The translations under genes were made by a program, and so were the position numbers. The notes beneath the pieces are model-generated. The model was not told where the DNA came from, did not search any database, and saw only the letters and a list, made by a program, of their open reading frames with translations. A DNA stretch of 64,000 bases from the NCBI RefSeq assembly GCF_003003095.1, contig NZ_PVTT01000002.1, positions 682,001-746,000 on the forward strand, written 5' to 3'. Source of the stretch: Hasllibacter halocynthiae (GTDB taxonomy: Bacteria > Pseudomonadota > Alphaproteobacteria > Rhodobacterales > Rhodobacteraceae). Within the stretch, counting starts at the first letter, position 1; each line of letters begins with the position of its first letter. Of the stretch, positions 1 to 64,000 are shown piece by piece.

Positions 1-1344
1 GCTGCCGATCCCGGCGGTCAGACTGTCGGTGAGCGAGCCGATGAAGCTCGCCTGGGTCTCGATCCGGCCCTGCGCCGATCCGAACTCCGCCGCGGCGGAG
101 ATGGAGCTGTCGATCAGCGTCTCGATGGTGCCGAGGGCGGCGTCGGCGCCGGCATTGGTCGTGACGTCGATGTTCTCGAGGCCGAAGAGCCCGCCCGAGG
201 CATCGCCCCCGTCCTCGCCCGTGGCCGCCAGCCCGAGGTCGGCGCCGGCGTTGTCGATCTTCAGCGTCCAGGCGCCGTCCGACTGGACCGCGCGGGTGGT
301 GACGCCTTCGATCCCGCCGCCGCCGATGGCGGTCTGCAGCCCGCGGATCACGTCCTCGGCCGTCTCGCCCTTGCCGGCGACGTAGTCGTAGTCCGTGCCG
401 CCGAGGGTGACGCGGTAGCTGTCGCCGTCGTTCACCGGCGCGGAGGCCGAGAAGGTCACGCTCTCGGCCCGCTCGGAGAGCGTGGCGGAGGCGCCGCCAT
501 CGGCGGTCAGCGCCGCCGCGCCGCCGGAGGCCGCCACCGAGACGCCGACGTCCTCGAAGGCGCGGGTGGAGGTCACGACGACGTCGCCGCCGTCGATCGT
601 CGCGCTGATCCCCTCGAGGCCGAGCCCGTTGATCGCCTGCGAGATCGCCGCTTCGGTGTCCGCGTCGCTGCCGGCCGCGGCGACGGTCACCGTGCTCTTG
701 CCAAGGGTGATCGAGTAGGAGCCGCCCGCCGCGTCCGTCGCCGAGAGCGTGACGGTGCTGCCGGCCGAGCCGACCGTTCCGGCCCCCGCGGTCAGGTTGC
801 CCGCCAGGCTGTTCCCGCCCCCGCCGTAGCGGCCGACCTCCGTCGAGAGGTCCTGCCTGTTCACCGTGATGTTGCTCGCCGTCACCGAGCCGTCGCCTGC
901 CCGGTCGAGCGAGGACAGGACGTTCACGTCCTCCGTCCCCGACAGCAGGTTCAGGCCGTTGAACTGGGCCGCGCCGACGACCGCCTTGATCTGGTCGGTC
1001 AACGCGTCGATGTCGTTCTGAATCTTCCCGCGATCGACGTTCTCCTCCTGGGAGGCGACGATCTTGCCCTTGATCTCGGTCAGCAGGTCGGTGACCGTCT
1101 CGGCCCCGTTGCGAGCCACCGCGACCGTCGATTCGCCCAGACTGAGGCTTTCGGAGATGGCCTTGAAGCCGGCCACGTCGCTTTCCATGACCTTCGAGAT
1201 GGCCCAGACGGCGGCGTTGTCCTTCGCACTCTCCACCGACTTGCCGGTGGCGATCTGGGACTGGGCGTCGGCCAGCTTCGCGTTGGTCGATTTCAGGGTC
1301 TGAAGCGCGGTCATCGCGCCCGTGTTCGTGAGGATGCTCGACAT
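1..1344 (-). CDS. fliC: flagellin (C-terminus cut by window edge)
   Basis: Reads leftward from ATG at 1344; 448 codons are visible and the frame is still open at base 1. The N-terminus (MSSILTNTGAMTALQTL, then a Q-x-QIATGKSVESAKDNAAVWAIS stretch starting near residue 28) is the conserved D0/D1 flagellin region that packs in the filament core. The middle, about residues 150-370, is Ala/Gly/Thr/Asp-rich and variable, as in surface-exposed flagellin domains. The last visible part contains a helical stretch with SAQGRIETQASFI, the start of the conserved C-terminal D1 helix, so probably only about 40-50 residues are missing. A purine-rich Shine-Dalgarno (AGGAAAGGAC) lies about 10 nt before the ATG. 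It is a secreted filament subunit without a cleaved signal peptide. Identity is firm; the family member name (fliC versus fla) is a convention. Confidence 0.93.
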   Translation of the reverse strand, partial: MSSILTNTGAMTALQTLKSTNAKLADAQSQIATGKSVESAKDNAAVWAISKVMESDVAGFKAISESLSLGESTVAVARNGAETVTDLLTEIKGKIVASQEENVDRGKIQNDIDALTDQIKAVVGAAQFNGLNLLSGTEDVNVLSSLDRAGDGSVTASNITVNRQDLSTEVGRYGGGGNSLAGNLTAGAGTVGSAGSTVTLSATDAAGGSYSITLGKSTVTVAAAGSDADTEAAISQAINGLGLEGISATIDGGDVVVTSTRAFEDVGVSVAASGGAAALTADGGASATLSERAESVTFSASAPVNDGDSYRVTLGGTDYDYVAGKGETAEDVIRGLQTAIGGGGIEGVTTRAVQSDGAWTLKIDNAGADLGLAATGEDGGDASGGLFGLENIDVTTNAGADAALGTIETLIDSSISAAAEFGSAQGRIETQASFIGSLTDSLTAGIGS

Positions 1345-1529
1345 GCTTTCGCTCGTCCTTTCCTGGCCGGCGCTCGGTCCGGCCTGCTGTCGCGGATCGT
1401 CGTCCGCGCTGGGGCCGCAGGGGCGGCATGAGGGCGAGCCTGCATCGACGGACGTTACCAAGTGGTGAAGCGCGGCGCCGCGCGGGCGGGGCATTCGCCT
1501 CGCATTCGAGGCAATCGGCGGGCATCCCG
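1345..1529. other. intergenic region upstream of flagellin
   Basis: A 185-bp stretch between the flagellin start and the end of the small FlgN-like gene. It must hold the leader and probably the promoter of the leftward flagellin gene, but I could not identify a convincing sigma-28 type promoter or terminator by eye. Confidence 0.5.
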
Positions 1530-1799
1530 TCAGCGGCCGGCCCGCATGGCGCGCGCGTGGCCGTCCGCCGCGTAGATCCGCAGGCCCTGCGCCCGCGCGC
1601 GCCGCTCGGCGACCGCGGAGAGGACGCCCGCGAGGAGCGTGCGGTTCCTCGCCGCCGCGGCACGCAGGCGGGGGTCGCCGCCGCCGGCCGCCGCCGTGGC
1701 GACGAGGGCCTCGACCTCCGGCATGAGGGCGGCCACCCCCGCGAGGTCCCCCCGCAGGAGCGCGTCGCGCTGGCGGAGGAGGATGCGCTCACCGGTCAT
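1530..1799 (-). CDS. FlgN-like flagellar protein
   Basis: An 89-residue, largely helical Ala/Leu/Arg-rich protein without signal peptide or membrane segment. It starts with a run of charged helix (MTGERILLRQRDALLRGDLAG) followed by a region with RLRAAAARNRTLLAGVLSAV and ends with YAADGHARAMRAGR. Short all-helical proteins of this shape with a conserved N-x-x-LL core at this place in alphaproteobacterial flagellar clusters are usually assigned as FlgN-type export chaperones for hook-associated proteins. Its start overlaps the end of the upstream rod-binding gene by 11 nt, so the two are probably co-translated. The family assignment rests on size, composition and context rather than a diagnostic motif. 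Confidence 0.55.
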   Translation of the reverse strand: MTGERILLRQRDALLRGDLAGVAALMPEVEALVATAAAGGGDPRLRAAAARNRTLLAGVLSAVAERRARAQGLRIYAADGHARAMRAGR

Positions 1800-2043
1800 G
1801 GGAGCGCGCCATCAAGCCGTCGAGGATCGATTCGGCCAAGCCGATCCCCCCCGCCTCCACCATCGCCTCGGCCTGCATCCGGGTGCGGAACGACATCATC
1901 TGGTCGGCGCCCGCGGATGCCCCTTCCTCGATGCCGGAATGGCGGAGCATCTCCGCCAGGAAGCTCGCTTCGAGCGCCTCGGCCACGAGGCGCAGGCGTT
2001 CCGGCGGGGCGTGGATCGCGGCGGGGGATACGGGTTCGATCAT
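1789..2043 (-). CDS. FlgJ-type rod-binding protein
   Basis: An 84-residue protein matching the N-terminal rod-binding domain of FlgJ. The characteristic pattern is seen as FLAEMLRHSGI near residues 28-38, then a Phe-Arg-x-x-x-x-AEAM segment and GGIGLAESIL near residues 65-74. The muramidase half found in enterobacterial FlgJ is absent, as is common in alphaproteobacteria, so it would act only as a rod-assembly scaffold in the periplasm. ATG at 2043 has a strong AGGAGG about 5 nt upstream. It runs divergently from fliK with about 77 bp between them and overlaps the following FlgN-like gene. Confidence 0.72.
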   Translation of the reverse strand: MIEPVSPAAIHAPPERLRLVAEALEASFLAEMLRHSGIEEGASAGADQMMSFRTRMQAEAMVEAGGIGLAESILDGLMARSHDR

Positions 2044-2120
2044 GGGGACCTCCTCTTCGGGGGCCTGTATCGGAGCGAGACGTGAACAAATTCTAAACCT
2101 TTGGGGTGCACGATCGGCGC

Positions 2121-3182
2121 ATGAACCCGATTCTCCCCCTGCCGCCCCCCTCGGGTGCCGTGCCCCGAGGCGCCCCCCCCGCGGCTGGAGGCGCGACCTC
2201 GGAACCGGGCGCGGACGCCTTCGCGGAACTTGTGGAAGGGGGCGCCGAATCTGGCGCCTCCGTCCCCTCTTCGGACGCGGGCGACGCGGCTAAGGCCGGG
2301 GAGGGCGGGGCAGGAGGGGGCGGTGGGATGCCCGCCGCTCCGGCTCCAACTCGCGTTCCGGGCGGCGACGCCGAACCCCGCTCCGAGGGCGAAGCGCCCA
2401 TTGCGCGAAGTGGCGCGGCGAGCGGCGCGCCCGCGGTTCGGCCCGACCCCCCTGCAGCCGGCGGGGGGGTTGCGTCCCTTGAGGTCGCCCCATGCCGCGG
2501 GATGCCCGTCCGGAACGGGGGGGCCGCCGCCGGTCCGGGTCCGAGCGAGGCGGCCGCCGTGCCCCCCGAGGCCGCGCGAGGCGCCGCGGCCGCCGAAGGC
2601 CGCACCCGGGCCCCGCGGTCCGGGCCCTTCGCCCAGGCGCCGCGGCCGTCCGGCCCGGAAGAGATACGCGTTCGCGGAGCGGCGCCGCCCGTTCCCGGCA
2701 CGGAAGGCGCCGGAGCCGCCGCCCCGCCGGAGCCGGCCCGGGGCGACGGCCTTCGGGTCGTCGTACCCGACGCGGGCGCACCTATCGACCTTTCCGCGCG
2801 CCGGGCCGTGGCCGAAGCCGTGGTCCGCCTGAACGCCCTGGGCGGAGGGGTGACGGAGCTGCGCCTCGATCCGCCGGAGCTGGGGCAGTTGCGCCTCAGC
2901 GTCGCTCCGGCGGAGAACGGCGTCGCGGTCACCGTCGCGGCGGATCGGCCCGAGACCCTCGAGCTCTTCCGGCGCCATGGGGATCAGCTGCTGCATCTCC
3001 TCCAGCGCGAGACCGGGGGGGAGGCCACGCTCGACTTCGGGGGAAGCGCACGCGAGCGCGCGCCGCCGTTCCCGCCGGACGCAGCGGAGGGCCCGGCCCC
3101 GCCTGGCGAGGCGGCGCGGCCGGCCCCGTCCCCCATGCGGCTGATCGACCTTGCAGGCGGCGGGCTGGACCTGCGTCTCTGA
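2121..3182 (+). CDS. fliK: flagellar hook-length control protein FliK
   Basis: 353 residues. The first two thirds are low-complexity Pro/Ala/Gly/Glu, the usual flexible molecular-ruler part of FliK. The C-terminal domain, about residues 225-300, has the Flg_hook signature: ELRLDPPELGQLRLSVAP followed by VAVTVAADRPETLELFRRH and LLHLLQRE, which interacts with FlhB to switch export specificity. I use ATG at 2121; a GTG at 2106 is in frame but would add only five residues, and neither has a strong ribosome site. It is followed after 18 bp by flgD, so the two probably form one operon for hook building. Confidence 0.85.
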   Translation: MNPILPLPPPSGAVPRGAPPAAGGATSEPGADAFAELVEGGAESGASVPSSDAGDAAKAGEGGAGGGGGMPAAPAPTRVPGGDAEPRSEGEAPIARSGAASGAPAVRPDPPAAGGGVASLEVAPCRGMPVRNGGAAAGPGPSEAAAVPPEAARGAAAAEGRTRAPRSGPFAQAPRPSGPEEIRVRGAAPPVPGTEGAGAAAPPEPARGDGLRVVVPDAGAPIDLSARRAVAEAVVRLNALGGGVTELRLDPPELGQLRLSVAPAENGVAVTVAADRPETLELFRRHGDQLLHLLQRETGGEATLDFGGSARERAPPFPPDAAEGPAPPGEAARPAPSPMRLIDLAGGGLDLRL

Positions 3183-3200
3183 CCTCGAAGGAACACTGGC

Positions 3201-3836
3201 ATGACCGATATCCCCCCCCTCTCCATCGCTGCCCGAGGCGGTCCGGCCATCGCGCCCGGCGGGCGTGCGGACCCGTCGGACTTCGCGACGTTCCTGACCA
3301 TGCTGACGGCGCAGATGAAGCACCAGGATCCGCTCAACCCTGTGGAGAGCACGGATTTCGCGACCCAGCTCGCGACCTTCTCGGGGGTCGAGCAGGCAGT
3401 CCGGACCAACGAGCTTCTCGAGCGGATGGGCTCCTCCGGCGCCCTGGGCGATCCCAGCGGGTGGCTCGGAAGGCAGGCGCCGATCGCCGGGCCGGTCGAG
3501 GTGGACGGCACGGCCCTCACGCTGCGCCTGCCCGCTGCGATCGACGCCGAGATCGTGGTACGGGACGGGGGCGGCGCGACTCTCGCGCGCGAAGGAGCTC
3601 CGCAGGGGGGCGGCTCGGTGGATTGGGTGCCCATGGCGGGCGGCGCGCCGCTGCCCGCGGGGCGCTACACGCTCACCCTCGAGGGGACGTCCTCGGACGG
3701 TGCGGCATTCGCCCGCCCCGTCGAGGTATTCCGCACCGTCGCCGAGGTCGAGGCCGCCCCCACCGGCGCGGTGGTCGTCGCCGCGGACGGCACCCGCCGC
3801 CCCGCCGCCGAGATCGAGGCCCTGCGCGCGCCCTAG
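3201..3836 (+). CDS. flgD: flagellar hook-capping protein FlgD
   Basis: 211 residues. The N-terminal domain has the FlgD signature: DFATFLTMLTAQMKHQDPLN at about 30-49, then STDFATQLATFSGVEQA. This cap sits at the distal end of the growing hook and promotes addition of FlgE. The rest, from about residue 85, is the Tudor/fibronectin-like part with a GRYTLTLEGT strand. It follows fliK by 18 bp. Its stop codon lies in the palindrome CTAG at 3833-3836, which also supplies the stop of the convergent ubiB gene, so the two genes overlap by four bases and there is no room for a terminator outside coding sequence. Confidence 0.9.
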   Translation: MTDIPPLSIAARGGPAIAPGGRADPSDFATFLTMLTAQMKHQDPLNPVESTDFATQLATFSGVEQAVRTNELLERMGSSGALGDPSGWLGRQAPIAGPVEVDGTALTLRLPAAIDAEIVVRDGGGATLAREGAPQGGGSVDWVPMAGGAPLPAGRYTLTLEGTSSDGAAFARPVEVFRTVAEVEAAPTGAVVVAADGTRRPAAEIEALRAP

Positions 3837-5392
3837 AGGAGCGCGGCGAGTAGAAGGGCGCCTGCCAGCAGCCCGACGGCCGCCCCGCCCGCCGCCGCCA
3901 CGAAGACGATCGCGGCCGGCGCGGCGTTCTCGACCCGCACGGAGGGGGTCACGCGGCGGTCGCGGGCGGCGATCAGCGCGCTCTCGGCGATCTCGGGCAG
4001 GACGGGGCCGAACCGCGACAGCACCCGCGCCGTCCGCACGAGGTCGCGCGCCAGCGCCCTGGGTCCGACATAGCGGGTGACGTATGCCTGGACCTCGGGC
4101 TGCGCGACCTTCCATATGTTGATCTGCGGGTTCAGCGAGCGGGCGACCCCCTCGACCACGACCATGGTGCGCTGCAGGAGGATCAGCTCGGTCCGGGTCT
4201 CCATGCCGAACCGCTCCGTCACCTCGAAGAGATAGGAGAGGAGCCGGCCCATGGAGATGCGGCTCGCGTCCATGCCGAAGATCGGCTCGCCCACCGAGCG
4301 CAGGGCCTGGGCGAACTCGTCGACGTCGCGGTCGGGGGGGACGTAGCCCGCCTCGAAGTGGACCTCGGCCACCCGGCGGTAGTCGCGGCGGATGAAGCCG
4401 AACAGAATCTCGGCGTAGACCCGGCGCGTGTACTCGTCGATGCGGCCCATGATGCCGAAATCGTAGGCCACGAGGGCCCCATCCGGCGCGATCTTGAGGT
4501 TCCCGTGGTGCATGTCGGCATGGAAGTAGCCGTCGCGCAGCGCGTGGTTCAGGAAGAGGCGCAGCACCCGCTCGCCCAGGGCGTAGCGGTCGTGGCCCGC
4601 CGCCTCGATCGCCATCACGTCGCCGGCCGAGATCCCGTCGACCCAGCCCTGCGTCATCACCCGCCGGCCGGAGAGGAACCAGTGCACGGTGGGCAGGCGG
4701 AAGCCATCGTCGTCCTTCGTCACCTCGGCGTACTCGGCGCCGGCGGCCACCTCTAGGCGCAGGTCCAGCTCACCTTGGACGACGCCGTCGAAATGCTCGA
4801 TCACGTCCATGGGGCGCAGGCGGCGGGCCTGGGGGGCGAGAAGGTCGATGATGCGCGCGGCGAGGTAGAAGGCGTCCACGTCGCGCCGGAACGCCCGCTC
4901 GATCCCCGGGCGCAGGACCTTCACCGCGACGGCCTCGCCCGTCTCGCGCAGGCGTGCCTTGTGGACCTGCGCGATCGAGGCGGCGGCGACGGGTTCGGAG
5001 AACTCGGAGAAGATGGCGTCGACGGGCTGCTCCAGCTCCTCCTCGACCATGCGCAGGGCCTCGCGCACGGGGAAGGGCGGCAGCTTGTCCTGCAGGACGC
5101 GCAACTGGGTCGCCAGCTCGTCGCCCACGACGTCGGGGCGGGTCGACATGATCTGGCCGAACTTGATGTAGGCCGGCCCCAGCGCCGTCAGCGCCCGCGT
5201 GGCGGGCGGCATCTCCGGGTCGCCCTTGTAGCCGAGGAACGCGAAGGGCCGGCAAAGGCCACGCAGCACCCAGCGGACCGTCGGGGGCGCCCGAAAGGCG
5301 TCGAGGATCACGGGCATCGCGCCCGTCCGCTCCAGGGTGGCGCCCGTGCGGATCAGCCGGACGATGTTGTGCGGTCCCCTCAGAGCTTCCAC
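3833..5392 (-). CDS. ubiB: ubiquinone biosynthesis protein UbiB (ABC1/ADCK kinase-like)
   Basis: 519 residues, the usual UbiB length. The KxGQ motif specific to the ABC1 family is present ([15 protein letters not shown], about residues 74-88), as is the Ala-rich loop that replaces the kinase P-loop ([12 protein letters not shown] near 134-145), the catalytic-loop like HADMHHGN and the DFG-type [11 protein letters not shown]-terminal hydrophobic segment (about 495-519) would anchor it to the inner membrane. UbiB is an atypical ATPase needed for ring hydroxylation steps of ubiquinone synthesis. It follows ubiE with a 13-bp overlap, the common alphaproteobacterial ubiE-ubiB pair, and converges on flgD. 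Confidence 0.94.
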
Positions 5393-6129
5393 CCCGAATG
5401 GAGCGCCGCGATCCCCTGGGAGAGGTTGCGGTACCTGACCTGCGCGAACCCCGCGTCGCGGATCATGGAGGCGAACCGTTCCTGGTCGGGAAAGTTGCGG
5501 ATCGATTCGACGAGGTACTGGTAGCTGTCGCGGTCCCTCGCGACGACCTGCCCCATCCGGGGGATCACGTTGAACGAGTAGAGGTCGTAGAGCCGCTGCA
5601 GGAGCGGGTTGGGAAGCTGGCTGAACTCCAGCACCATCAGCCTGCCGCCGGGCTTCAGGACGCGGAACGCCTCACGCAGGGCGTCCTCTGGGCGGGTCAC
5701 GTTCCGGATCCCGAACGAGATCGTGTAGCGATCGAAGCCCGCGTCCTCGAAGGGCAGCGACATCGCGTCGCCCACCACCCAGTCCAGCCGGTCGGCGAGC
5801 GCCTCGGCCTCGGCCCGGCGCCGACCCGCCTCGAGCATGGGCGCGGTCAGGTCGCAGACCACGGCCGACGCGCCTGGCGCGCGCCGGAGGAAGCGGAACG
5901 CCACGTCGCCCGTGCCGCCCGCCACGTCGAGCAGGCGCTGGCCGTCCCGCGGGGCCAGCCAGTCCATCATGGCGTCCTTCCAGAGCCGGTGGACGCCGCC
6001 CGACATCACGTCGTTCATCACGTCGTAGCGCGAGGCGACTGAGCTGAAGACCCCCTCGACCATGCCGGCCTTCTCGTCCTCGGGCACGGTGCGCGCGCCG
6101 AAATGGGTGGTCCGTCCGTCTTCCGCCAT
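5380..6129 (-). CDS. ubiE: UbiE, demethylubiquinone/demethylmenaquinone C-methyltransferase
   Basis: 249 residues starting [11 protein letters not shown] at ATG 6129; the frame runs further upstream but homology begins here. It is a class I SAM-dependent methyltransferase with motif [14 protein letters not shown] near residues 62-74 and the UbiE hallmarks [24 protein letters not shown] and [15 protein letters not shown] at the C-terminus. It C-methylates the benzoquinol ring in ubiquinone synthesis. It is the first gene of the leftward ubiE-ubiB pair and is divergent from mutM, with about 380 bp between them. Confidence 0.95.
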
Positions 6130-6203
6130 GTTCGTGCCCCGCTTCCATCCGTCGTGGCGATATAGCCCTCGGCCCCGGGACACAAAGGGAGAGCGCCCGC
6201 ACG

Positions 6204-6500
6204 GTGCCGGCGGGTCGCGCTGGCCGGGCCGGCAACGCGGGGCCCCGCCGGGGACGCGATCGCGGCGGCGGCCCTTCGGCGCCCCGCCATCGTCCGGCAT
6301 CGCGTGGCGGGGACGGGTGGGCCGGGCTGCGGATCGCCGCGTCCTTCGGCGGCACCGCGGCGCGGGACCCCGCGGGCCTCGTTGCGATCGGGCCGGACCG
6401 CGCCTACATGCTGCGCCTCTTCGAGGATCGGCGGCGGGCAGGCATCCCCGCACCCGTTCCCGACGCCGACGGCCTCCGCGCACGCTGGAGGCGCACCTGA
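6204..6500 (+). CDS. possible small hypothetical protein
   Basis: A 98-codon frame (GTG start) occupying most of the 380-bp gap between ubiE and mutM. The first 40 codons are Arg/Gly-rich low complexity; the last 55 look more protein-like ([27 protein letters not shown]) and keep strong G/C at third positions. It ends 11 bp before mutM. I recognise no domain. A shorter start or no gene at all is equally possible in DNA this GC-rich. Confidence 0.28.
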
Positions 6501-6511
6501 ACGGATGGTCC

Positions 6512-7360
6512 ATGCCCGAACTTCCCGAGGTCGAGACGGTCCGCCGTGGCCTGATCCCCGCGATGGAGGGGCGGCGGATCGAGCGGGCGGAGGTGCGCCG
6601 CCCCGACCTGCGATGGCCGCTGCCGGAACGGCTGACCGAGCGGCTGACGGGCGCGCGGGTCGACCGGCTGCGCCGGCGGTCCAAATACGTGCTGGCCGAC
6701 CTGGACACGGGCGAGACGCTGCTGGTCCATCTGGGCATGTCGGGGCGCATGACGGTCAGCGGCCTGAAGCTCGGCGCCTTCGTCCATGACCACCCCCCGA
6801 GGGAGAAGCACGACCATGTCGTCCTCGGTATGGAGGGCGGGGCGCGGGTCACCTTCAACGACGCGCGGCGGTTCGGCTTCATGGACCTGATGCGGACGGA
6901 CGGGGCGGAGGCGCACCCCCTTCTGGCAGGGCTGGGGCCGGAGCCCCTGGGCAACGGCTTCTCCGGCCCGGTGCTGGCGGACGCGTTGGCCGGCCGGCGC
7001 ACGCCGATCAAGGCCGCGCTCCTCGACCAGCGCGTGGTGGCGGGCCTCGGCAACATCTACGTCTGCGAGGCGCTGCACCGCGCCGGCATCTCGCCCCGGC
7101 GGCAGGCGCGCAACCTGTCGCGCGCGCGGGCCGGGGCGCTGGTCCCGGTCATCCGCGAGGTGCTGGCGGAGGCGATCGAGGCGGGCGGCTCCTCGCTGCG
7201 CGACCACCGCCAGGCCAGCGGCGAGCTCGGCTACTTCCAGCACGCCTTCCGGGCCTACGGACGCGAGGGGGGCGCCTGCCCGAACGGCTGCGGCCGGACG
7301 ATCCGGCGCATCGTGCAAGCGGGCCGCTCGACCTTCTACTGCCCGGCCTGCCAGCGCTGA
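6512..7360 (+). CDS. mutM: formamidopyrimidine-DNA glycosylase
   Basis: 282 residues, the normal Fpg length. The protein starts [14 protein letters not shown], which places the catalytic Pro (after Met removal) and the catalytic Glu in position. It ends with the expected zinc finger (CPNGCGRTI..and CPACQR), with the helix-two-turn-helix [18 protein letters not shown] before it. It is a bifunctional glycosylase/AP lyase that removes 8-oxoguanine and formamidopyrimidines from DNA. I chose ATG 6512 because the family always begins at this MPELPEVET motif, although the frame is open upstream. Location next to ubiE and the enoyl-CoA hydratase is typical of Rhodobacterales. Confidence 0.96.
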
Positions 7361-7424
7361 CGGGTTGATCCCCCGCGCCGGCAGGCTAACCCTTCGCCCC
7401 TGCCGCAACCGGGGAGATGGGGCG

Positions 7425-8201
7425 ATGGCCTACAAGACGATCACCGTCGAGGTGGAGGACCACGTCGCCACCATCCGGCTGGACCGGCCGGACGCGCTGA
7501 ACGCGCTGAACGCCGCCCTGATGGGCGAGCTGGCGCAGGCGCTGGGAGAGGCGGACGCCAACGACAAGGTGCGCTGCGTCCTCCTGACGGGCTCGGAGAA
7601 GGCGTTCGCGGCCGGCGCGGACGTGAAGGAGATGGCCGAGAAGGGCTTTGCGGACGTCTTCAAGGGCGATATGTTCGGCGCCGAGGTCCGCGCGATCCTC
7701 GCGATCCGCAAGCCCATCGTGGCGGCCGTCTCGGGCTACTGCCTCGGCGGCGGGTGCGAGCTGGCGATGCTGTGCGACGTGGTCATCGCGGGCGACGACG
7801 CCAAGTTCGGCCAGCCCGAGATCACGCTGGGGATCATCGCGGGGCTCGGGGGCACGCAGCGGCTGCCGCGCGCCGTGGGCAAGGCCAAGGCGATGGACAT
7901 GCACCTGACGGGTCGCTTCATGACGGCCGAGGAGGCCGAGCGCGCCAACCTCGTTTCCCGCGTGGTTCCCGCGAAGGACCTGGCGCGCGAGGCGCGGGCC
8001 GTCGCCGGCAAGATCGCCGACCGCTCGCTCCTGGCGGCGATGGCCGCCAAGGAGGCCGTCAACCGCGCCTTCGAGACGACCTTGGCCGAGGGCGTCCTCT
8101 TCGAGCGGCGGCTCTTCCAGTCCCTCTTCGCCACCGAGGACCAGAAGGAGGGGATGGCCGCGTTCCTCGAGAAGCGCGAGCCGCAGTTCCGCGACCGATA
8201 G
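7425..8201 (+). CDS. enoyl-CoA hydratase
   Basis: 258 residues of the crotonase family. The oxyanion-hole segments are seen at [15 protein letters not shown] (about residues 63-77) and [13 protein letters not shown] (about 103-115), and the catalytic glutamates lie in ELAM and in [19 protein letters not shown]. It would hydrate trans-2-enoyl-CoA to 3-hydroxyacyl-CoA in fatty-acid or aromatic degradation; substrate specificity cannot be read from sequence (fadB1/paaF/echA names are all used). ATG 7425 has GGGGAGATGGGG upstream. It precedes rpsT in the conserved origin-proximal gene string. Confidence 0.92.
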
Positions 8202-8359
8202 GGTGGGTTGCGCGGGCATCGCCCCGCCGCTATCTGCCGTGCCATCATGCGCGTGAGGCCCGCCAAGGCCGGAGGTCCGGTTCGGAACCCGGATGCCCGA
8301 GGGGTTTCCCGCGCGTTCAGATCAGCGCCCCCCGCGGGCCCCGAAAGGACCGGATCGAC

Positions 8360-8623
8360 ATGGCCAACTCCCCTCAGGCGAAGAAGCGCGCCCGCCAGAA
8401 CGAGAAGCGCTACGCCATAAACAAGGCGCGCCGCTCGCGCATCCGCACGCAGCTGCGGAAGGTCGAGGAGGCGATCGCCTCCGGCGACCGATCCGCCGCC
8501 GCCGAGGCGCTGAAGGCGGCCCAGCCCGAGCTGATGCGCGGCGTCACGAAGGGCGTGATCCACAAGAACACCGCCGCCCGCAAGATGTCCCGTCTTTCCG
8601 GCCGGGTGAAGGCCCTGTCCTGA
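8360..8623 (+). CDS. rpsT: 30S ribosomal protein S20
   Basis: 87 residues, Lys/Arg/Ala-rich, starting [18 protein letters not shown] and containing [20 protein letters not shown] near the C-terminus, both diagnostic for bS20, a primary 16S rRNA-binding protein. The start has GAAAGGA 9-15 nt upstream. rpsT just ahead of dnaA is a conserved arrangement in Rhodobacterales. A GC-rich hairpin follows about 28 bp after the stop. Confidence 0.97.
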
Positions 8624-8651
8624 GGGCCGGACACCGGGACATGGAGAGCGG

Positions 8652-8673
8652 GAGGGCGCCTTCGGGCGCCCTC
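8652..8673 (+). terminator. hairpin terminator after rpsT
   Basis: A perfect 9-bp stem (GAGGGCGCC and GGCGCCCTC) closed by a TTCG tetraloop, starting 28 bp after the rpsT stop. It is followed by TCTC rather than a long T-run, so termination strength is uncertain, but the UUCG-type loop on a GC stem is typical. Confidence 0.7.
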
Positions 8674-9216
8674 TCTCATGGCGGGTTCCAGGCACTCCGG
8701 GGGTGTGCTGCGGGCGCGCCACACGCCTTCCAGGCGATTGTAGCCGGGATTCAACGCGGTTCGCGATTCCGTTTCCGATTCCGTGTTGTCAACCGTGAAG
8801 ATGCGTTGCGACTCGCCCTGGCGGCGGCCTAGCGTGGCTTCCAGATCGTAGAATGCTTGGGGGCTGGCGCGGGCCGGTTTCCTGGGGAAAGCAAGGGCTT
8901 GCCGCTCGGCGGCGTGCTTCCAGGCCGGTGAGGGCCCCACCCCGGACATACCGCGCCATCGGCCGCGCCTGGGGAGGTGTCGGTCGTTCCTTCGGACGCC
9001 GGATCGCGTGCTTCGTGCCGCCTCCGCCGCGTCCGGGGGATGCCTTTCGCCCGCCGACGCCAGGCCCTGCGCCGGCAGTCGGACCCGCCCCGGCGGGAAG
9101 AGGATGCGCGAGGCCCCCTGCCAGGGGTCGCCGCATGGGCCCCGCGCTCGACCGGTCGAGGGGAAGGGGGCGTGCCCGCGGGGCCCGCCGCGAGAGCACT
9201 GGGGAGAGCGCACGCG
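8674..9216. other. long non-coding region upstream of dnaA
   Basis: About 540 bp with no reading frame I can support. It must contain the dnaA promoter and leader. Around 8771-8796 two copies of CGATTCCG are separated by three bases, and TGTTGTCAAC follows closely. I looked for TTATCCACA-type DnaA boxes on both strands and for an AT-rich unwinding element and saw none that match well, so I do not call an origin here. The strand bias is GC-rich throughout. Confidence 0.6.
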
Positions 9217-10590
9217 ATGGAAGCGACATTCTGGGAGACGGTCCGCGGCGGATTGCGGGAAGCGGTGGGGGCCGCCAACTTCCGCAACTGGATCGAGCCG
9301 ATGGGCCTTGCCCGGATCGAGGAAGGGGTCGCCACCCTCTCCGCGCCGACCACCTTCCTCGGCAACTACGTGCTGACCAACTTCGGCGAGGAGATCCGCC
9401 GCCAGATCGCCCGCGCCGGTGGCGCGGCGGACCGCCTCGGCTTCGAGGTCGCCGGCCCGTCCGCGGCCCCGGCCGCCGCATCCGCCGGGGCCGCCGTGGC
9501 GGGGGGAGAGGTCGCGCCGCGACGGGCCGCCGCATCCGCCGAGGCACCCGGGGCGGTCGACGCGCCGCTCAACCGGGGCCTGACCTTCGACAGCTTCGTC
9601 GTGGGCAAGGCCAACGCCCTCGCCCACGCGGCCGCGCGGCGCGTTGCCGCAGGTCCCGCCACCGGGTTCAACCCGCTCTTCCTCCATTCCTCCGTCGGCC
9701 TGGGAAAGACGCACCTGATGCAGGCCATCGCCTGGGAGCTGCGCGCCGCCCGGCCCGAGACGAAGGTCCTCTACGTCACCGCCGAGAAGTTCATGTACAC
9801 GTTCATCCAAGCGCTGCAGCAGCGCGACGTGATGAGCTTCAAGGGCCTCTTCCGCTCGGTCGACGTCCTGATGGTGGACGACATCCAGTTCATCGCCGGA
9901 AAGGACTCGACCCAGGAGGAGTTCTTCCACACCTTCAACGAGCTCGTCGGCATGGGCCGTCAGGTCGTGCTCTCGGCGGACCGCTCGCCCGGGGAGATCG
10001 CGAAGCTCGACGACCGGATCGCCAGCCGCCTCGCCTGCGGCCTCGTCGTGGACATCCATCCCGCCGACTACGAGCTGCGCCTGTCGATCTTGCGCGCCAA
10101 GTCCGAGGCCCGCTGCGACGACCTCGGGATCGAGATGGCGGACGGCGTGACCGAGTTCCTGGCCCAGCGTATCCCCGGCAATGTCCGCGAGCTGGAGGGC
10201 GCCCTGAACCGCCTCTTCGCCCATGCCGACCTGATGAGCCGTCCGATCGACCTCGAGCTGACGCAGCAGGCCCTCGTGGACGTCCTGCGGGCGAGCGAGC
10301 GGAAGGTCTCGCTCGAGGAGATCCAGAGGAAGGTCGCGGAGCACTACTCGATCCGCCTTTCCGACCTGATCGGGCCCAAGCGCGTGCGCACCATCGCGCG
10401 GCCGCGCCAGGTGGCGATGTACCTCGCCAAGACGCTCACGCACCGGTCCCTGCCCGAGATAGGGCGGTCCTTCGGGGGGCGCGACCACACCACGATCATG
10501 CACGGCGTCCGCCGCATCGAGGAACTGCAGCAGATCGACGCCCGCATCGCCGAGGACGTCGAGCACCTGCGCCGCCTTCTCGAAGCCTGA
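9217..10590 (+). CDS. dnaA: chromosomal replication initiator DnaA
   Basis: 457 residues. Domain I (about 1-80) is followed by an Ala-rich linker (about 75-120). The AAA+ domain shows Walker A GLGKTHLMQ (about 156-164), Walker B VLMVDDIQFIAGKDSTQEE (about 213-231) and sensor motifs; domain IV has the DnaA-box reading signature GGRDHTTIMHGVRRIEEL near the C-terminus. ATG 9217 is preceded by GGGGAGAG at a good distance; the frame is open further upstream but homology starts at MEATFWETVRGGLRE. It is followed by dnaN after about 90 bp. Confidence 0.97.
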   Translation: MEATFWETVRGGLREAVGAANFRNWIEPMGLARIEEGVATLSAPTTFLGNYVLTNFGEEIRRQIARAGGAADRLGFEVAGPSAAPAAASAGAAVAGGEVAPRRAAASAEAPGAVDAPLNRGLTFDSFVVGKANALAHAAARRVAAGPATGFNPLFLHSSVGLGKTHLMQAIAWELRAARPETKVLYVTAEKFMYTFIQALQQRDVMSFKGLFRSVDVLMVDDIQFIAGKDSTQEEFFHTFNELVGMGRQVVLSADRSPGEIAKLDDRIASRLACGLVVDIHPADYELRLSILRAKSEARCDDLGIEMADGVTEFLAQRIPGNVRELEGALNRLFAHADLMSRPIDLELTQQALVDVLRASERKVSLEEIQRKVAEHYSIRLSDLIGPKRVRTIARPRQVAMYLAKTLTHRSLPEIGRSFGGRDHTTIMHGVRRIEELQQIDARIAEDVEHLRRLLEA

Positions 10591-10681
10591 GCGCAACGGA
10601 AGGCCGCGAAGGGGCAGAATCCCCTTGCGCGGCCCGGCGCCCGCGATAGCCTCCGCCGTCCGAGACAGGGGAGACGGGTCC

Positions 10682-11797
10682 ATGAAGATCACCATCGAGC
10701 GCGCCGAGCTTCTGGCGGCCGTGGGCCATGCGCAGTCCGTCGTCGAGCGGCGCAACACCATCCCCATCCTCGCCAACGTCCTGATCTCCGCCGACGAGTC
10801 GAACGCGACCTTCCGCGCCACGGACCTCGACGTCGAAGTGGTCGATCGCGCGAACGCGGTGGTCGAGCGGGCGGGCGCCACCACCGTGAACGCCGTCACC
10901 CTGCACGAGATCGTCCGCAAGCTGCCCGACGGCTCGACCGTCTCGCTGACCGAGGATGGCGCGTCGGGCCGCCTCTCCGTCAGCGCGGGCCGCTCCAACT
11001 TCTCGCTCGCGACCCTCCCCAAGGAGGACTTTCCCGAGATGGCGAGCCAGGACTACCAGTCGGAGTTCTCGCTGCCCGCCGGCGCCTTGAAGCGCCTCTT
11101 CGACAAGTCCGAGTTCGCGATCTCGACGGAGGAGACGCGCTACTACCTCAACGGGGTGTACCTCCACGTGGCCGACGCGAACGGCAAGGTGCTGCGCGCC
11201 GTGGCGACGGACGGGCACCGCCTCGCCCGGATCGACGCCGAGCTGCCCATGGGCGCCGAGGACATGCCGGGCGTGATCGTGCCCCGCAAGACGGTGCGCG
11301 AGCTGAAGAAGCTCCTCGCGGACGAGGAGGCGGTGATCGGCGTCGCCGTGTCGGACACGAAGATCCGCTTCCGGGCCGAGAGGCTGACCCTCACGTCGAA
11401 GGTCATCGACGGCTCCTTTCCGGATTATACCCGCGTCATCCCCACCGCGAACAGCAAGACGCTGGAGGTGGACGCCAAGGACTTCTCGCGCGCCGTGGGG
11501 CTGGTCGCGACCGTGTCGTCGGAGCGCTCGCGCGCGGTGAAGATGAAGCTCGACGAGGACCGGCTGGTCCTTTCGGTGAACGCCCCCGACGCGGGTCAGG
11601 CCGAGGACGAGCTGGCCGTGGCCTATGACGACGAGCCGCTCGAGATCGGGTTCAACGCCAAGTACCTGGAGGAGATCGCCGCCCAGGTCGACCGCGAGAA
11701 CGCCGTCTTCCTCTTCAACTCGCCCGGCGATCCCGCGCTCGTGCGCGAGGGCGGGGACGAGACGGCCGTCTACGTCGTGATGCCCATGCGGGTGTGA
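10682..11797 (+). CDS. dnaN: DNA polymerase III beta sliding clamp
   Basis: 371 residues, the standard clamp length, starting MKITIERAELLAAVGHAQSVV. Three repeated domains are readable, with the family segments RRNTIPILANVLI, FPDYTRVIP and the C-terminal YVVMPMRV. The clamp encircles DNA and tethers polymerase III and other partners. ATG 10682 follows GGGGAGACGGGTCC. It lies in the conserved dnaA-dnaN-recF-gyrB order. Confidence 0.97.
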   Translation: MKITIERAELLAAVGHAQSVVERRNTIPILANVLISADESNATFRATDLDVEVVDRANAVVERAGATTVNAVTLHEIVRKLPDGSTVSLTEDGASGRLSVSAGRSNFSLATLPKEDFPEMASQDYQSEFSLPAGALKRLFDKSEFAISTEETRYYLNGVYLHVADANGKVLRAVATDGHRLARIDAELPMGAEDMPGVIVPRKTVRELKKLLADEEAVIGVAVSDTKIRFRAERLTLTSKVIDGSFPDYTRVIPTANSKTLEVDAKDFSRAVGLVATVSSERSRAVKMKLDEDRLVLSVNAPDAGQAEDELAVAYDDEPLEIGFNAKYLEEIAAQVDRENAVFLFNSPGDPALVREGGDETAVYVVMPMRV

Positions 11798-11867
11798 TCC
11801 TCCGCCACGCGCAAGGTCTCGCGAGGAACGGATTCACCTCCGCGCCCCGAGACCCTAGATCGGGGGC

Positions 11868-16194
<4,327 letters not shown>

Positions 16195-16209
16195 GCCCGC
16201 GGAAGGGGG

Positions 16210-17559
16210 TCAGCTCCCCTTGTTCAGAAGGCCGTACTTCCGGAGCTTCACATAGAGGGACTGGCGCGAGAGGCCCAGCATCTCGGCCGCGGCGACGCGG
16301 TTGTTGCCCGTCAGGTCCACGGCCGTCTCGATGCACATCTTCTCGACCACGTCGGTCGTGTCGGCGACGATCTCCCGGAGGGGGGCGTTGCCGACGAGGC
16401 CGGCGACCGACGCGGCGTCGTCCTCGCCCATCGCCGGGCCGCCCCGTTCGGCCCGCGCGACGTCCCGCAGCACGAAGCCGAAGGCCGGCCCCTCTCCGTC
16501 GAGGGCGGTGGCCGAGATCTCCACCGGGGTCTCGCGGCCCGTCTGCGCGAGAAGCCGCGTCGCGAAGCCGCGCACTGCTCCGCCGCGCCCCGCCCCGTCG
16601 AGGAGCACCTTCAGGTCGGTCTGCCCGCGCCCCAGGTGCCCGGCGAGCGAGCGGCCGCGGATTTCCGCAGCGCCGGAGGCGTCGATCAGGGCGAGGAAAC
16701 CGTCCGACGCCTCGACCACGATTCCGCGCGCGTCGGTCAGGACGAACCCCTCGGGGGCCGCGCGCCACAGCGCGCGCAGCGATCCCGTGAGACGGTCGCG
16801 CGGGGGCGCTGCCTCCTCCGGGGAGAGCACGGCGAGGAGGAGGCGCTCCCCCCCGGCGCGGAAGGACGTCGCGCGGACCTCGACCGAGCGCTCGCCGCTC
16901 AGGCTCGCCCGGACGCCCATGCCCTCGGACGCGGAGAGCGCACTGGCGGTCACGCCCCCCATCACGTCGGACAGAGCGGCGCCCTGCAGCTCCTCCCTCG
17001 GGGTGCCGATGAGGGTGGCGGCCGCGGGGTTCAGGTCCTCGATCCGGCCCGTGCCCTCCGCGAGGATCAGGATCGGATCGCCCACCTGCGAGAGGAGGAC
17101 GCGGAACCTCGTGTCCAGGGACTGCAGCCGCTCGTACTCCCGCTCGACGGCGACCTGCGCCTCGACGAGGCGGGACTGGAGCTCGGCGATCGGTCCGAGA
17201 TCGCGCCCCGCCAGGAGCGCGCCGCCCTCCGGCAGCGGATGGAAGCCATAGCGAACGCACAGCTGCCCGCCCCCGCGCAAGGGGTGGTTCATCTCGGCCG
17301 GTGCGGGCGCCTTGCCCGCCTTCAGCGCGGCCAGCGCCTCCTCCAGCTTGGGCACGCTCTCACGGGTGAGGGCGTCGCGCAGGTCGAGGCCGCGCCAGCT
17401 CTCGGCCTCCCGGAGCCCCGAGGAGGCGGTGACGCCCATCACGCGGCCTTCTTCGTCGATCACGAGGATGAGGTCCGCGACGGATGCGAGCACCTCGCCC
17501 AGCCGGTCCGGCGACAGGAGGGGTAGGCCATCCTGGTGCCAGGATTCGCCCCCCTTCAC
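16210..17559 (-). CDS. ppsR: photosynthesis repressor PpsR/CrtJ
   Basis: 449 residues from GTG 17559. It is a redox/light responsive repressor of bch, crt and puc genes. The N-terminal region and two PAS-like domains (for example DPILILAEGTGRIEDLNPAAA and GFVLTDARGIVVEASDGFLA) are joined by a coiled Q-linker around residues 125-150. A Fis-type helix-turn-helix ends the protein (NNRVAAAEMLGLSRQSLYVK). I prefer GTG 17559 over ATG 17616 because the GTG forms a GTGA overlap with the ppaA stop, has GAAGGG at the right distance, and gives the usual length. Only two cysteines are present, about C101 and C409; C409 matches the helix-turn-helix redox cysteine of the family. Confidence 0.95.
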   Translation of the reverse strand: MKGGESWHQDGLPLLSPDRLGEVLASVADLILVIDEEGRVMGVTASSGLREAESWRGLDLRDALTRESVPKLEEALAALKAGKAPAPAEMNHPLRGGGQLCVRYGFHPLPEGGALLAGRDLGPIAELQSRLVEAQVAVEREYERLQSLDTRFRVLLSQVGDPILILAEGTGRIEDLNPAAATLIGTPREELQGAALSDVMGGVTASALSASEGMGVRASLSGERSVEVRATSFRAGGERLLLAVLSPEEAAPPRDRLTGSLRALWRAAPEGFVLTDARGIVVEASDGFLALIDASGAAEIRGRSLAGHLGRGQTDLKVLLDGAGRGGAVRGFATRLLAQTGRETPVEISATALDGEGPAFGFVLRDVARAERGGPAMGEDDAASVAGLVGNAPLREIVADTTDVVEKMCIETAVDLTGNNRVAAAEMLGLSRQSLYVKLRKYGLLNKGS

Positions 17560-18341
17560 CGCATCCAGCCCTTCGGAAGCGGCAGCGGGATCGGCTCGGC
17601 GGAGATCAGCCCGCATCGGCGCGCCGCCTCGACGATGTTGGTCCCGGCATGATCAACCCCCAGCGTGGCGAGCGCGGCCGCCTCCCCGCCCTCGACGGCG
17701 CTTCCGCCCGCGACGATGGACGCCCCGGGCGCGGCTGCTCGCAGCGACCTAATGAATCTGGTCTCGGACTCAAGATCCGTGCCGCAGGGCAGCGAGAGGG
17801 CGATCATCCCGAAGCGCCCGTGCCGCACGAGCTCCAGCGTCTCGATGTCGGGCCGCCCCAGCGCGGCGACCGTCCCGACGCCCGCGCGCCGCAACTGCGA
17901 GGCGGCGACCGCCGCGCCCAGGGCGTGCTGCCGTCCCTTGCGCAGGACGACGATGGCGCTCGGGGCGTTCGGTCCGCCGAAATCGGGGCGCGGCTTCTCG
18001 AGCGGCCTGATCAGAGACTGAAGGCGCATGCAGCCCACGGTGACGGCCGCGAAGGAGCTTCGGTCCCTGCACCAGTCCTCGCCCAAGGCGCGTGCGGCCG
18101 CCGGTATGGCATGGTCGAGGATGGCGCTCGCCGTCACGCCTTCGGCGAGGAGGTCGGAAGCGGTCCGGCCGATCGCGCGGGGGTCGGGCGAGGCGGCCGC
18201 GACGAGGAGCCGCCCGGCGACGATCCTGTCGGTGCGCCTGCGGGCCCTCCCCGCGAGGATCGGGATCACGCCCCGCGCAAGGGCCTCCGCTCCGTTCCGG
18301 GCGCGCGGATTGTCTGTCGACAGGGCTTGGTCATCCAGCAT
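17556..18341 (-). CDS. ppaA: PpaA/AerR-type cobalamin-binding antirepressor
   Basis: 261 residues from ATG 18341, which has GGAAGG upstream. The C-terminal half is a B12-binding Rossmann-like domain with H139-x-x-G142 (RKGRQHALGAAVAASQLRRAG), followed by TVAALGRPDIE and a final GGSAVEG strand. Proteins of this family (R. sphaeroides PpaA, R. capsulatus AerR) bind cobalamin, sense light and modulate PpsR/CrtJ. The position directly upstream of ppsR with a GTGA overlap supports this. The divergent region to bchF has two PpsR boxes, so the regulator pair may be self-controlled. Confidence 0.92.
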   Translation of the reverse strand: MLDDQALSTDNPRARNGAEALARGVIPILAGRARRRTDRIVAGRLLVAAASPDPRAIGRTASDLLAEGVTASAILDHAIPAAARALGEDWCRDRSSFAAVTVGCMRLQSLIRPLEKPRPDFGGPNAPSAIVVLRKGRQHALGAAVAASQLRRAGVGTVAALGRPDIETLELVRHGRFGMIALSLPCGTDLESETRFIRSLRAAAPGASIVAGGSAVEGGEAAALATLGVDHAGTNIVEAARRCGLISAEPIPLPLPKGWMR

Positions 18342-18431
18342 GTCGGAGCCTTCCGATGCCCGTCCCGCAGGAACCTGCCGGGATGGCGGGCGGGCGCGGC
18401 ACCCTTCGCAGGTTACGCATGCCCGCCTCAC

Positions 18432-18449
18432 TGTCAACTCAAGCTTACA
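18432..18449. promoter_or_regulatory. PpsR box 1 (ppaA/bchF intergenic)
   Basis: TGTCAACTCAAGCTTACA fits the PpsR/CrtJ consensus TGT-N12-ACA exactly. It lies 90 bp from the ppaA start and 68 bp from the bchF start. A second box begins 31 bp further right; PpsR commonly binds such pairs cooperatively. Confidence 0.85.
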
Positions 18450-18479
18450 GACAACCGTCCGCCGACCGGAACGGTATGG

Positions 18480-26349
<7,870 letters not shown>

Positions 26350-26350
<1 letters not shown>

Positions 26351-27027
26351 TGGCCGCGCCGAGCACATACGCCGCCACGCGCGACCGGTTGGAGGGGTAT
26401 TTCGACCGCACCGCGTCCAAGGCGTGGGAGGCGCTGACCTCGGACGCGCCCGTCAGCCGCGTGCGCCTGGCGGTGCGGGCGGGCCGGGACCGGATGCGGG
26501 CGACCCTCCTGGACCTCCTGCCGGACGATCTGGGGGGGCTGCGCGTGCTCGACGCGGGCTGCGGGCCGGGCGAGATGTGCGTGGCCCTCGCCGAGCGAGG
26601 GGCCGAGGTGGTGGGCGTGGACCTCGCGCCCTCGCTCCTCGCGGTGGCGGAGGGGCGGCTGCCCGCGCATCTGCGAAGCCGCGTGAGCCTGCGCGCAAAC
26701 GACATGACGGACCCCGCTCTGGGACGCTTCGACGCCGTGGTCGCGATGGACAGCCTGATCCATTACAGGATGCCCGATCTCGTGGGCGCGCTGGGACGGC
26801 TCGGGGGGATGGCGCCGCTGGTCGCCTTCACCATCGCGCCCCGCACGCCCCTGCTGGCCGCGATGCATCTAGCAGGAAAGGCGTTCCCCCGCGCGGACCG
26901 CAGCCCGGCCATCGTGCCCCACGCCCCCTGTGCGGTGCTGCGGGCAATGCCGGGCATGACGGCGGGGGCGCCGGTGTCGTCGGGGTTCTACTTCTCGCAG
27001 GCCATGGCGCTGAGGACCCCCGGATGA
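26350..27027 (+). CDS. bchM: magnesium-protoporphyrin O-methyltransferase BchM
   Basis: 225 residues. SAM-binding motif I is VLDAGCGPGEMCVALAERGA at about 63-82, followed by VVGVDLAPSLL; later VAMDSLIHYR and the typical C-terminal SGFYFSQAM are seen. It methylates the C13 propionate of Mg-protoporphyrin IX, the step between Mg chelatase and the AcsF cyclase. ATG 26350 overlaps the bchL stop by one base; its own stop overlaps the lhaA ATG. Confidence 0.94.
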
Positions 27028-28427
27028 GCGCGCTGTCCCGATACGTGCCGTTCACGGACGCGGCCTCGCCCGACCTCTCGGCGGCGCAGCTGCTGCGGCT
27101 GTCGCTCTTCCAGGTGTCGGTCGGGATGGCTTCGGTTCTGCTCCTGGGGACGCTGAATCGCGTGATGATCGTCGAGCTGGGCGTGGCCGCGGTCGTGGTC
27201 GCGGGAATGATCGCTATCCCCGTGCTGGTGGCCCCGTTCCGCGCCCTGCTGGGGTTCCGGTCGGACACGCATCGCTCCGCCATCGGGTGGAAGCGCATCC
27301 CCTTCCTCTGGTTCGGCTCGCTCTGGCAGTTCGGGGGGCTGGCGATCATGCCCTTCGCCCTACTGGTTCTGTCGGGGCAGCAGGCGGTGGGGCCCTCCTG
27401 GGCGGGCGAGGTGCTGGCCGCCATGGCCTTCCTGATGACCGGGATCGGGCTGCACATGACGCAGACCGCCGGCCTGGCGCTGGCCTGCGACCGCGCCACG
27501 GAGGAGACGCGCCACCAGGTCGTGGCGCTGCTCTACGTGATGTTCCTCGTCGGGATGGGCGTCTCGGCGGTGATCGTCGGCTGGCTGCTGCGGGATTTCG
27601 GGCCGGTCCGGCTGATCCGGGTGGTGCAGGGGGCGGCCGTCGCGACGCTCGTGCTGAACCTCGTCGCCCTCTGGCGGCAGGAGCGGATGGCCCCCATGAC
27701 GGCTGCCGAGCGCGCCGTCCCGCGCCCCGCCTTCCGCGCCGCCTGGTCCGACTACGCCGCCGGCGGGCAGGCCGGGCGCCTCCTGGCGGTGGTGGCCCTG
27801 GGCACGCTGGGCTTCCAGATGCAGGACATCCTCCTGGAGCCCTACGGCGGCGAGATCCTCGGTCTCTCGGTCTCGGCTACGACCTTGCTGACGGCTCTCT
27901 GGGCCGGGGGGGCGCTCGTCGGGTTCCTCCTCGCTGGGCGGGCCATCGCGAACGGCTGGAACCCCTACCGCCTCGCCGCGACGGGGGTGCTGGCCGGGAT
28001 CGCCGCGTTCTGCGCCGTGGTGTTCGCCGCGCCGGTCGGCTCGGCGGTGCTGTTCTATGCCGGGGCGACGGGGATCGGGCTGGGCGGCGGTCTCTTCGCC
28101 GTGGCCACGCTGATGGCCGCCATGACCATGCCGGTGCGGGGGGAGGCCGGGCGTGGCCTCGCGCTCGGGGCGTGGGGGGCGGCGCAGGCGACGGCCGCCG
28201 GCCTCGCCATCGCGCTGGGCGGCGGCCTTCGCGACCTCGTCGGCACCCTGGCGGGTGGGGGGCACCTCGGCTCCGCGCTGGCGGTGCCGGGGACCGGCTA
28301 CTCGGTGGTCTACCACCTCGAGATCGGGTTGCTCTTCGTAACCCTGATCGTCCTGGGGCCGCTCGTGCGGACCCATCGCCCCATCCAAGTGGGACGGCCT
28401 GTCGGGCTGGCCGAGTTCCCGTCGTGA
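27024..28427 (+). CDS. lhaA: light-harvesting 1 assembly protein LhaA (PucC family)
   Basis: 467 residues with about 12 hydrophobic segments of the BCD/PucC branch of the major facilitator superfamily. Diagnostic stretches are LFQVSVGMASVLLLGTLNRV near residue 30, FRALLGFRSDTHRSAIGWKR (about 73-92) and DILLEPYGGEILGLSVSAT. LhaA promotes LH1 assembly and is thought to deliver or organise bacteriochlorophyll at the membrane. It lies between bchM and puhA as in Rhodobacter. It starts in an ATGA overlap with bchM. Confidence 0.94.
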   Translation: MSALSRYVPFTDAASPDLSAAQLLRLSLFQVSVGMASVLLLGTLNRVMIVELGVAAVVVAGMIAIPVLVAPFRALLGFRSDTHRSAIGWKRIPFLWFGSLWQFGGLAIMPFALLVLSGQQAVGPSWAGEVLAAMAFLMTGIGLHMTQTAGLALACDRATEETRHQVVALLYVMFLVGMGVSAVIVGWLLRDFGPVRLIRVVQGAAVATLVLNLVALWRQERMAPMTAAERAVPRPAFRAAWSDYAAGGQAGRLLAVVALGTLGFQMQDILLEPYGGEILGLSVSATTLLTALWAGGALVGFLLAGRAIANGWNPYRLAATGVLAGIAAFCAVVFAAPVGSAVLFYAGATGIGLGGGLFAVATLMAAMTMPVRGEAGRGLALGAWGAAQATAAGLAIALGGGLRDLVGTLAGGGHLGSALAVPGTGYSVVYHLEIGLLFVTLIVLGPLVRTHRPIQVGRPVGLAEFPS

Positions 28428-28449
28428 CGCCCGCAAGAAGGAGATCGAC

Positions 28450-29202
28450 ATGATCCTCGACCACATCGACCTGGCCCAGGTCGCCATCTGGGGCTTTTGG
28501 CTCTTCTTCGCGATCCTGATCTACTACCTGCAGACCGAGAACATGCGCGAGGGCTACCCGCTGGAGACCGACGAGGGCGCGCCCTCGCCGAACCAGGGAC
28601 CGTTCCCGCTGCCCGCCCCCAAGACCTTCGTGCTGCCCCACGGGCGGGGCGAGAAGACCGTGCCGGACTACCAGCCGGAGGACCGCGTCCTGCCCCTCGA
28701 GAAGACCACCCCGACGCAGGGCTTCCCCTTCCATCCCCTCGGCGACCCGATGGACGGGGGCGTGGGTCCGGGGTCCTGGGCGCCGCGGCGCGACGTGCCC
28801 GAGCTCGACGGCAAGGGCCATCCGAAGATCGTGCCCATGCGGCACCTTGAGGGCTTCCGCCACAGTGCCGGGAACGACCCGCGCGGTCTGCCGGTCGTGG
28901 CCGCCGACGGGGGCGTCGTGGGCACGGTCTCGGACATGTGGATCGACGAGCCCGAGCATCTCGTGCGCTATCTCGAGGCCGACCTGCGCGAGGAGGACGG
29001 CGGCGGCAAGCGGCTGATCCCGATCTACTTCGCGAAGATCCGCGCCGACCGGGTGAACGTCCGTTCGCTGTTCCCGCAGCACTTCGCGGGCATCCCCCAG
29101 GTCAGGTCGGACCGGCAGATCACCCTCCTGGAGGAGGAGAAGATCACCGCTTGGTTCGGGGGCGGCACGATGTACGCCCACCCCTCGCGCATGGGGAGCT
29201 GA
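28450..29202 (+). CDS. puhA: photosynthetic reaction centre H subunit
   Basis: 250 residues. A single N-terminal membrane helix (about residues 11-31, AIWGFWLFFAILIYYLQ) is followed by the family sequence TENMREGYPLE and a cytoplasmic PRC-barrel domain (GLPVVAADGGVVGTVSDMWIDEPEHL, about 150-175). The H subunit caps the L/M core and shapes proton delivery to QB. ATG 28450 has AGAAGGAG just upstream. It is followed four bases later by puhB. Confidence 0.97.
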   Translation: MILDHIDLAQVAIWGFWLFFAILIYYLQTENMREGYPLETDEGAPSPNQGPFPLPAPKTFVLPHGRGEKTVPDYQPEDRVLPLEKTTPTQGFPFHPLGDPMDGGVGPGSWAPRRDVPELDGKGHPKIVPMRHLEGFRHSAGNDPRGLPVVAADGGVVGTVSDMWIDEPEHLVRYLEADLREEDGGGKRLIPIYFAKIRADRVNVRSLFPQHFAGIPQVRSDRQITLLEEEKITAWFGGGTMYAHPSRMGS

Positions 29203-29206
29203 GGCC

Positions 29207-29854
29207 ATGACGACGCGCCCCGACGACGACATCCGCCCCGAGCCGGTCCGGGGCCTGCCCGAGGCCCTGCCGCCCGGCGAGCGGATCGTCTGGCAGGGCG
29301 CGCCGTCCCCGTGGCGGCTGGCCGTCGACGCCCTCAAGGCGCGCTGGATCGCCGGGTGGTTCGCCCTGCTCGCCTTCTGGCGGGCGGGGGCGACGCTGGC
29401 GGACGGGACATGGGCGGACGCGGGGCGAGTCGTGGCCACCTATGCGCTGATCTGCGGGATCGCCCTCGCGATCCTCTTCGGCTGCGCCTGGATTATGGCC
29501 AAGGCTACCGTCTACACGCTGACCACCCACCGCGTGGCGATGCGGATCGGCGCGGCGCTGACGCTGAACCTGCAGATGCCGCTGGACCGGATCGGCGCGG
29601 CCGACCTCGCGCTCTCGCGGTCGGGGCACGGCACCATCGCCTTCCAGCCCATCGGGCGGGGCGAGCGGCTGTCCTACTGGCACCTCTGGCCCCACGCCCG
29701 GCCCTGGCACGCGCGCGAGCCGCAGCCCGCCTTCCGCTCCATCGCGGAGGCGGCCGAAGTCGCCGACCTGATCGCCCGCCACGCCACCGGCGCGCCCGTG
29801 CCGCGCCCCGCCGCCGCGCCCGCGCCCATGCCCGGCGCGGTGCCGGCCGAATAG
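29207..29854 (+). CDS. puhB: reaction-centre assembly protein PuhB
   Basis: 215 residues with a PH-like bYDC/DUF domain pattern: LPPGERIVWQGAPSPWRLA (about 25-43), two or three membrane segments (about 50-105), then ATVYTLTTHRVAMRIGAALTL. PuhB is an integral membrane factor for reaction-centre assembly. The C-terminal 20 residues are Ala/Pro-rich. It lies 4 bp after puhA and its stop region carries the AGGAGG used by puhC. Confidence 0.9.
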   Translation: MTTRPDDDIRPEPVRGLPEALPPGERIVWQGAPSPWRLAVDALKARWIAGWFALLAFWRAGATLADGTWADAGRVVATYALICGIALAILFGCAWIMAKATVYTLTTHRVAMRIGAALTLNLQMPLDRIGAADLALSRSGHGTIAFQPIGRGERLSYWHLWPHARPWHAREPQPAFRSIAEAAEVADLIARHATGAPVPRPAAAPAPMPGAVPAE

Positions 29855-29868
29855 GAGGAGAACCCGCC

Positions 29869-30336
29869 ATGCGACCCACGGACGAGCAGCTCGACGTCCT
29901 GCGCGAGCGCGACCGCGACATGATCCCCCCGATCCTCATCAAGGGGATGTTCGCCGTGATGCTCGGCGCGCTCTCCCTCGTGGCGTTCGCGCGGCTGACG
30001 GACATGCCGCTGCAGGGCGTGCCCGCGATGGACCCGATCGCGCAGGAGCGGCCCATCGGGTTCCTTCGCTCGGCCGAGGGCTCGGTCCTCGTGACCGACG
30101 GCGGCGAGGTGATCGCCGACCTCTCGGGGCGCTCTGCGGGGTTCATCGACAGCTACGCCCGCGCTCTGGAGCGGCGGCGCGCGCTTCGCCTGATCGACCA
30201 GGCCGCCCCCGTGCGCCTGATCGAGTTCGAGGACGGCCGGCTGATCCTCGTCGACCCGGAGACGGATTGGCGGGTCGACCCGCGCTCCTTTGGGCCGGAC
30301 AGCCAGGAGGCGTTCCGCCGCTTCCTCGAGACCTGA
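29869..30336 (+). CDS. puhC: photosynthetic complex assembly protein PuhC
   Basis: 155 residues. One N-terminal membrane segment (about 21-43, following RDRDMIPPILIKGMFAV) is followed by a periplasmic domain with SVLVTDGGEVIADLSGRSAGF and PETDWRVDPRSFGPDSQEAF. PuhC is needed for normal LH1-reaction-centre organisation in Rhodobacter. ATG 29869 has AGGAGGAG upstream, overlapping the puhB stop. A 90-bp gap separates it from the next small gene. Confidence 0.9.
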   Translation: MRPTDEQLDVLRERDRDMIPPILIKGMFAVMLGALSLVAFARLTDMPLQGVPAMDPIAQERPIGFLRSAEGSVLVTDGGEVIADLSGRSAGFIDSYARALERRRALRLIDQAAPVRLIEFEDGRLILVDPETDWRVDPRSFGPDSQEAFRRFLET

Positions 30337-30426
30337 CGACCTGCCCCTGGGCGCCCCCGCGCGCCCCTGGGGCCGAGCCCGACGGCGCCCGCCAACGAGG
30401 TGCCGCGCAACACGGAAGGGAACATC

Positions 30427-30735
30427 ATGGGATTGCTGAAAGGCCAGATCGACATCGCGCCCTGCACGGTCGAGGTCGTCCACGTCTTCGAGGAGCTGTC
30501 GGCGCACGTGCGCCTCGATGATGGCTCCGTCATCCATCCGGGCGATAGCGTCACCGTCTCCGGCGCGCCGGTGATCGCCGGCTACGGCGAGAGCGTGACC
30601 GAGAGGCGCACCGCCACGATCCGGCGCGCCGGGCCGCTGCGCCGCGCCTGGACCCGCCTGACCGGCGACCTCGAGTTCATGGAGCTGTGCGAGTTCTCCT
30701 TCTCCGAGGACCTGAAGCTGGAGGACGCGGCATGA
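30427..30735 (+). CDS. conserved small protein of the puh operon (unknown function)
   Basis: 102 residues starting MGLLKGQIDIAPCTVEVVHV, with no signal peptide or membrane helix. It looks like a small beta-rich domain with HVRLDDGSVIHPGDSVTVSG, ending in an acidic tail (ELCEFSFSEDLKLEDAA). ATG 30427 has GGAAGG upstream; an in-frame GTG/ATG further up is less likely. It sits between puhC and acsF, where purple bacteria carry a short conserved ORF, and its stop overlaps the acsF start (ATGA), suggesting a role linked to the cyclase or to complex assembly. I cannot name a family. Confidence 0.85.
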   Translation: MGLLKGQIDIAPCTVEVVHVFEELSAHVRLDDGSVIHPGDSVTVSGAPVIAGYGESVTERRTATIRRAGPLRRAWTRLTGDLEFMELCEFSFSEDLKLEDAA

Positions 30736-31814
30736 ACGCGCAGACCGACGTGAGGCCGGAGCGGGCCATCGACAGCGAGGCCACCACCGCGATGGCCACC
30801 GAGAGCCACATGCTGAACCCCCGGTTCTACACGACCGACTTCGACGAGATGGACCGAATCGACGTCACGCCCGTGCGGGCGGACTGGGACGCGCTGCTGG
30901 CGCAGATGAAGTCGGACCCGAACAAGGGCCACTTCAAGAAGAACGAGGAATGGGACGCCATCGACTGGGAGGGGATGGAGCCCGCCCTCAAGGCCGAGTT
31001 CATCGACTTCCTCGTGTCGTCCTGCACGGCCGAGTTCTCGGGCTGCGTGCTCTACAAGGAGATGAAGCGCCGGGGCACGAACCCGGACATCTGCGAGCTC
31101 TTCTCCTACATGAGCCGCGACGAGGCCCGGCACGCCGGCTTCATCAACGACGCCCTGCGCGAGGCGGGGATCGCGGTGAACCTCGGCTTCCTGACGCGCG
31201 AGAAGAAGTACACCTACTTCCGCCCGAAGTTCATCTACTACGCCACCTACCTCTCGGAGAAGATCGGCTACGCGCGCTACATCACCATCTTCCGCCACCT
31301 CGAGGCGCATCCCGAGCACCGGTTCCATCCGATCTTCAAGTGGTTCCGCGAATGGTGCAACGACGAGTTCTCGCACGGCGAGGCCTTCGCGCTCCTGATG
31401 CGGACGGACCCGAAGCTGACCGCGGGGCGGAACGTCCTGTGGATCCGCTTCTTCCTGACGGCGGTCTACGCGACCATGTGGGTGCGCGATCACGCCCGGC
31501 CCCGCTTCCACGAGGCCCTGGGCGTGGACATCGATTGGTACGACCAGGAAGTGTTCCGCAAGACCAGCGCGATCGCGTCCCAGGTCTTCCCCGTCGAGCT
31601 GGACATCGATCACCCCGCCTGGGTGCCGACCTTGAAGCGGCTGGAGCGGGCGATGGTCGACATGGAGGGCGCACGCGCGAGGGGCGGCCTGGGCGGGCTT
31701 CTGGGCAAGCTGGGCGCTGGCGCCCGCGCCGGCGCCTGCTTCGTGCGCCTCTACACCCTGCCGGTGAAGCGCCGGACCCCGCCCGAGAGCGTCCGGATGG
31801 AGCCGGCCTACTGA
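30732..31814 (+). CDS. acsF: aerobic Mg-protoporphyrin IX monomethyl ester cyclase AcsF
   Basis: 360 residues. It is a di-iron oxygenase of the ferritin-like superfamily; iron-ligand motifs are FSYMSRDEARHAGFIND (about 122-138) and WCNDEFSHGEAFALLMR (about 213-229). It uses O2 to form the isocyclic ring E, giving protochlorophyllide. Its presence shows that bacteriochlorophyll can be made under oxygen; the anaerobic radical-SAM counterpart bchE is not in this window. It starts ATGA-coupled to the preceding small gene. The last 30 residues are Gly/Ala-rich then basic. Confidence 0.95.
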   Translation: MNAQTDVRPERAIDSEATTAMATESHMLNPRFYTTDFDEMDRIDVTPVRADWDALLAQMKSDPNKGHFKKNEEWDAIDWEGMEPALKAEFIDFLVSSCTAEFSGCVLYKEMKRRGTNPDICELFSYMSRDEARHAGFINDALREAGIAVNLGFLTREKKYTYFRPKFIYYATYLSEKIGYARYITIFRHLEAHPEHRFHPIFKWFREWCNDEFSHGEAFALLMRTDPKLTAGRNVLWIRFFLTAVYATMWVRDHARPRFHEALGVDIDWYDQEVFRKTSAIASQVFPVELDIDHPAWVPTLKRLERAMVDMEGARARGGLGGLLGKLGAGARAGACFVRLYTLPVKRRTPPESVRMEPAY

Positions 31815-31934
31815 TGGCGGAGCGCCTCCGCCTCCGCCCGGCCGCGCCGCGGCCCGGCCCCTTCGGGGCGGGACGGCGTCCTCGCGCCGCCGGATCCCCG
31901 CGGGGCGCCTGCGCGCGCGGGACGGGGGCGAGCC
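31815..31934 (+). other. acsF-puhE intergenic region
   Basis: A 120-bp, extremely GC-rich stretch. A 42-codon frame starting at ATG 31814 (overlapping the acsF stop) runs to 31942 and overlaps the puhE start, but its product would be mostly Arg/Pro/Gly/Ala and I do not support it as a gene. It may simply be leader sequence with secondary structure. Confidence 0.4.
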
Positions 31935-32726
31935 TTGGCTGAGGTCCTCGCCTCCGCGGGAATGGCCGTCGCGGTCTGGTGGGCCTCGACGGTCGCGATC
32001 CTCTGGCGGGTGAAGCGCGCCGACCGGCTGGGCGGGGACGCGCACACGGTCAGCGTGCTGATGGCGCTGCCCATGGTGTTCCTCGGCCTCTGGGGCGTCC
32101 GCGAGACGGGCGCGCGTACGGACGTGGCCGGGGTGCAGGGCGCGTTCCTCTCGGCGCTGGCGATCTGGGGCTGGGTCGAGCTGGCGTTCCTCTCCGGCAT
32201 CGTGACCGGCCCCTCGCGGGCGGCGGGCCAGCCGGGGGCAAGGGGCTGGATGCGGTTCGGGCGGGCCTTCGGCACGCTCGCCCATCACGAGATCGCGCTC
32301 CTGCTCGGTCTCGGGGCGGTCGCCCTGTCGCTGCAGGGGGCGGAGAACCTCGTCGCGCTCTGGACCTACCTCACGCTGCTCGGGGCGCGGATCAGCGCCA
32401 AGCTGAACCTCTTCCTCGGCGTGCCGCGCTTTCACGCGCACCTCCTGCCCGACGCGCTCGCCCACCTTCCCAGCCATTTCGGCCGGGCCCGGATGAACTG
32501 GCTCTTCCCGTTCTCCGTGACCGCCCTGTCGGCTGCGGTGGCGTGGTGGGCGCATGGGCTTATATCTGCGGGGACGACGGGCGGGGCGGCGGCGGCCGCG
32601 CTGCTGATGACGTTGACGGCCCTGGCCCTGCTGGAGCACTGGCTGATGGTGCTGCCGCTGCCCGACGAGAAGCTGTGGCGATGGGCCGTGCCCGCGCCGG
32701 ACGAGAAGACGAAGGGGAAGACATGA
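31935..32726 (+). CDS. puhE: photosynthetic complex assembly protein PuhE
   Basis: 263 residues with about seven hydrophobic segments. The recognisable core is the DUF3623 pattern: [20 protein letters not shown], the internal FLSGIVTGP, and [23 protein letters not shown] near residues 155-180. Known PuhE modulates bacteriochlorophyll production and sits between acsF and hemA as here. The start is TTG 31935, the first available after a stop in this frame, with GGGGGCGAG upstream. Its stop overlaps the hemA ATG. Confidence 0.9.
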
Positions 32727-33937
32727 GGGACTTCGACGCGCTGTTCGACGCGCAGCTGGACGCCTTGCGCGCCGAAGGGAACTACCGCTGGTTCGCCGAG
32801 CTCGAGCGGCGCGTCGGCGCCTTCCCCGCCGCCGCCCATCACGGCCAGGGCGGGCGCGACGTCACCATCTGGTGCTCGAACGACTACCTCGGCATGGGCC
32901 ATCATCCCGCCGTGATCGACGCCATGTGCGAGACCGCACGCGCCGCGGGCGCGGGCGCGGGCGGCACGCGCAACATCTCCGGCACCTCGCGCTTCCATGC
33001 CGAGCTGGAGGCCGAGCTGGCGGACCTCCACGGCAAGGAGGCGGCTCTCCTCTTCACCTCCGGCTACGTGTCGAACTGGGCGTCCCTCTCCGTGCTGGGG
33101 GCGCGGCTGCCGAACGCCGTGATCCTCTCGGACGCCCTGAACCACGCCTCCATGATCGAGGGCATCCGCCACTCGCGCGCGGAGAAGCGCATCTGGGCAC
33201 ACAACGACCCGCGGGACCTCGAGGAGAAGCTCGCCGCGCTGCCCGAGGGCGCGACCCCGATCGTCGCCTTCGAGAGCGTCTACTCGATGGACGGCGACGT
33301 CGCCCCCATCGCCGAGATCCTCGACGTCTGCGAGGCCCACGGCGCCCTCTCCTATCTCGACGAGGTCCACGCGGTCGGCATGTACGGCCCCCGCGGCGGC
33401 GGCGTCGCCGAGCGTGAGGGCCTGATGGGCCGCGTCACCCTGATCGAGGGCACGCTGGGCAAGGCCTTCGGCGTGATGGGCGGCTATGTCGCGGGCTCGG
33501 CCAGCCTGGTGGACTTCGTCCGCTCCTTCGCGTCGGGTTTCATCTTCACGACCGCCCTGCCGCCCGCCTGCGCGGCGGCCGCGACCGCGAGCGTCCGGCA
33601 CCTCAAGGCCTCGCGCTTCGAGCGGATGGGCCAGAAACGCGCCGTGGCGCGGCTGCGGGACGCCCTCGACGCGGCGGGGATCCCGCACATGCCGAACCCC
33701 TCGCATATCGTGCCGGTGCCCGTGGGCGACCCGGTGAAGTGCAAGATGATCTCGGACACGCTCCTGGCCGAGCACGGCATCTACGTGCAGCCCATCAACC
33801 ACCCCACCGTGCCGAAGGGCACCGAGCGGCTGCGCTTCACCCCCGGCCCGAGCCACACGGAGGCCGACACTGCCAAGCTCGTCTCCGCGCTCTCCGCGCT
33901 CTGGTCGCGGTGCGCCCTCGCGCGGCAGGTGGCCTGA
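32723..33937 (+). CDS. hemA: 5-aminolevulinate synthase
   Basis: 404 residues, the alpha-oxoamine synthase family. It condenses glycine with succinyl-CoA, the first committed step to tetrapyrroles. Seen are [35 protein letters not shown], the cofactor segment [17 protein letters not shown] and the PLP lysine in [17 protein letters not shown] (about K246). The placement at the end of the bch/puh operon ties precursor supply to pigment synthesis. It starts ATGA-coupled to puhE. Confidence 0.97.
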
Positions 33938-34054
33938 TGCCGGGGCCCGTCATGGCATGACGCCGCCGGTTTCGCGCAGGTCGAACTGGACGGGCCGGCG
34001 CGGCGCATTAGCTGGCTGGGGGATGTAACTATCGGCACTTACGGGAGGATACCG

Positions 34055-34549
34055 ATGAAGAAGCTCACCGCGATCGCTGCGCTGCCCCTGCTGGCCGCGC
34101 CCGCCTTCGCCCAGGTCACCGGCGACGCCGCCGCGGGCGAATCCGTGTTCAGCCAGTGCCAGTCCTGCCACGTCGTCGAGAACGAGGCCGGGGAGATCGT
34201 GGCCGGTCGCAACTCGCGGACGGGACCGAACCTCTACGGGGTCGCGCTGCGCCAGGCCGGATCGCTCGACACCTACGACCGCTACTCCGACTCGATGGTC
34301 GAGGCGGGCGAGCAGGGGATGGTCTGGGACGAGGCGAACTTCGTGCCCTACGTCCAGGACCCGACCGGCCACCTGCGCGAGGTTCTCGACAGCCGCCGCG
34401 CCCGCGGCGCGATGTCCTACCGCCTGCGCGACGAGCAGGAGGCCTACGACGTCTACGCCTACCTCGTCTCGATAGGGCCGGAGCTCACCGAGGAGCAGCA
34501 GGGCTTCCTGATGGACGCCTCCGAGATGCCGGCGGGCGGCGATTCCTGA
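34055..34549 (+). CDS. cycA: cytochrome c2
   Basis: 164 residues with a signal peptide (about 1-19, cleavage after AFA). The haem attachment site is C35-Q-S-C38-H39 and the axial methionine is about M120 (GAMSYRL). Family features AGRNSRTGPNLYGV and FVPYVQDPTGHLRE match Rhodobacter cytochrome c2, including the insertions relative to mitochondrial cytochrome c. It carries electrons from the cytochrome bc1 complex to the reaction centre in the periplasm. ATG 34055 has GGGAGGA about 8 nt upstream; it probably has its own promoter in the 117-bp gap after hemA. Confidence 0.95.
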   Translation: MKKLTAIAALPLLAAPAFAQVTGDAAAGESVFSQCQSCHVVENEAGEIVAGRNSRTGPNLYGVALRQAGSLDTYDRYSDSMVEAGEQGMVWDEANFVPYVQDPTGHLREVLDSRRARGAMSYRLRDEQEAYDVYAYLVSIGPELTEEQQGFLMDASEMPAGGDS

Positions 34550-34584
34550 CGCCGCACACCCCCTCTCTCCGGGGGGCCGAAGCC

Positions 34585-34616
34585 GCGAAGGGCCGTCCTG
34601 CCGGGCGGCCCTTCGC
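34585..34616. terminator. terminator hairpin between cycA and bchO
   Basis: An 11-bp perfect stem (GCGAAGGGCCG / CGGCCCTTCGC) with a 10-nt loop, followed by CTTTC. It lies 35 bp after the cycA stop and just before the convergent end of bchO, so it may serve both strands. Confidence 0.8.
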
Positions 34617-34619
34617 CTT

Positions 34620-35462
34620 TCAGGGAAGGTGCCGGGCCAGCGCTTCGGGGTCCTCCTCGTGCAGGAGATGGCCCAGCCCGGGCAGAAGGCGGGCCTCCGC
34701 CCGGGGCAGGCTTCCGGCGAGGTCCGAGGCCACGGAGGGCGGCACGGCGAGGTCGTTCGCCCCGGCGAGGATCGTGACCTCGCACGCCACCTCGCCCAGC
34801 CGGCGCCGCAGGGGCGCGAGGCTCCAGGACGCCATCATCCGCAAGGTGCCCGACACGTGCGCCCGATTCGCGAAGAGGCGGCCGTAGTGGCGGAGCTGGT
34901 CCGCCGGGATGACCGATCCCGTCCCCTCGATCACCCGCCGGGCCGCGCCAGGCGTGGCCATGCGCGCGACGATCGGCGCGGTGAGCGGGTTGAACGCCAG
35001 CCCCTTCGCCACGAGCGGGAAGACGAGGCCCGCGAGGCCGGGGAAGTCCGCCAGGGCCGGGTTGACCAGCACCAGCCGCGCGGGCGGGACCGGCAGCGTC
35101 AGCGCGAGCTGCAGCGCCAGCGCCCCCCCGGCGGAGTGGCCGACGATCAGCTCGGGCGCCGCCCCTTCGGCGGCGAGCAGGGTGGCGAGATCCCCGGCCA
35201 TGGGAACGAGGCCGAGCCGCGCGAACGGGCCTGTCCGCGTGAAGCCGTGCCCCGGCAGGTCCGGCGCGAGGGTCCGGTGAGTCCGGGAGAGGGCGGGCAG
35301 CGCCCAGCGCCAGGAATGGCTCGCCCCGCCCGCGCCGTGCAGGAGAAGCGCGGCCGGCCCCTCGCCGGCGTCCTGGAGGTGGAACCGATGGCCCGCCGCC
35401 TGCGCCTCGCGGGAGGCACGGCGGTTGGGCCAGTCGGCCGGCAGGCCGGGCGGCGCGCTCAC
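34620..35462 (-). CDS. bchO: BchO, alpha/beta hydrolase of Mg-chelatase operon
   Basis: 280 residues of the alpha/beta hydrolase fold. The N-terminal WPNRRASREAQAAGHRFHLQ and LLLHGAGGASHSWR pattern is characteristic of BchO; the nucleophile elbow is VGHSAGGALALQLAL (about S109), and the catalytic His is in GLGHLLHEEDPE near the C-terminus. Its exact role is unknown; it is usually called a Mg-chelatase accessory protein because it follows bchD. It starts in an ATGA overlap with the bchD stop. Confidence 0.92.
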   Translation of the reverse strand: MSAPPGLPADWPNRRASREAQAAGHRFHLQDAGEGPAALLLHGAGGASHSWRWALPALSRTHRTLAPDLPGHGFTRTGPFARLGLVPMAGDLATLLAAEGAAPELIVGHSAGGALALQLALTLPVPPARLVLVNPALADFPGLAGLVFPLVAKGLAFNPLTAPIVARMATPGAARRVIEGTGSVIPADQLRHYGRLFANRAHVSGTLRMMASWSLAPLRRRLGEVACEVTILAGANDLAVPPSVASDLAGSLPRAEARLLPGLGHLLHEEDPEALARHLP

Positions 35463-37054
35463 AGCGTCTTGGCGGCGGCGGGAAGCGCGCCCGGCTCCGC
35501 CCGGGGCAGCGGCAGGTAGCGCGCGCCCATCGCCGCCGCCAGGGCGCGGAGCTGGGTCGAGGGGCGCAGCCCGCTGTCGCAGACCAGCGCGGCGATCCGG
35601 TCCCCGGCGATCAGCCGGGCGAGGCGCGCCGCGTCCTCGGCCGCGCGGACGCGGTCCGGCGGCCCCTCCAGCGGCACGTTCGCCCGCCCGTCCGTCAGGA
35701 GCGCGATCACCGGCGTCATCCCCCGCCCCCGCGCGGCGCGGGCCAGCGCCAGCGCCTCGGCGAGCCCCGCGGCCAGCGGGGTGCCGCCCCCGCCGGGCAG
35801 CCCCGCCAGCGTCCGCCGGGCCCTGACGAGCGAACGGGTGGGCGGCAGCACCGTCTCCCCCCCCTCGCCGCGAAAGGCCACGAGGGCGACGTGGTCGCGG
35901 GCGGCGTAGCTCTCGGCGAGGATCAGTTCGACCGCGCCCTTCGCCTCCGCGAGGCGCGCGGCGGCGGCCGAGCCCGAGGCATCCACGGCGAAGATCAGCA
36001 GCCGGTCCGAGCGCGATTCGTGCCGCCGCAGCCGCACGTCCTCCGGCAGGATGCGGACCTGACCGGGCGGCCCCCCCCGCAGCCGCTGCAGGGGGGCCGC
36101 GGCACGCAATGTGGCGACGAGGTCCAGCCGCTCGCCCGGCGCGATCCGGCCCGGGCGCGCGGGCAGGGGCCGGCCCCGCGCGCCGCCCTTGCGCCTCGCG
36201 CCCCGGCCCTCGCCCCTCGCGGCGCCGCGGAGGGCGAGGCCGGCGAGGAGGCCCGGCGGCAGGACGGCGCGGGCGGCGTCGAGCACCGTGTCCGGCATGG
36301 GCCCGCCCTCGGACGGGGCCTCCGGCGGCGGGGCCCGCTCCGCCTGCTCCTCCTCCTCGGACGGCGGCAGGCGGCGCGCGCGGGGGCCGAGCACAAGGGC
36401 GGCGGCGACCTCGAGGTCGGGGGCGCCGACCTCCCCCCTGGCGCGAAGCGCGGCATGGGCGCGGGCGGCGCGGTGCGCGTGGCCGAGGCGGCGAAGGTCG
36501 TCGATCCCGAGCGTCGCGGCCAACTCCGCCAGTTCCGCCAACGCCTTGTCTGGCACCGTGACGCTTCGCAGCAGGGCCCGGCCCGCGGCGATGGCGGCCC
36601 GGTCCGGCCCTTCCGCCGAGAGGTCCCCGCGCGCCGCGCCGGAGATGTCGGCGAAGAGGGCGAGCCGGGCGGCGAGGCCGGGCGGCAGGGCCTCCTCCTC
36701 CGTGCCCTCGTCGCCCGCGATCACGGTGCGGCCCCTTCCCGCGAGGCGGGCGGCGCGGGCGGGGGGGGTGCGCTCGGCCATGGGGAGGAGAAGCGTCGCG
36801 GGCGCGCCGAGGGCGCCCTGCGTCCAGACCATCCGCCCCGAGCGGAGCGTCGCGGCGGCGTCGAGCCCGCCCGTCAGCGCATCCTCAGGCGCGGTGGGCG
36901 CGAGGCGCCGCAGGGGCGGCAGCGCGGGGTCGAGCCGCGCGAGGAGCGCATCGCGCGCGGGCCCCGCCGGGCCGCGCAGGTGCAGCCCCGAGAGGCCCGG
37001 GTCGACGGCGAGGAGGTCGAGCGCCAGCGCGGCGCGCGCGAAGCCCGGCGTCAC
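35459..37054 (-). CDS. bchD: magnesium chelatase subunit BchD
   Basis: 531 residues from GTG 37054. It has a degenerate AAA+-like N-terminal half, an acidic/Pro-rich linker at about 225-250 (SEEEEQAERAPPPEAPSEGG) and a C-terminal von Willebrand A domain with a MIDAS motif (IFAVDASGSAAAARLAEAKG, about 355-374; later TDGRANV). BchD forms the platform with BchI for Mg insertion by BchH. I chose GTG 37054 because GAGGGG is 8 nt upstream, length fits, and it forms a GTGA overlap with the upstream repeat ORF; GTG 37063 and TTG 37084 are alternatives. Confidence 0.93.
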   Translation of the reverse strand: MTPGFARAALALDLLAVDPGLSGLHLRGPAGPARDALLARLDPALPPLRRLAPTAPEDALTGGLDAAATLRSGRMVWTQGALGAPATLLLPMAERTPPARAARLAGRGRTVIAGDEGTEEEALPPGLAARLALFADISGAARGDLSAEGPDRAAIAAGRALLRSVTVPDKALAELAELAATLGIDDLRRLGHAHRAARAHAALRARGEVGAPDLEVAAALVLGPRARRLPPSEEEEQAERAPPPEAPSEGGPMPDTVLDAARAVLPPGLLAGLALRGAARGEGRGARRKGGARGRPLPARPGRIAPGERLDLVATLRAAAPLQRLRGGPPGQVRILPEDVRLRRHESRSDRLLIFAVDASGSAAAARLAEAKGAVELILAESYAARDHVALVAFRGEGGETVLPPTRSLVRARRTLAGLPGGGGTPLAAGLAEALALARAARGRGMTPVIALLTDGRANVPLEGPPDRVRAAEDAARLARLIAGDRIAALVCDSGLRPSTQLRALAAAMGARYLPLPRAEPGALPAAAKTL

Positions 37055-38214
37055 GGTTGGCACCCCTCGCGCCCAAGCGGGCAAGGGGCGCGCGGTGCGT
37101 TAACCCGGCCGAAAGGCGGGCCCCTTCTAATGGGGGCATGATCGTGCCGCTCGCCCTTCTCCTTCGACGAATCGGCCCCATCGGGGGCGCCTTCTTCCTG
37201 CCTCGGCGCGAGGTCACGGGGAAGCTGCGCCCGGCGAGGGCGCGAGGCGCCGCTTCGGGGACAGGGCCCGGGGGTCCGGCGGGCAGGATCGGCGCTTCGG
37301 AGGGAGGCGGGCCGTCCGCGGGCCGGACGGCCGCTCCGGCGGTTCGGGAGGCGCGGGCCGCGCCCCGGGACGCTTCGCGCCGGTCCCGCCGCCCGTCGGA
37401 GGGCGGCATCCGCGCGGATGCCGGGCATGGCCGGATCGGGGGCGCGGCCGTTCCTGCGGACGCCTGCGGGGCGGGGGGCGATCGCCGCTCGGGTTGCCGG
37501 CCGCGCCCGCCCGCCGTCCGCCCGGGCCCGGGCGGTGATCGCGGACCCGGCGTTCTGCCGCGGCTCGGGCCGTTCGAGGTGCGGGCGATGCCCCGGACCG
37601 ACGACGGCGATTCGTGCGAAGCGCCCCCTTCCGCGGACGGTCGCCCGTTCGGGGGGCGGCGGGCCTGCCGAGCCGAGCATGGCGCGGGGCGCGGGGCGCC
37701 CCGTCTTCCGGGGCTTCGCCCGTTCGAGGGCCGATCGGTCCACCGGACCGATCGCCGCACGGCGCGCGGTTCGCTTTCTCACCCAGGGCTTCGCCCGTTC
37801 GGGGGTCGAGGGGACCGCCGGGTCGTTCGCCGGCTTCGCCGGTTCGGTCCTCCTCCGGGGCTTCGCCCGTTCGGACCTCGATCGGTCCACCGGACCGATC
37901 GCCGGCTTCGCCGAGTCGGTCCTCCTCCGGGGCTTCGCCCGTTCGGACCTCGATCGGTCCGCCGGACCAATCGCCGGCTTCGCCGGATCGGTCCTCCTCC
38001 GGGGCTTCGCCCGTTCGGACCTCGATCGGTCCACCGGACCGAGCGCCGGCTTCGCCGGATCGGTCCTCCTCCGGGGCTTCGCCCGTTCGGACCTCGATCG
38101 GTCCACCGGACCGATCGCCGGCTTCGCCGGGTCGGTCCTCCTCCGGGGCTTCGCCCGTTCGGGCCTCGATCGGTCCGCCGGACCGATCGCCGGCTTCGCC
38201 GGGTCGGTCCTCAC
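37051..38214 (-). CDS. hypothetical 24-residue-repeat protein between bchI and bchD
   Basis: A 387-codon frame exactly filling the bchI-bchD gap. It begins at GTG 38214, overlapping the bchI stop as GTGA, and ends at 37051, overlapping the bchD GTG again as GTGA. Residues 1-120 are five near-identical 24-residue units (RTDPAKPAIGPVDRS followed by RSERAKPRR), then four diverged units of 24-25 residues keeping an ER-x-x-P-R core, then Arg/Pro/Ala-rich sequence. The product would be very basic, without signal or membrane helix. No family is recognised. Against it: other frames, including one on the opposite strand with a more ordinary composition, are also open across the 72-bp repeat, so the open frame alone proves little. 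Confidence 0.38.
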   Translation of the reverse strand: MRTDPAKPAIGPADRSRPERAKPRRRTDPAKPAIGPVDRSRSERAKPRRRTDPAKPALGPVDRSRSERAKPRRRTDPAKPAIGPADRSRSERAKPRRRTDSAKPAIGPVDRSRSERAKPRRRTEPAKPANDPAVPSTPERAKPWVRKRTARRAAIGPVDRSALERAKPRKTGRPAPRAMLGSAGPPPPERATVRGRGRFARIAVVGPGHRPHLERPEPRQNAGSAITARARADGGRARPATRAAIAPRPAGVRRNGRAPDPAMPGIRADAALRRAAGPARSVPGRGPRLPNRRSGRPARGRPASLRSADPARRTPGPCPRSGASRPRRAQLPRDLAPRQEEGAPDGADSSKEKGERHDHAPIRRGPPFGRVNAPRAPCPLGREGCQP

Positions 38215-38216
38215 CC
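37789..38216. repeat. 72-bp tandem repeat between bchI and bchD
   Basis: Units start at 37789 (diverged), 37861, 37933, 38005, 38077 and 38149, exactly 72 bp apart; the last five are almost identical, and older copies at roughly 37714 and before are recognisable but degraded with 75-bp spacing. Each good unit contains an inverted repeat, CGATCGGTCC-(A/G)CC-GGACCGATCG in the first unit at 37879-37901, able to form a 10-bp hairpin. Copies differ by one to three substitutions, some of which break a stem pair. The array runs up to the bchI stop codon. Confidence 0.96.
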
Positions 38217-39233
38217 CCAGAGCTCCGTGAGGGCCCTTTCGATGCGGGCGGTGCTGCCGGCTTCGTCCAAGGGGTCGCGGCGCAGGCGGTGGCGCAGGGC
38301 GCTGGGGGCGATCGTGCGGATGTGGGCGCGGGTGATGCGCGCCTCGCCCTCCAGCGCGGCGAGAGCGCGGGCCGCCCGCAGCAGCGTCAGCTCGCCCCTC
38401 AGGCCGTCCGCGCCGACATGCAGGCAGAGCGCGGCGCCGTCGCGCAGGGCCTCGTCCGGGGTCCCGATCCCGCCGAGCGCGGCGCGGGCGCGCATGACGC
38501 CGGCGCGGGCCTTGCCGTCGCGGGCGGACCACTTGCGAAGGAACGCCGCGCGGTCCCGCTCGAACGCGTCGCGGCGGCGCACGACCTCGACCCGCTCCTC
38601 GATCGTGGGGGGGGAGGCGACCTCGACCGAGAGGCCGAACCGGTCGAGGAGCTGGGGCCGCAGCTCGCCCTCCTCGGGGTTGCCGGAGCCCACGAGGACG
38701 AAGCGCGCGGGATGGCGCACGGAGAGGCCGTCGCGCTCGACCGCGTTCTCGCCGGACTGGGCGACGTCGAGGAGGAGGTCGACGATGTGATCCTCGAGCA
38801 GGTTCACCTCGTCGATGTAGAGGTAGCCGCGGTTCGCCTGCGCCAGGAGGCCGGGGCGGAACGCCGTCTCGCCCTTCGTGAGCGCGCGCTCGACGTCGAG
38901 CGCGCCGGTGACGCGGTCCTCCGTGGTGCCCAGCGGCAGGTCCACGACCGGCGTGGGCTTCTTCACGACCCGCCGGCCCGCGCCGGACCAGGCGGGCGCC
39001 TCGGCCGCCGTGGGCGAGGAGACGGCGCAGCCCTCCGCCGCCTCGATGGGCGGCAGGAGGGCGGGCAGCGCGCGGACGGCCGTGGACTTGCCCGTGCCGC
39101 GGTCGCCGAAGACCAGGACGCCCCCGATGGAGGGGTCGACGGCCGTGAGGAGGAGGGCGCGCTTCATCTCCTCCTGGCCGACGATGGCCGAGAAGGGGAA
39201 GGGCCTGGTGGCGGAGACGGGCTGGACGGTCAT
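38211..39233 (-). CDS. bchI: magnesium chelatase ATPase subunit BchI
   Basis: 340 residues, AAA+ ATPase. It starts MTVQPVSATRPFPFSAIVGQ; Walker A is VFGDRGTGKSTAVRAL (about 41-56), Walker B is YLYIDEVNLLEDHIVDLLLD (about 140-159), sensor 1 FVLVGSGNPEEGELRPQLLDRF. BchI hexamers drive Mg insertion. It is the second gene of the leftward crtA operon, 31 bp after crtA. Its stop overlaps the GTG of the repeat ORF. Confidence 0.97.
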   Translation of the reverse strand: MTVQPVSATRPFPFSAIVGQEEMKRALLLTAVDPSIGGVLVFGDRGTGKSTAVRALPALLPPIEAAEGCAVSSPTAAEAPAWSGAGRRVVKKPTPVVDLPLGTTEDRVTGALDVERALTKGETAFRPGLLAQANRGYLYIDEVNLLEDHIVDLLLDVAQSGENAVERDGLSVRHPARFVLVGSGNPEEGELRPQLLDRFGLSVEVASPPTIEERVEVVRRRDAFERDRAAFLRKWSARDGKARAGVMRARAALGGIGTPDEALRDGAALCLHVGADGLRGELTLLRAARALAALEGEARITRAHIRTIAPSALRHRLRRDPLDEAGSTARIERALTELWG

Positions 39234-39264
39234 GGCGGGGGCCTTCGGGACGCGGGCCGCGCGC

Positions 39265-40149
39265 TCACGCGGCGGCCTGGGGGACGGGACGGCCGGGGCC
39301 GGGCCGGGGACCCGGCCGGGGACCGGGGTCCGGGCCGGGATGCGGGCCGGGGGCCGGGTCGGGCAGGGGGCGGCCGGGCGGCACAGGGGGGCGGGCCGGG
39401 GCGGCGAGGTCGGCGAGGTCGCGCCCCTCCCAGGTGCCGGAGGCGGCGGTGAGGGCGAGGCGGGCGTAGAGCTCCTCCGCGAACCATCCGTTCCGGCGGA
39501 CCGCCCCGATGGCCTCGGCGTGCCGGCCCGAGCGGGCGAAGCGGCGCATGGCGGCGCCGTCCGGCCAGACGGAGAAGGTGATCTGGTGCAGCCAGGGCAT
39601 CTCGCCCAGGCCGGCCTTCAGGAGGATGCCCGCATCGGGGATTCCGGGGGCGATGGCGCGCTGGCGGGCCCAGAAGCCGCGCAGGCCGCGCGCGCGGATC
39701 GTGGCGCGCGTCAGCACCGCGAGGGGGGCGCCCCCGGGCGCCGGGCCCGCGGCGAAGGGCGGGCGGCCCGACCAGAGGCCGCGGACGGAGGTGGGGGTCA
39801 TGCGCAGGAGGGCCGATTCGCGTGCCGCCGCCCGCCAGCGGGTGAAGGGGGGGCGGGCCAGCGCCCGGTCCGCGTCGGCGGCGTCGTCCCAGGCGCAGAG
39901 GATGGCCCAGACGCGGGGGTTCGGCCGCGGCGCGAAGCCGTGCCCCGAACCCGAGCCGCAGAGCTTGAAGAAGGCGAGGCCCGGCACGTGGAGCAGCGGC
40001 CAGCGCGCCGCGCCCATCTGCGCCAGCACCCAAGGCAGCCGCCCCAGGCCGAACCGGTGGAGCGACAGGGTGACGTGCCCGCCGGGGCGGCGGCGGGGCC
40101 CGTCCGCGACGGCGGGGCCGGCGGAGGAGAGGAGGTCGGCGGCGCGCAT
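39265..40149 (-). CDS. crtA: spheroidene monooxygenase CrtA
   Basis: 294 residues. Family features are VTLSLHRFGLGRLPWVLAQM (about 26-45), the FFKLCGSGSGHGFAPRPN haem-binding region, and GLGEMPWLHQITFSVWPD (about 178-195). It introduces the C2 keto group converting spheroidene to spheroidenone in oxygen. The last 45 residues are an unusual Pro/Gly-rich tail of PGP-type repeats that extends beyond the conserved core. It starts at ATG 40149 and diverges from crtI across a PpsR box. Confidence 0.93.
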   Translation of the reverse strand: MRAADLLSSAGPAVADGPRRRPGGHVTLSLHRFGLGRLPWVLAQMGAARWPLLHVPGLAFFKLCGSGSGHGFAPRPNPRVWAILCAWDDAADADRALARPPFTRWRAAARESALLRMTPTSVRGLWSGRPPFAAGPAPGGAPLAVLTRATIRARGLRGFWARQRAIAPGIPDAGILLKAGLGEMPWLHQITFSVWPDGAAMRRFARSGRHAEAIGAVRRNGWFAEELYARLALTAASGTWEGRDLADLAAPARPPVPPGRPLPDPAPGPHPGPDPGPRPGPRPGPGRPVPQAAA

Positions 40150-40174
40150 GTGCCGAAGGGTCCACCAGCCGAGT

Positions 40175-40192
40175 TGTCAAGTCAAGTTGACA
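40175..40192. promoter_or_regulatory. PpsR box between crtA and crtI
   Basis: TGTCAAGTCAAGTTGACA is a near-perfect palindrome matching TGT-N12-ACA. It lies 26 bp from the crtA start and 17 bp from the crtI start, so it must overlap both promoters or transcription starts of the divergent crtA-bchI-D-O and crtI-crtB operons. Confidence 0.92.
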
Positions 40193-40208
40193 GCCCTAGG
40201 GTCGGCGC

Positions 40209-41759
40209 ATGGACGGATCGCCCCAGACCCCCGCCGGCGGACGGCCGCGCGCCGTGGTGATCGGCGCGGGGCTCGGCGGCTTGGCGACGGCCATGCGGCT
40301 GGGCGCGAAGGGCTACGCCGTCACGGTGCTGGACCGTCTCGACGTGCCGGGCGGGCGCGGCAGCGCGCTGCACCGCGAGGGGCACCGGTTCGACCTGGGC
40401 CCGACCATCGTCACCGTGCCGGCGCTGCTGCGCGACCTCTGGGCCGCGACGGGGCGGGACTTCGACGCGGACGTGGACCTGCGGCCGCTCGACCCGTTCT
40501 ACGAGATCCGCTGGGAGGACGGCGCCCGCTTCACCATGCGCCCCGGCGCCGAGGCGATGCGCGAGGAGGTGCGGCGCCTCTCGCCCGGCGACGTGCGGGG
40601 GTTCGAGCGCTTCCTCCGGGACGCCGAGCGGCGCTACGGGATCGGGTTCGTGGGCCTCGGCCGGCGGCCCATGCACGAGGCGCGCGAGATGCTGAAGGTC
40701 CTGCCGGCCTTCGGCCTGCTGCGCGCGGACCGGTCCATCGCGCGGCACGCGGCCCGGCGGGTGCGCGACCCCCGGCTGCGCTTCGCCCTCAGCTTCCACC
40801 CGCTCTTCATCGGGGGGGACCCGTTCCGGGTTACGTCGATCTACGCGCTCGTCTCGCATCTCGAGGCGGCGTTCGGGGTCCATTACGCGATGGGGGGCGT
40901 CGCGCGGATCGCGCAAGCGATGGCGCGCGCCGTCCGCGAGGACGGGGGCGCCGTGCGGCAGGGCGCCACGGTCGACCGCATCCTGGTGGACGGCCGGCGG
41001 CGGGCGGCGGGCGTCCTTCTGGACACGGGCGAGAGGGTCGGCGCGGAGGTCGTCGTCTCGAACGCCGATCCGGGGCACACCTACGACCGGCTGCTGCGGG
41101 GGCTGCCCAAGCGGCGCTGGACGCCCGCGCGCCTCGGGGGGCTGCGCTGGTCGATGGGCCTCTTCGTGCTCTACTTCGGGACGCGGGGCACGCGGGGGAT
41201 GTGGCCGGACGTCGGCCACCACACGATCCTGAACGGGCCGCGCTATGCGGGCCTCGTGCGGGACATCTTCCGCCGGGGCGTGCTGGCCGAGGACATGAGC
41301 CTCTACCTCCACCGCCCTTCGGTCACGGACCCCTCGGTCGCGCCCGAGGGGGACGACACGTTCTACGCCCTCGCCCCCGTGCCGCACCTGGGCCACGACG
41401 CCTGCGACTGGGAGGCGGCGCGCGCCCCGTTCCGCGAGCGGGTCCTCGGGCGGCTGGAGCGGATCATGCCGGGCCTGAGGGACCGGATGGGGCCGGAGGA
41501 GTGCCTGGCGCCGCCGGATTTCCGCGACCGCTACCTCTCGCCAATGGGGTCGGGCTTCTCGATCGAGCCGCGCATCCTGCAATCGGCCTGGTTCCGGCCG
41601 CACAACCGCTCGGAGGAGGTAGAGAACCTCTTCCTCGTCGGGGCGGGCACCCATCCGGGCGCGGGCGTGCCCGGCGTGATCGCGGGCGCCGAGGTGACGG
41701 CGGGGATGATCCCGGAGGCGGCCGCCGTCCCGGCGCTGGCGGGGCTGGCGGCGGAATGA
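40209..41759 (+). CDS. crtI: phytoene desaturase CrtI
   Basis: 516 residues. It has an N-terminal FAD/NAD Rossmann motif VVIGAGLGGLATAMRL (about 16-31), the CrtI-specific GHRFDLGPTIVTVP, and the C-terminal bacterial phytoene dehydrogenase signature NLFLVGAGTHPGAGVPGVI (about 474-492). It introduces three (or four) double bonds into phytoene to give neurosporene (or lycopene). ATG 40209 is only 17 bp from the PpsR box, so the mRNA leader is very short. Its stop overlaps the crtB ATG. Confidence 0.96.
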   Translation: MDGSPQTPAGGRPRAVVIGAGLGGLATAMRLGAKGYAVTVLDRLDVPGGRGSALHREGHRFDLGPTIVTVPALLRDLWAATGRDFDADVDLRPLDPFYEIRWEDGARFTMRPGAEAMREEVRRLSPGDVRGFERFLRDAERRYGIGFVGLGRRPMHEAREMLKVLPAFGLLRADRSIARHAARRVRDPRLRFALSFHPLFIGGDPFRVTSIYALVSHLEAAFGVHYAMGGVARIAQAMARAVREDGGAVRQGATVDRILVDGRRRAAGVLLDTGERVGAEVVVSNADPGHTYDRLLRGLPKRRWTPARLGGLRWSMGLFVLYFGTRGTRGMWPDVGHHTILNGPRYAGLVRDIFRRGVLAEDMSLYLHRPSVTDPSVAPEGDDTFYALAPVPHLGHDACDWEAARAPFRERVLGRLERIMPGLRDRMGPEECLAPPDFRDRYLSPMGSGFSIEPRILQSAWFRPHNRSEEVENLFLVGAGTHPGAGVPGVIAGAEVTAGMIPEAAAVPALAGLAAE

Positions 41760-42832
41760 GCGACAGGGGTCTCGGGGCGCGCCTCGCCGGGCGCGCCGGC
41801 CCGCCCATCGACGGGGCCGACCTCGCGGCCTGCCGCGAGGCGATCCGCGCCGGCTCGCTCAGCTTCCATTCGGCCTCGCGGCTGCTGCCGCGGGGGGTGC
41901 GGGACCCGGCGCTCGCGCTGTATGCCTTCTGCCGGCTGGCGGACGACGCGGTGGACGAGGGCGCGGACACCGGCGGCGCCGTGCTGCGGCTGCGCGCGCG
42001 GCTGGACGCGATCTACGACGGCCGCCCCGAGGACGCCCCCGCCGACCGGGCGTTCGCGGCGGTGGTCCAGGGCACGGCCATGCCCCGCGCGCTGCCCGAG
42101 GCGCTGCTGGAGGGGCTGGCCTGGGACGCGGTGGGCCGCGAGTACCGCACCCTCTCGGACCTTCACGCCTACGGCGCGCGCGTCGCGGGCGCGGTGGGCG
42201 CGATGATGTGCGTCCTGATGGGCGTGCGGGACCGGCACGCCCTCTCGCGGGCCTGCGACCTCGGCGCGGCGATGCAGCTGACCAACATCGCCCGCGACGT
42301 GGGCGAGGACGCCGCGATGGGCCGCGTCTACCTGCCGCTGGACTGGCTGGAGGAGGCGGGGGTGGACCGGGGCGGGTTCCTGGCCGACCCGCTGCCCACG
42401 GACGCGGTGCGGGCGGTGGTCGGGCGCCTTCTGGGCGAGGCGCGGCGCCTCTACTTCCGGGCGGAGGCGGGGATCGCGGCGCTGCCGCGCGCGGCCCGCC
42501 CCGGCATCTGGGCGGCGCGGCTGGCCTATGCGGGGATCGGCGGCCGGGTGGCGGCGAACGGGCACGACAGCGTCTCGCGCCGGGCCGTGACCTCGCGGGC
42601 CGCCAAGCTGGGCTGGCTGGCGCAGGCGGGGCTGCGGACGGGGATCGGCATGGCGATGCCGCGCTCGGCCGTCCTCTACGCCGCGCCGCTGCCGGAGGCC
42701 GCCTTCCTCGTCGACGCGGCCTGCGGGCCGGCCAAGGGGGGCGCCTGGGGCGAGGGGCGGGGTGGCGCGCTGCTCGCGGTGCTGGCCCAGCTGGAGGCGC
42801 AGGACCGCGCGGCGCGGCTGGCCGCCGAGTAG
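41756..42832 (+). CDS. crtB: phytoene synthase CrtB
   Basis: 358 residues of the squalene/phytoene synthase family. First Asp-rich motif AFCRLADDAVDEGAD (about 60-74) and second AMQLTNIARDVGEDAAMGRVY (from about 179) bind Mg-diphosphate; YLPLDWL follows. It joins two geranylgeranyl diphosphates to phytoene. It is ATGA-coupled to crtI. After it come about 100 bp and then the formate dehydrogenase genes, instead of tspO-crtC as in Rhodobacter. Confidence 0.95.
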   Translation: MSDRGLGARLAGRAGPPIDGADLAACREAIRAGSLSFHSASRLLPRGVRDPALALYAFCRLADDAVDEGADTGGAVLRLRARLDAIYDGRPEDAPADRAFAAVVQGTAMPRALPEALLEGLAWDAVGREYRTLSDLHAYGARVAGAVGAMMCVLMGVRDRHALSRACDLGAAMQLTNIARDVGEDAAMGRVYLPLDWLEEAGVDRGGFLADPLPTDAVRAVVGRLLGEARRLYFRAEAGIAALPRAARPGIWAARLAYAGIGGRVAANGHDSVSRRAVTSRAAKLGWLAQAGLRTGIGMAMPRSAVLYAAPLPEAAFLVDAACGPAKGGAWGEGRGGALLAVLAQLEAQDRAARLAAE

Positions 42833-42936
42833 CGCCGCCCCCGGCAGCGCCCCCAGGCCCGAAGATGTCGCATCCGGACCCCTTGCGCGCGGGGCGCATG
42901 GGCTAGACGGTCCCCCAGAGGCAGAGCGGGGGCGGC

Positions 42937-44694
42937 ATGGCGCTGGATCGGGGCGATCGGGGGGCGGGCGTCTGGCGGTCGGGGCGCGGCAAGGGCCGCC
43001 ACACGCCCAAGGGCCGCCAGTACGAGGACGAAGCCTTGGACGAGGTCCGCGCGATGCTGGGCGGCGCGCCGCGCGCGCGCGACCGGCTGATCGAGAACCT
43101 CCACCTGATCCAGGACGCCCGCGGGCACCTCTCAGCGCGGCACCTGCGGGCGCTGGCCGAGGAGATGCGCCTCTCCATGGCGGAGGTGTGGGAGGTGGCG
43201 ACCTTCTACGACCATTTCGACCCCCTGCGGGAGGGCGAGCCCGCGCCGCCCGCGCTGACGGTGCGGGTGTGCGACTCGCTCTCCTGCGAGCTTGGGGGCG
43301 CGCGGGCGCTGCGGGCCGCGCTGGAGGAGGGGGCGGACCCGTCGGAGGTGCGCGTGCTGCGGGCGCCCTGCATGGGGCGCTGCGACGCCGCCCCCGTGGC
43401 CGAGGTGGGCCACCGGCACGTGGAACGGGCCACGCCGGAGGCGGTGCTGGCGGCGGTGGAGGGCGACCACGGGCCGGTGATCCCGGACTACGAGCCGCTG
43501 GACGCCTACCGCGCGGGGGGCGGCTACGCGAAGCTGGCCGAGCTGCGCGAGGGGGGCGACTGGGAGGCGGTGCAGGACATGGTCGCGGCGTCCGGCCTGC
43601 GGGGCCTGGGCGGCGCGGGCTTCCCGTCGGGCAGGAAGTGGGGGTTCGTGCGCGCCAATCCCGGCCCCCGCCTGATGGCGGTCAACGGCGACGAGGGCGA
43701 GCCGGGGACCTTCAAGGACCGCTTCTACCTCGAGCGCGTCCCGCACCTCTTCCTCGAGGGGATGCTGATCGCCGCCTGGGCCGTCGAGGCCAGCCGCGTC
43801 TTCCTCTACATGCGCGACGAGTACCCCGCCGTGCTGGAGATCCTGCGCCGGGAGATCGCCGCGCTGGAGGGGGCGGGGATCGTCGGGCCGGGATACGTCG
43901 AGCTGCGGCGCGGCGCGGGCGCCTACATCTGCGGCGAGGAATCGGCGATGATCGAGTCGATCGAGGGCAAGCGGGGCCTGCCCCGGCACCGTCCGCCCTA
44001 CGTGGCGCAGGTCGGCCTCTGGGGGCGCCCGACCCTCGTGCACAACGTCGAGACGCTGCACTGGATCGCCCGCGTGGTCCGCGAGGGCCCCGAGGTGCTG
44101 AGCGCGCACGAGCGGAACGGGCGCAGGGGGCTGCGGAGCTATTCGGTGTCGGGGCGGGTGCGGAACCCGGGGGTGCATCTGCTGCCGGCCGGGTCCACGA
44201 TCCGGGACGTGATCGAAGCCGCAGGCGGGATGGCCGAGGGGCACGTCTTCAAGGCCTATCAGCCGGGCGGGCCGTCCTCGGGCCTGCTGCCGGCGTCGAG
44301 GGACGACGTGCCGCTCGACTTCGACACGCTGCAGGCGGAGGGGTCCTTCATCGGCTCGGCCGCGGTGGTGGTGCTGTCGGACCGCGACAGCGCGCGGGAC
44401 GCGGCCCTCAACATGCTGCGCTTCTTCGAATCGGAGAGCTGCGGCCAGTGCACCCCCTGCCGCGTGGGCTGCGAGAAGGCGGTGAAGCTGATGCAGGCCG
44501 AGACCTGGGACCATGGGCTTCTGACCGACCTCTGCGACGTGATGGTGGACGCCTCGATCTGCGGGCTGGGGCAGGCCGCCCCGAACCCGATCCGCCTGGT
44601 GATGAAACACTTCCCGGAGGAGGTGGGGGCGAAGGCCGCGGCCCTGGCGCACGGCAACTACGCCACCGACCAGTCGCTGGAGGGCGAGGGATGA
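42937..44694 (+). CDS. fdsB: NAD-dependent formate dehydrogenase beta subunit (NuoE-NuoF fusion)
   Basis: 585 residues in two parts. Residues about 35-175 are a NuoE-like thioredoxin-fold 2Fe-2S domain with ligands in VRVCDSLSCELGG and APCMGRCDAAPV. From about 200 it is NuoF-like: GLRGLGGAGFPSGRKWGF binds NADH/FMN, GAGAYICGEESAMIESIEGK follows, and ESCGQCTPCRVGCEK (about 503-517) holds a 4Fe-4S cluster. It passes electrons from the catalytic subunit to NAD+. In many Rhodobacterales FdsG and FdsB are separate genes; here they are fused. It is coupled by ATGA to the alpha subunit. Confidence 0.9.
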   Translation: MALDRGDRGAGVWRSGRGKGRHTPKGRQYEDEALDEVRAMLGGAPRARDRLIENLHLIQDARGHLSARHLRALAEEMRLSMAEVWEVATFYDHFDPLREGEPAPPALTVRVCDSLSCELGGARALRAALEEGADPSEVRVLRAPCMGRCDAAPVAEVGHRHVERATPEAVLAAVEGDHGPVIPDYEPLDAYRAGGGYAKLAELREGGDWEAVQDMVAASGLRGLGGAGFPSGRKWGFVRANPGPRLMAVNGDEGEPGTFKDRFYLERVPHLFLEGMLIAAWAVEASRVFLYMRDEYPAVLEILRREIAALEGAGIVGPGYVELRRGAGAYICGEESAMIESIEGKRGLPRHRPPYVAQVGLWGRPTLVHNVETLHWIARVVREGPEVLSAHERNGRRGLRSYSVSGRVRNPGVHLLPAGSTIRDVIEAAGGMAEGHVFKAYQPGGPSSGLLPASRDDVPLDFDTLQAEGSFIGSAAVVVLSDRDSARDAALNMLRFFESESCGQCTPCRVGCEKAVKLMQAETWDHGLLTDLCDVMVDASICGLGQAAPNPIRLVMKHFPEEVGAKAAALAHGNYATDQSLEGEG

Positions 44695-47441
44695 AGGACG
44701 TGATCGAGACCTTCGTCACCTTCGAGCTGGACGGCGCGGCCGTGTCGGTCCCCGCCGGCACGACGATCTGGGAGGCGGCCCACGGGCGGGGGCTGCGGAT
44801 CCCGCATCTCTGCCACAGGCCCGCGCCCGGCTACCGGCCCGACGGGAACTGCCGGGCCTGCATGGTCGAGGTGGAGGGGGAGCGGGCGCTCGCCGCGTCC
44901 TGCGTGCGCGAGGCGGCGGAGGGGATGGTGGTGCGCACCGCCACCCCGCGGGCCGAGAAGGCGCGGGCGATGGTGATCGAGCTTCTGGAGGCCGACCAGC
45001 CCGCGAGGGGCGTCTCGCCGGACCGGTCCTCGCGCTTCTGGGAGGAGGCGGGCGAGCGGGCCCCCTCGCGCTTCCCGGCGATGGAGGAGGGGCGCGCGCC
45101 CCCCTGCGACCGGAGCCACCCTGCCATGGAGGTGGACCTGGGCGCCTGCATCCAGTGCGGCCTCTGCGTGCGGGCCTGCCGCGAGGTTCAGGTCAACGAC
45201 GTGATCGGCATGGCCGGGCGGGGGGCGGACACTTGGCCCGTCTTCGACTTCGCCGACCCGATGGGCGCGTCCACCTGCGTGGCCTGCGGCGAGTGCGTTC
45301 AGGCCTGCCCCACGGGCGCGCTGATGGAGGCAGCGATGGTCGGCGACGGCGCCGATTTCGACACGGAGACGAAGTCGGTCTGCCCGTTCTGCGGCGTGGG
45401 CTGCCAAGTGTCGCTGAGGTCGAAGGGGGACCGGATCGTCGCCGTGGACGGGGTCGACGGGCCCGCGAACGAGGGGCGGCTCTGCGTGAAGGGGCGGTTC
45501 GGTTTCGACTACGTCCACCACCCGCACCGGCTGACGAAGCCCCTGATCCGGCGGGAGGACGCGCCCGCGAAGGGGCTGAACGTGGACCCCGGCGACTGGG
45601 GCGCCGCGTTCCGCGAGGCGAGCTGGGAGGAGGCCCTGGAGAGGGCCGCCGCCGGGCTGCGGGGGCGGGGGCGCGAGGTCGCGGGGTTCGGGTCGGCCAA
45701 ATGCTCGAACGAGGAGGCGTACCTCTTCCAGCGGTTCATCCGCGAGGGGTTCGGGCACAACAACGTCGATCACTGCACGCGGCTCTGCCACGCGTCCTCG
45801 GTCGCGGCCCTCCTGGAGAACGTCGGGTCGGGGGCGGTGACGGCCACGTTCAACGAGATCGAGAACGCCGACTGCGCCATCGTGATCGGCGCCAACCCGG
45901 TCGAGAACCATCCCGTCGCGGCCACCTACCTGAAGCAGTTCGCGGCGCGCGGCGGCACCCTGATCGTGATGGACCCCCGCGGGCAGGCGCTGGCCCGGCA
46001 CGCCGCCCACATGCTGCAGTTCCGGCCCGGCGCGGACGTGGCGCTGCTGAACAGCGTCATGCACGTGATCGTGGAGGAGGGGCTGGTCGACCGGCAGTAC
46101 GTCAAGGGGTTCACCGAGAACTGGGCCGCGCAGGAGCGGCACTTGGCCGGGTTCGCGCCCGAGCGGGTCGAGGGCCTGACCGGCATCGCGCCGGATGCCG
46201 TGCGCGCGGTGGCGCGGGCCTTCGCCGGGGCGCGGGCGGGGATGATCTTCTGGGGGATGGGCGTCAGCCAGCACGTTCACGGGACGGACAACGCGCGCTG
46301 CCTGATCAGCCTCGCGCTGATGTGCGGGCACGTGGGGCGGCCAGGGACGGGGCTGCACCCCCTGAGGGGGCAGAACAACGTCCAGGGCGCCTCGGACGCG
46401 GGGCTCATCCCGATGTTCCTGCCGGACTATCGCAGCGTGGCCGACCCGGATGCGCGCGGCGGCTATGCCGCCCTCTGGGGCGCGGAGGTCGCGCCCGAGG
46501 CGGGGCTGACGGTCACGGAGATCATGGATGCGGTCCATGCCGGCGGCGTGCGGGCGATGTACGTCCTGGGCGAGAACCCGGCCATGTCGGACCCCGACCT
46601 GGCCCACGCGCGCGGCGCCCTGGCGAAGCTGGATCATCTGGTGGTGCAGGACATCTTCCTGACGGAGACGGCGAACTACGCCGACGTGATCCTGCCGGCG
46701 AGCGCGTTCTACGAGAAGGCCGGCACGGTCACGAACACCAATCGGCAGGTGCAGATGGGACGGCCCGCCGTGCCGCCACCCGGCGAGGCGCGCGAGGACT
46801 GGCGCGTCATACGGGACCTGGCCAACGCCTGCGGGCTGGGCTGGACCTACGAGCACCCGCGCGAGGTGTTCGCGGAGATGGCCGGCATGATGCCGTCCCT
46901 CGCCAACATTACCTGGGAGCGGCTGGAGCGGGAGGGGGCGGTGACCTATCCGTCCCTCACGCCCGAGGACCCCGGCCAGCCCATCGTGTTCGGGGACGGC
47001 TTCCCGCGCGAGGGGGGGCGGGCGCGCTTCGCCCCCGCCGACGTCGTCCCCCCCGACGAGCTGCCCGACGCCGAGTATCCGATGGTGCTGACCACGGGCC
47101 GGCAGCTCGAGCACTGGCACACGGGGTCCATGACCCGGCGGGCGAGCGTGCTGGACGCGGTGGAGCCGGAGGCGAACTGCTCGCTGCACCCGTCGACGCT
47201 GCGGCGGCTGGGGGTCGAGGCGGGCGGGATGGTCACGCTGGAGACGCGGCGCGGGGCGGTGACGCTGATGGCGCGGGCGGACCGGGCGGTGGCGCCCGAC
47301 ATGGTGTTCCTGCCCTTCGCCTACGTGGAGGCGGCGGCGAACCTGCTGACGAACCCCGCGCTCGACCCCTATGGCAAGATACCGGAATTCAAGTTCGCGG
47401 CCGTCCGCGCCTTCGCCGCGAAGGGCGCCGCGGCGGAATAG
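44691..47441 (+). CDS. fdsA: formate dehydrogenase alpha subunit (Mo/W-bis-MGD)
   Basis: 916 residues. The N-terminal part is a NuoG-like domain: 2Fe-2S ligands in LCHRPAPGYRPDGNCRACMV, then ferredoxin clusters CIQCGLCVRACREVQ and CVACGECVQACPTGAL. The catalytic domain starts with CPFCGVGCQVSL (4Fe-4S) near residue 232; the metal ligand is the cysteine of DHCTRLCHASS (about C368), so it is a Cys-type and not a selenocysteine enzyme. Later segments GQNNVQGASDAG and HWHTGSMTRRA are family features. It oxidises formate to CO2. Maturation genes (fdhD, mob genes) are not in this window. Confidence 0.93.
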   Translation: MKDVIETFVTFELDGAAVSVPAGTTIWEAAHGRGLRIPHLCHRPAPGYRPDGNCRACMVEVEGERALAASCVREAAEGMVVRTATPRAEKARAMVIELLEADQPARGVSPDRSSRFWEEAGERAPSRFPAMEEGRAPPCDRSHPAMEVDLGACIQCGLCVRACREVQVNDVIGMAGRGADTWPVFDFADPMGASTCVACGECVQACPTGALMEAAMVGDGADFDTETKSVCPFCGVGCQVSLRSKGDRIVAVDGVDGPANEGRLCVKGRFGFDYVHHPHRLTKPLIRREDAPAKGLNVDPGDWGAAFREASWEEALERAAAGLRGRGREVAGFGSAKCSNEEAYLFQRFIREGFGHNNVDHCTRLCHASSVAALLENVGSGAVTATFNEIENADCAIVIGANPVENHPVAATYLKQFAARGGTLIVMDPRGQALARHAAHMLQFRPGADVALLNSVMHVIVEEGLVDRQYVKGFTENWAAQERHLAGFAPERVEGLTGIAPDAVRAVARAFAGARAGMIFWGMGVSQHVHGTDNARCLISLALMCGHVGRPGTGLHPLRGQNNVQGASDAGLIPMFLPDYRSVADPDARGGYAALWGAEVAPEAGLTVTEIMDAVHAGGVRAMYVLGENPAMSDPDLAHARGALAKLDHLVVQDIFLTETANYADVILPASAFYEKAGTVTNTNRQVQMGRPAVPPPGEAREDWRVIRDLANACGLGWTYEHPREVFAEMAGMMPSLANITWERLEREGAVTYPSLTPEDPGQPIVFGDGFPREGGRARFAPADVVPPDELPDAEYPMVLTTGRQLEHWHTGSMTRRASVLDAVEPEANCSLHPSTLRRLGVEAGGMVTLETRRGAVTLMARADRAVAPDMVFLPFAYVEAAANLLTNPALDPYGKIPEFKFAAVRAFAAKGAAAE

Positions 47442-47525
47442 GGCCCGGCGGGGTCGGTTAGGGACTCACGTCCCGGCGCGGGGGCGGCTAAGCGGGACCC
47501 CGGAGCCGCCGGAGGGGACAGGGCC

Positions 47526-49196
47526 TTGAAGACCGACATCGAGATCGCGCGCGCGGCGCCGAAGAAGCCCATCGGAGAGATCGGCGAGGCCCTGGGCATC
47601 CCGGCGGAGGCCCTGCTGCCCTACGGGCACGACAAGGCCAAGGTCGGGCAGGCCTTCATCGACGGGCTGGCAGGGCGCCCGGACGGCAAGCTGATCCTCG
47701 TCACGGCCGTGAACCCGACCCCCGCGGGCGAGGGCAAGACCACCACGACCGTGGGCCTCGGCGACGGGCTGAACGCGATCGGCAGGCGCGCGGTGGTCTG
47801 CATCCGCGAGGCGTCGCTGGGCCCCAATTTCGGCATGAAGGGCGGCGCGGCGGGGGGCGGGCACGCGCAGGTCGTGCCGATGGAGGACATGAACCTTCAC
47901 TTCACGGGCGACTTCCACGCGATCACCAGCGCGCACAGCCTGCTGTCGGCGATGATCGACAACCACGTCCACTGGGGCAATGAGGAGGGGATCGACGTCC
48001 GCCGCGTCCAGTGGCGGCGGGTCGTGGACATGAACGACCGCGCGCTCAGGCAGGTGACCGTCGGCCTGGGCGGCGTGGCGAACGGCTTCCCGCGCGAGGG
48101 GGGCTTCGACATCACCGTCGCCTCGGAGGTGATGGCCTGCCTCTGCCTCGCGCGCGACCTGAAGGACCTCGAGCGGCGGCTGGGGGACATGATCGTCGCC
48201 TACCGGCGCGACCGCAGCCCCGTCTTCTGCCGGGACATCAAGGCGGACGGGGCGATGACGGTCCTCCTGAAGGACGCGATGCAGCCCAACCTCGTCCAGA
48301 CGCTGGAGAACAACCCCGCCTTCGTCCACGGCGGGCCCTTCGCCAACATCGCGCACGGCTGCAACAGCGTGATCGCCACGAGGACGGCGCTGAAGCTGGC
48401 CGACTACGTGGTCACGGAAGCGGGCTTCGGCGCCGACCTCGGGGCGGAGAAGTTCATGAACATCAAGTGCCGCCTCGCCGGGCTGGCCCCTTCGGCGGTG
48501 GTGCTGGTCGCCACGGTGCGGGCGATGAAGATGAACGGCGGCGTGGCGAAGGCCGACCTCGGGGCAAAGGACGTGGAGGCCGTGCGCAGGGGCTGCGCCA
48601 ACCTCGGCCGGCACATCGAGAACGTGAAGGGCTTCGGCGTTCCGGTCGTGGTCGCGATCAACCACTTCTCGGGCGACGCGGACGCCGAGGTCGAGGCCGT
48701 GCGCGCCTTTGCCGAGACCCAGGGAACGGAGGCCATCGTCAGCCGCCACTGGGCCGAAGGGGGCCGGGGGGCGGAAGCCCTGGCCCGCCGCGTGGCCGCG
48801 ATCGCCGACGCGGACGTCGCGAACTTCGCGCCGCTCTACCCCGACGACATGCCCCTCTTCGAGAAGGTCGAGACCGTCGCCAAGCGCATCTACCGAGCCG
48901 ACGAGGTCCTGGCGGACAAGAAGGTCCGCGACCAGCTGCGCCTCTGGGAGGAGCAGGGCTACGGCCACCTTCCGGTGTGCATGGCCAAGACGCAGTACTC
49001 ATTCTCGACCGACCCGAACCTGCGCGGCGCGCCCACGAACCATTCCGTGCCCGTGCGCGAGGTCCGCCTGAGCGCGGGGGCGGGCTTCGTCGTCGTGGTC
49101 TGCGGGGAGATCATGACCATGCCCGGCCTTCCCCGCGTGCCCAGCGCGGAGAGCATCCGCCTGAACGATGCGGGCGAGGTCGAGGGCCTCTTCTAG
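47526..49196 (+). CDS. fhs: formate--tetrahydrofolate ligase
   Basis: 556 residues from TTG 47526, which has GGAGGGG about 8 nt upstream; the mature start [15 protein letters not shown] matches the family. The P-loop is [18 protein letters not shown] (about 67-84), followed by [23 protein letters not shown]. It makes 10-formyl-THF from formate, ATP and THF. With FolD downstream it links formate to methylene-THF, and with the formate dehydrogenase upstream it forms a C1 module. An 84-bp gap precedes it. Confidence 0.96.
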
Positions 49197-49210
49197 ATGG
49201 AGCCTCGAGG

Positions 49211-49825
49211 ATGACGCCCCGGACGACGCGCCGCCGCCGTTCCTGCCGCCGCCGCGGTCTCGCGCCCGCCGCGGCGGCCCTCCTGGCGGTGCTCTGCCTG
49301 CCGGCGCCCCCCGCCGCCGAGACGGTCCCCGAGGGCGCGTGGTTCGAGCATCCCTTCGGGGGGCGCCGCTCCTACCAGGGGGACTGGCTGGTGGTCTGCG
49401 ACGAGGCGGGGCGCGGGCCCTGCCGGGCGGTGCAGTACGTGCACCTCGTCGACGGCGGCTTCTTCGGGAAGGGGCGCCTCTCGGTGAACCCGGACGCCGA
49501 GGGCGGCCCGGTGCTGACCCTCTGGGGGCGGGAGCTCGACGCCGCGGGGACGGCCCGGCGGGGCCTCGGGATCGCGATCGACGGCGGGCCCGAGCGGGTG
49601 GTCGACGTCCGGCCGGGGGGGCCGGACGGGCCGGGCGATCCGCAGAAGGTCACAGTGCCGGACGCGGAGGGGCTGATCGAGGCGATGCGCGCGGGCCGCT
49701 GGATGCACGTCCGCGCGGCGGGGGCGGAGGAGATCTATTCCCTGCGCGGGATCGCCGGGGCCCTCGACGCCATGGAGGCGGACCGCGAGGCGTTCGGGCC
49801 GCCGTCGCGGCGCCGGGCGCGGTGA
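49211..49825 (+). CDS. putative exported protein, IalB/DUF1176-like
   Basis: 204 residues with a basic N-terminus and hydrophobic segment (about 17-36, ending APPAAE), so it is probably exported to the periplasm. The mature part has [21 protein letters not shown], a W-x-V-x-C plus second-cysteine pattern reminiscent of invasion-associated IalB-type or related small periplasmic domains, and ends with [20 protein letters not shown]. It lies between fhs and folD, 14 bp after fhs, so it is probably co-transcribed, but nothing in the sequence links it to C1 metabolism. Family assignment is tentative. Confidence 0.7.
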
Positions 49826-49851
49826 GGGACGGAACGGAAGGAGGGCGCGGA

Positions 49852-50751
49852 ATGACCGCAGCCATCATCGACGGCAGGGCCTTCGCGGCCCGCATCCGCG
49901 AGCGGGTCGCCGGCCATGTCGCCCGGCTGAAGGATGAGCACGCGATCACGCCCGGCCTCGCGGTGATCCTCGTGGGCGAGGACCCGGCCTCGGAGGTCTA
50001 TGTCGGGCACAAGCGCGAGGCGACGGTGGCCGCCGGGATGGAGAGCTTCGAGCACCGGCTCTCCGCGGACACGTCCGAGGAGGCGCTGTTCGCGCTGATC
50101 GACCGGCTGAACGCCGATCCGAAGGTGCATGGCATCCTCTGCCAGTTCCCCGTGCCGGAGCACCTGGACGAGCGGCGGACCGTGGCGCGGATCGACCCCG
50201 CCAAGGACGTGGACGGCCTGAGCGTCGAGAACGCGGGCCTTCTGGCGACGGGGGGCGACGCGCTCGTCCCGTGCACGCCGCTGGGGTGCCTGATGCTCCT
50301 GCGGGACGCCTTGGGCGATCTCTCCGGCCAGGAGGCGGTGGTGGTGGGGCGCTCGAACCTCTTCGGCAAGCCGATGGCGCAGCTCCTCCTGCGGGAGGAC
50401 TGCACGGTGACGGTGGCCCATTCGCGCACGAAGGACCTCGCCGCGGTGTGCCGCAGGGCGGACATCCTCGTCGCGGCGGTGGGCCGGGCCGGTATGGTGC
50501 GGGGCGACTGGGTGAAGCCAGGCGCGACGGTGATCGACGTCGGCATCACGCGCGAGGCGCATCCCGGAAGGCCGGGGAAGACCCGGCTGGTCGGGGACGT
50601 CGCCTTCGAGGAGGCGGCGGAGGTCGCCGGGGCCATCACGCCCGTGCCGGGGGGGGTCGGGCCGATGACCATCGCGTGCCTTCTGGCGAACACGCTGGCG
50701 GCGTGCTGCCGGGCGCACGGGCTGCCGGTGCCGGAGGGGCTGACGGCCTGA
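49852..50751 (+). CDS. folD: bifunctional methylene-THF dehydrogenase/methenyl-THF cyclohydrolase
   Basis: 299 residues. Family signatures are [20 protein letters not shown] (about 40-59, with the catalytic Lys in YVGHK), LPVPEHLDE region QFPVPEHLD, and [20 protein letters not shown] near the C-terminus. It interconverts methylene-, methenyl- and 10-formyl-THF with NADP. ATG 49852 has GGAAGGAGG upstream. It completes the formate assimilation pair with fhs. It converges on the transporter gene with 46 bp between. Confidence 0.96.
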
Positions 50752-50797
50752 CGGCCGGCCCCGCCGCCGTCCCCCCGCCCCCTGCGCGAGGGGCGCG

Positions 50798-51649
50798 TCA
50801 GCTTCCCGCGTTCGGGACGAAGAGGCGCTGCCCGTCCACCTCGAAGGAGGCGATGGCCGCCTGTCCCGCCGGGCCGGTGATCCAGCTCGCGAAGGCCTCG
50901 GCGGCGTCCGCGTTCACGCCGGGATGGCGGGCGGGGTCCACGGGGACGACGCCGTAGGGGTTGAAGAGGCGCGGGTCGCCCTCCAGCAGGATGCGGTGGC
51001 CGCGCTTGTTGCCGAACGCCGCCCAGGTCGCGCGGTCGGTCAGCGCGTAGGCGTCCATGGCCACGGCCGCGTTCAGCACCGCGCCCATGCCCTGGCCCAT
51101 CTCGCGGTACCAGGTGCCGGAGGCCGGAAGCGGGTCGACGCTGGCTTCGGCCCAGAGGCGCATCTCGGCCCGGTGGGTGCCGCTCTCGTCCCCGCGCGAG
51201 GCGAAGGGCGCCCCGCGGGCGGCTATGGCGGCGAGGGCGGCGGGCGCCTCGTCCAGGGCCGCGATCCCGGCCGGGTCGCCTGCCGGGCCGACGAGGACGA
51301 AGTCGTTGTACATCACGTCGCGGCGGCCCGTGCCGTGGCCTTCGGCGACGAAGCGCTCCTCCGCGGTGCGGTCGTGGGTCAGCAGCACGTCGCCGTCCCC
51401 GCGGGCCGCCGCCCGCAGCGCCTGCCCGGTGCCGACGGCTACCGCGCGCACCTCGATGCCGCTCTGCGCCTCGAAGAGGGGAAGGAGATGGGCGAGAAGG
51501 CCCGAGTTCTCCGTCGAGGTGGTGGAGAGCAGGATCAGCGGGTCGCCCGCGCCCGCGTCCTCGTCCGCTCGCGCGGGGGCGAGGGCGGGGGCGAGGGCGG
51601 ACAGCGAGAGGGCGAGGAGGAGGGCGCCGAAGGGAAGCCGGGGGGTCAT
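50798..51649 (-). CDS. tupA: tungstate-type ABC transporter substrate-binding protein
   Basis: 283 residues with a signal peptide (about 1-29, ending PARA). The mature start LILLSTTSTENSGLLAHLLP holds the TTST/SG anion-binding motif of TupA, and later segments GDVLLTHDRTAEERFV, YNDFVLVGP, SRGDESGTHRAEMRLW and GTWYREMGQGMG are typical. It captures WO4(2-) (molybdate proteins ModA look different). It is the last gene of the leftward operon, ATGA-coupled to the ATPase. Location next to a Mo/W formate dehydrogenase fits supply of its metal. Confidence 0.88.
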   Translation of the reverse strand: MTPRLPFGALLLALSLSALAPALAPARADEDAGAGDPLILLSTTSTENSGLLAHLLPLFEAQSGIEVRAVAVGTGQALRAAARGDGDVLLTHDRTAEERFVAEGHGTGRRDVMYNDFVLVGPAGDPAGIAALDEAPAALAAIAARGAPFASRGDESGTHRAEMRLWAEASVDPLPASGTWYREMGQGMGAVLNAAVAMDAYALTDRATWAAFGNKRGHRILLEGDPRLFNPYGVVPVDPARHPGVNADAAEAFASWITGPAGQAAIASFEVDGQRLFVPNAGS

Positions 51650-52386
51650 GGCGCGGCTCCTAGGCCCGCCGGGCCGCCGTCGTCCAGGGGTCCCCAGGCC
51701 CCGCCCACGGGCAGCGCGGCCACCGGCCCCCTCGCGGCGATCCGCCCCCTCCGGAGGATCGCCCCTTCGCCACCCAGGCGCCGGGCCTGGCCGGGGTCCT
51801 GCGTCACGAGGACGAGGGCGGTCCCGGCCGCGGCGGCGCGCGCGAGCAGCGCCTCGACCGCGCGGGTCGCCTCTGGGTCGAGCGAGGCCGTCGGCTCGTC
51901 GAGGAGGAGGAGGTCCGGCGCGGCCAGGAGCGCGCGCACGAGGGCGACGCGCTGGGCCTCGCCCCCCGAGAGGACCGCGGCCGGGCGGTGGGCGAGGTGG
52001 AGGAGGCCCGCCTCCCCCAGCGCGGCCTCGGCGCGGGGGGTCCGCACGCGCCGGGGCGCCCCGGCGGCGGCGAGCGCGAAGCGGAGGTTCGCGAGCACGG
52101 AGCGGCGCAGGAGCACCGGGCGCTGGAAGACGAGCGCCTGGCCGCGGCGCGGGCCGGGGGGCGCCGGACGGCCGCGCCAGAGCAGCGTCCCCCCATGCGG
52201 CACGAGCCCGTGCAGCGCCCGCAGCAGGACCGTCTTGCCGGCCCCGTTCGGGCCCATCACCACGAGGCGCCCGCCCGCCGGCACGGCGAGGTCCACCCCG
52301 TCCAGCAGGCGCCGGCGGGGGGTCTCCCCGGGGGCCTCCACGGTCAGGCCGCGCGCCTCGATCAGCGGCGGCGGGGCGCCGCTCAT
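51646..52386 (-). CDS. tupC: tungstate-type ABC transporter ATP-binding protein
   Basis: 246 residues. Walker A MGPNGAGKTVLLRAL (about 44-58), Q-loop VFQRPVLLRRSV, signature VLSGGEAQRVALVRALL (about 137-153) and Walker B LLLLDEPTASLDPEA are all intact. Its ATG 52386 overlaps the permease stop and its own stop overlaps the binding-protein start, so all three subunits are translationally coupled. The C-terminal 20 residues are Gly/Ala-rich. Confidence 0.88.
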   Translation of the reverse strand: MSGAPPPLIEARGLTVEAPGETPRRRLLDGVDLAVPAGGRLVVMGPNGAGKTVLLRALHGLVPHGGTLLWRGRPAPPGPRRGQALVFQRPVLLRRSVLANLRFALAAAGAPRRVRTPRAEAALGEAGLLHLAHRPAAVLSGGEAQRVALVRALLAAPDLLLLDEPTASLDPEATRAVEALLARAAAAGTALVLVTQDPGQARRLGGEGAILRRGRIAARGPVAALPVGGAWGPLDDGGPAGLGAAP

Positions 52387-53078
52387 GCCGCGAGGGCGCC
52401 CGAGGGGCCGCGCAGCAGCATGACGGCGGCGTTCACCCCGAGCGAGATCCCGAGGAGGATCAGGCCCAGCGCGAGCGCCAGCTCCAGCTCGCCCTTGGAG
52501 GTCTCGAGCGCGATGGCGGTGGTCATGACGCGCGTGTGGTGCGCGATGTTGCCGCCCACGACGATGACGGCGCCGACCTCGGCGATCGCGCGCCCGAAGC
52601 CCGCCAGCGCCACGGTCGCGAGCGCGCCGCGCGCGTCGAGGAGCAGCGCGCGCAGCCGCAGGAGCGGGCCGGCCCGCAGCGACGCGAAGAGGTCGCGATA
52701 CTCGGCCGCGCGGCCCGCCACGACCTCGCGCGTGAGCGCGGCGACGAGCGGCGTCACGAGGAGGGTCTGCGCCAGCACCATCGCGGCGGGGGAATAGAGG
52801 ATGTCGAGCCAGTGGAGCGGCCCCGACGCCGACAGGAGGAGGTAGACCGCGAGCCCCACCACGACCGGCGGCAAGCCCATCAGCGCCGAGAGCGCCGCCG
52901 TCGCAGCCCTGCGGCCGGGGAAGGCGAACGCGCCGACGGCCGCGCCGAGCGGCATGCCGATCGCGCAGGAGGCGAGCACCGAGGCCGCCGTGACCCGCAG
53001 CGACAGGGCCGCGATCTCGAGCACCTCGGCGTCGCCCCGGGCGATGAGGCGGATGGCCTCGACGGTGATCTCCCACAT
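52383..53078 (-). CDS. tupB: tungstate-type ABC transporter permease
   Basis: 231 residues with about five or six membrane helices. The permease EAA loop contacting the ATPase is in the region YRDLFASLRAGPLLRLRALL; PLGAAVGAFAFPG, MGLPPVVVGLAVYLLLS and GRAIAEVGAVIVVGGNI are typical of the Tup/Mod permease branch. It is the first gene of the leftward operon; ATG 53078 lies about 87 bp from the divergent tspO, an intergenic region with no obvious operator. Confidence 0.87.
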   Translation of the reverse strand: MWEITVEAIRLIARGDAEVLEIAALSLRVTAASVLASCAIGMPLGAAVGAFAFPGRRAATAALSALMGLPPVVVGLAVYLLLSASGPLHWLDILYSPAAMVLAQTLLVTPLVAALTREVVAGRAAEYRDLFASLRAGPLLRLRALLLDARGALATVALAGFGRAIAEVGAVIVVGGNIAHHTRVMTTAIALETSKGELELALALGLILLGISLGVNAAVMLLRGPSGALAA

Positions 53079-53164
53079 GGCACGCGCCCCTTTCGGTCCG
53101 AAGGGATGCCAAGGAACCGCGCGGAGGGCGAGGGGGCCTCGCCGCCGGGCGGGGCCGGGCTAGG

Positions 53165-53641
53165 ATGGGGCGGATGGACTGGATGATCTTCGGCCTCTTC
53201 CTGATCGCGTGCACGGGGGCGGGCGCCACCGGCGCGCTGTTCCCGCCGGGGGACTGGTACCGGCGGCTGGACAAGCCCGCCTGGACGCCGCCCGACTGGC
53301 TGTTCCCACTGGCCTGGACCTATCTCTACGTGGCGATCGCCTGGGCCGCGGCCCGGGTGGCGCACTTGCCGGGCGCGGAGGTCGCGCTGGCCCTCTGGGC
53401 GGCGCAGATCGCCTGGAACGCGCTCTGGACGCCGGTATTCTTCGGGCTGAGGCGGCTGAAGGCGGCCCTCGCGGTCCTGGCCGTCCTCTGGGCGCTGGTT
53501 CTTCTGGCGGCGGTGGCCTTCGCCATGCTGGACCGGCTGACGCTGATCGCCTTCGTCCCCTACGTCGTCTGGACGAGCTATGCCGGCGCGCTGAACGCCG
53601 ACATCCTGCGCCGCAACGGCGGCCGCGCCGCGGCCGCCTGA
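53165..53641 (+). CDS. tspO: tryptophan-rich sensory protein TspO
   Basis: 158 residues, five-helix TspO/MBR family. Motifs seen: WYRRLDKPAWTPPDWLFPLAWTYLY (starting near residue 30), WAAQIAWNALWTPVFFGLRR (about 78-97) and the C-terminal VWTSYAGALNADILRRN. In Rhodobacter TspO (formerly CrtK) modulates porphyrin and carotenoid gene expression in response to oxygen and sits just before crtC, as here. ATG 53165 or 53174 (MDWMIFG) can start it. It converges on crtC with 17 bp between. Confidence 0.94.
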   Translation: MGRMDWMIFGLFLIACTGAGATGALFPPGDWYRRLDKPAWTPPDWLFPLAWTYLYVAIAWAAARVAHLPGAEVALALWAAQIAWNALWTPVFFGLRRLKAALAVLAVLWALVLLAAVAFAMLDRLTLIAFVPYVVWTSYAGALNADILRRNGGRAAAA

Positions 53642-53658
53642 GCCGCCGCCGCCGCCGC

Positions 53659-54525
53659 TCAGCGCCTGCGGGGGACGCGCATCATGGCCATGGGCTTCAT
53701 CCACCACGCGCCCCAGCGGCGCAGGTCGATGCTCTCGTGGACGCCTTCGGTCCGCACGCCGCCGAGCACCGTCTCGATGGCCGCGCGGTTGTAGAAGGGT
53801 GCGCCCAGCATGGCGCGTGACTGCCGCGGGGCATGGCCGGCGTCGGCCCAGGCCTCGCGCCGCACGCCCCAGCGCGAGCGCGGAAGCGGCATGCGCCGGG
53901 GGATCGGCACGGGCGTGACGGAGCCGTCGGGCGCGAAGCGGGCCGCCATGCCGCGCTTGGTGCCGTCCGCGAGGTCGGCGTCGTAGACCACGATCGCGCC
54001 GTCGCCGTCGGGGAAGCGGCCCCAGACCCAGTAGTCGAAGTCCTCCTCTAGGGGGCGAAGCCCGAAATTGGCGTCGAAGTAGCCGTGCCCGCGCCAGCGG
54101 CCGTGACGGCCCAAGTCCACCTCGACCTCCGCGCGGGGCGCGAAGGGGCGCCACACGTGCGTCCCGTCGGGGGTCAGGGCGCGCTCGACCTCCGTGACGA
54201 AGCGGGGCGTCAGTGTCACGGTGCCCCGGATGCGCTCCATGTGGGGCCAGGCACGCTCGTCCACGTCGACGACGACGCGGCCCCCTTCCCACCGCATGGA
54301 GGAGGCGCCGATGTCGATGCGCGCCTCCTCCTGCCGGAGGCGCGCGCGCCCGCGGTCGGTCATCGCCCAGCGCCCGCCCGGCCCGTAGGTGACGACGTGC
54401 ATGCAGCAGTTGTCGTCCGGATCGCGCCGCCCCGACCAAGCGTACCAAGGCGAGAAGACGCCGCCGAGGAAGGCGATGACGTTCAGCGCGCGGCCCCGTC
54501 CCCCGTCTTCCTCGAGGGCGTCCAT
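53659..54525 (-). CDS. crtC: carotenoid 1,2-hydratase CrtC (start uncertain)
   Basis: 288 residues from ATG 54525. The core LNVIAFLGGVFSPWYAWSGR, NCCMHVVTYGPGGRWAMTDRG and RGHGYFDANFGLRPLEEDFDYWVWG identify hydroxyneurosporene synthase, which adds water across the end double bond. The family motif G-Y-x-W-W-Y lies in frame just upstream of this ATG (PPRGYGWWYMDALEE), so the true start may be further up; but the next canonical start is an ATG at about 54857, deep inside crtD. As annotated it overlaps the crtD end by 43 bp. Confidence 0.85.
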   Translation of the reverse strand: MDALEEDGGRGRALNVIAFLGGVFSPWYAWSGRRDPDDNCCMHVVTYGPGGRWAMTDRGRARLRQEEARIDIGASSMRWEGGRVVVDVDERAWPHMERIRGTVTLTPRFVTEVERALTPDGTHVWRPFAPRAEVEVDLGRHGRWRGHGYFDANFGLRPLEEDFDYWVWGRFPDGDGAIVVYDADLADGTKRGMAARFAPDGSVTPVPIPRRMPLPRSRWGVRREAWADAGHAPRQSRAMLGAPFYNRAAIETVLGGVRTEGVHESIDLRRWGAWWMKPMAMMRVPRRR

Positions 54526-56021
54526 GTACCACCAGCCGTAGCCCCGGGGCGGGACCTCGACGGCGAAGTTCGGCCCGTCCCGATCGCCTCGGCCGCGTGC
54601 CGGCCGGAAAGCGCTGCCATCGGGATCCCCGCCCCCGGATGGCAGCCCCCCCCCGCCAGGAGGAGGCCCGGCATCGGCGTCCGGGCCCGCGGGCGCCGCA
54701 GCGCCGCCCAGCTCCCGTGCGGGGACGGCCCGTAGAGGGCGCCGGCGCTGCCCGGATGCATCGCCGCGAAGTCCCTCGGCGTCGTCGGCGGCGGCGGCTC
54801 GGGATCGAGGCGCAGCCCGTGCGCCCTCAGGCTGCGAAGCATCGTCGAGTGACATGAAGCGCTCTCCTCGGTGGTGCCGCCCGGCAGGGGCGGGGCGTTT
54901 GCGATGATCTCGAACCGCCGGAGCGGCGGGTCCGGCTTGGGGGTCCCGCCCCATTCAGCGCACAGATAATGGGTCGGGTCCCGCGGCGTCTCGCCACGGC
55001 CGAGGGCGGCGTGCTCCTCCTCGGGGTCGGCGAAGAAGACGTTGTGATGGGCGAGTTCGGGCCCCGTCGCGCGCGCCGCGAAGGCCCAGACATGCGCCGA
55101 GTGCGAGCGCGGCTCGACCGCCCGGCGGGGCACCGCGGGGCGCGCGGCCTCGCCGAGGAGGCCTTCCGAGAGGGCCCGGGGATCGCCGGCGAACACGGTG
55201 TGGGCGGCGCGGATCGTGCGGCTCTCGTCGGTGACGGCGCCGCGCACGCGGCCCCCGCGGACCAAAAGGCGCGCGGCCCCCTCGCCGAAGCGCAGCGTCC
55301 CGCCCCGGCGCCGGACGAGGCCGGCGAGGGCTGCGGCGATGGCGGAAGGTCCCCCCTCGACCCGCCAGACGCCGGAGGCCTCGGAGTGGTAGATCAGCCC
55401 GAGGACCGCGGGCGAGAGGCGCGGCGAGCCGCCGACATAGGTGGCGTAGCGCCCGAAGAGCTGCCGCAGCCGCGGGTCGCGGAACCGGGCGTCGAGCGCG
55501 CCCTGGAGGGTCCTGCCGGGCAGCAGCGCGCCGAGATGCCGGGGCCGGGACAGCGCAGCGGCGAGGAGGCGGGCGGGACGGGGGCGCGCCGCGCGCATCA
55601 TCGGGCGGTCGAACGCCTCGAAGAGGGCGCGGGCCTCGGCCGCGAACCGCCGGAAGGCGTCCGCCTCGCGCGGGCCTGCGAAGGCATCGACGGCCGCGGC
55701 GGAGGCGGCCGGGTCCGGGAAGAGGTCGAGGGCGGTCCCGTCGCGCCAGGAGTGGCGGGCGAGGATAGGCTCGCGCGAGAGGGCGACGTGGTCCTCCAGG
55801 TGCTCGCCCACGGCCTCGAAGAGGGCGTCGAAGACCGGGCGCATCGTCACCACGGTCGGGCCGGCCTGCGCCGGGCCGGCGGGCGTCGGCACCGTGCGCG
55901 CCTTGCCGCCCGGCGCCGCGGCCCTGTCGAGGACCACGACCCGGTCGCCGGCGGCGGCGCGCAGCGCGGCGCAGGCGAGGCCCCCGAACCCCGCACCGAT
56001 GACCAGCGTGTCGACGTCCAA
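54483..56021 (-). CDS. crtD: methoxyneurosporene/hydroxyneurosporene desaturase CrtD
   Basis: 512 residues, FAD-dependent desaturase of the CrtI family. Rossmann motif TLVIGAGFGGLACAALR (about 5-21), PGGKARTV, GGPSAIAAALAGLVRRRGG and the C-terminal GLLLAGGGCHPGAGIPMAAL (from about 462). It introduces the C3,4 double bond. It starts at TTG 56021, which has AAGGAGG upstream. After HAAEAI the last 25 residues read across the beginning of crtC in another frame and look non-native, so the normal family end is extended. An uninterrupted run of nine G on its coding strand (54646-54654) lies in the AGGGC segment. Confidence 0.92.
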   Translation of the reverse strand: MDVDTLVIGAGFGGLACAALRAAAGDRVVVLDRAAAPGGKARTVPTPAGPAQAGPTVVTMRPVFDALFEAVGEHLEDHVALSREPILARHSWRDGTALDLFPDPAASAAAVDAFAGPREADAFRRFAAEARALFEAFDRPMMRAARPRPARLLAAALSRPRHLGALLPGRTLQGALDARFRDPRLRQLFGRYATYVGGSPRLSPAVLGLIYHSEASGVWRVEGGPSAIAAALAGLVRRRGGTLRFGEGAARLLVRGGRVRGAVTDESRTIRAAHTVFAGDPRALSEGLLGEAARPAVPRRAVEPRSHSAHVWAFAARATGPELAHHNVFFADPEEEHAALGRGETPRDPTHYLCAEWGGTPKPDPPLRRFEIIANAPPLPGGTTEESASCHSTMLRSLRAHGLRLDPEPPPPTTPRDFAAMHPGSAGALYGPSPHGSWAALRRPRARTPMPGLLLAGGGCHPGAGIPMAALSGRHAAEAIGTGRTSPSRSRPGATAGGTWTPSRKTGDGAAR

Positions 56022-56057
56022 GGCGGCGCCTCCTTCGATCCGATGGACAGATTAGAG

Positions 56058-56075
56058 TGTCCAGTTTAGTTTACA
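56058..56075. promoter_or_regulatory. PpsR box between crtD and crtE
   Basis: TGTCCAGTTTAGTTTACA fits TGT-N12-ACA. It lies 37 bp from the crtD TTG and 41 bp from the crtE ATG, so it can repress both the leftward crtD-crtC and rightward crtE-crtF units. Confidence 0.85.
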
Positions 56076-56115
56076 ACACGAAGCAGCCGCGAAGCGGCCC
56101 TGCGGGAGGATTCCC

Positions 56116-56982
56116 ATGCCCCTGACGAAGCGCATCGAATCGGCCATGGATGCGGCGCTCGCCCTCGCGGCGGGGGCGGACGCGCCGCCGCGCCTCGCCG
56201 CGGCGCTGCCCTACGCCGTGAGGCCCGGCGGGGCGAGGATCCGCCCGACGATCCTTCTGAACGTGGCGATCGCCTGCGGCGACGACGAGCCGGCCGCTGC
56301 CGACAGTGCGGCGGCCGCGCTCGAGCTGGTGCACTGCGCCTCGCTGGTCCACGACGACCTGCCCATGTTCGACGACGCGCCCCTGCGGCGGGGCAAGCCC
56401 GCGCTCCACGCCGCCTTCTCCGAGCCGCTCGCGCTCCTCGCGGGCGACGCGCTCATCATGCTGGCCTTCGACGTGCTCGCGGCGGGGGGGCAGGCGCGGG
56501 CGCTCGGGCTGGTCCGCCTCCTGGCCGCGTACGGGGGGATGCCCGGCGGCATCTGCGCCGGGCAGGGCTGGGAGTCGGAGGCGAAGGTCGACCTCTCGGC
56601 CTATCACCGGGCCAAGACCGGCGCGCTCTTCGTGGCGGCGACGCAGATGGGCGCGGCGGCGGCGGGCCACGACCCCCTCCCCTGGGAGGAGCTGGGCCAG
56701 CGCATCGGCGAGGCGTTCCAGGTCGCCGACGACCTTCGCGACGCCCTCATGACCGAGGCCGAGCTGGGCAAGCCCTCGGGCCAGGACGCCGTCCATGCCC
56801 GCCCCTCGGCCGTGGCCGAGCTGGGGCTGCGGGGCGCGGCGCGGCGCCTCGACGACATCCTCGCGGGGGCGGTTGCCTCGATCCCCGCCTGCCCGGGCGA
56901 GGCCGCGCTGGCGATGATGGTGCGCAGGACGGCCACGCGCTTGGTGCCGGCCGACCTTCCCGCGCGGATCGCTGCCGAGTGA
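56116..56982 (+). CDS. crtE: geranylgeranyl diphosphate synthase CrtE
   Basis: 288 residues, polyprenyl synthase family. First Asp-rich motif LVHDDLPMFDDAPLRRGKP (about 76-94); second Asp-rich region reads AFQVADDLRDAL (about 206-217), the shortened form usual in Rhodobacter CrtE; RPGGARIRP near residue 36 binds diphosphate. It makes GGPP for carotenoid and bacteriochlorophyll tails. ATG 56116 has GGGAGGA about 7 nt upstream. Its stop overlaps the crtF GTG. Confidence 0.94.
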   Translation: MPLTKRIESAMDAALALAAGADAPPRLAAALPYAVRPGGARIRPTILLNVAIACGDDEPAAADSAAAALELVHCASLVHDDLPMFDDAPLRRGKPALHAAFSEPLALLAGDALIMLAFDVLAAGGQARALGLVRLLAAYGGMPGGICAGQGWESEAKVDLSAYHRAKTGALFVAATQMGAAAAGHDPLPWEELGQRIGEAFQVADDLRDALMTEAELGKPSGQDAVHARPSAVAELGLRGAARRLDDILAGAVASIPACPGEAALAMMVRRTATRLVPADLPARIAAE

Positions 56983-58064
56983 CGGCCGTGGACGCGCCCC
57001 TCGCGCGGCGGGGGGGCTGGCGCGCGAGGGTGCTGCGGCTCGCCGCCTCGCCCCGGTTCCAGTCCCGGGGCGCGCGCAGCCCCCTGCTGCGACGGCGGGT
57101 GCGCCGCGACGGCGAGGCGATCTTCGACCTCGTGGCGGGGTTCGTCCACTCGCAGGCCCTGCTCGCCCTGGTCGAGCTCGACCTTCCGGGGGCCGCGATC
57201 GACGCGCCCGTCGGCGCCGATCACGGCGCGGGGGCCGGGATCGCGCCGGGGCGGATGGCGACGCTGCTGGACGCGGGCGCGGCGCTCGGCCTGCTGCGGC
57301 GCGAGGGCGAGGGGTGGCGCGCCACGCTGCGGGGTGCCGCGCTCTCGGGGGTGCCGGGGCTGCGGGACATGATCCGGCACCACCGGGCGCTCTATGCCGA
57401 CCTCGCCGACCCCCTGGCGATCCTTCGCGGCGGCACGGGCGAGCTGGCCCGCTTCTGGCCCTACGTCCATGGCGAGGCGCCGGAGGCCGAGGCGCGGCGC
57501 TACTCGGCGTTGATGGCCGATTCGCTCGGACCGGTCGCGGAGGAGGTGCTGGACGCCGTCGACCTTTCGGGCGTGCGGCACCTGATGGACGTGGGCGGCG
57601 GGACGGGGGCGTTCCTCTGCCACGCGGCGCGGCGCACGGACGCGGCGCTGACCCTCTTCGACCTGCCCGCAGTCGCCCCCGCGGCCGAGGCGCGGTTCCG
57701 GGCCGAGGGCGTCGCCGCACGGATCGCGCCCGGCAGCTTCCGGGACGGGCCGCTGCCGGAGGGGGCCGACTGCATCACGCTGATCCGGGTCCTCTACGAC
57801 CATGACGACGCGACGGTGGCGGAGCTTCTCGCGAGGTGCCGCACGGCGCTGCCGGACGGCGGCCGCCTGATCGTGGCCGAGCCGATGCGCGGGAGCCGGG
57901 CGGGCGACCTCTACTTCGCGTTCTATTGCATGGCGATGGGCACCGGCCGCGCCCGCACCCCGGACGAAGTCGCGCGCCTGGTGGCCGGGGCGGGGTTCGG
58001 AACCGTCCGGCAGCGGCGCACCCGGCGGCCCTTCGTGACCTCCGTCGTCGAGGCCCACACCTGA
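56979..58064 (+). CDS. crtF: demethylspheroidene O-methyltransferase CrtF
   Basis: 361 residues from GTG 56979 (GTGA overlap with crtE). It has an N-terminal winged-helix dimerisation domain (about 40-125) and a SAM domain with LMDVGGGTGAFLCHAARR (about 197-214), GSFRDGPLPEGADCITLIRVLYDHDD and LIVAEPM. It methylates the 1-hydroxy group of the carotenoid. Its stop is only 2 bp before the PpsR box of bchC. Confidence 0.94.
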   Translation: MTAVDAPLARRGGWRARVLRLAASPRFQSRGARSPLLRRRVRRDGEAIFDLVAGFVHSQALLALVELDLPGAAIDAPVGADHGAGAGIAPGRMATLLDAGAALGLLRREGEGWRATLRGAALSGVPGLRDMIRHHRALYADLADPLAILRGGTGELARFWPYVHGEAPEAEARRYSALMADSLGPVAEEVLDAVDLSGVRHLMDVGGGTGAFLCHAARRTDAALTLFDLPAVAPAAEARFRAEGVAARIAPGSFRDGPLPEGADCITLIRVLYDHDDATVAELLARCRTALPDGGRLIVAEPMRGSRAGDLYFAFYCMAMGTGRARTPDEVARLVAGAGFGTVRQRRTRRPFVTSVVEAHT

Positions 58065-58065
58065 C

Positions 58066-58083
58066 TGTCCAGTTTAGTTGACA
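58066..58083. promoter_or_regulatory. PpsR box upstream of bchC
   Basis: TGTCCAGTTTAGTTGACA fits TGT-N12-ACA and lies 69 bp before the bchC start, immediately after the crtF stop. It should control the bchCXYZ-puf operon. A further palindrome GACAT-C-ATGTC sits at 58106-58116, between the box and the gene. Confidence 0.88.
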
Positions 58084-58151
58084 CCTCGGTCAGTATCGCT
58101 ATCGTGACATCATGTCGCGGATCGTCCAGTCCGCGACGATGGGGAGATCCG

Positions 58152-59081
58152 ATGCGTACCCAGGCCGTCCTTCTTTCCGACACGCGCGACCTCGACCTCG
58201 CCGAGTTGCCGCTGCGCGCCCCCGTGGCGGGCGAGGCCGTGATCCGCATCCGCCATTCGGGCATCTCGACCGGCACCGAAAAGCTGTTCTGGACCGGGGA
58301 GATGCCGCCCTTCCCCGGGATGGGCTATCCCCTGGTCCCGGGCTACGAGGCGCGGGGCGAGGTGGTGGAGGGGGCGGGTCGGCTGAAGACCGGCGACGCG
58401 GTCTTCGTGCCCGGCGCCGACTGCTACGAGGGCGCGCGCGGCCTCTTCGGCGGCGCGGCCCGGACGGTCGTGACCGATTCGGCCCGCTGCGTCCGGATCG
58501 ATCCGGGGCACGGCCCGGAGGGCGCGCTCCTGGCGCTGGCGGCGACCGCGCGGCACGCGGTCGCGGGCCTCGGCAACGCCTTGCCGGAGCTGATCGTCGG
58601 CCATGGCGCGCTGGGCCGCCTCCTGGCGCGGCTGACCGTGGCCGCCGGCGGCGAGCCCACCGTGTGGGAGGCGAACCCCGGCCGGCGCGGCGCCGCGGAC
58701 TATGCGGTGATCGCGCCCGAGCAGGACGAGCGGCGGGACTACGGCTGCATCTTCGACGCCTCGGGCGACGCCGCGCTGATCGACGGGCTGATCGGCCGGC
58801 TCGCCCGGGGGGGCGAGCTGGTGCTCGCGGGCTTCTACGCGGGCCGCCCGAGCTTCGCCTTCGCCCCCGCCTTCATGCGCGAAGCGCGCATCCGCATCGC
58901 GGCCGAGTGGACGCCGGACGACCTGCGCGTGACCCGCGACCTCGTGGAGGGCGGGCACCTCTCGCTGGACGGTCTGATCACGCACCAAAGGCCCGCGGCG
59001 GAGGCGGCCGAAGCCTACGCCACGGCCTTCGACGACCCCGCCTGCCTGAAGATGATCCTCGACTGGGAGGGCCACGCATGA
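58152..59081 (+). CDS. bchC: 3-hydroxyethyl bacteriochlorophyllide a dehydrogenase BchC
   Basis: 309 residues of the zinc-type medium-chain dehydrogenase family. Seen: [20 protein letters not shown] (about 36-55), [19 protein letters not shown], and the nucleotide-binding [22 protein letters not shown]. It oxidises the 3-hydroxyethyl group to acetyl. ATG 58152 is preceded by GGGGAGA. It is the first gene of bchCXYZ-puf and its stop overlaps the bchX ATG. Confidence 0.95.
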
Positions 59082-60109
59082 GCCTCGACACCGTTCCGGA
59101 CCTTCGCGCGGACGCGCGCCGACCCGCTCTCGCGGAGCAGGCCGAGGCGCTCCGCAAGGAGGCCGCCGAGCCGACGCTGGAGGTGCCGACGGCGGAGCCG
59201 ACCTCCAAGACGCAGATCATCGCGATCTACGGCAAGGGCGGGATCGGCAAGTCGTTCACGCTGGCCAACCTCTCCCACATGATGGCCGAGCAGGGAAAGC
59301 GGGTGCTGCTGATCGGGTGCGACCCGAAGTCGGACACGACGTCCCTGCTGTTCGGCGGCAAGGCCTGCCCGACGATCATCGAGACGAGCACGCGCAAGAA
59401 GCTGGCCGGCGAGGAAGTCGGCGTCGGCGACGTCTGCTTCAAGCGCGGCGGCGTCTTCGCGATGGAGCTGGGCGGCCCGGAGGTCGGGCGCGGCTGCGGC
59501 GGGCGCGGCATCATCCACGGCTTCGAGCTCCTGGAGAAGCTGGGCTTCCACGACTGGGACTTCGACTACGTCCTCCTGGACTTCCTGGGCGACGTGGTCT
59601 GCGGCGGCTTCGGCCTGCCGATCGCGCGGGACATGGCGCAGAAGGTGATCCTGGTCGGGTCCAACGACCTGCAGTCGCTCTACGTGGCGAACAACGTCTG
59701 CTCGGCGGTCGAGTACTTCCGCAAGATGGGCGGCAACGTCGGGGTCGCGGGGCTGGTCGTCAACAAGGACGACGGCTCGGGCGAGGCGCAGGCCTTCGCG
59801 AAGGCCGTCGACATCCCCGTGCTGGCCTCGATCCCGCAGGACGACGACCTGCGGAAGAAGTCGGCGAACTACCAGATCGTCGGCACGGACGCCTCGCGGT
59901 GGGGCGGCCTCTTCGCCGCGCTGGGCGAGAACGTCGCCGCCGCGCCCCCCGTCCACCCCACGGCTCTGTCGCAGGACGGGCTGCTGGCCCTCTTCGACGG
60001 CAAGGACACGGGCGCGGGCGTGGTGCTGGAGCCGGCGACCGATGCGGACATGCGCGGCAAGGACGCCGCGCCGAAGGCTTCGCTGGAGGTGATCTATGAC
60101 GACGCCTGA
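59078..60109 (+). CDS. bchX: chlorophyllide a reductase iron protein BchX
   Basis: 343 residues, NifH-like. P-loop [20 protein letters not shown] (about 48-67); 4Fe-4S cysteines in [12 protein letters not shown] (about C140) and [11 protein letters not shown] (about C175). It gives electrons to BchYZ, which reduce ring B of chlorophyllide a. It differs from BchL by KSFTL in place of KSTTS. It starts ATGA-coupled to bchC. The N-terminal 40 residues are a charged extension. Confidence 0.96.
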
Positions 60110-60173
60110 GCGCCCCCTCGACCTCCAAGCGCTGGAGCGCCTGGAGCGCGCGCTGAAGGACGGGCGCAAGTGA
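60096..60173 (+). CDS. possible 25-residue peptide linking bchX and bchY
   Basis: A short frame, ATG 60096 to TGA 60173, encodes 25 residues ([20 protein letters not shown] then KDGRK). It overlaps the bchX end by 14 bp and its stop overlaps the bchY GTG as GTGA. It exactly bridges the only non-overlapping gap in the bchC-X-Y-Z-pufQ series, and the product looks like an amphipathic charged helix with LERLERAL. It may be a real small protein or only a coupling leader for bchY. Confidence 0.4.
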   Translation: MTTPERPLDLQALERLERALKDGRK

Positions 60174-61648
60174 GCGGGGCCGAGCCCCAGGGCCTGTGCG
60201 CCCGGTCGGCCGAGCGGGCCGAGGGCCGCGCCGACGCCGCCATGATGGAGCGGTACCGCGCGGACTACCCCGTCGGGCCGCACGACAAGCCGCAGAGCAT
60301 GTGCCCGGCCTTCGGCAGCCTGCGGACCGGCCTCAGGATGAAGCGGGTGGGCACGATCCTGTCGGGCTCGGCCTGCTGCGTCTACGGGCTGACCTTCGTG
60401 TCGCACTTCTACGGCGCGCGGCGGTCGGTGGGCTACGTGCCCTTCGACAGCGAGACGCTGGTGACCGGCAAGCTCTTCGAGGACATCCGCGATGCCGTCC
60501 ACGCGATGGCCGATCCTGCGGCCTACGACGCGATCATCGTGACGAACCTCTGCGTGCCGACCGCGTCGGGCGTGCCCCTGCGGCTGCTGCCGAAGGAGAT
60601 CGACGGCGTCCGCATCGTCGGGATCGACGTGCCCGGCTTCGGCGTGCCGACCCATGCGGAGGCCAAGGACGTCCTCGCCGGCGCGATGCTGGCCCATGCC
60701 CGCGCGGAGGTGGAGGCCGGCCCCGTGCCGCGCCCCGAAGGCGGATCGGGGTCTGATTCGGGCCGCCCCTCGCTGGCGCTGATCGGCGAGATGTTCCCCG
60801 CCGACCCGGTGATGATCGGCGCGATGCTGGCCCCGATGGGTTTGGCCGCGGGCCCGGTCGTGCCCTGCCGCGAGTGGCGCGAGCTCTACGGCGCGCTGGA
60901 CTGCGCGGCGGCCGCCGCCATCCATCCGTTCTACGCCGCCACGATGCGCGAGTTCGGGGCCGCGGGCCGGCCCTGCCTGCCTGGCGCGCCCGTGGGCCTG
61001 GACGGCACGGCTGCCTGGCTGGACCGGGTGGGGCACGCGTTCGGCGTCTCGGCCGACGGGGCGAAGGCAGCCTTCCTGCCCGCGATCCGCGAGGCGCTGG
61101 ACGGCTCCCGCGTCGAGGGGACGATCACCGTGTCGGGCTACGAGGGCTCGGAGCTCCTCGTTGCGCGCCTGCTGGTCGAGAGCGGGGCGGACGTGCCCTA
61201 TGTCGGCACCGCCTGCGCGCGCTCGGCTATGTCCGACCCCGACCGGGAGTGGCTGGAGGCCCATGGCGCGACCGTGCGGTTCCGCGCCTCGCTGGAGGAC
61301 GACCTCTCCGCAATGGAGGGGGTGCGGCCGGACCTCGCCATCGGGACGACGCCCGTGGTGCAGAAGGCGAAGGAGGCGGGGATCCCGTCCCTCTACTTCA
61401 CCAACCTCATCTCGGCCCGGCCCTTGATGGGGCCGGCCGGCGCGGGCTCGCTGCAGGAGGTGGTGCGCGCCGCGATGGGCAACCGGGGCCGGATGGCCCG
61501 GATGAAGGGGTTCTTCGAGGGCGTCGGCACCGGCGACGCGGCGGGCGTCTGGGAAGGGGCCCCGAACCTGCGGCCCGACTTCCGCGCGCTGAACCGGAAG
61601 AAGCTCGACAAGCGCGCCCGCGCCAAGGCGGCGGAGGCGATGATCTGA
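60170..61648 (+). CDS. bchY: chlorophyllide a reductase subunit BchY
   Basis: 492 residues from GTG 60170. Conserved segments: [20 protein letters not shown] (about 41-60, cluster Cys), [21 protein letters not shown] (about 65-85), [20 protein letters not shown]. It is the NifD-like half of the BchYZ component that reduces C7=C8 of chlorophyllide. A later ATG (MMERYR) would remove residues present in homologues, so the GTG is preferred. It ends in a TGATG overlap with bchZ. Confidence 0.94.
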
Positions 61649-63111
61649 TGCTGATCCAGGACCACGACCGCGCGGGGGGCTACTGGGGGGCGGTCTACGC
61701 CTTCACGGCCCTCAAAGGGCTGCAGGTCGTCGTGGACGGCCCCGTGGGCTGCGAGAACCTGCCCGTCACGTCCGTCCTGCACTACACTGACGGCCTGCCC
61801 CCGCACGAATTGCCCATCGTGGTCACCGGCCTCGGCGAGGAGGAGCTGGGCCGCGACGGCACGGAAGGTGCGATGAAGCGGGCCTGGGAGACGCTGGACC
61901 CCGCCTTGCCGGCGGTGGTCGTCACCGGGTCCATCGCGGAGATGATCGGCGGGGGCGTGACGCCAGAGGGCACGACGCTGCAGCGGTTCCTGCCGCGCAC
62001 CATCGACGAGGACCAGTGGCAGTCGGCCGACCGCGCCATGCTCTGGGCTTTCCAGGAATTCGGCTGCACGAAGGGCCGCCTTCCCAGGCCCAAGCGGCGG
62101 GAGGATGGCGCGCGGCCCCGGGTGAACATCCTCGGGCCCATGTACGGCACGTTCAACATGGCTTCCGACCTCGCCGAGGTGCGGCGGCTGGTCGAAGGGC
62201 TGGGGGCGGAGGTCAACATGACCTATCCGCTGGGCGCGCATCTGGCGGATCTGCGGGGCCTCGTGAACGCGGACGCCAACGTGGTGATGTACCGCGAGTT
62301 CGGGCGCGGCCTCGCCGAGGCACTGGGCGCGCCCTACTTCCAGGCGCCGATCGGGCTGGAGCAGACGACGCGCTTCCTGCGCGCCCTGGGCGAGGCGCTG
62401 GGCCTCGACCCCGAGCCCTTCATCGAGCGCGAGAAGCACTCCACCCTCAAGCCGATCTGGGACCTCTGGCGGTCGGTGACGCAGGACTTCTTCGCGACCG
62501 CCAGCTTCGGGATCAGCGCTTCGGAGACCTACGCGCGGGGCATCCGGCGGTACCTCGAGGAGGACCTCGGCCTGCCCTGCGCCTTCGCCTTCGAGCGGAA
62601 GGCCGGGGCCAAGAACGACGGCGCGGCGATCCGCGCGGCGATGGCCCAGGGACGGCCTACGGTGGTCCTCGGCTCGATCAACGAGAAGATGTACCTCGCC
62701 GAGCTGAAGGCGGGGCACGGGCCGGCGCCCGCCTTCATCCCCGCGAGCTTCCCCGGCGCCGCGATTCGGCGGGCCACGGGCACGCCCTTCATGGGCTACG
62801 CGGGCGCGACCTACCTGCTGCAGGAGGTGTGCAACGGCCTCTTCGACGCGCTTTTCCACATCCTGCCGCTCGGCACCGAGCTGGACGCGGGCGCGAGGGC
62901 GACGCCCCTCCGCCGCGACCTGCCCTGGGAGCCGGAGGCGCAGGCGCTGCTGGACCGCATCGTGGCCGAGCACCCGATCCTGACCCGCATCTCGGCGGCC
63001 AAGTCGCTGCGCGACGAGGCCGAGAAACGCGCCCAGGCCGCCGGCGACGGCCGCGTGGGCACCGACACCGTCCGGGGGCTCGCCCCGGCGTCCTTCAGGG
63101 AGGAAGGCTGA
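61648..63111 (+). CDS. bchZ: chlorophyllide a reductase subunit BchZ
   Basis: 487 residues. It begins [20 protein letters not shown] with a cluster Cys in [20 protein letters not shown] (about C35), then [20 protein letters not shown] and [20 protein letters not shown]. It is the NifK-like partner of BchY. Its stop overlaps the pufQ ATG (TGATG), coupling pigment synthesis to the puf genes. Confidence 0.95.
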
Positions 63112-63356
63112 TGGCAGACCAGTCCATGGACATGCACTTCGCGGACGCGGGCGCCCCGGCGCGCCGCCGCGCGGAGGCCGAGCGGCGCGAGTTCGCCGCC
63201 TACTTCGCCCTGATCTTCGCGGCGACGCTGCCCCTGACCCTCGTGGTCTGGGCGCTGACCGCCCTTCGCCACTTCCGGCTGCCCGAGCGCGGGCCGGTGG
63301 CGCGCGCCTGGTCGCAGGCCCGCGTCATCACGCCGATGATCTTCTCCGGCGCGTGA
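63111..63356 (+). CDS. pufQ: PufQ, bacteriochlorophyll/complex assembly protein
   Basis: 81 residues with a charged N-terminus and one membrane helix (about 27-49, [21 protein letters not shown]). The pattern EF-x-x-YFALIF and the C-terminal [12 protein letters not shown] match PufQ, which is required for normal bacteriochlorophyll levels. It starts in a TGATG overlap with bchZ. A 91-bp leader containing GAAGGAGAG follows before pufB. Confidence 0.88.
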
Positions 63357-63447
63357 CGCGCGCCCGGAGGCACGTGATCCGCCCGTCGGCGGAGACCCGG
63401 CCGCAGGGGCCCTGCGGCATGCAGACTGTCCGAAGGAGAGACTGAAA

Positions 63448-63597
63448 ATGGCTGACTACACCGGTCTGTCGTTCACGGGCCTCACCGACGACCAGGCTCA
63501 GGAACTGCACAGCGTCTACATGAGCGGCCTCTGGCTGTTCGTGATCGTCGCGGTGCTGGCGCACATCGCCGTGTTCATCTGGGCGCCCTGGTTCTGA
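63448..63597 (+). CDS. pufB: light-harvesting 1 beta polypeptide
   Basis: 49 residues. It starts [20 protein letters not shown]; the single helix covers about 26-46, and bacteriochlorophyll ligand H39 lies in [12 protein letters not shown], with the second conserved H21. It forms the LH1 ring with PufA around the reaction centre. GAAGGAGAG lies about 9-17 nt before the ATG. Ten bases separate it from pufA. Confidence 0.97.
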
Positions 63598-63607
63598 GGA
63601 GGATCCC

Positions 63608-64000
<393 letters not shown>

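Follow-up and report, generated by a model that had tools for sequence, protein, structure and literature searches.

A tandem array of a REP-like, apparently mobile repeat on the stop codon of bchI in Hasllibacter halocynthiae

Organization of the bchI-bchD region

We analysed a window of 64,000 nucleotides from Hasllibacter halocynthiae (C2:682001-746000 of the 2.78 Mb genome, G000), in which bchI and bchD, encoding two subunits of the magnesium chelatase, follow each other on the reverse strand. The two genes are separated by 1,156 bp if bchD starts at the GTG at 37054, which is its probable start judging from the sequence and the N-termini of relatives, and by 1,126 bp if the alternative TTG at 37084 is used. 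Much of this gap is occupied by seven recognisable units of 72-75 nt on the operon strand, at 37707-38213, which abut head to tail and have lengths divisible by three (72, i.e. 24 residues, and 75). The features are listed in Table 1.

Table 1. Coordinates of genes, repeat units and unit 1 helices in the window
Feature	Position	Strand	Identity to commonest unit	Basis and remarks
bchI, Mg-chelatase subunit I	38211..39233	-		Pfam Mg_chelatase and AAA_lid_2
Unit 1, 72 nt, from the bchI stop	38142..38213	-	69/72	R1 97.5 bits
Unit 1 helix P1, 5' arm, directly after TGA	38206..38210	-		Structure counts; coordinates from alignment
Unit 1 helix P1, 3' arm, one A-C mismatch	38161..38165	-		Alignment
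Unit 1 helix P3	38167..38189	-		Perfect match; the 10-bp inverted repeat of the earlier note
Unit 2	38070..38141	-	72/72	R1 100.6 bits
Unit 3	37998..38069	-	70/72	R1 98.4 bits
Unit 4	37926..37997	-	69/72	R1 98.6 bits
Unit 5	37854..37925	-	71/72	R1 98.4 bits
Unit 6, diverged, P3 broken	37782..37853	-	59/72	R1 69.8 bits
Unit 7, 75 nt, starts GGGTGAG, different P2	37707..37781	-		R1 76.6 bits; 60 identical
Two probable decayed 75-nt units	37557..37706	-		Local alignment score against shuffles
Candidate bchD start, GTG	37052..37054	-		Purine-rich GAGGGG ahead; N-termini of relatives
bchD, Mg-chelatase subunit D	35459..37054	-		Pfam VWA_2 and AAA_lid_2

Tandem Repeats Finder reports one array in the gap (37707-38212, period 72, 7.0 copies, 89% matches). 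An earlier note, made from the sequence alone, had described a tandem array beginning at 37789; the array is real, but both this program and our alignment of the units extend it further to the left. The note had also placed it directly against the bchI stop codon, and more exactly unit 1 contains that codon, TGA 38213-38211 being its first triplet. The stop codon is native to bchI, since the BchI C-terminus is level with those of its relatives (19 sequences aligned). The 10-bp inverted repeat that the note had seen in each unit is indeed there, perfect in four units, with a T-G pair in one and a mismatch in another, but it is only one helix (P3) of a four-helix unit and is lost in the unit at 37782-37853. 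In unit 1 a GAA directly after the 3' arm of P1 faces the stop codon. This unit starts with TGAGGACC on the bchI stop and units 2-6 start with GGAGGACC; the sequence upstream of the unit is GGGGUGAG.

The units nearest to the stop codon are fresh and the distal ones old, decay rising with the distance from bchI. Unit 7 is perhaps an older, separate copy. The stretches at 37632-37706 and 37557-37631, with 43 and 48 identical positions out of 75, respectively, are on their sequence probably two decayed units. Their score was matched by 3 of 300 shuffles of the stretch itself and by 15 of 300 when the shuffling covered all of the remaining gap, and an unfiltered covariance search of the operon strand found them weakly (37580-37646, 8.4 bits, E 0.16). 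Beyond 37557 the similarity to the repeat is at chance level (158 of 300 shuffles). A pattern scan of 36900-38400 gave no terminator-like and no sigma-70-type promoter-like site.

The gap is a derived state according to the comparison with relatives

We compared 84 bchI loci, i.e. 80 named loci and four others, in 82 of which bchD lies downstream of bchI. After one value was dropped (L104, where the start of bchI had been taken as its end), 81 distances remained, and the extrapolated distance between the two genes ranges from -43 to +145 nt. A possible bchD start lies at -4 in 35 of these 81 loci, in an ATGA or GTGA overlap, which is the usual arrangement for coupled translation. None of the 81 loci with both genes readable has a gap like the one in the window, which agrees with the earlier note's statement that bchI and bchD are adjacent, with no such array, in characterised Rhodobacter clusters. 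No credible copy of the element was found in the 80 named loci (904 kb, searched with the first model; one match at E 0.98). The gap of about 1.16 kb is thus, by sequence comparison, a derived state. In nine of 83 loci (84 less L104) bchI ends in GGGGTGA, followed by G in six of them, which is the same context as at the edges of the element.

A dispersed repeat family in Rhodobacteraceae

The unit is found well beyond bchI. BLASTN found further copies in the same genome, and a covariance model, R1, which we built from 11 units, returned 12 matches (E 1.3e-5 or lower) that fall into five places. Seven of the matches are the units at bchI. An HlyD-type gene is followed by two more, a leucyl aminopeptidase-type gene and glyS by one each, and the twelfth lies at the 3' end of a cob(I)alamin adenosyltransferase-type gene, these four names coming from reading the translations and not from a profile search. 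The unit lengths outside bchI include 62, 70, 71, 74 and 76. In a set of 198 family genomes with each genus represented once, at least 73 carry the element (E up to 0.01), a lower bound because 25 candidates were scored per genome. With more candidates scored, 12 genomes picked for having copies have 3 to 56 each. The search elsewhere in the genome and in relatives that the earlier note had proposed thus returned four other loci here besides these family genomes. By the note's own criterion, the occurrence of the unit at unrelated loci, this makes it a general repeat family. A draw across the class gave matches in six of 289 genomes (E up to 1e-4): three from the family, ours included, and three that belong to two other families.

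Copies also occur on plasmids of named Rhodobacterales, in 52 and 63 records with two consensus queries, respectively, 38 of them from Pseudosulfitobacter in each case. A search of phage records with one consensus copy gave no match, and we rejected a phage origin on this result. On one Pseudosulfitobacter plasmid (L210) an annotated gene of the DUF6330 family at 2827-3099 (-) overlaps an element copy on the opposite strand, and the annotated protein may thus consist in part of translated repeat. The genome with 56 copies (G206, 2.2 Mb in 340 contigs) has many of them at contig ends, which suggests a recent expansion that breaks the assembly.

A common fold of four helices is shown by the covariation of the aligned copies. 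The element is 62-80 nt long and consists of an outer helix P1, which begins right after the TGA and encloses two hairpins, P2, which is optional, and P3, which is strong, and of a small hairpin P4 (GGGCGRAGCCC) behind it. P2 is absent from a 62-nt subfamily. In a first set of 58 matches (56 distinct) 96.1% of the cells are paired, double changes occur in 18 of 24 pairs, and the covariation score is 0.464 versus 0.131 in shuffles. The second set, with 84 matches (77 distinct) in 73 fetched loci, has 97.8% of cells paired and 324 double-changed cells, and its score of 0.493, versus 0.125 after shuffling, was reached by none of 500 shuffles; sliding the alignment reduced the score to 0.02-0.06. 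These alignments are fitted to the model and retain the relatedness of the copies, and the effect is large. Single units fold modestly better than shuffles (z -0.4 to -2.2) and the whole array folds strongly (z -6.5), a value that mixes units, so the argument for the fold is carried by the covariation. On the coding strand G-T pairs exceed A-C mismatches (80 versus 32; 44 versus 27 when P2 is left out), and the balance therefore leans towards the coding strand as the folded one, as RNA or as single-stranded DNA.

Many copies begin on a stop codon

From 159 matches (84 plus 75) we set aside 27 tandem followers, merged duplicates among the remaining 132 first units and dropped two with fewer than 150 bases ahead, which left 125 distinct copies. 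Their first triplet is TGA in 104 and TAA in four. In 47 copies a long coding frame ends on this triplet as its in-frame stop; such a frame has at least 80 codons and is the best of the three frames under a codon model trained on bchI and bchD; in two more the fit to a gene stop is one base off. Another 61 copies have TGA or TAA without a long frame and 15 have neither, so a stop codon is not required. GGRG precedes the first triplet in gene-stop copies and in the others alike. The octamer GGRGTGAG is rare outside the elements of the same loci (17 cases), and it contains a gene stop in one of the 15 that could be classified.

P1 can be extended outward over the stop triplet. TGA stands opposite GAA in 91 of the 125 copies, giving a U-A pair and then tandem G.A/A.G pairs, and a flanking G-C pair is present in 114 of the 125. 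Eight copies have TGA opposite TCA, which is fully Watson-Crick; in all of them the next base is not G, and the combination is absent from the 79 TGA-G copies (Fisher 4e-6). Copies that lack a stop codon have TTC/GAA (four), TCC/GGA (three), TTG/CAA (two) and other combinations. Shuffling the partners over this triplet is not decisive, with 162 Watson-Crick pairs observed versus a mean of 156 and a maximum of 162 in 2000 shuffles, because most copies share one combination.

The end of frr is a further site of interest. In the best 30 of 193 genomes with a match, frr always ends in TGA, and in 20 of them in CAGGTC-TGA. Elements of different make stand directly after it in five of the 30 loci (L303, L315, L318, L327 and L331), and in four of the five the 3' arm of P1 is complementary to the frr end (e.g. 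TTTGATC with GATCAAA). Given different elements with arms that match the gene end, either elements have settled on this stop codon more than once, or the site is an ancient one whose arms have changed along with the gene end.

A different placement is seen at the cob(I)alamin adenosyltransferase-type gene in three genera (L146 in our genome, L205 in G184 and L271 in G065). The element overlaps the last codons there and the stop codon falls inside P2; at L205 the tandem units repeat the end derived from the gene.

Indications of mobility

Copies inside transposase genes, together with an empty site, point to mobility of the element as far as sequences can tell. At one and the same spot, copies interrupt frames of IS5-type transposases in L212, L216, L218 and L219, and L260, L278 and L299 have the same interruption judging by their flanks. 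Another copy interrupts an IS66-type tnpB (L221), and identical copies lie between the two frames of IS3-type elements (L202, L243 and L244 in G199; L285-L287 in G081). The types of all these insertion sequences were assigned by reading translations. At L186 the sequence hinted at a nested insertion, but not distinctly enough for us to claim one. From the sequences, the shared insertion spot in several genomes is best explained by the spread of the carrier. Three Ruegeria genomes have a reversed copy in the spacer between gcvH and gcvP, and two other Ruegeria genomes are without it. The cleanest empty site comes from Leisingera thetidis compared with L. caerulea: the site reads CTCGGGGG-AGCGCGAGGGGGC without the element and CTCGGGGG-TGAGG...GAGCCC-GGAGGGGGC with it, so that an insertion is evident, with no target-site duplication. 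For frr and nusG the congeneric comparison of empty sites covered a single genome per genus. The arms of P1 are the sole inverted ends of the element, and its 3' boundary is not sharply defined.

IS3-type elements usually use frameshifting between their two frames. The copies within them (1501-1562) sit right on the stop of the first frame, and a structured repeat at this place may matter for the expression of the second frame.

A survey of the 198 genomes for Y1 transposases tied no transposase or other mobilising enzyme to the element. Such genes occur in 17 genomes and not in that of H. halocynthiae. The element is present in 11 of these 17 versus 62 of the 181 others (Fisher p 0.018), and no copy was found in the fetched flanks of four Y1 loci. 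This co-occurrence is weak and came with no linkage at these loci, and we do not favour mobilisation by a RAYT or other Y1 enzyme.

Origin and possible effects of the array

We consider it probable that the array goes back to a mobile, structured repeat of REP-like kind, which came to lie on the stop codon of bchI, was amplified there and has probably uncoupled the translation of bchD. In an ancestor with overlapping bchI and bchD, one copy would have inserted on the stop codon of bchI. GTGA is present at both edges today, at the bchI stop and at the bchD start, as needed for an insertion in an overlap that preserves both genes. Later copies and tandem duplication or slippage at the edge near the stop would then have built the array while older units decayed. 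As a consequence bchD would no longer be coupled to the translation of bchI and would depend on an independent start some 1.16 kb downstream. Directly after the bchI stop, the GC-rich stems should also block 3' exonucleases, so that the crtA-bchI message would outlast that of bchD; the array would perhaps shield the upstream message in this way. The origin is most simply selfish.

The earlier note had offered two explanations, a device peculiar to the bchI-bchD pair and a local neutral minisatellite. Occurrence at four unrelated loci in this genome and in so many genomes of the family speaks against both as they were worded. A dedicated attenuator or processing device would suit the location between two subunits of one complex and the strong fold of the whole array, but the element also stands behind unrelated genes, it is missing from the 80 named bchI loci, and no terminator-like site was seen; we regard such a device as unlikely, while an influence of the array on the relative amounts of BchI and BchD through processing, attenuation or protection is possible on sequence grounds. 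Slippage of a neutral sequence with no family behind it would account for near-identical 72-bp units in one run and for the gradient of decay. It leaves the dispersed, covarying copies unexplained, which makes it very improbable, and what survives of it is the tandem growth at bchI. In our estimate the least probable reading is a coding repeat of 24 residues per unit, in the bchI frame past the stop and expressed by read-through or as a separate protein. Its units at bchI have lengths divisible by three and open frames, but open frames are expected at this G+C and the lengths elsewhere do not keep to three. We ruled it out on two results: units 1-5 have no synonymous excess in any of six frames (10 synonymous versus 20 other changes in the bchI frame), and no Pfam match was found.

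An alternative hypothesis could be that the element is a functional cis-acting RNA at stop codons, with a role in termination, in the release of ribosomes or in the protection of 3' ends, and kept by selection, and that the array tunes BchI against BchD. The strong covariation, which extends to the pairing over the stop triplet, the varied elements with matching arms at the frr stop, and the excess of G-T pairs over A-C mismatches on the coding strand would all fit. However, the spread is patchy among the family genomes, copies are found in both orientations between genes and within transposase genes, and half of them are away from a recognisable gene stop; we hold this alternative to be possible and rather doubtful. 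The mobile, REP-like repeat remains our preferred reading.

More tentatively, and with real doubt, we speculate that the family is a new class of RNA-level element, common among Rhodobacteraceae, with a conserved helix that includes the stop codon, spread guided by pairing, and a spacer that replaces the coupling of bchI and bchD. If this is true, a helix with UGA opposite GAA (tandem G.A) or UCA would make folding compete with termination, and the same base pairing would let the spreading element recognise stop contexts of the GTGA type. A fold that includes the stop codon of its host would link the targeting of a mobile element, the termination of translation and the definition of 3' ends, and a large bacterial family would offer many natural copies for comparison. 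At the bchI-bchD locus nature has separated two genes that overlapped and were presumably coupled in translation, which makes the need for coupled synthesis of the two Mg-chelatase subunits testable.

Relation to known elements

The element resembles REPs in how it works and lives, but we do not class it with them. REPs, tagged GTAG or CGTC, are described in the consulted sections of PMC3733652 and PMC2817692 as small, dispersed palindromic repeats that lie mostly behind coding regions and sometimes in genes; their GTAG termini can supply stop codons, and in the GTAG type the repeat flanks an associated RAYT (Y1) transposase gene. Compared with REPs as described there, the present family has the same preference for positions downstream of coding regions (47 of 125 copies start on the stop of a long frame). 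A REP is a single stem-loop of 20-40 bp with an unpaired GTAG or CGTC tag, whereas our element has three or four covarying helices in 62-80 nt and a 5' GGRGTGAG whose triplet, mostly TGA, is paired within P1. We do not file it as a REP because neither the single stem-loop nor the unpaired tag is found.

The element also resembles the small mobile non-autonomous repeats and MITEs of bacteria in being short, dispersed, structured and apparently moved in trans. A MITE would have terminal inverted repeats with a target duplication, which are not evident here, and no parent transposon was found. The ends of IS200/IS605-type elements recognise their target by base pairing with the element. The 3' arm of P1 similarly pairs with the sequence ahead of our element, non-standard pairs being allowed, but there is no Y1 transposase in our genome or in 62 of the 73 element genomes. 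In the puf operon of Rhodobacter and in REP-protected mRNAs, stable stems stand behind the upstream cistron. The stems at bchI likewise directly follow the upstream cistron, in an operon of the same pathway as puf, but they belong to a dispersed family in a tandem array. The seven units at bchI are tandem copies at one locus, as in a minisatellite, yet the unit is also dispersed, and the units abut without the unique spacers of a CRISPR array.

Two further candidates were rejected: the CcsR/cuckoo-type RNAs of R. sphaeroides, as the family consensus lacks the CCTCCTCC-like junction, and a bacterial SECIS, as the ends of bchI and frr are in the same position in relatives that lack the element. 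No description of the family was found in the open-access literature searched, in Rfam 15 or in the consulted part of PMC2864571. Rfam 15 gave no overlapping match for the array in the window at E up to 1; in a scan of 10 other loci the one overlap with a copy was a weak match to CRISPR-DR29 on the opposite strand (L195, 25.2 bits with a cut-off of 39).

Neighbouring genes in the window

The gene upstream of bchI, at 39265-40149 (-), was read as crtA by its position and has a repetitive tail rich in Pro, Gly and Arg (GPHPGPDPGPRPGPRPGPGRP); low-complexity repeats at 39290-39405 give several tandem-repeat rows over this tail. Directly after the carotenoid genes, at 42937-47441 (+), reading of the translations indicates formate dehydrogenase-like frames with NuoE- and NuoF-like subunits.
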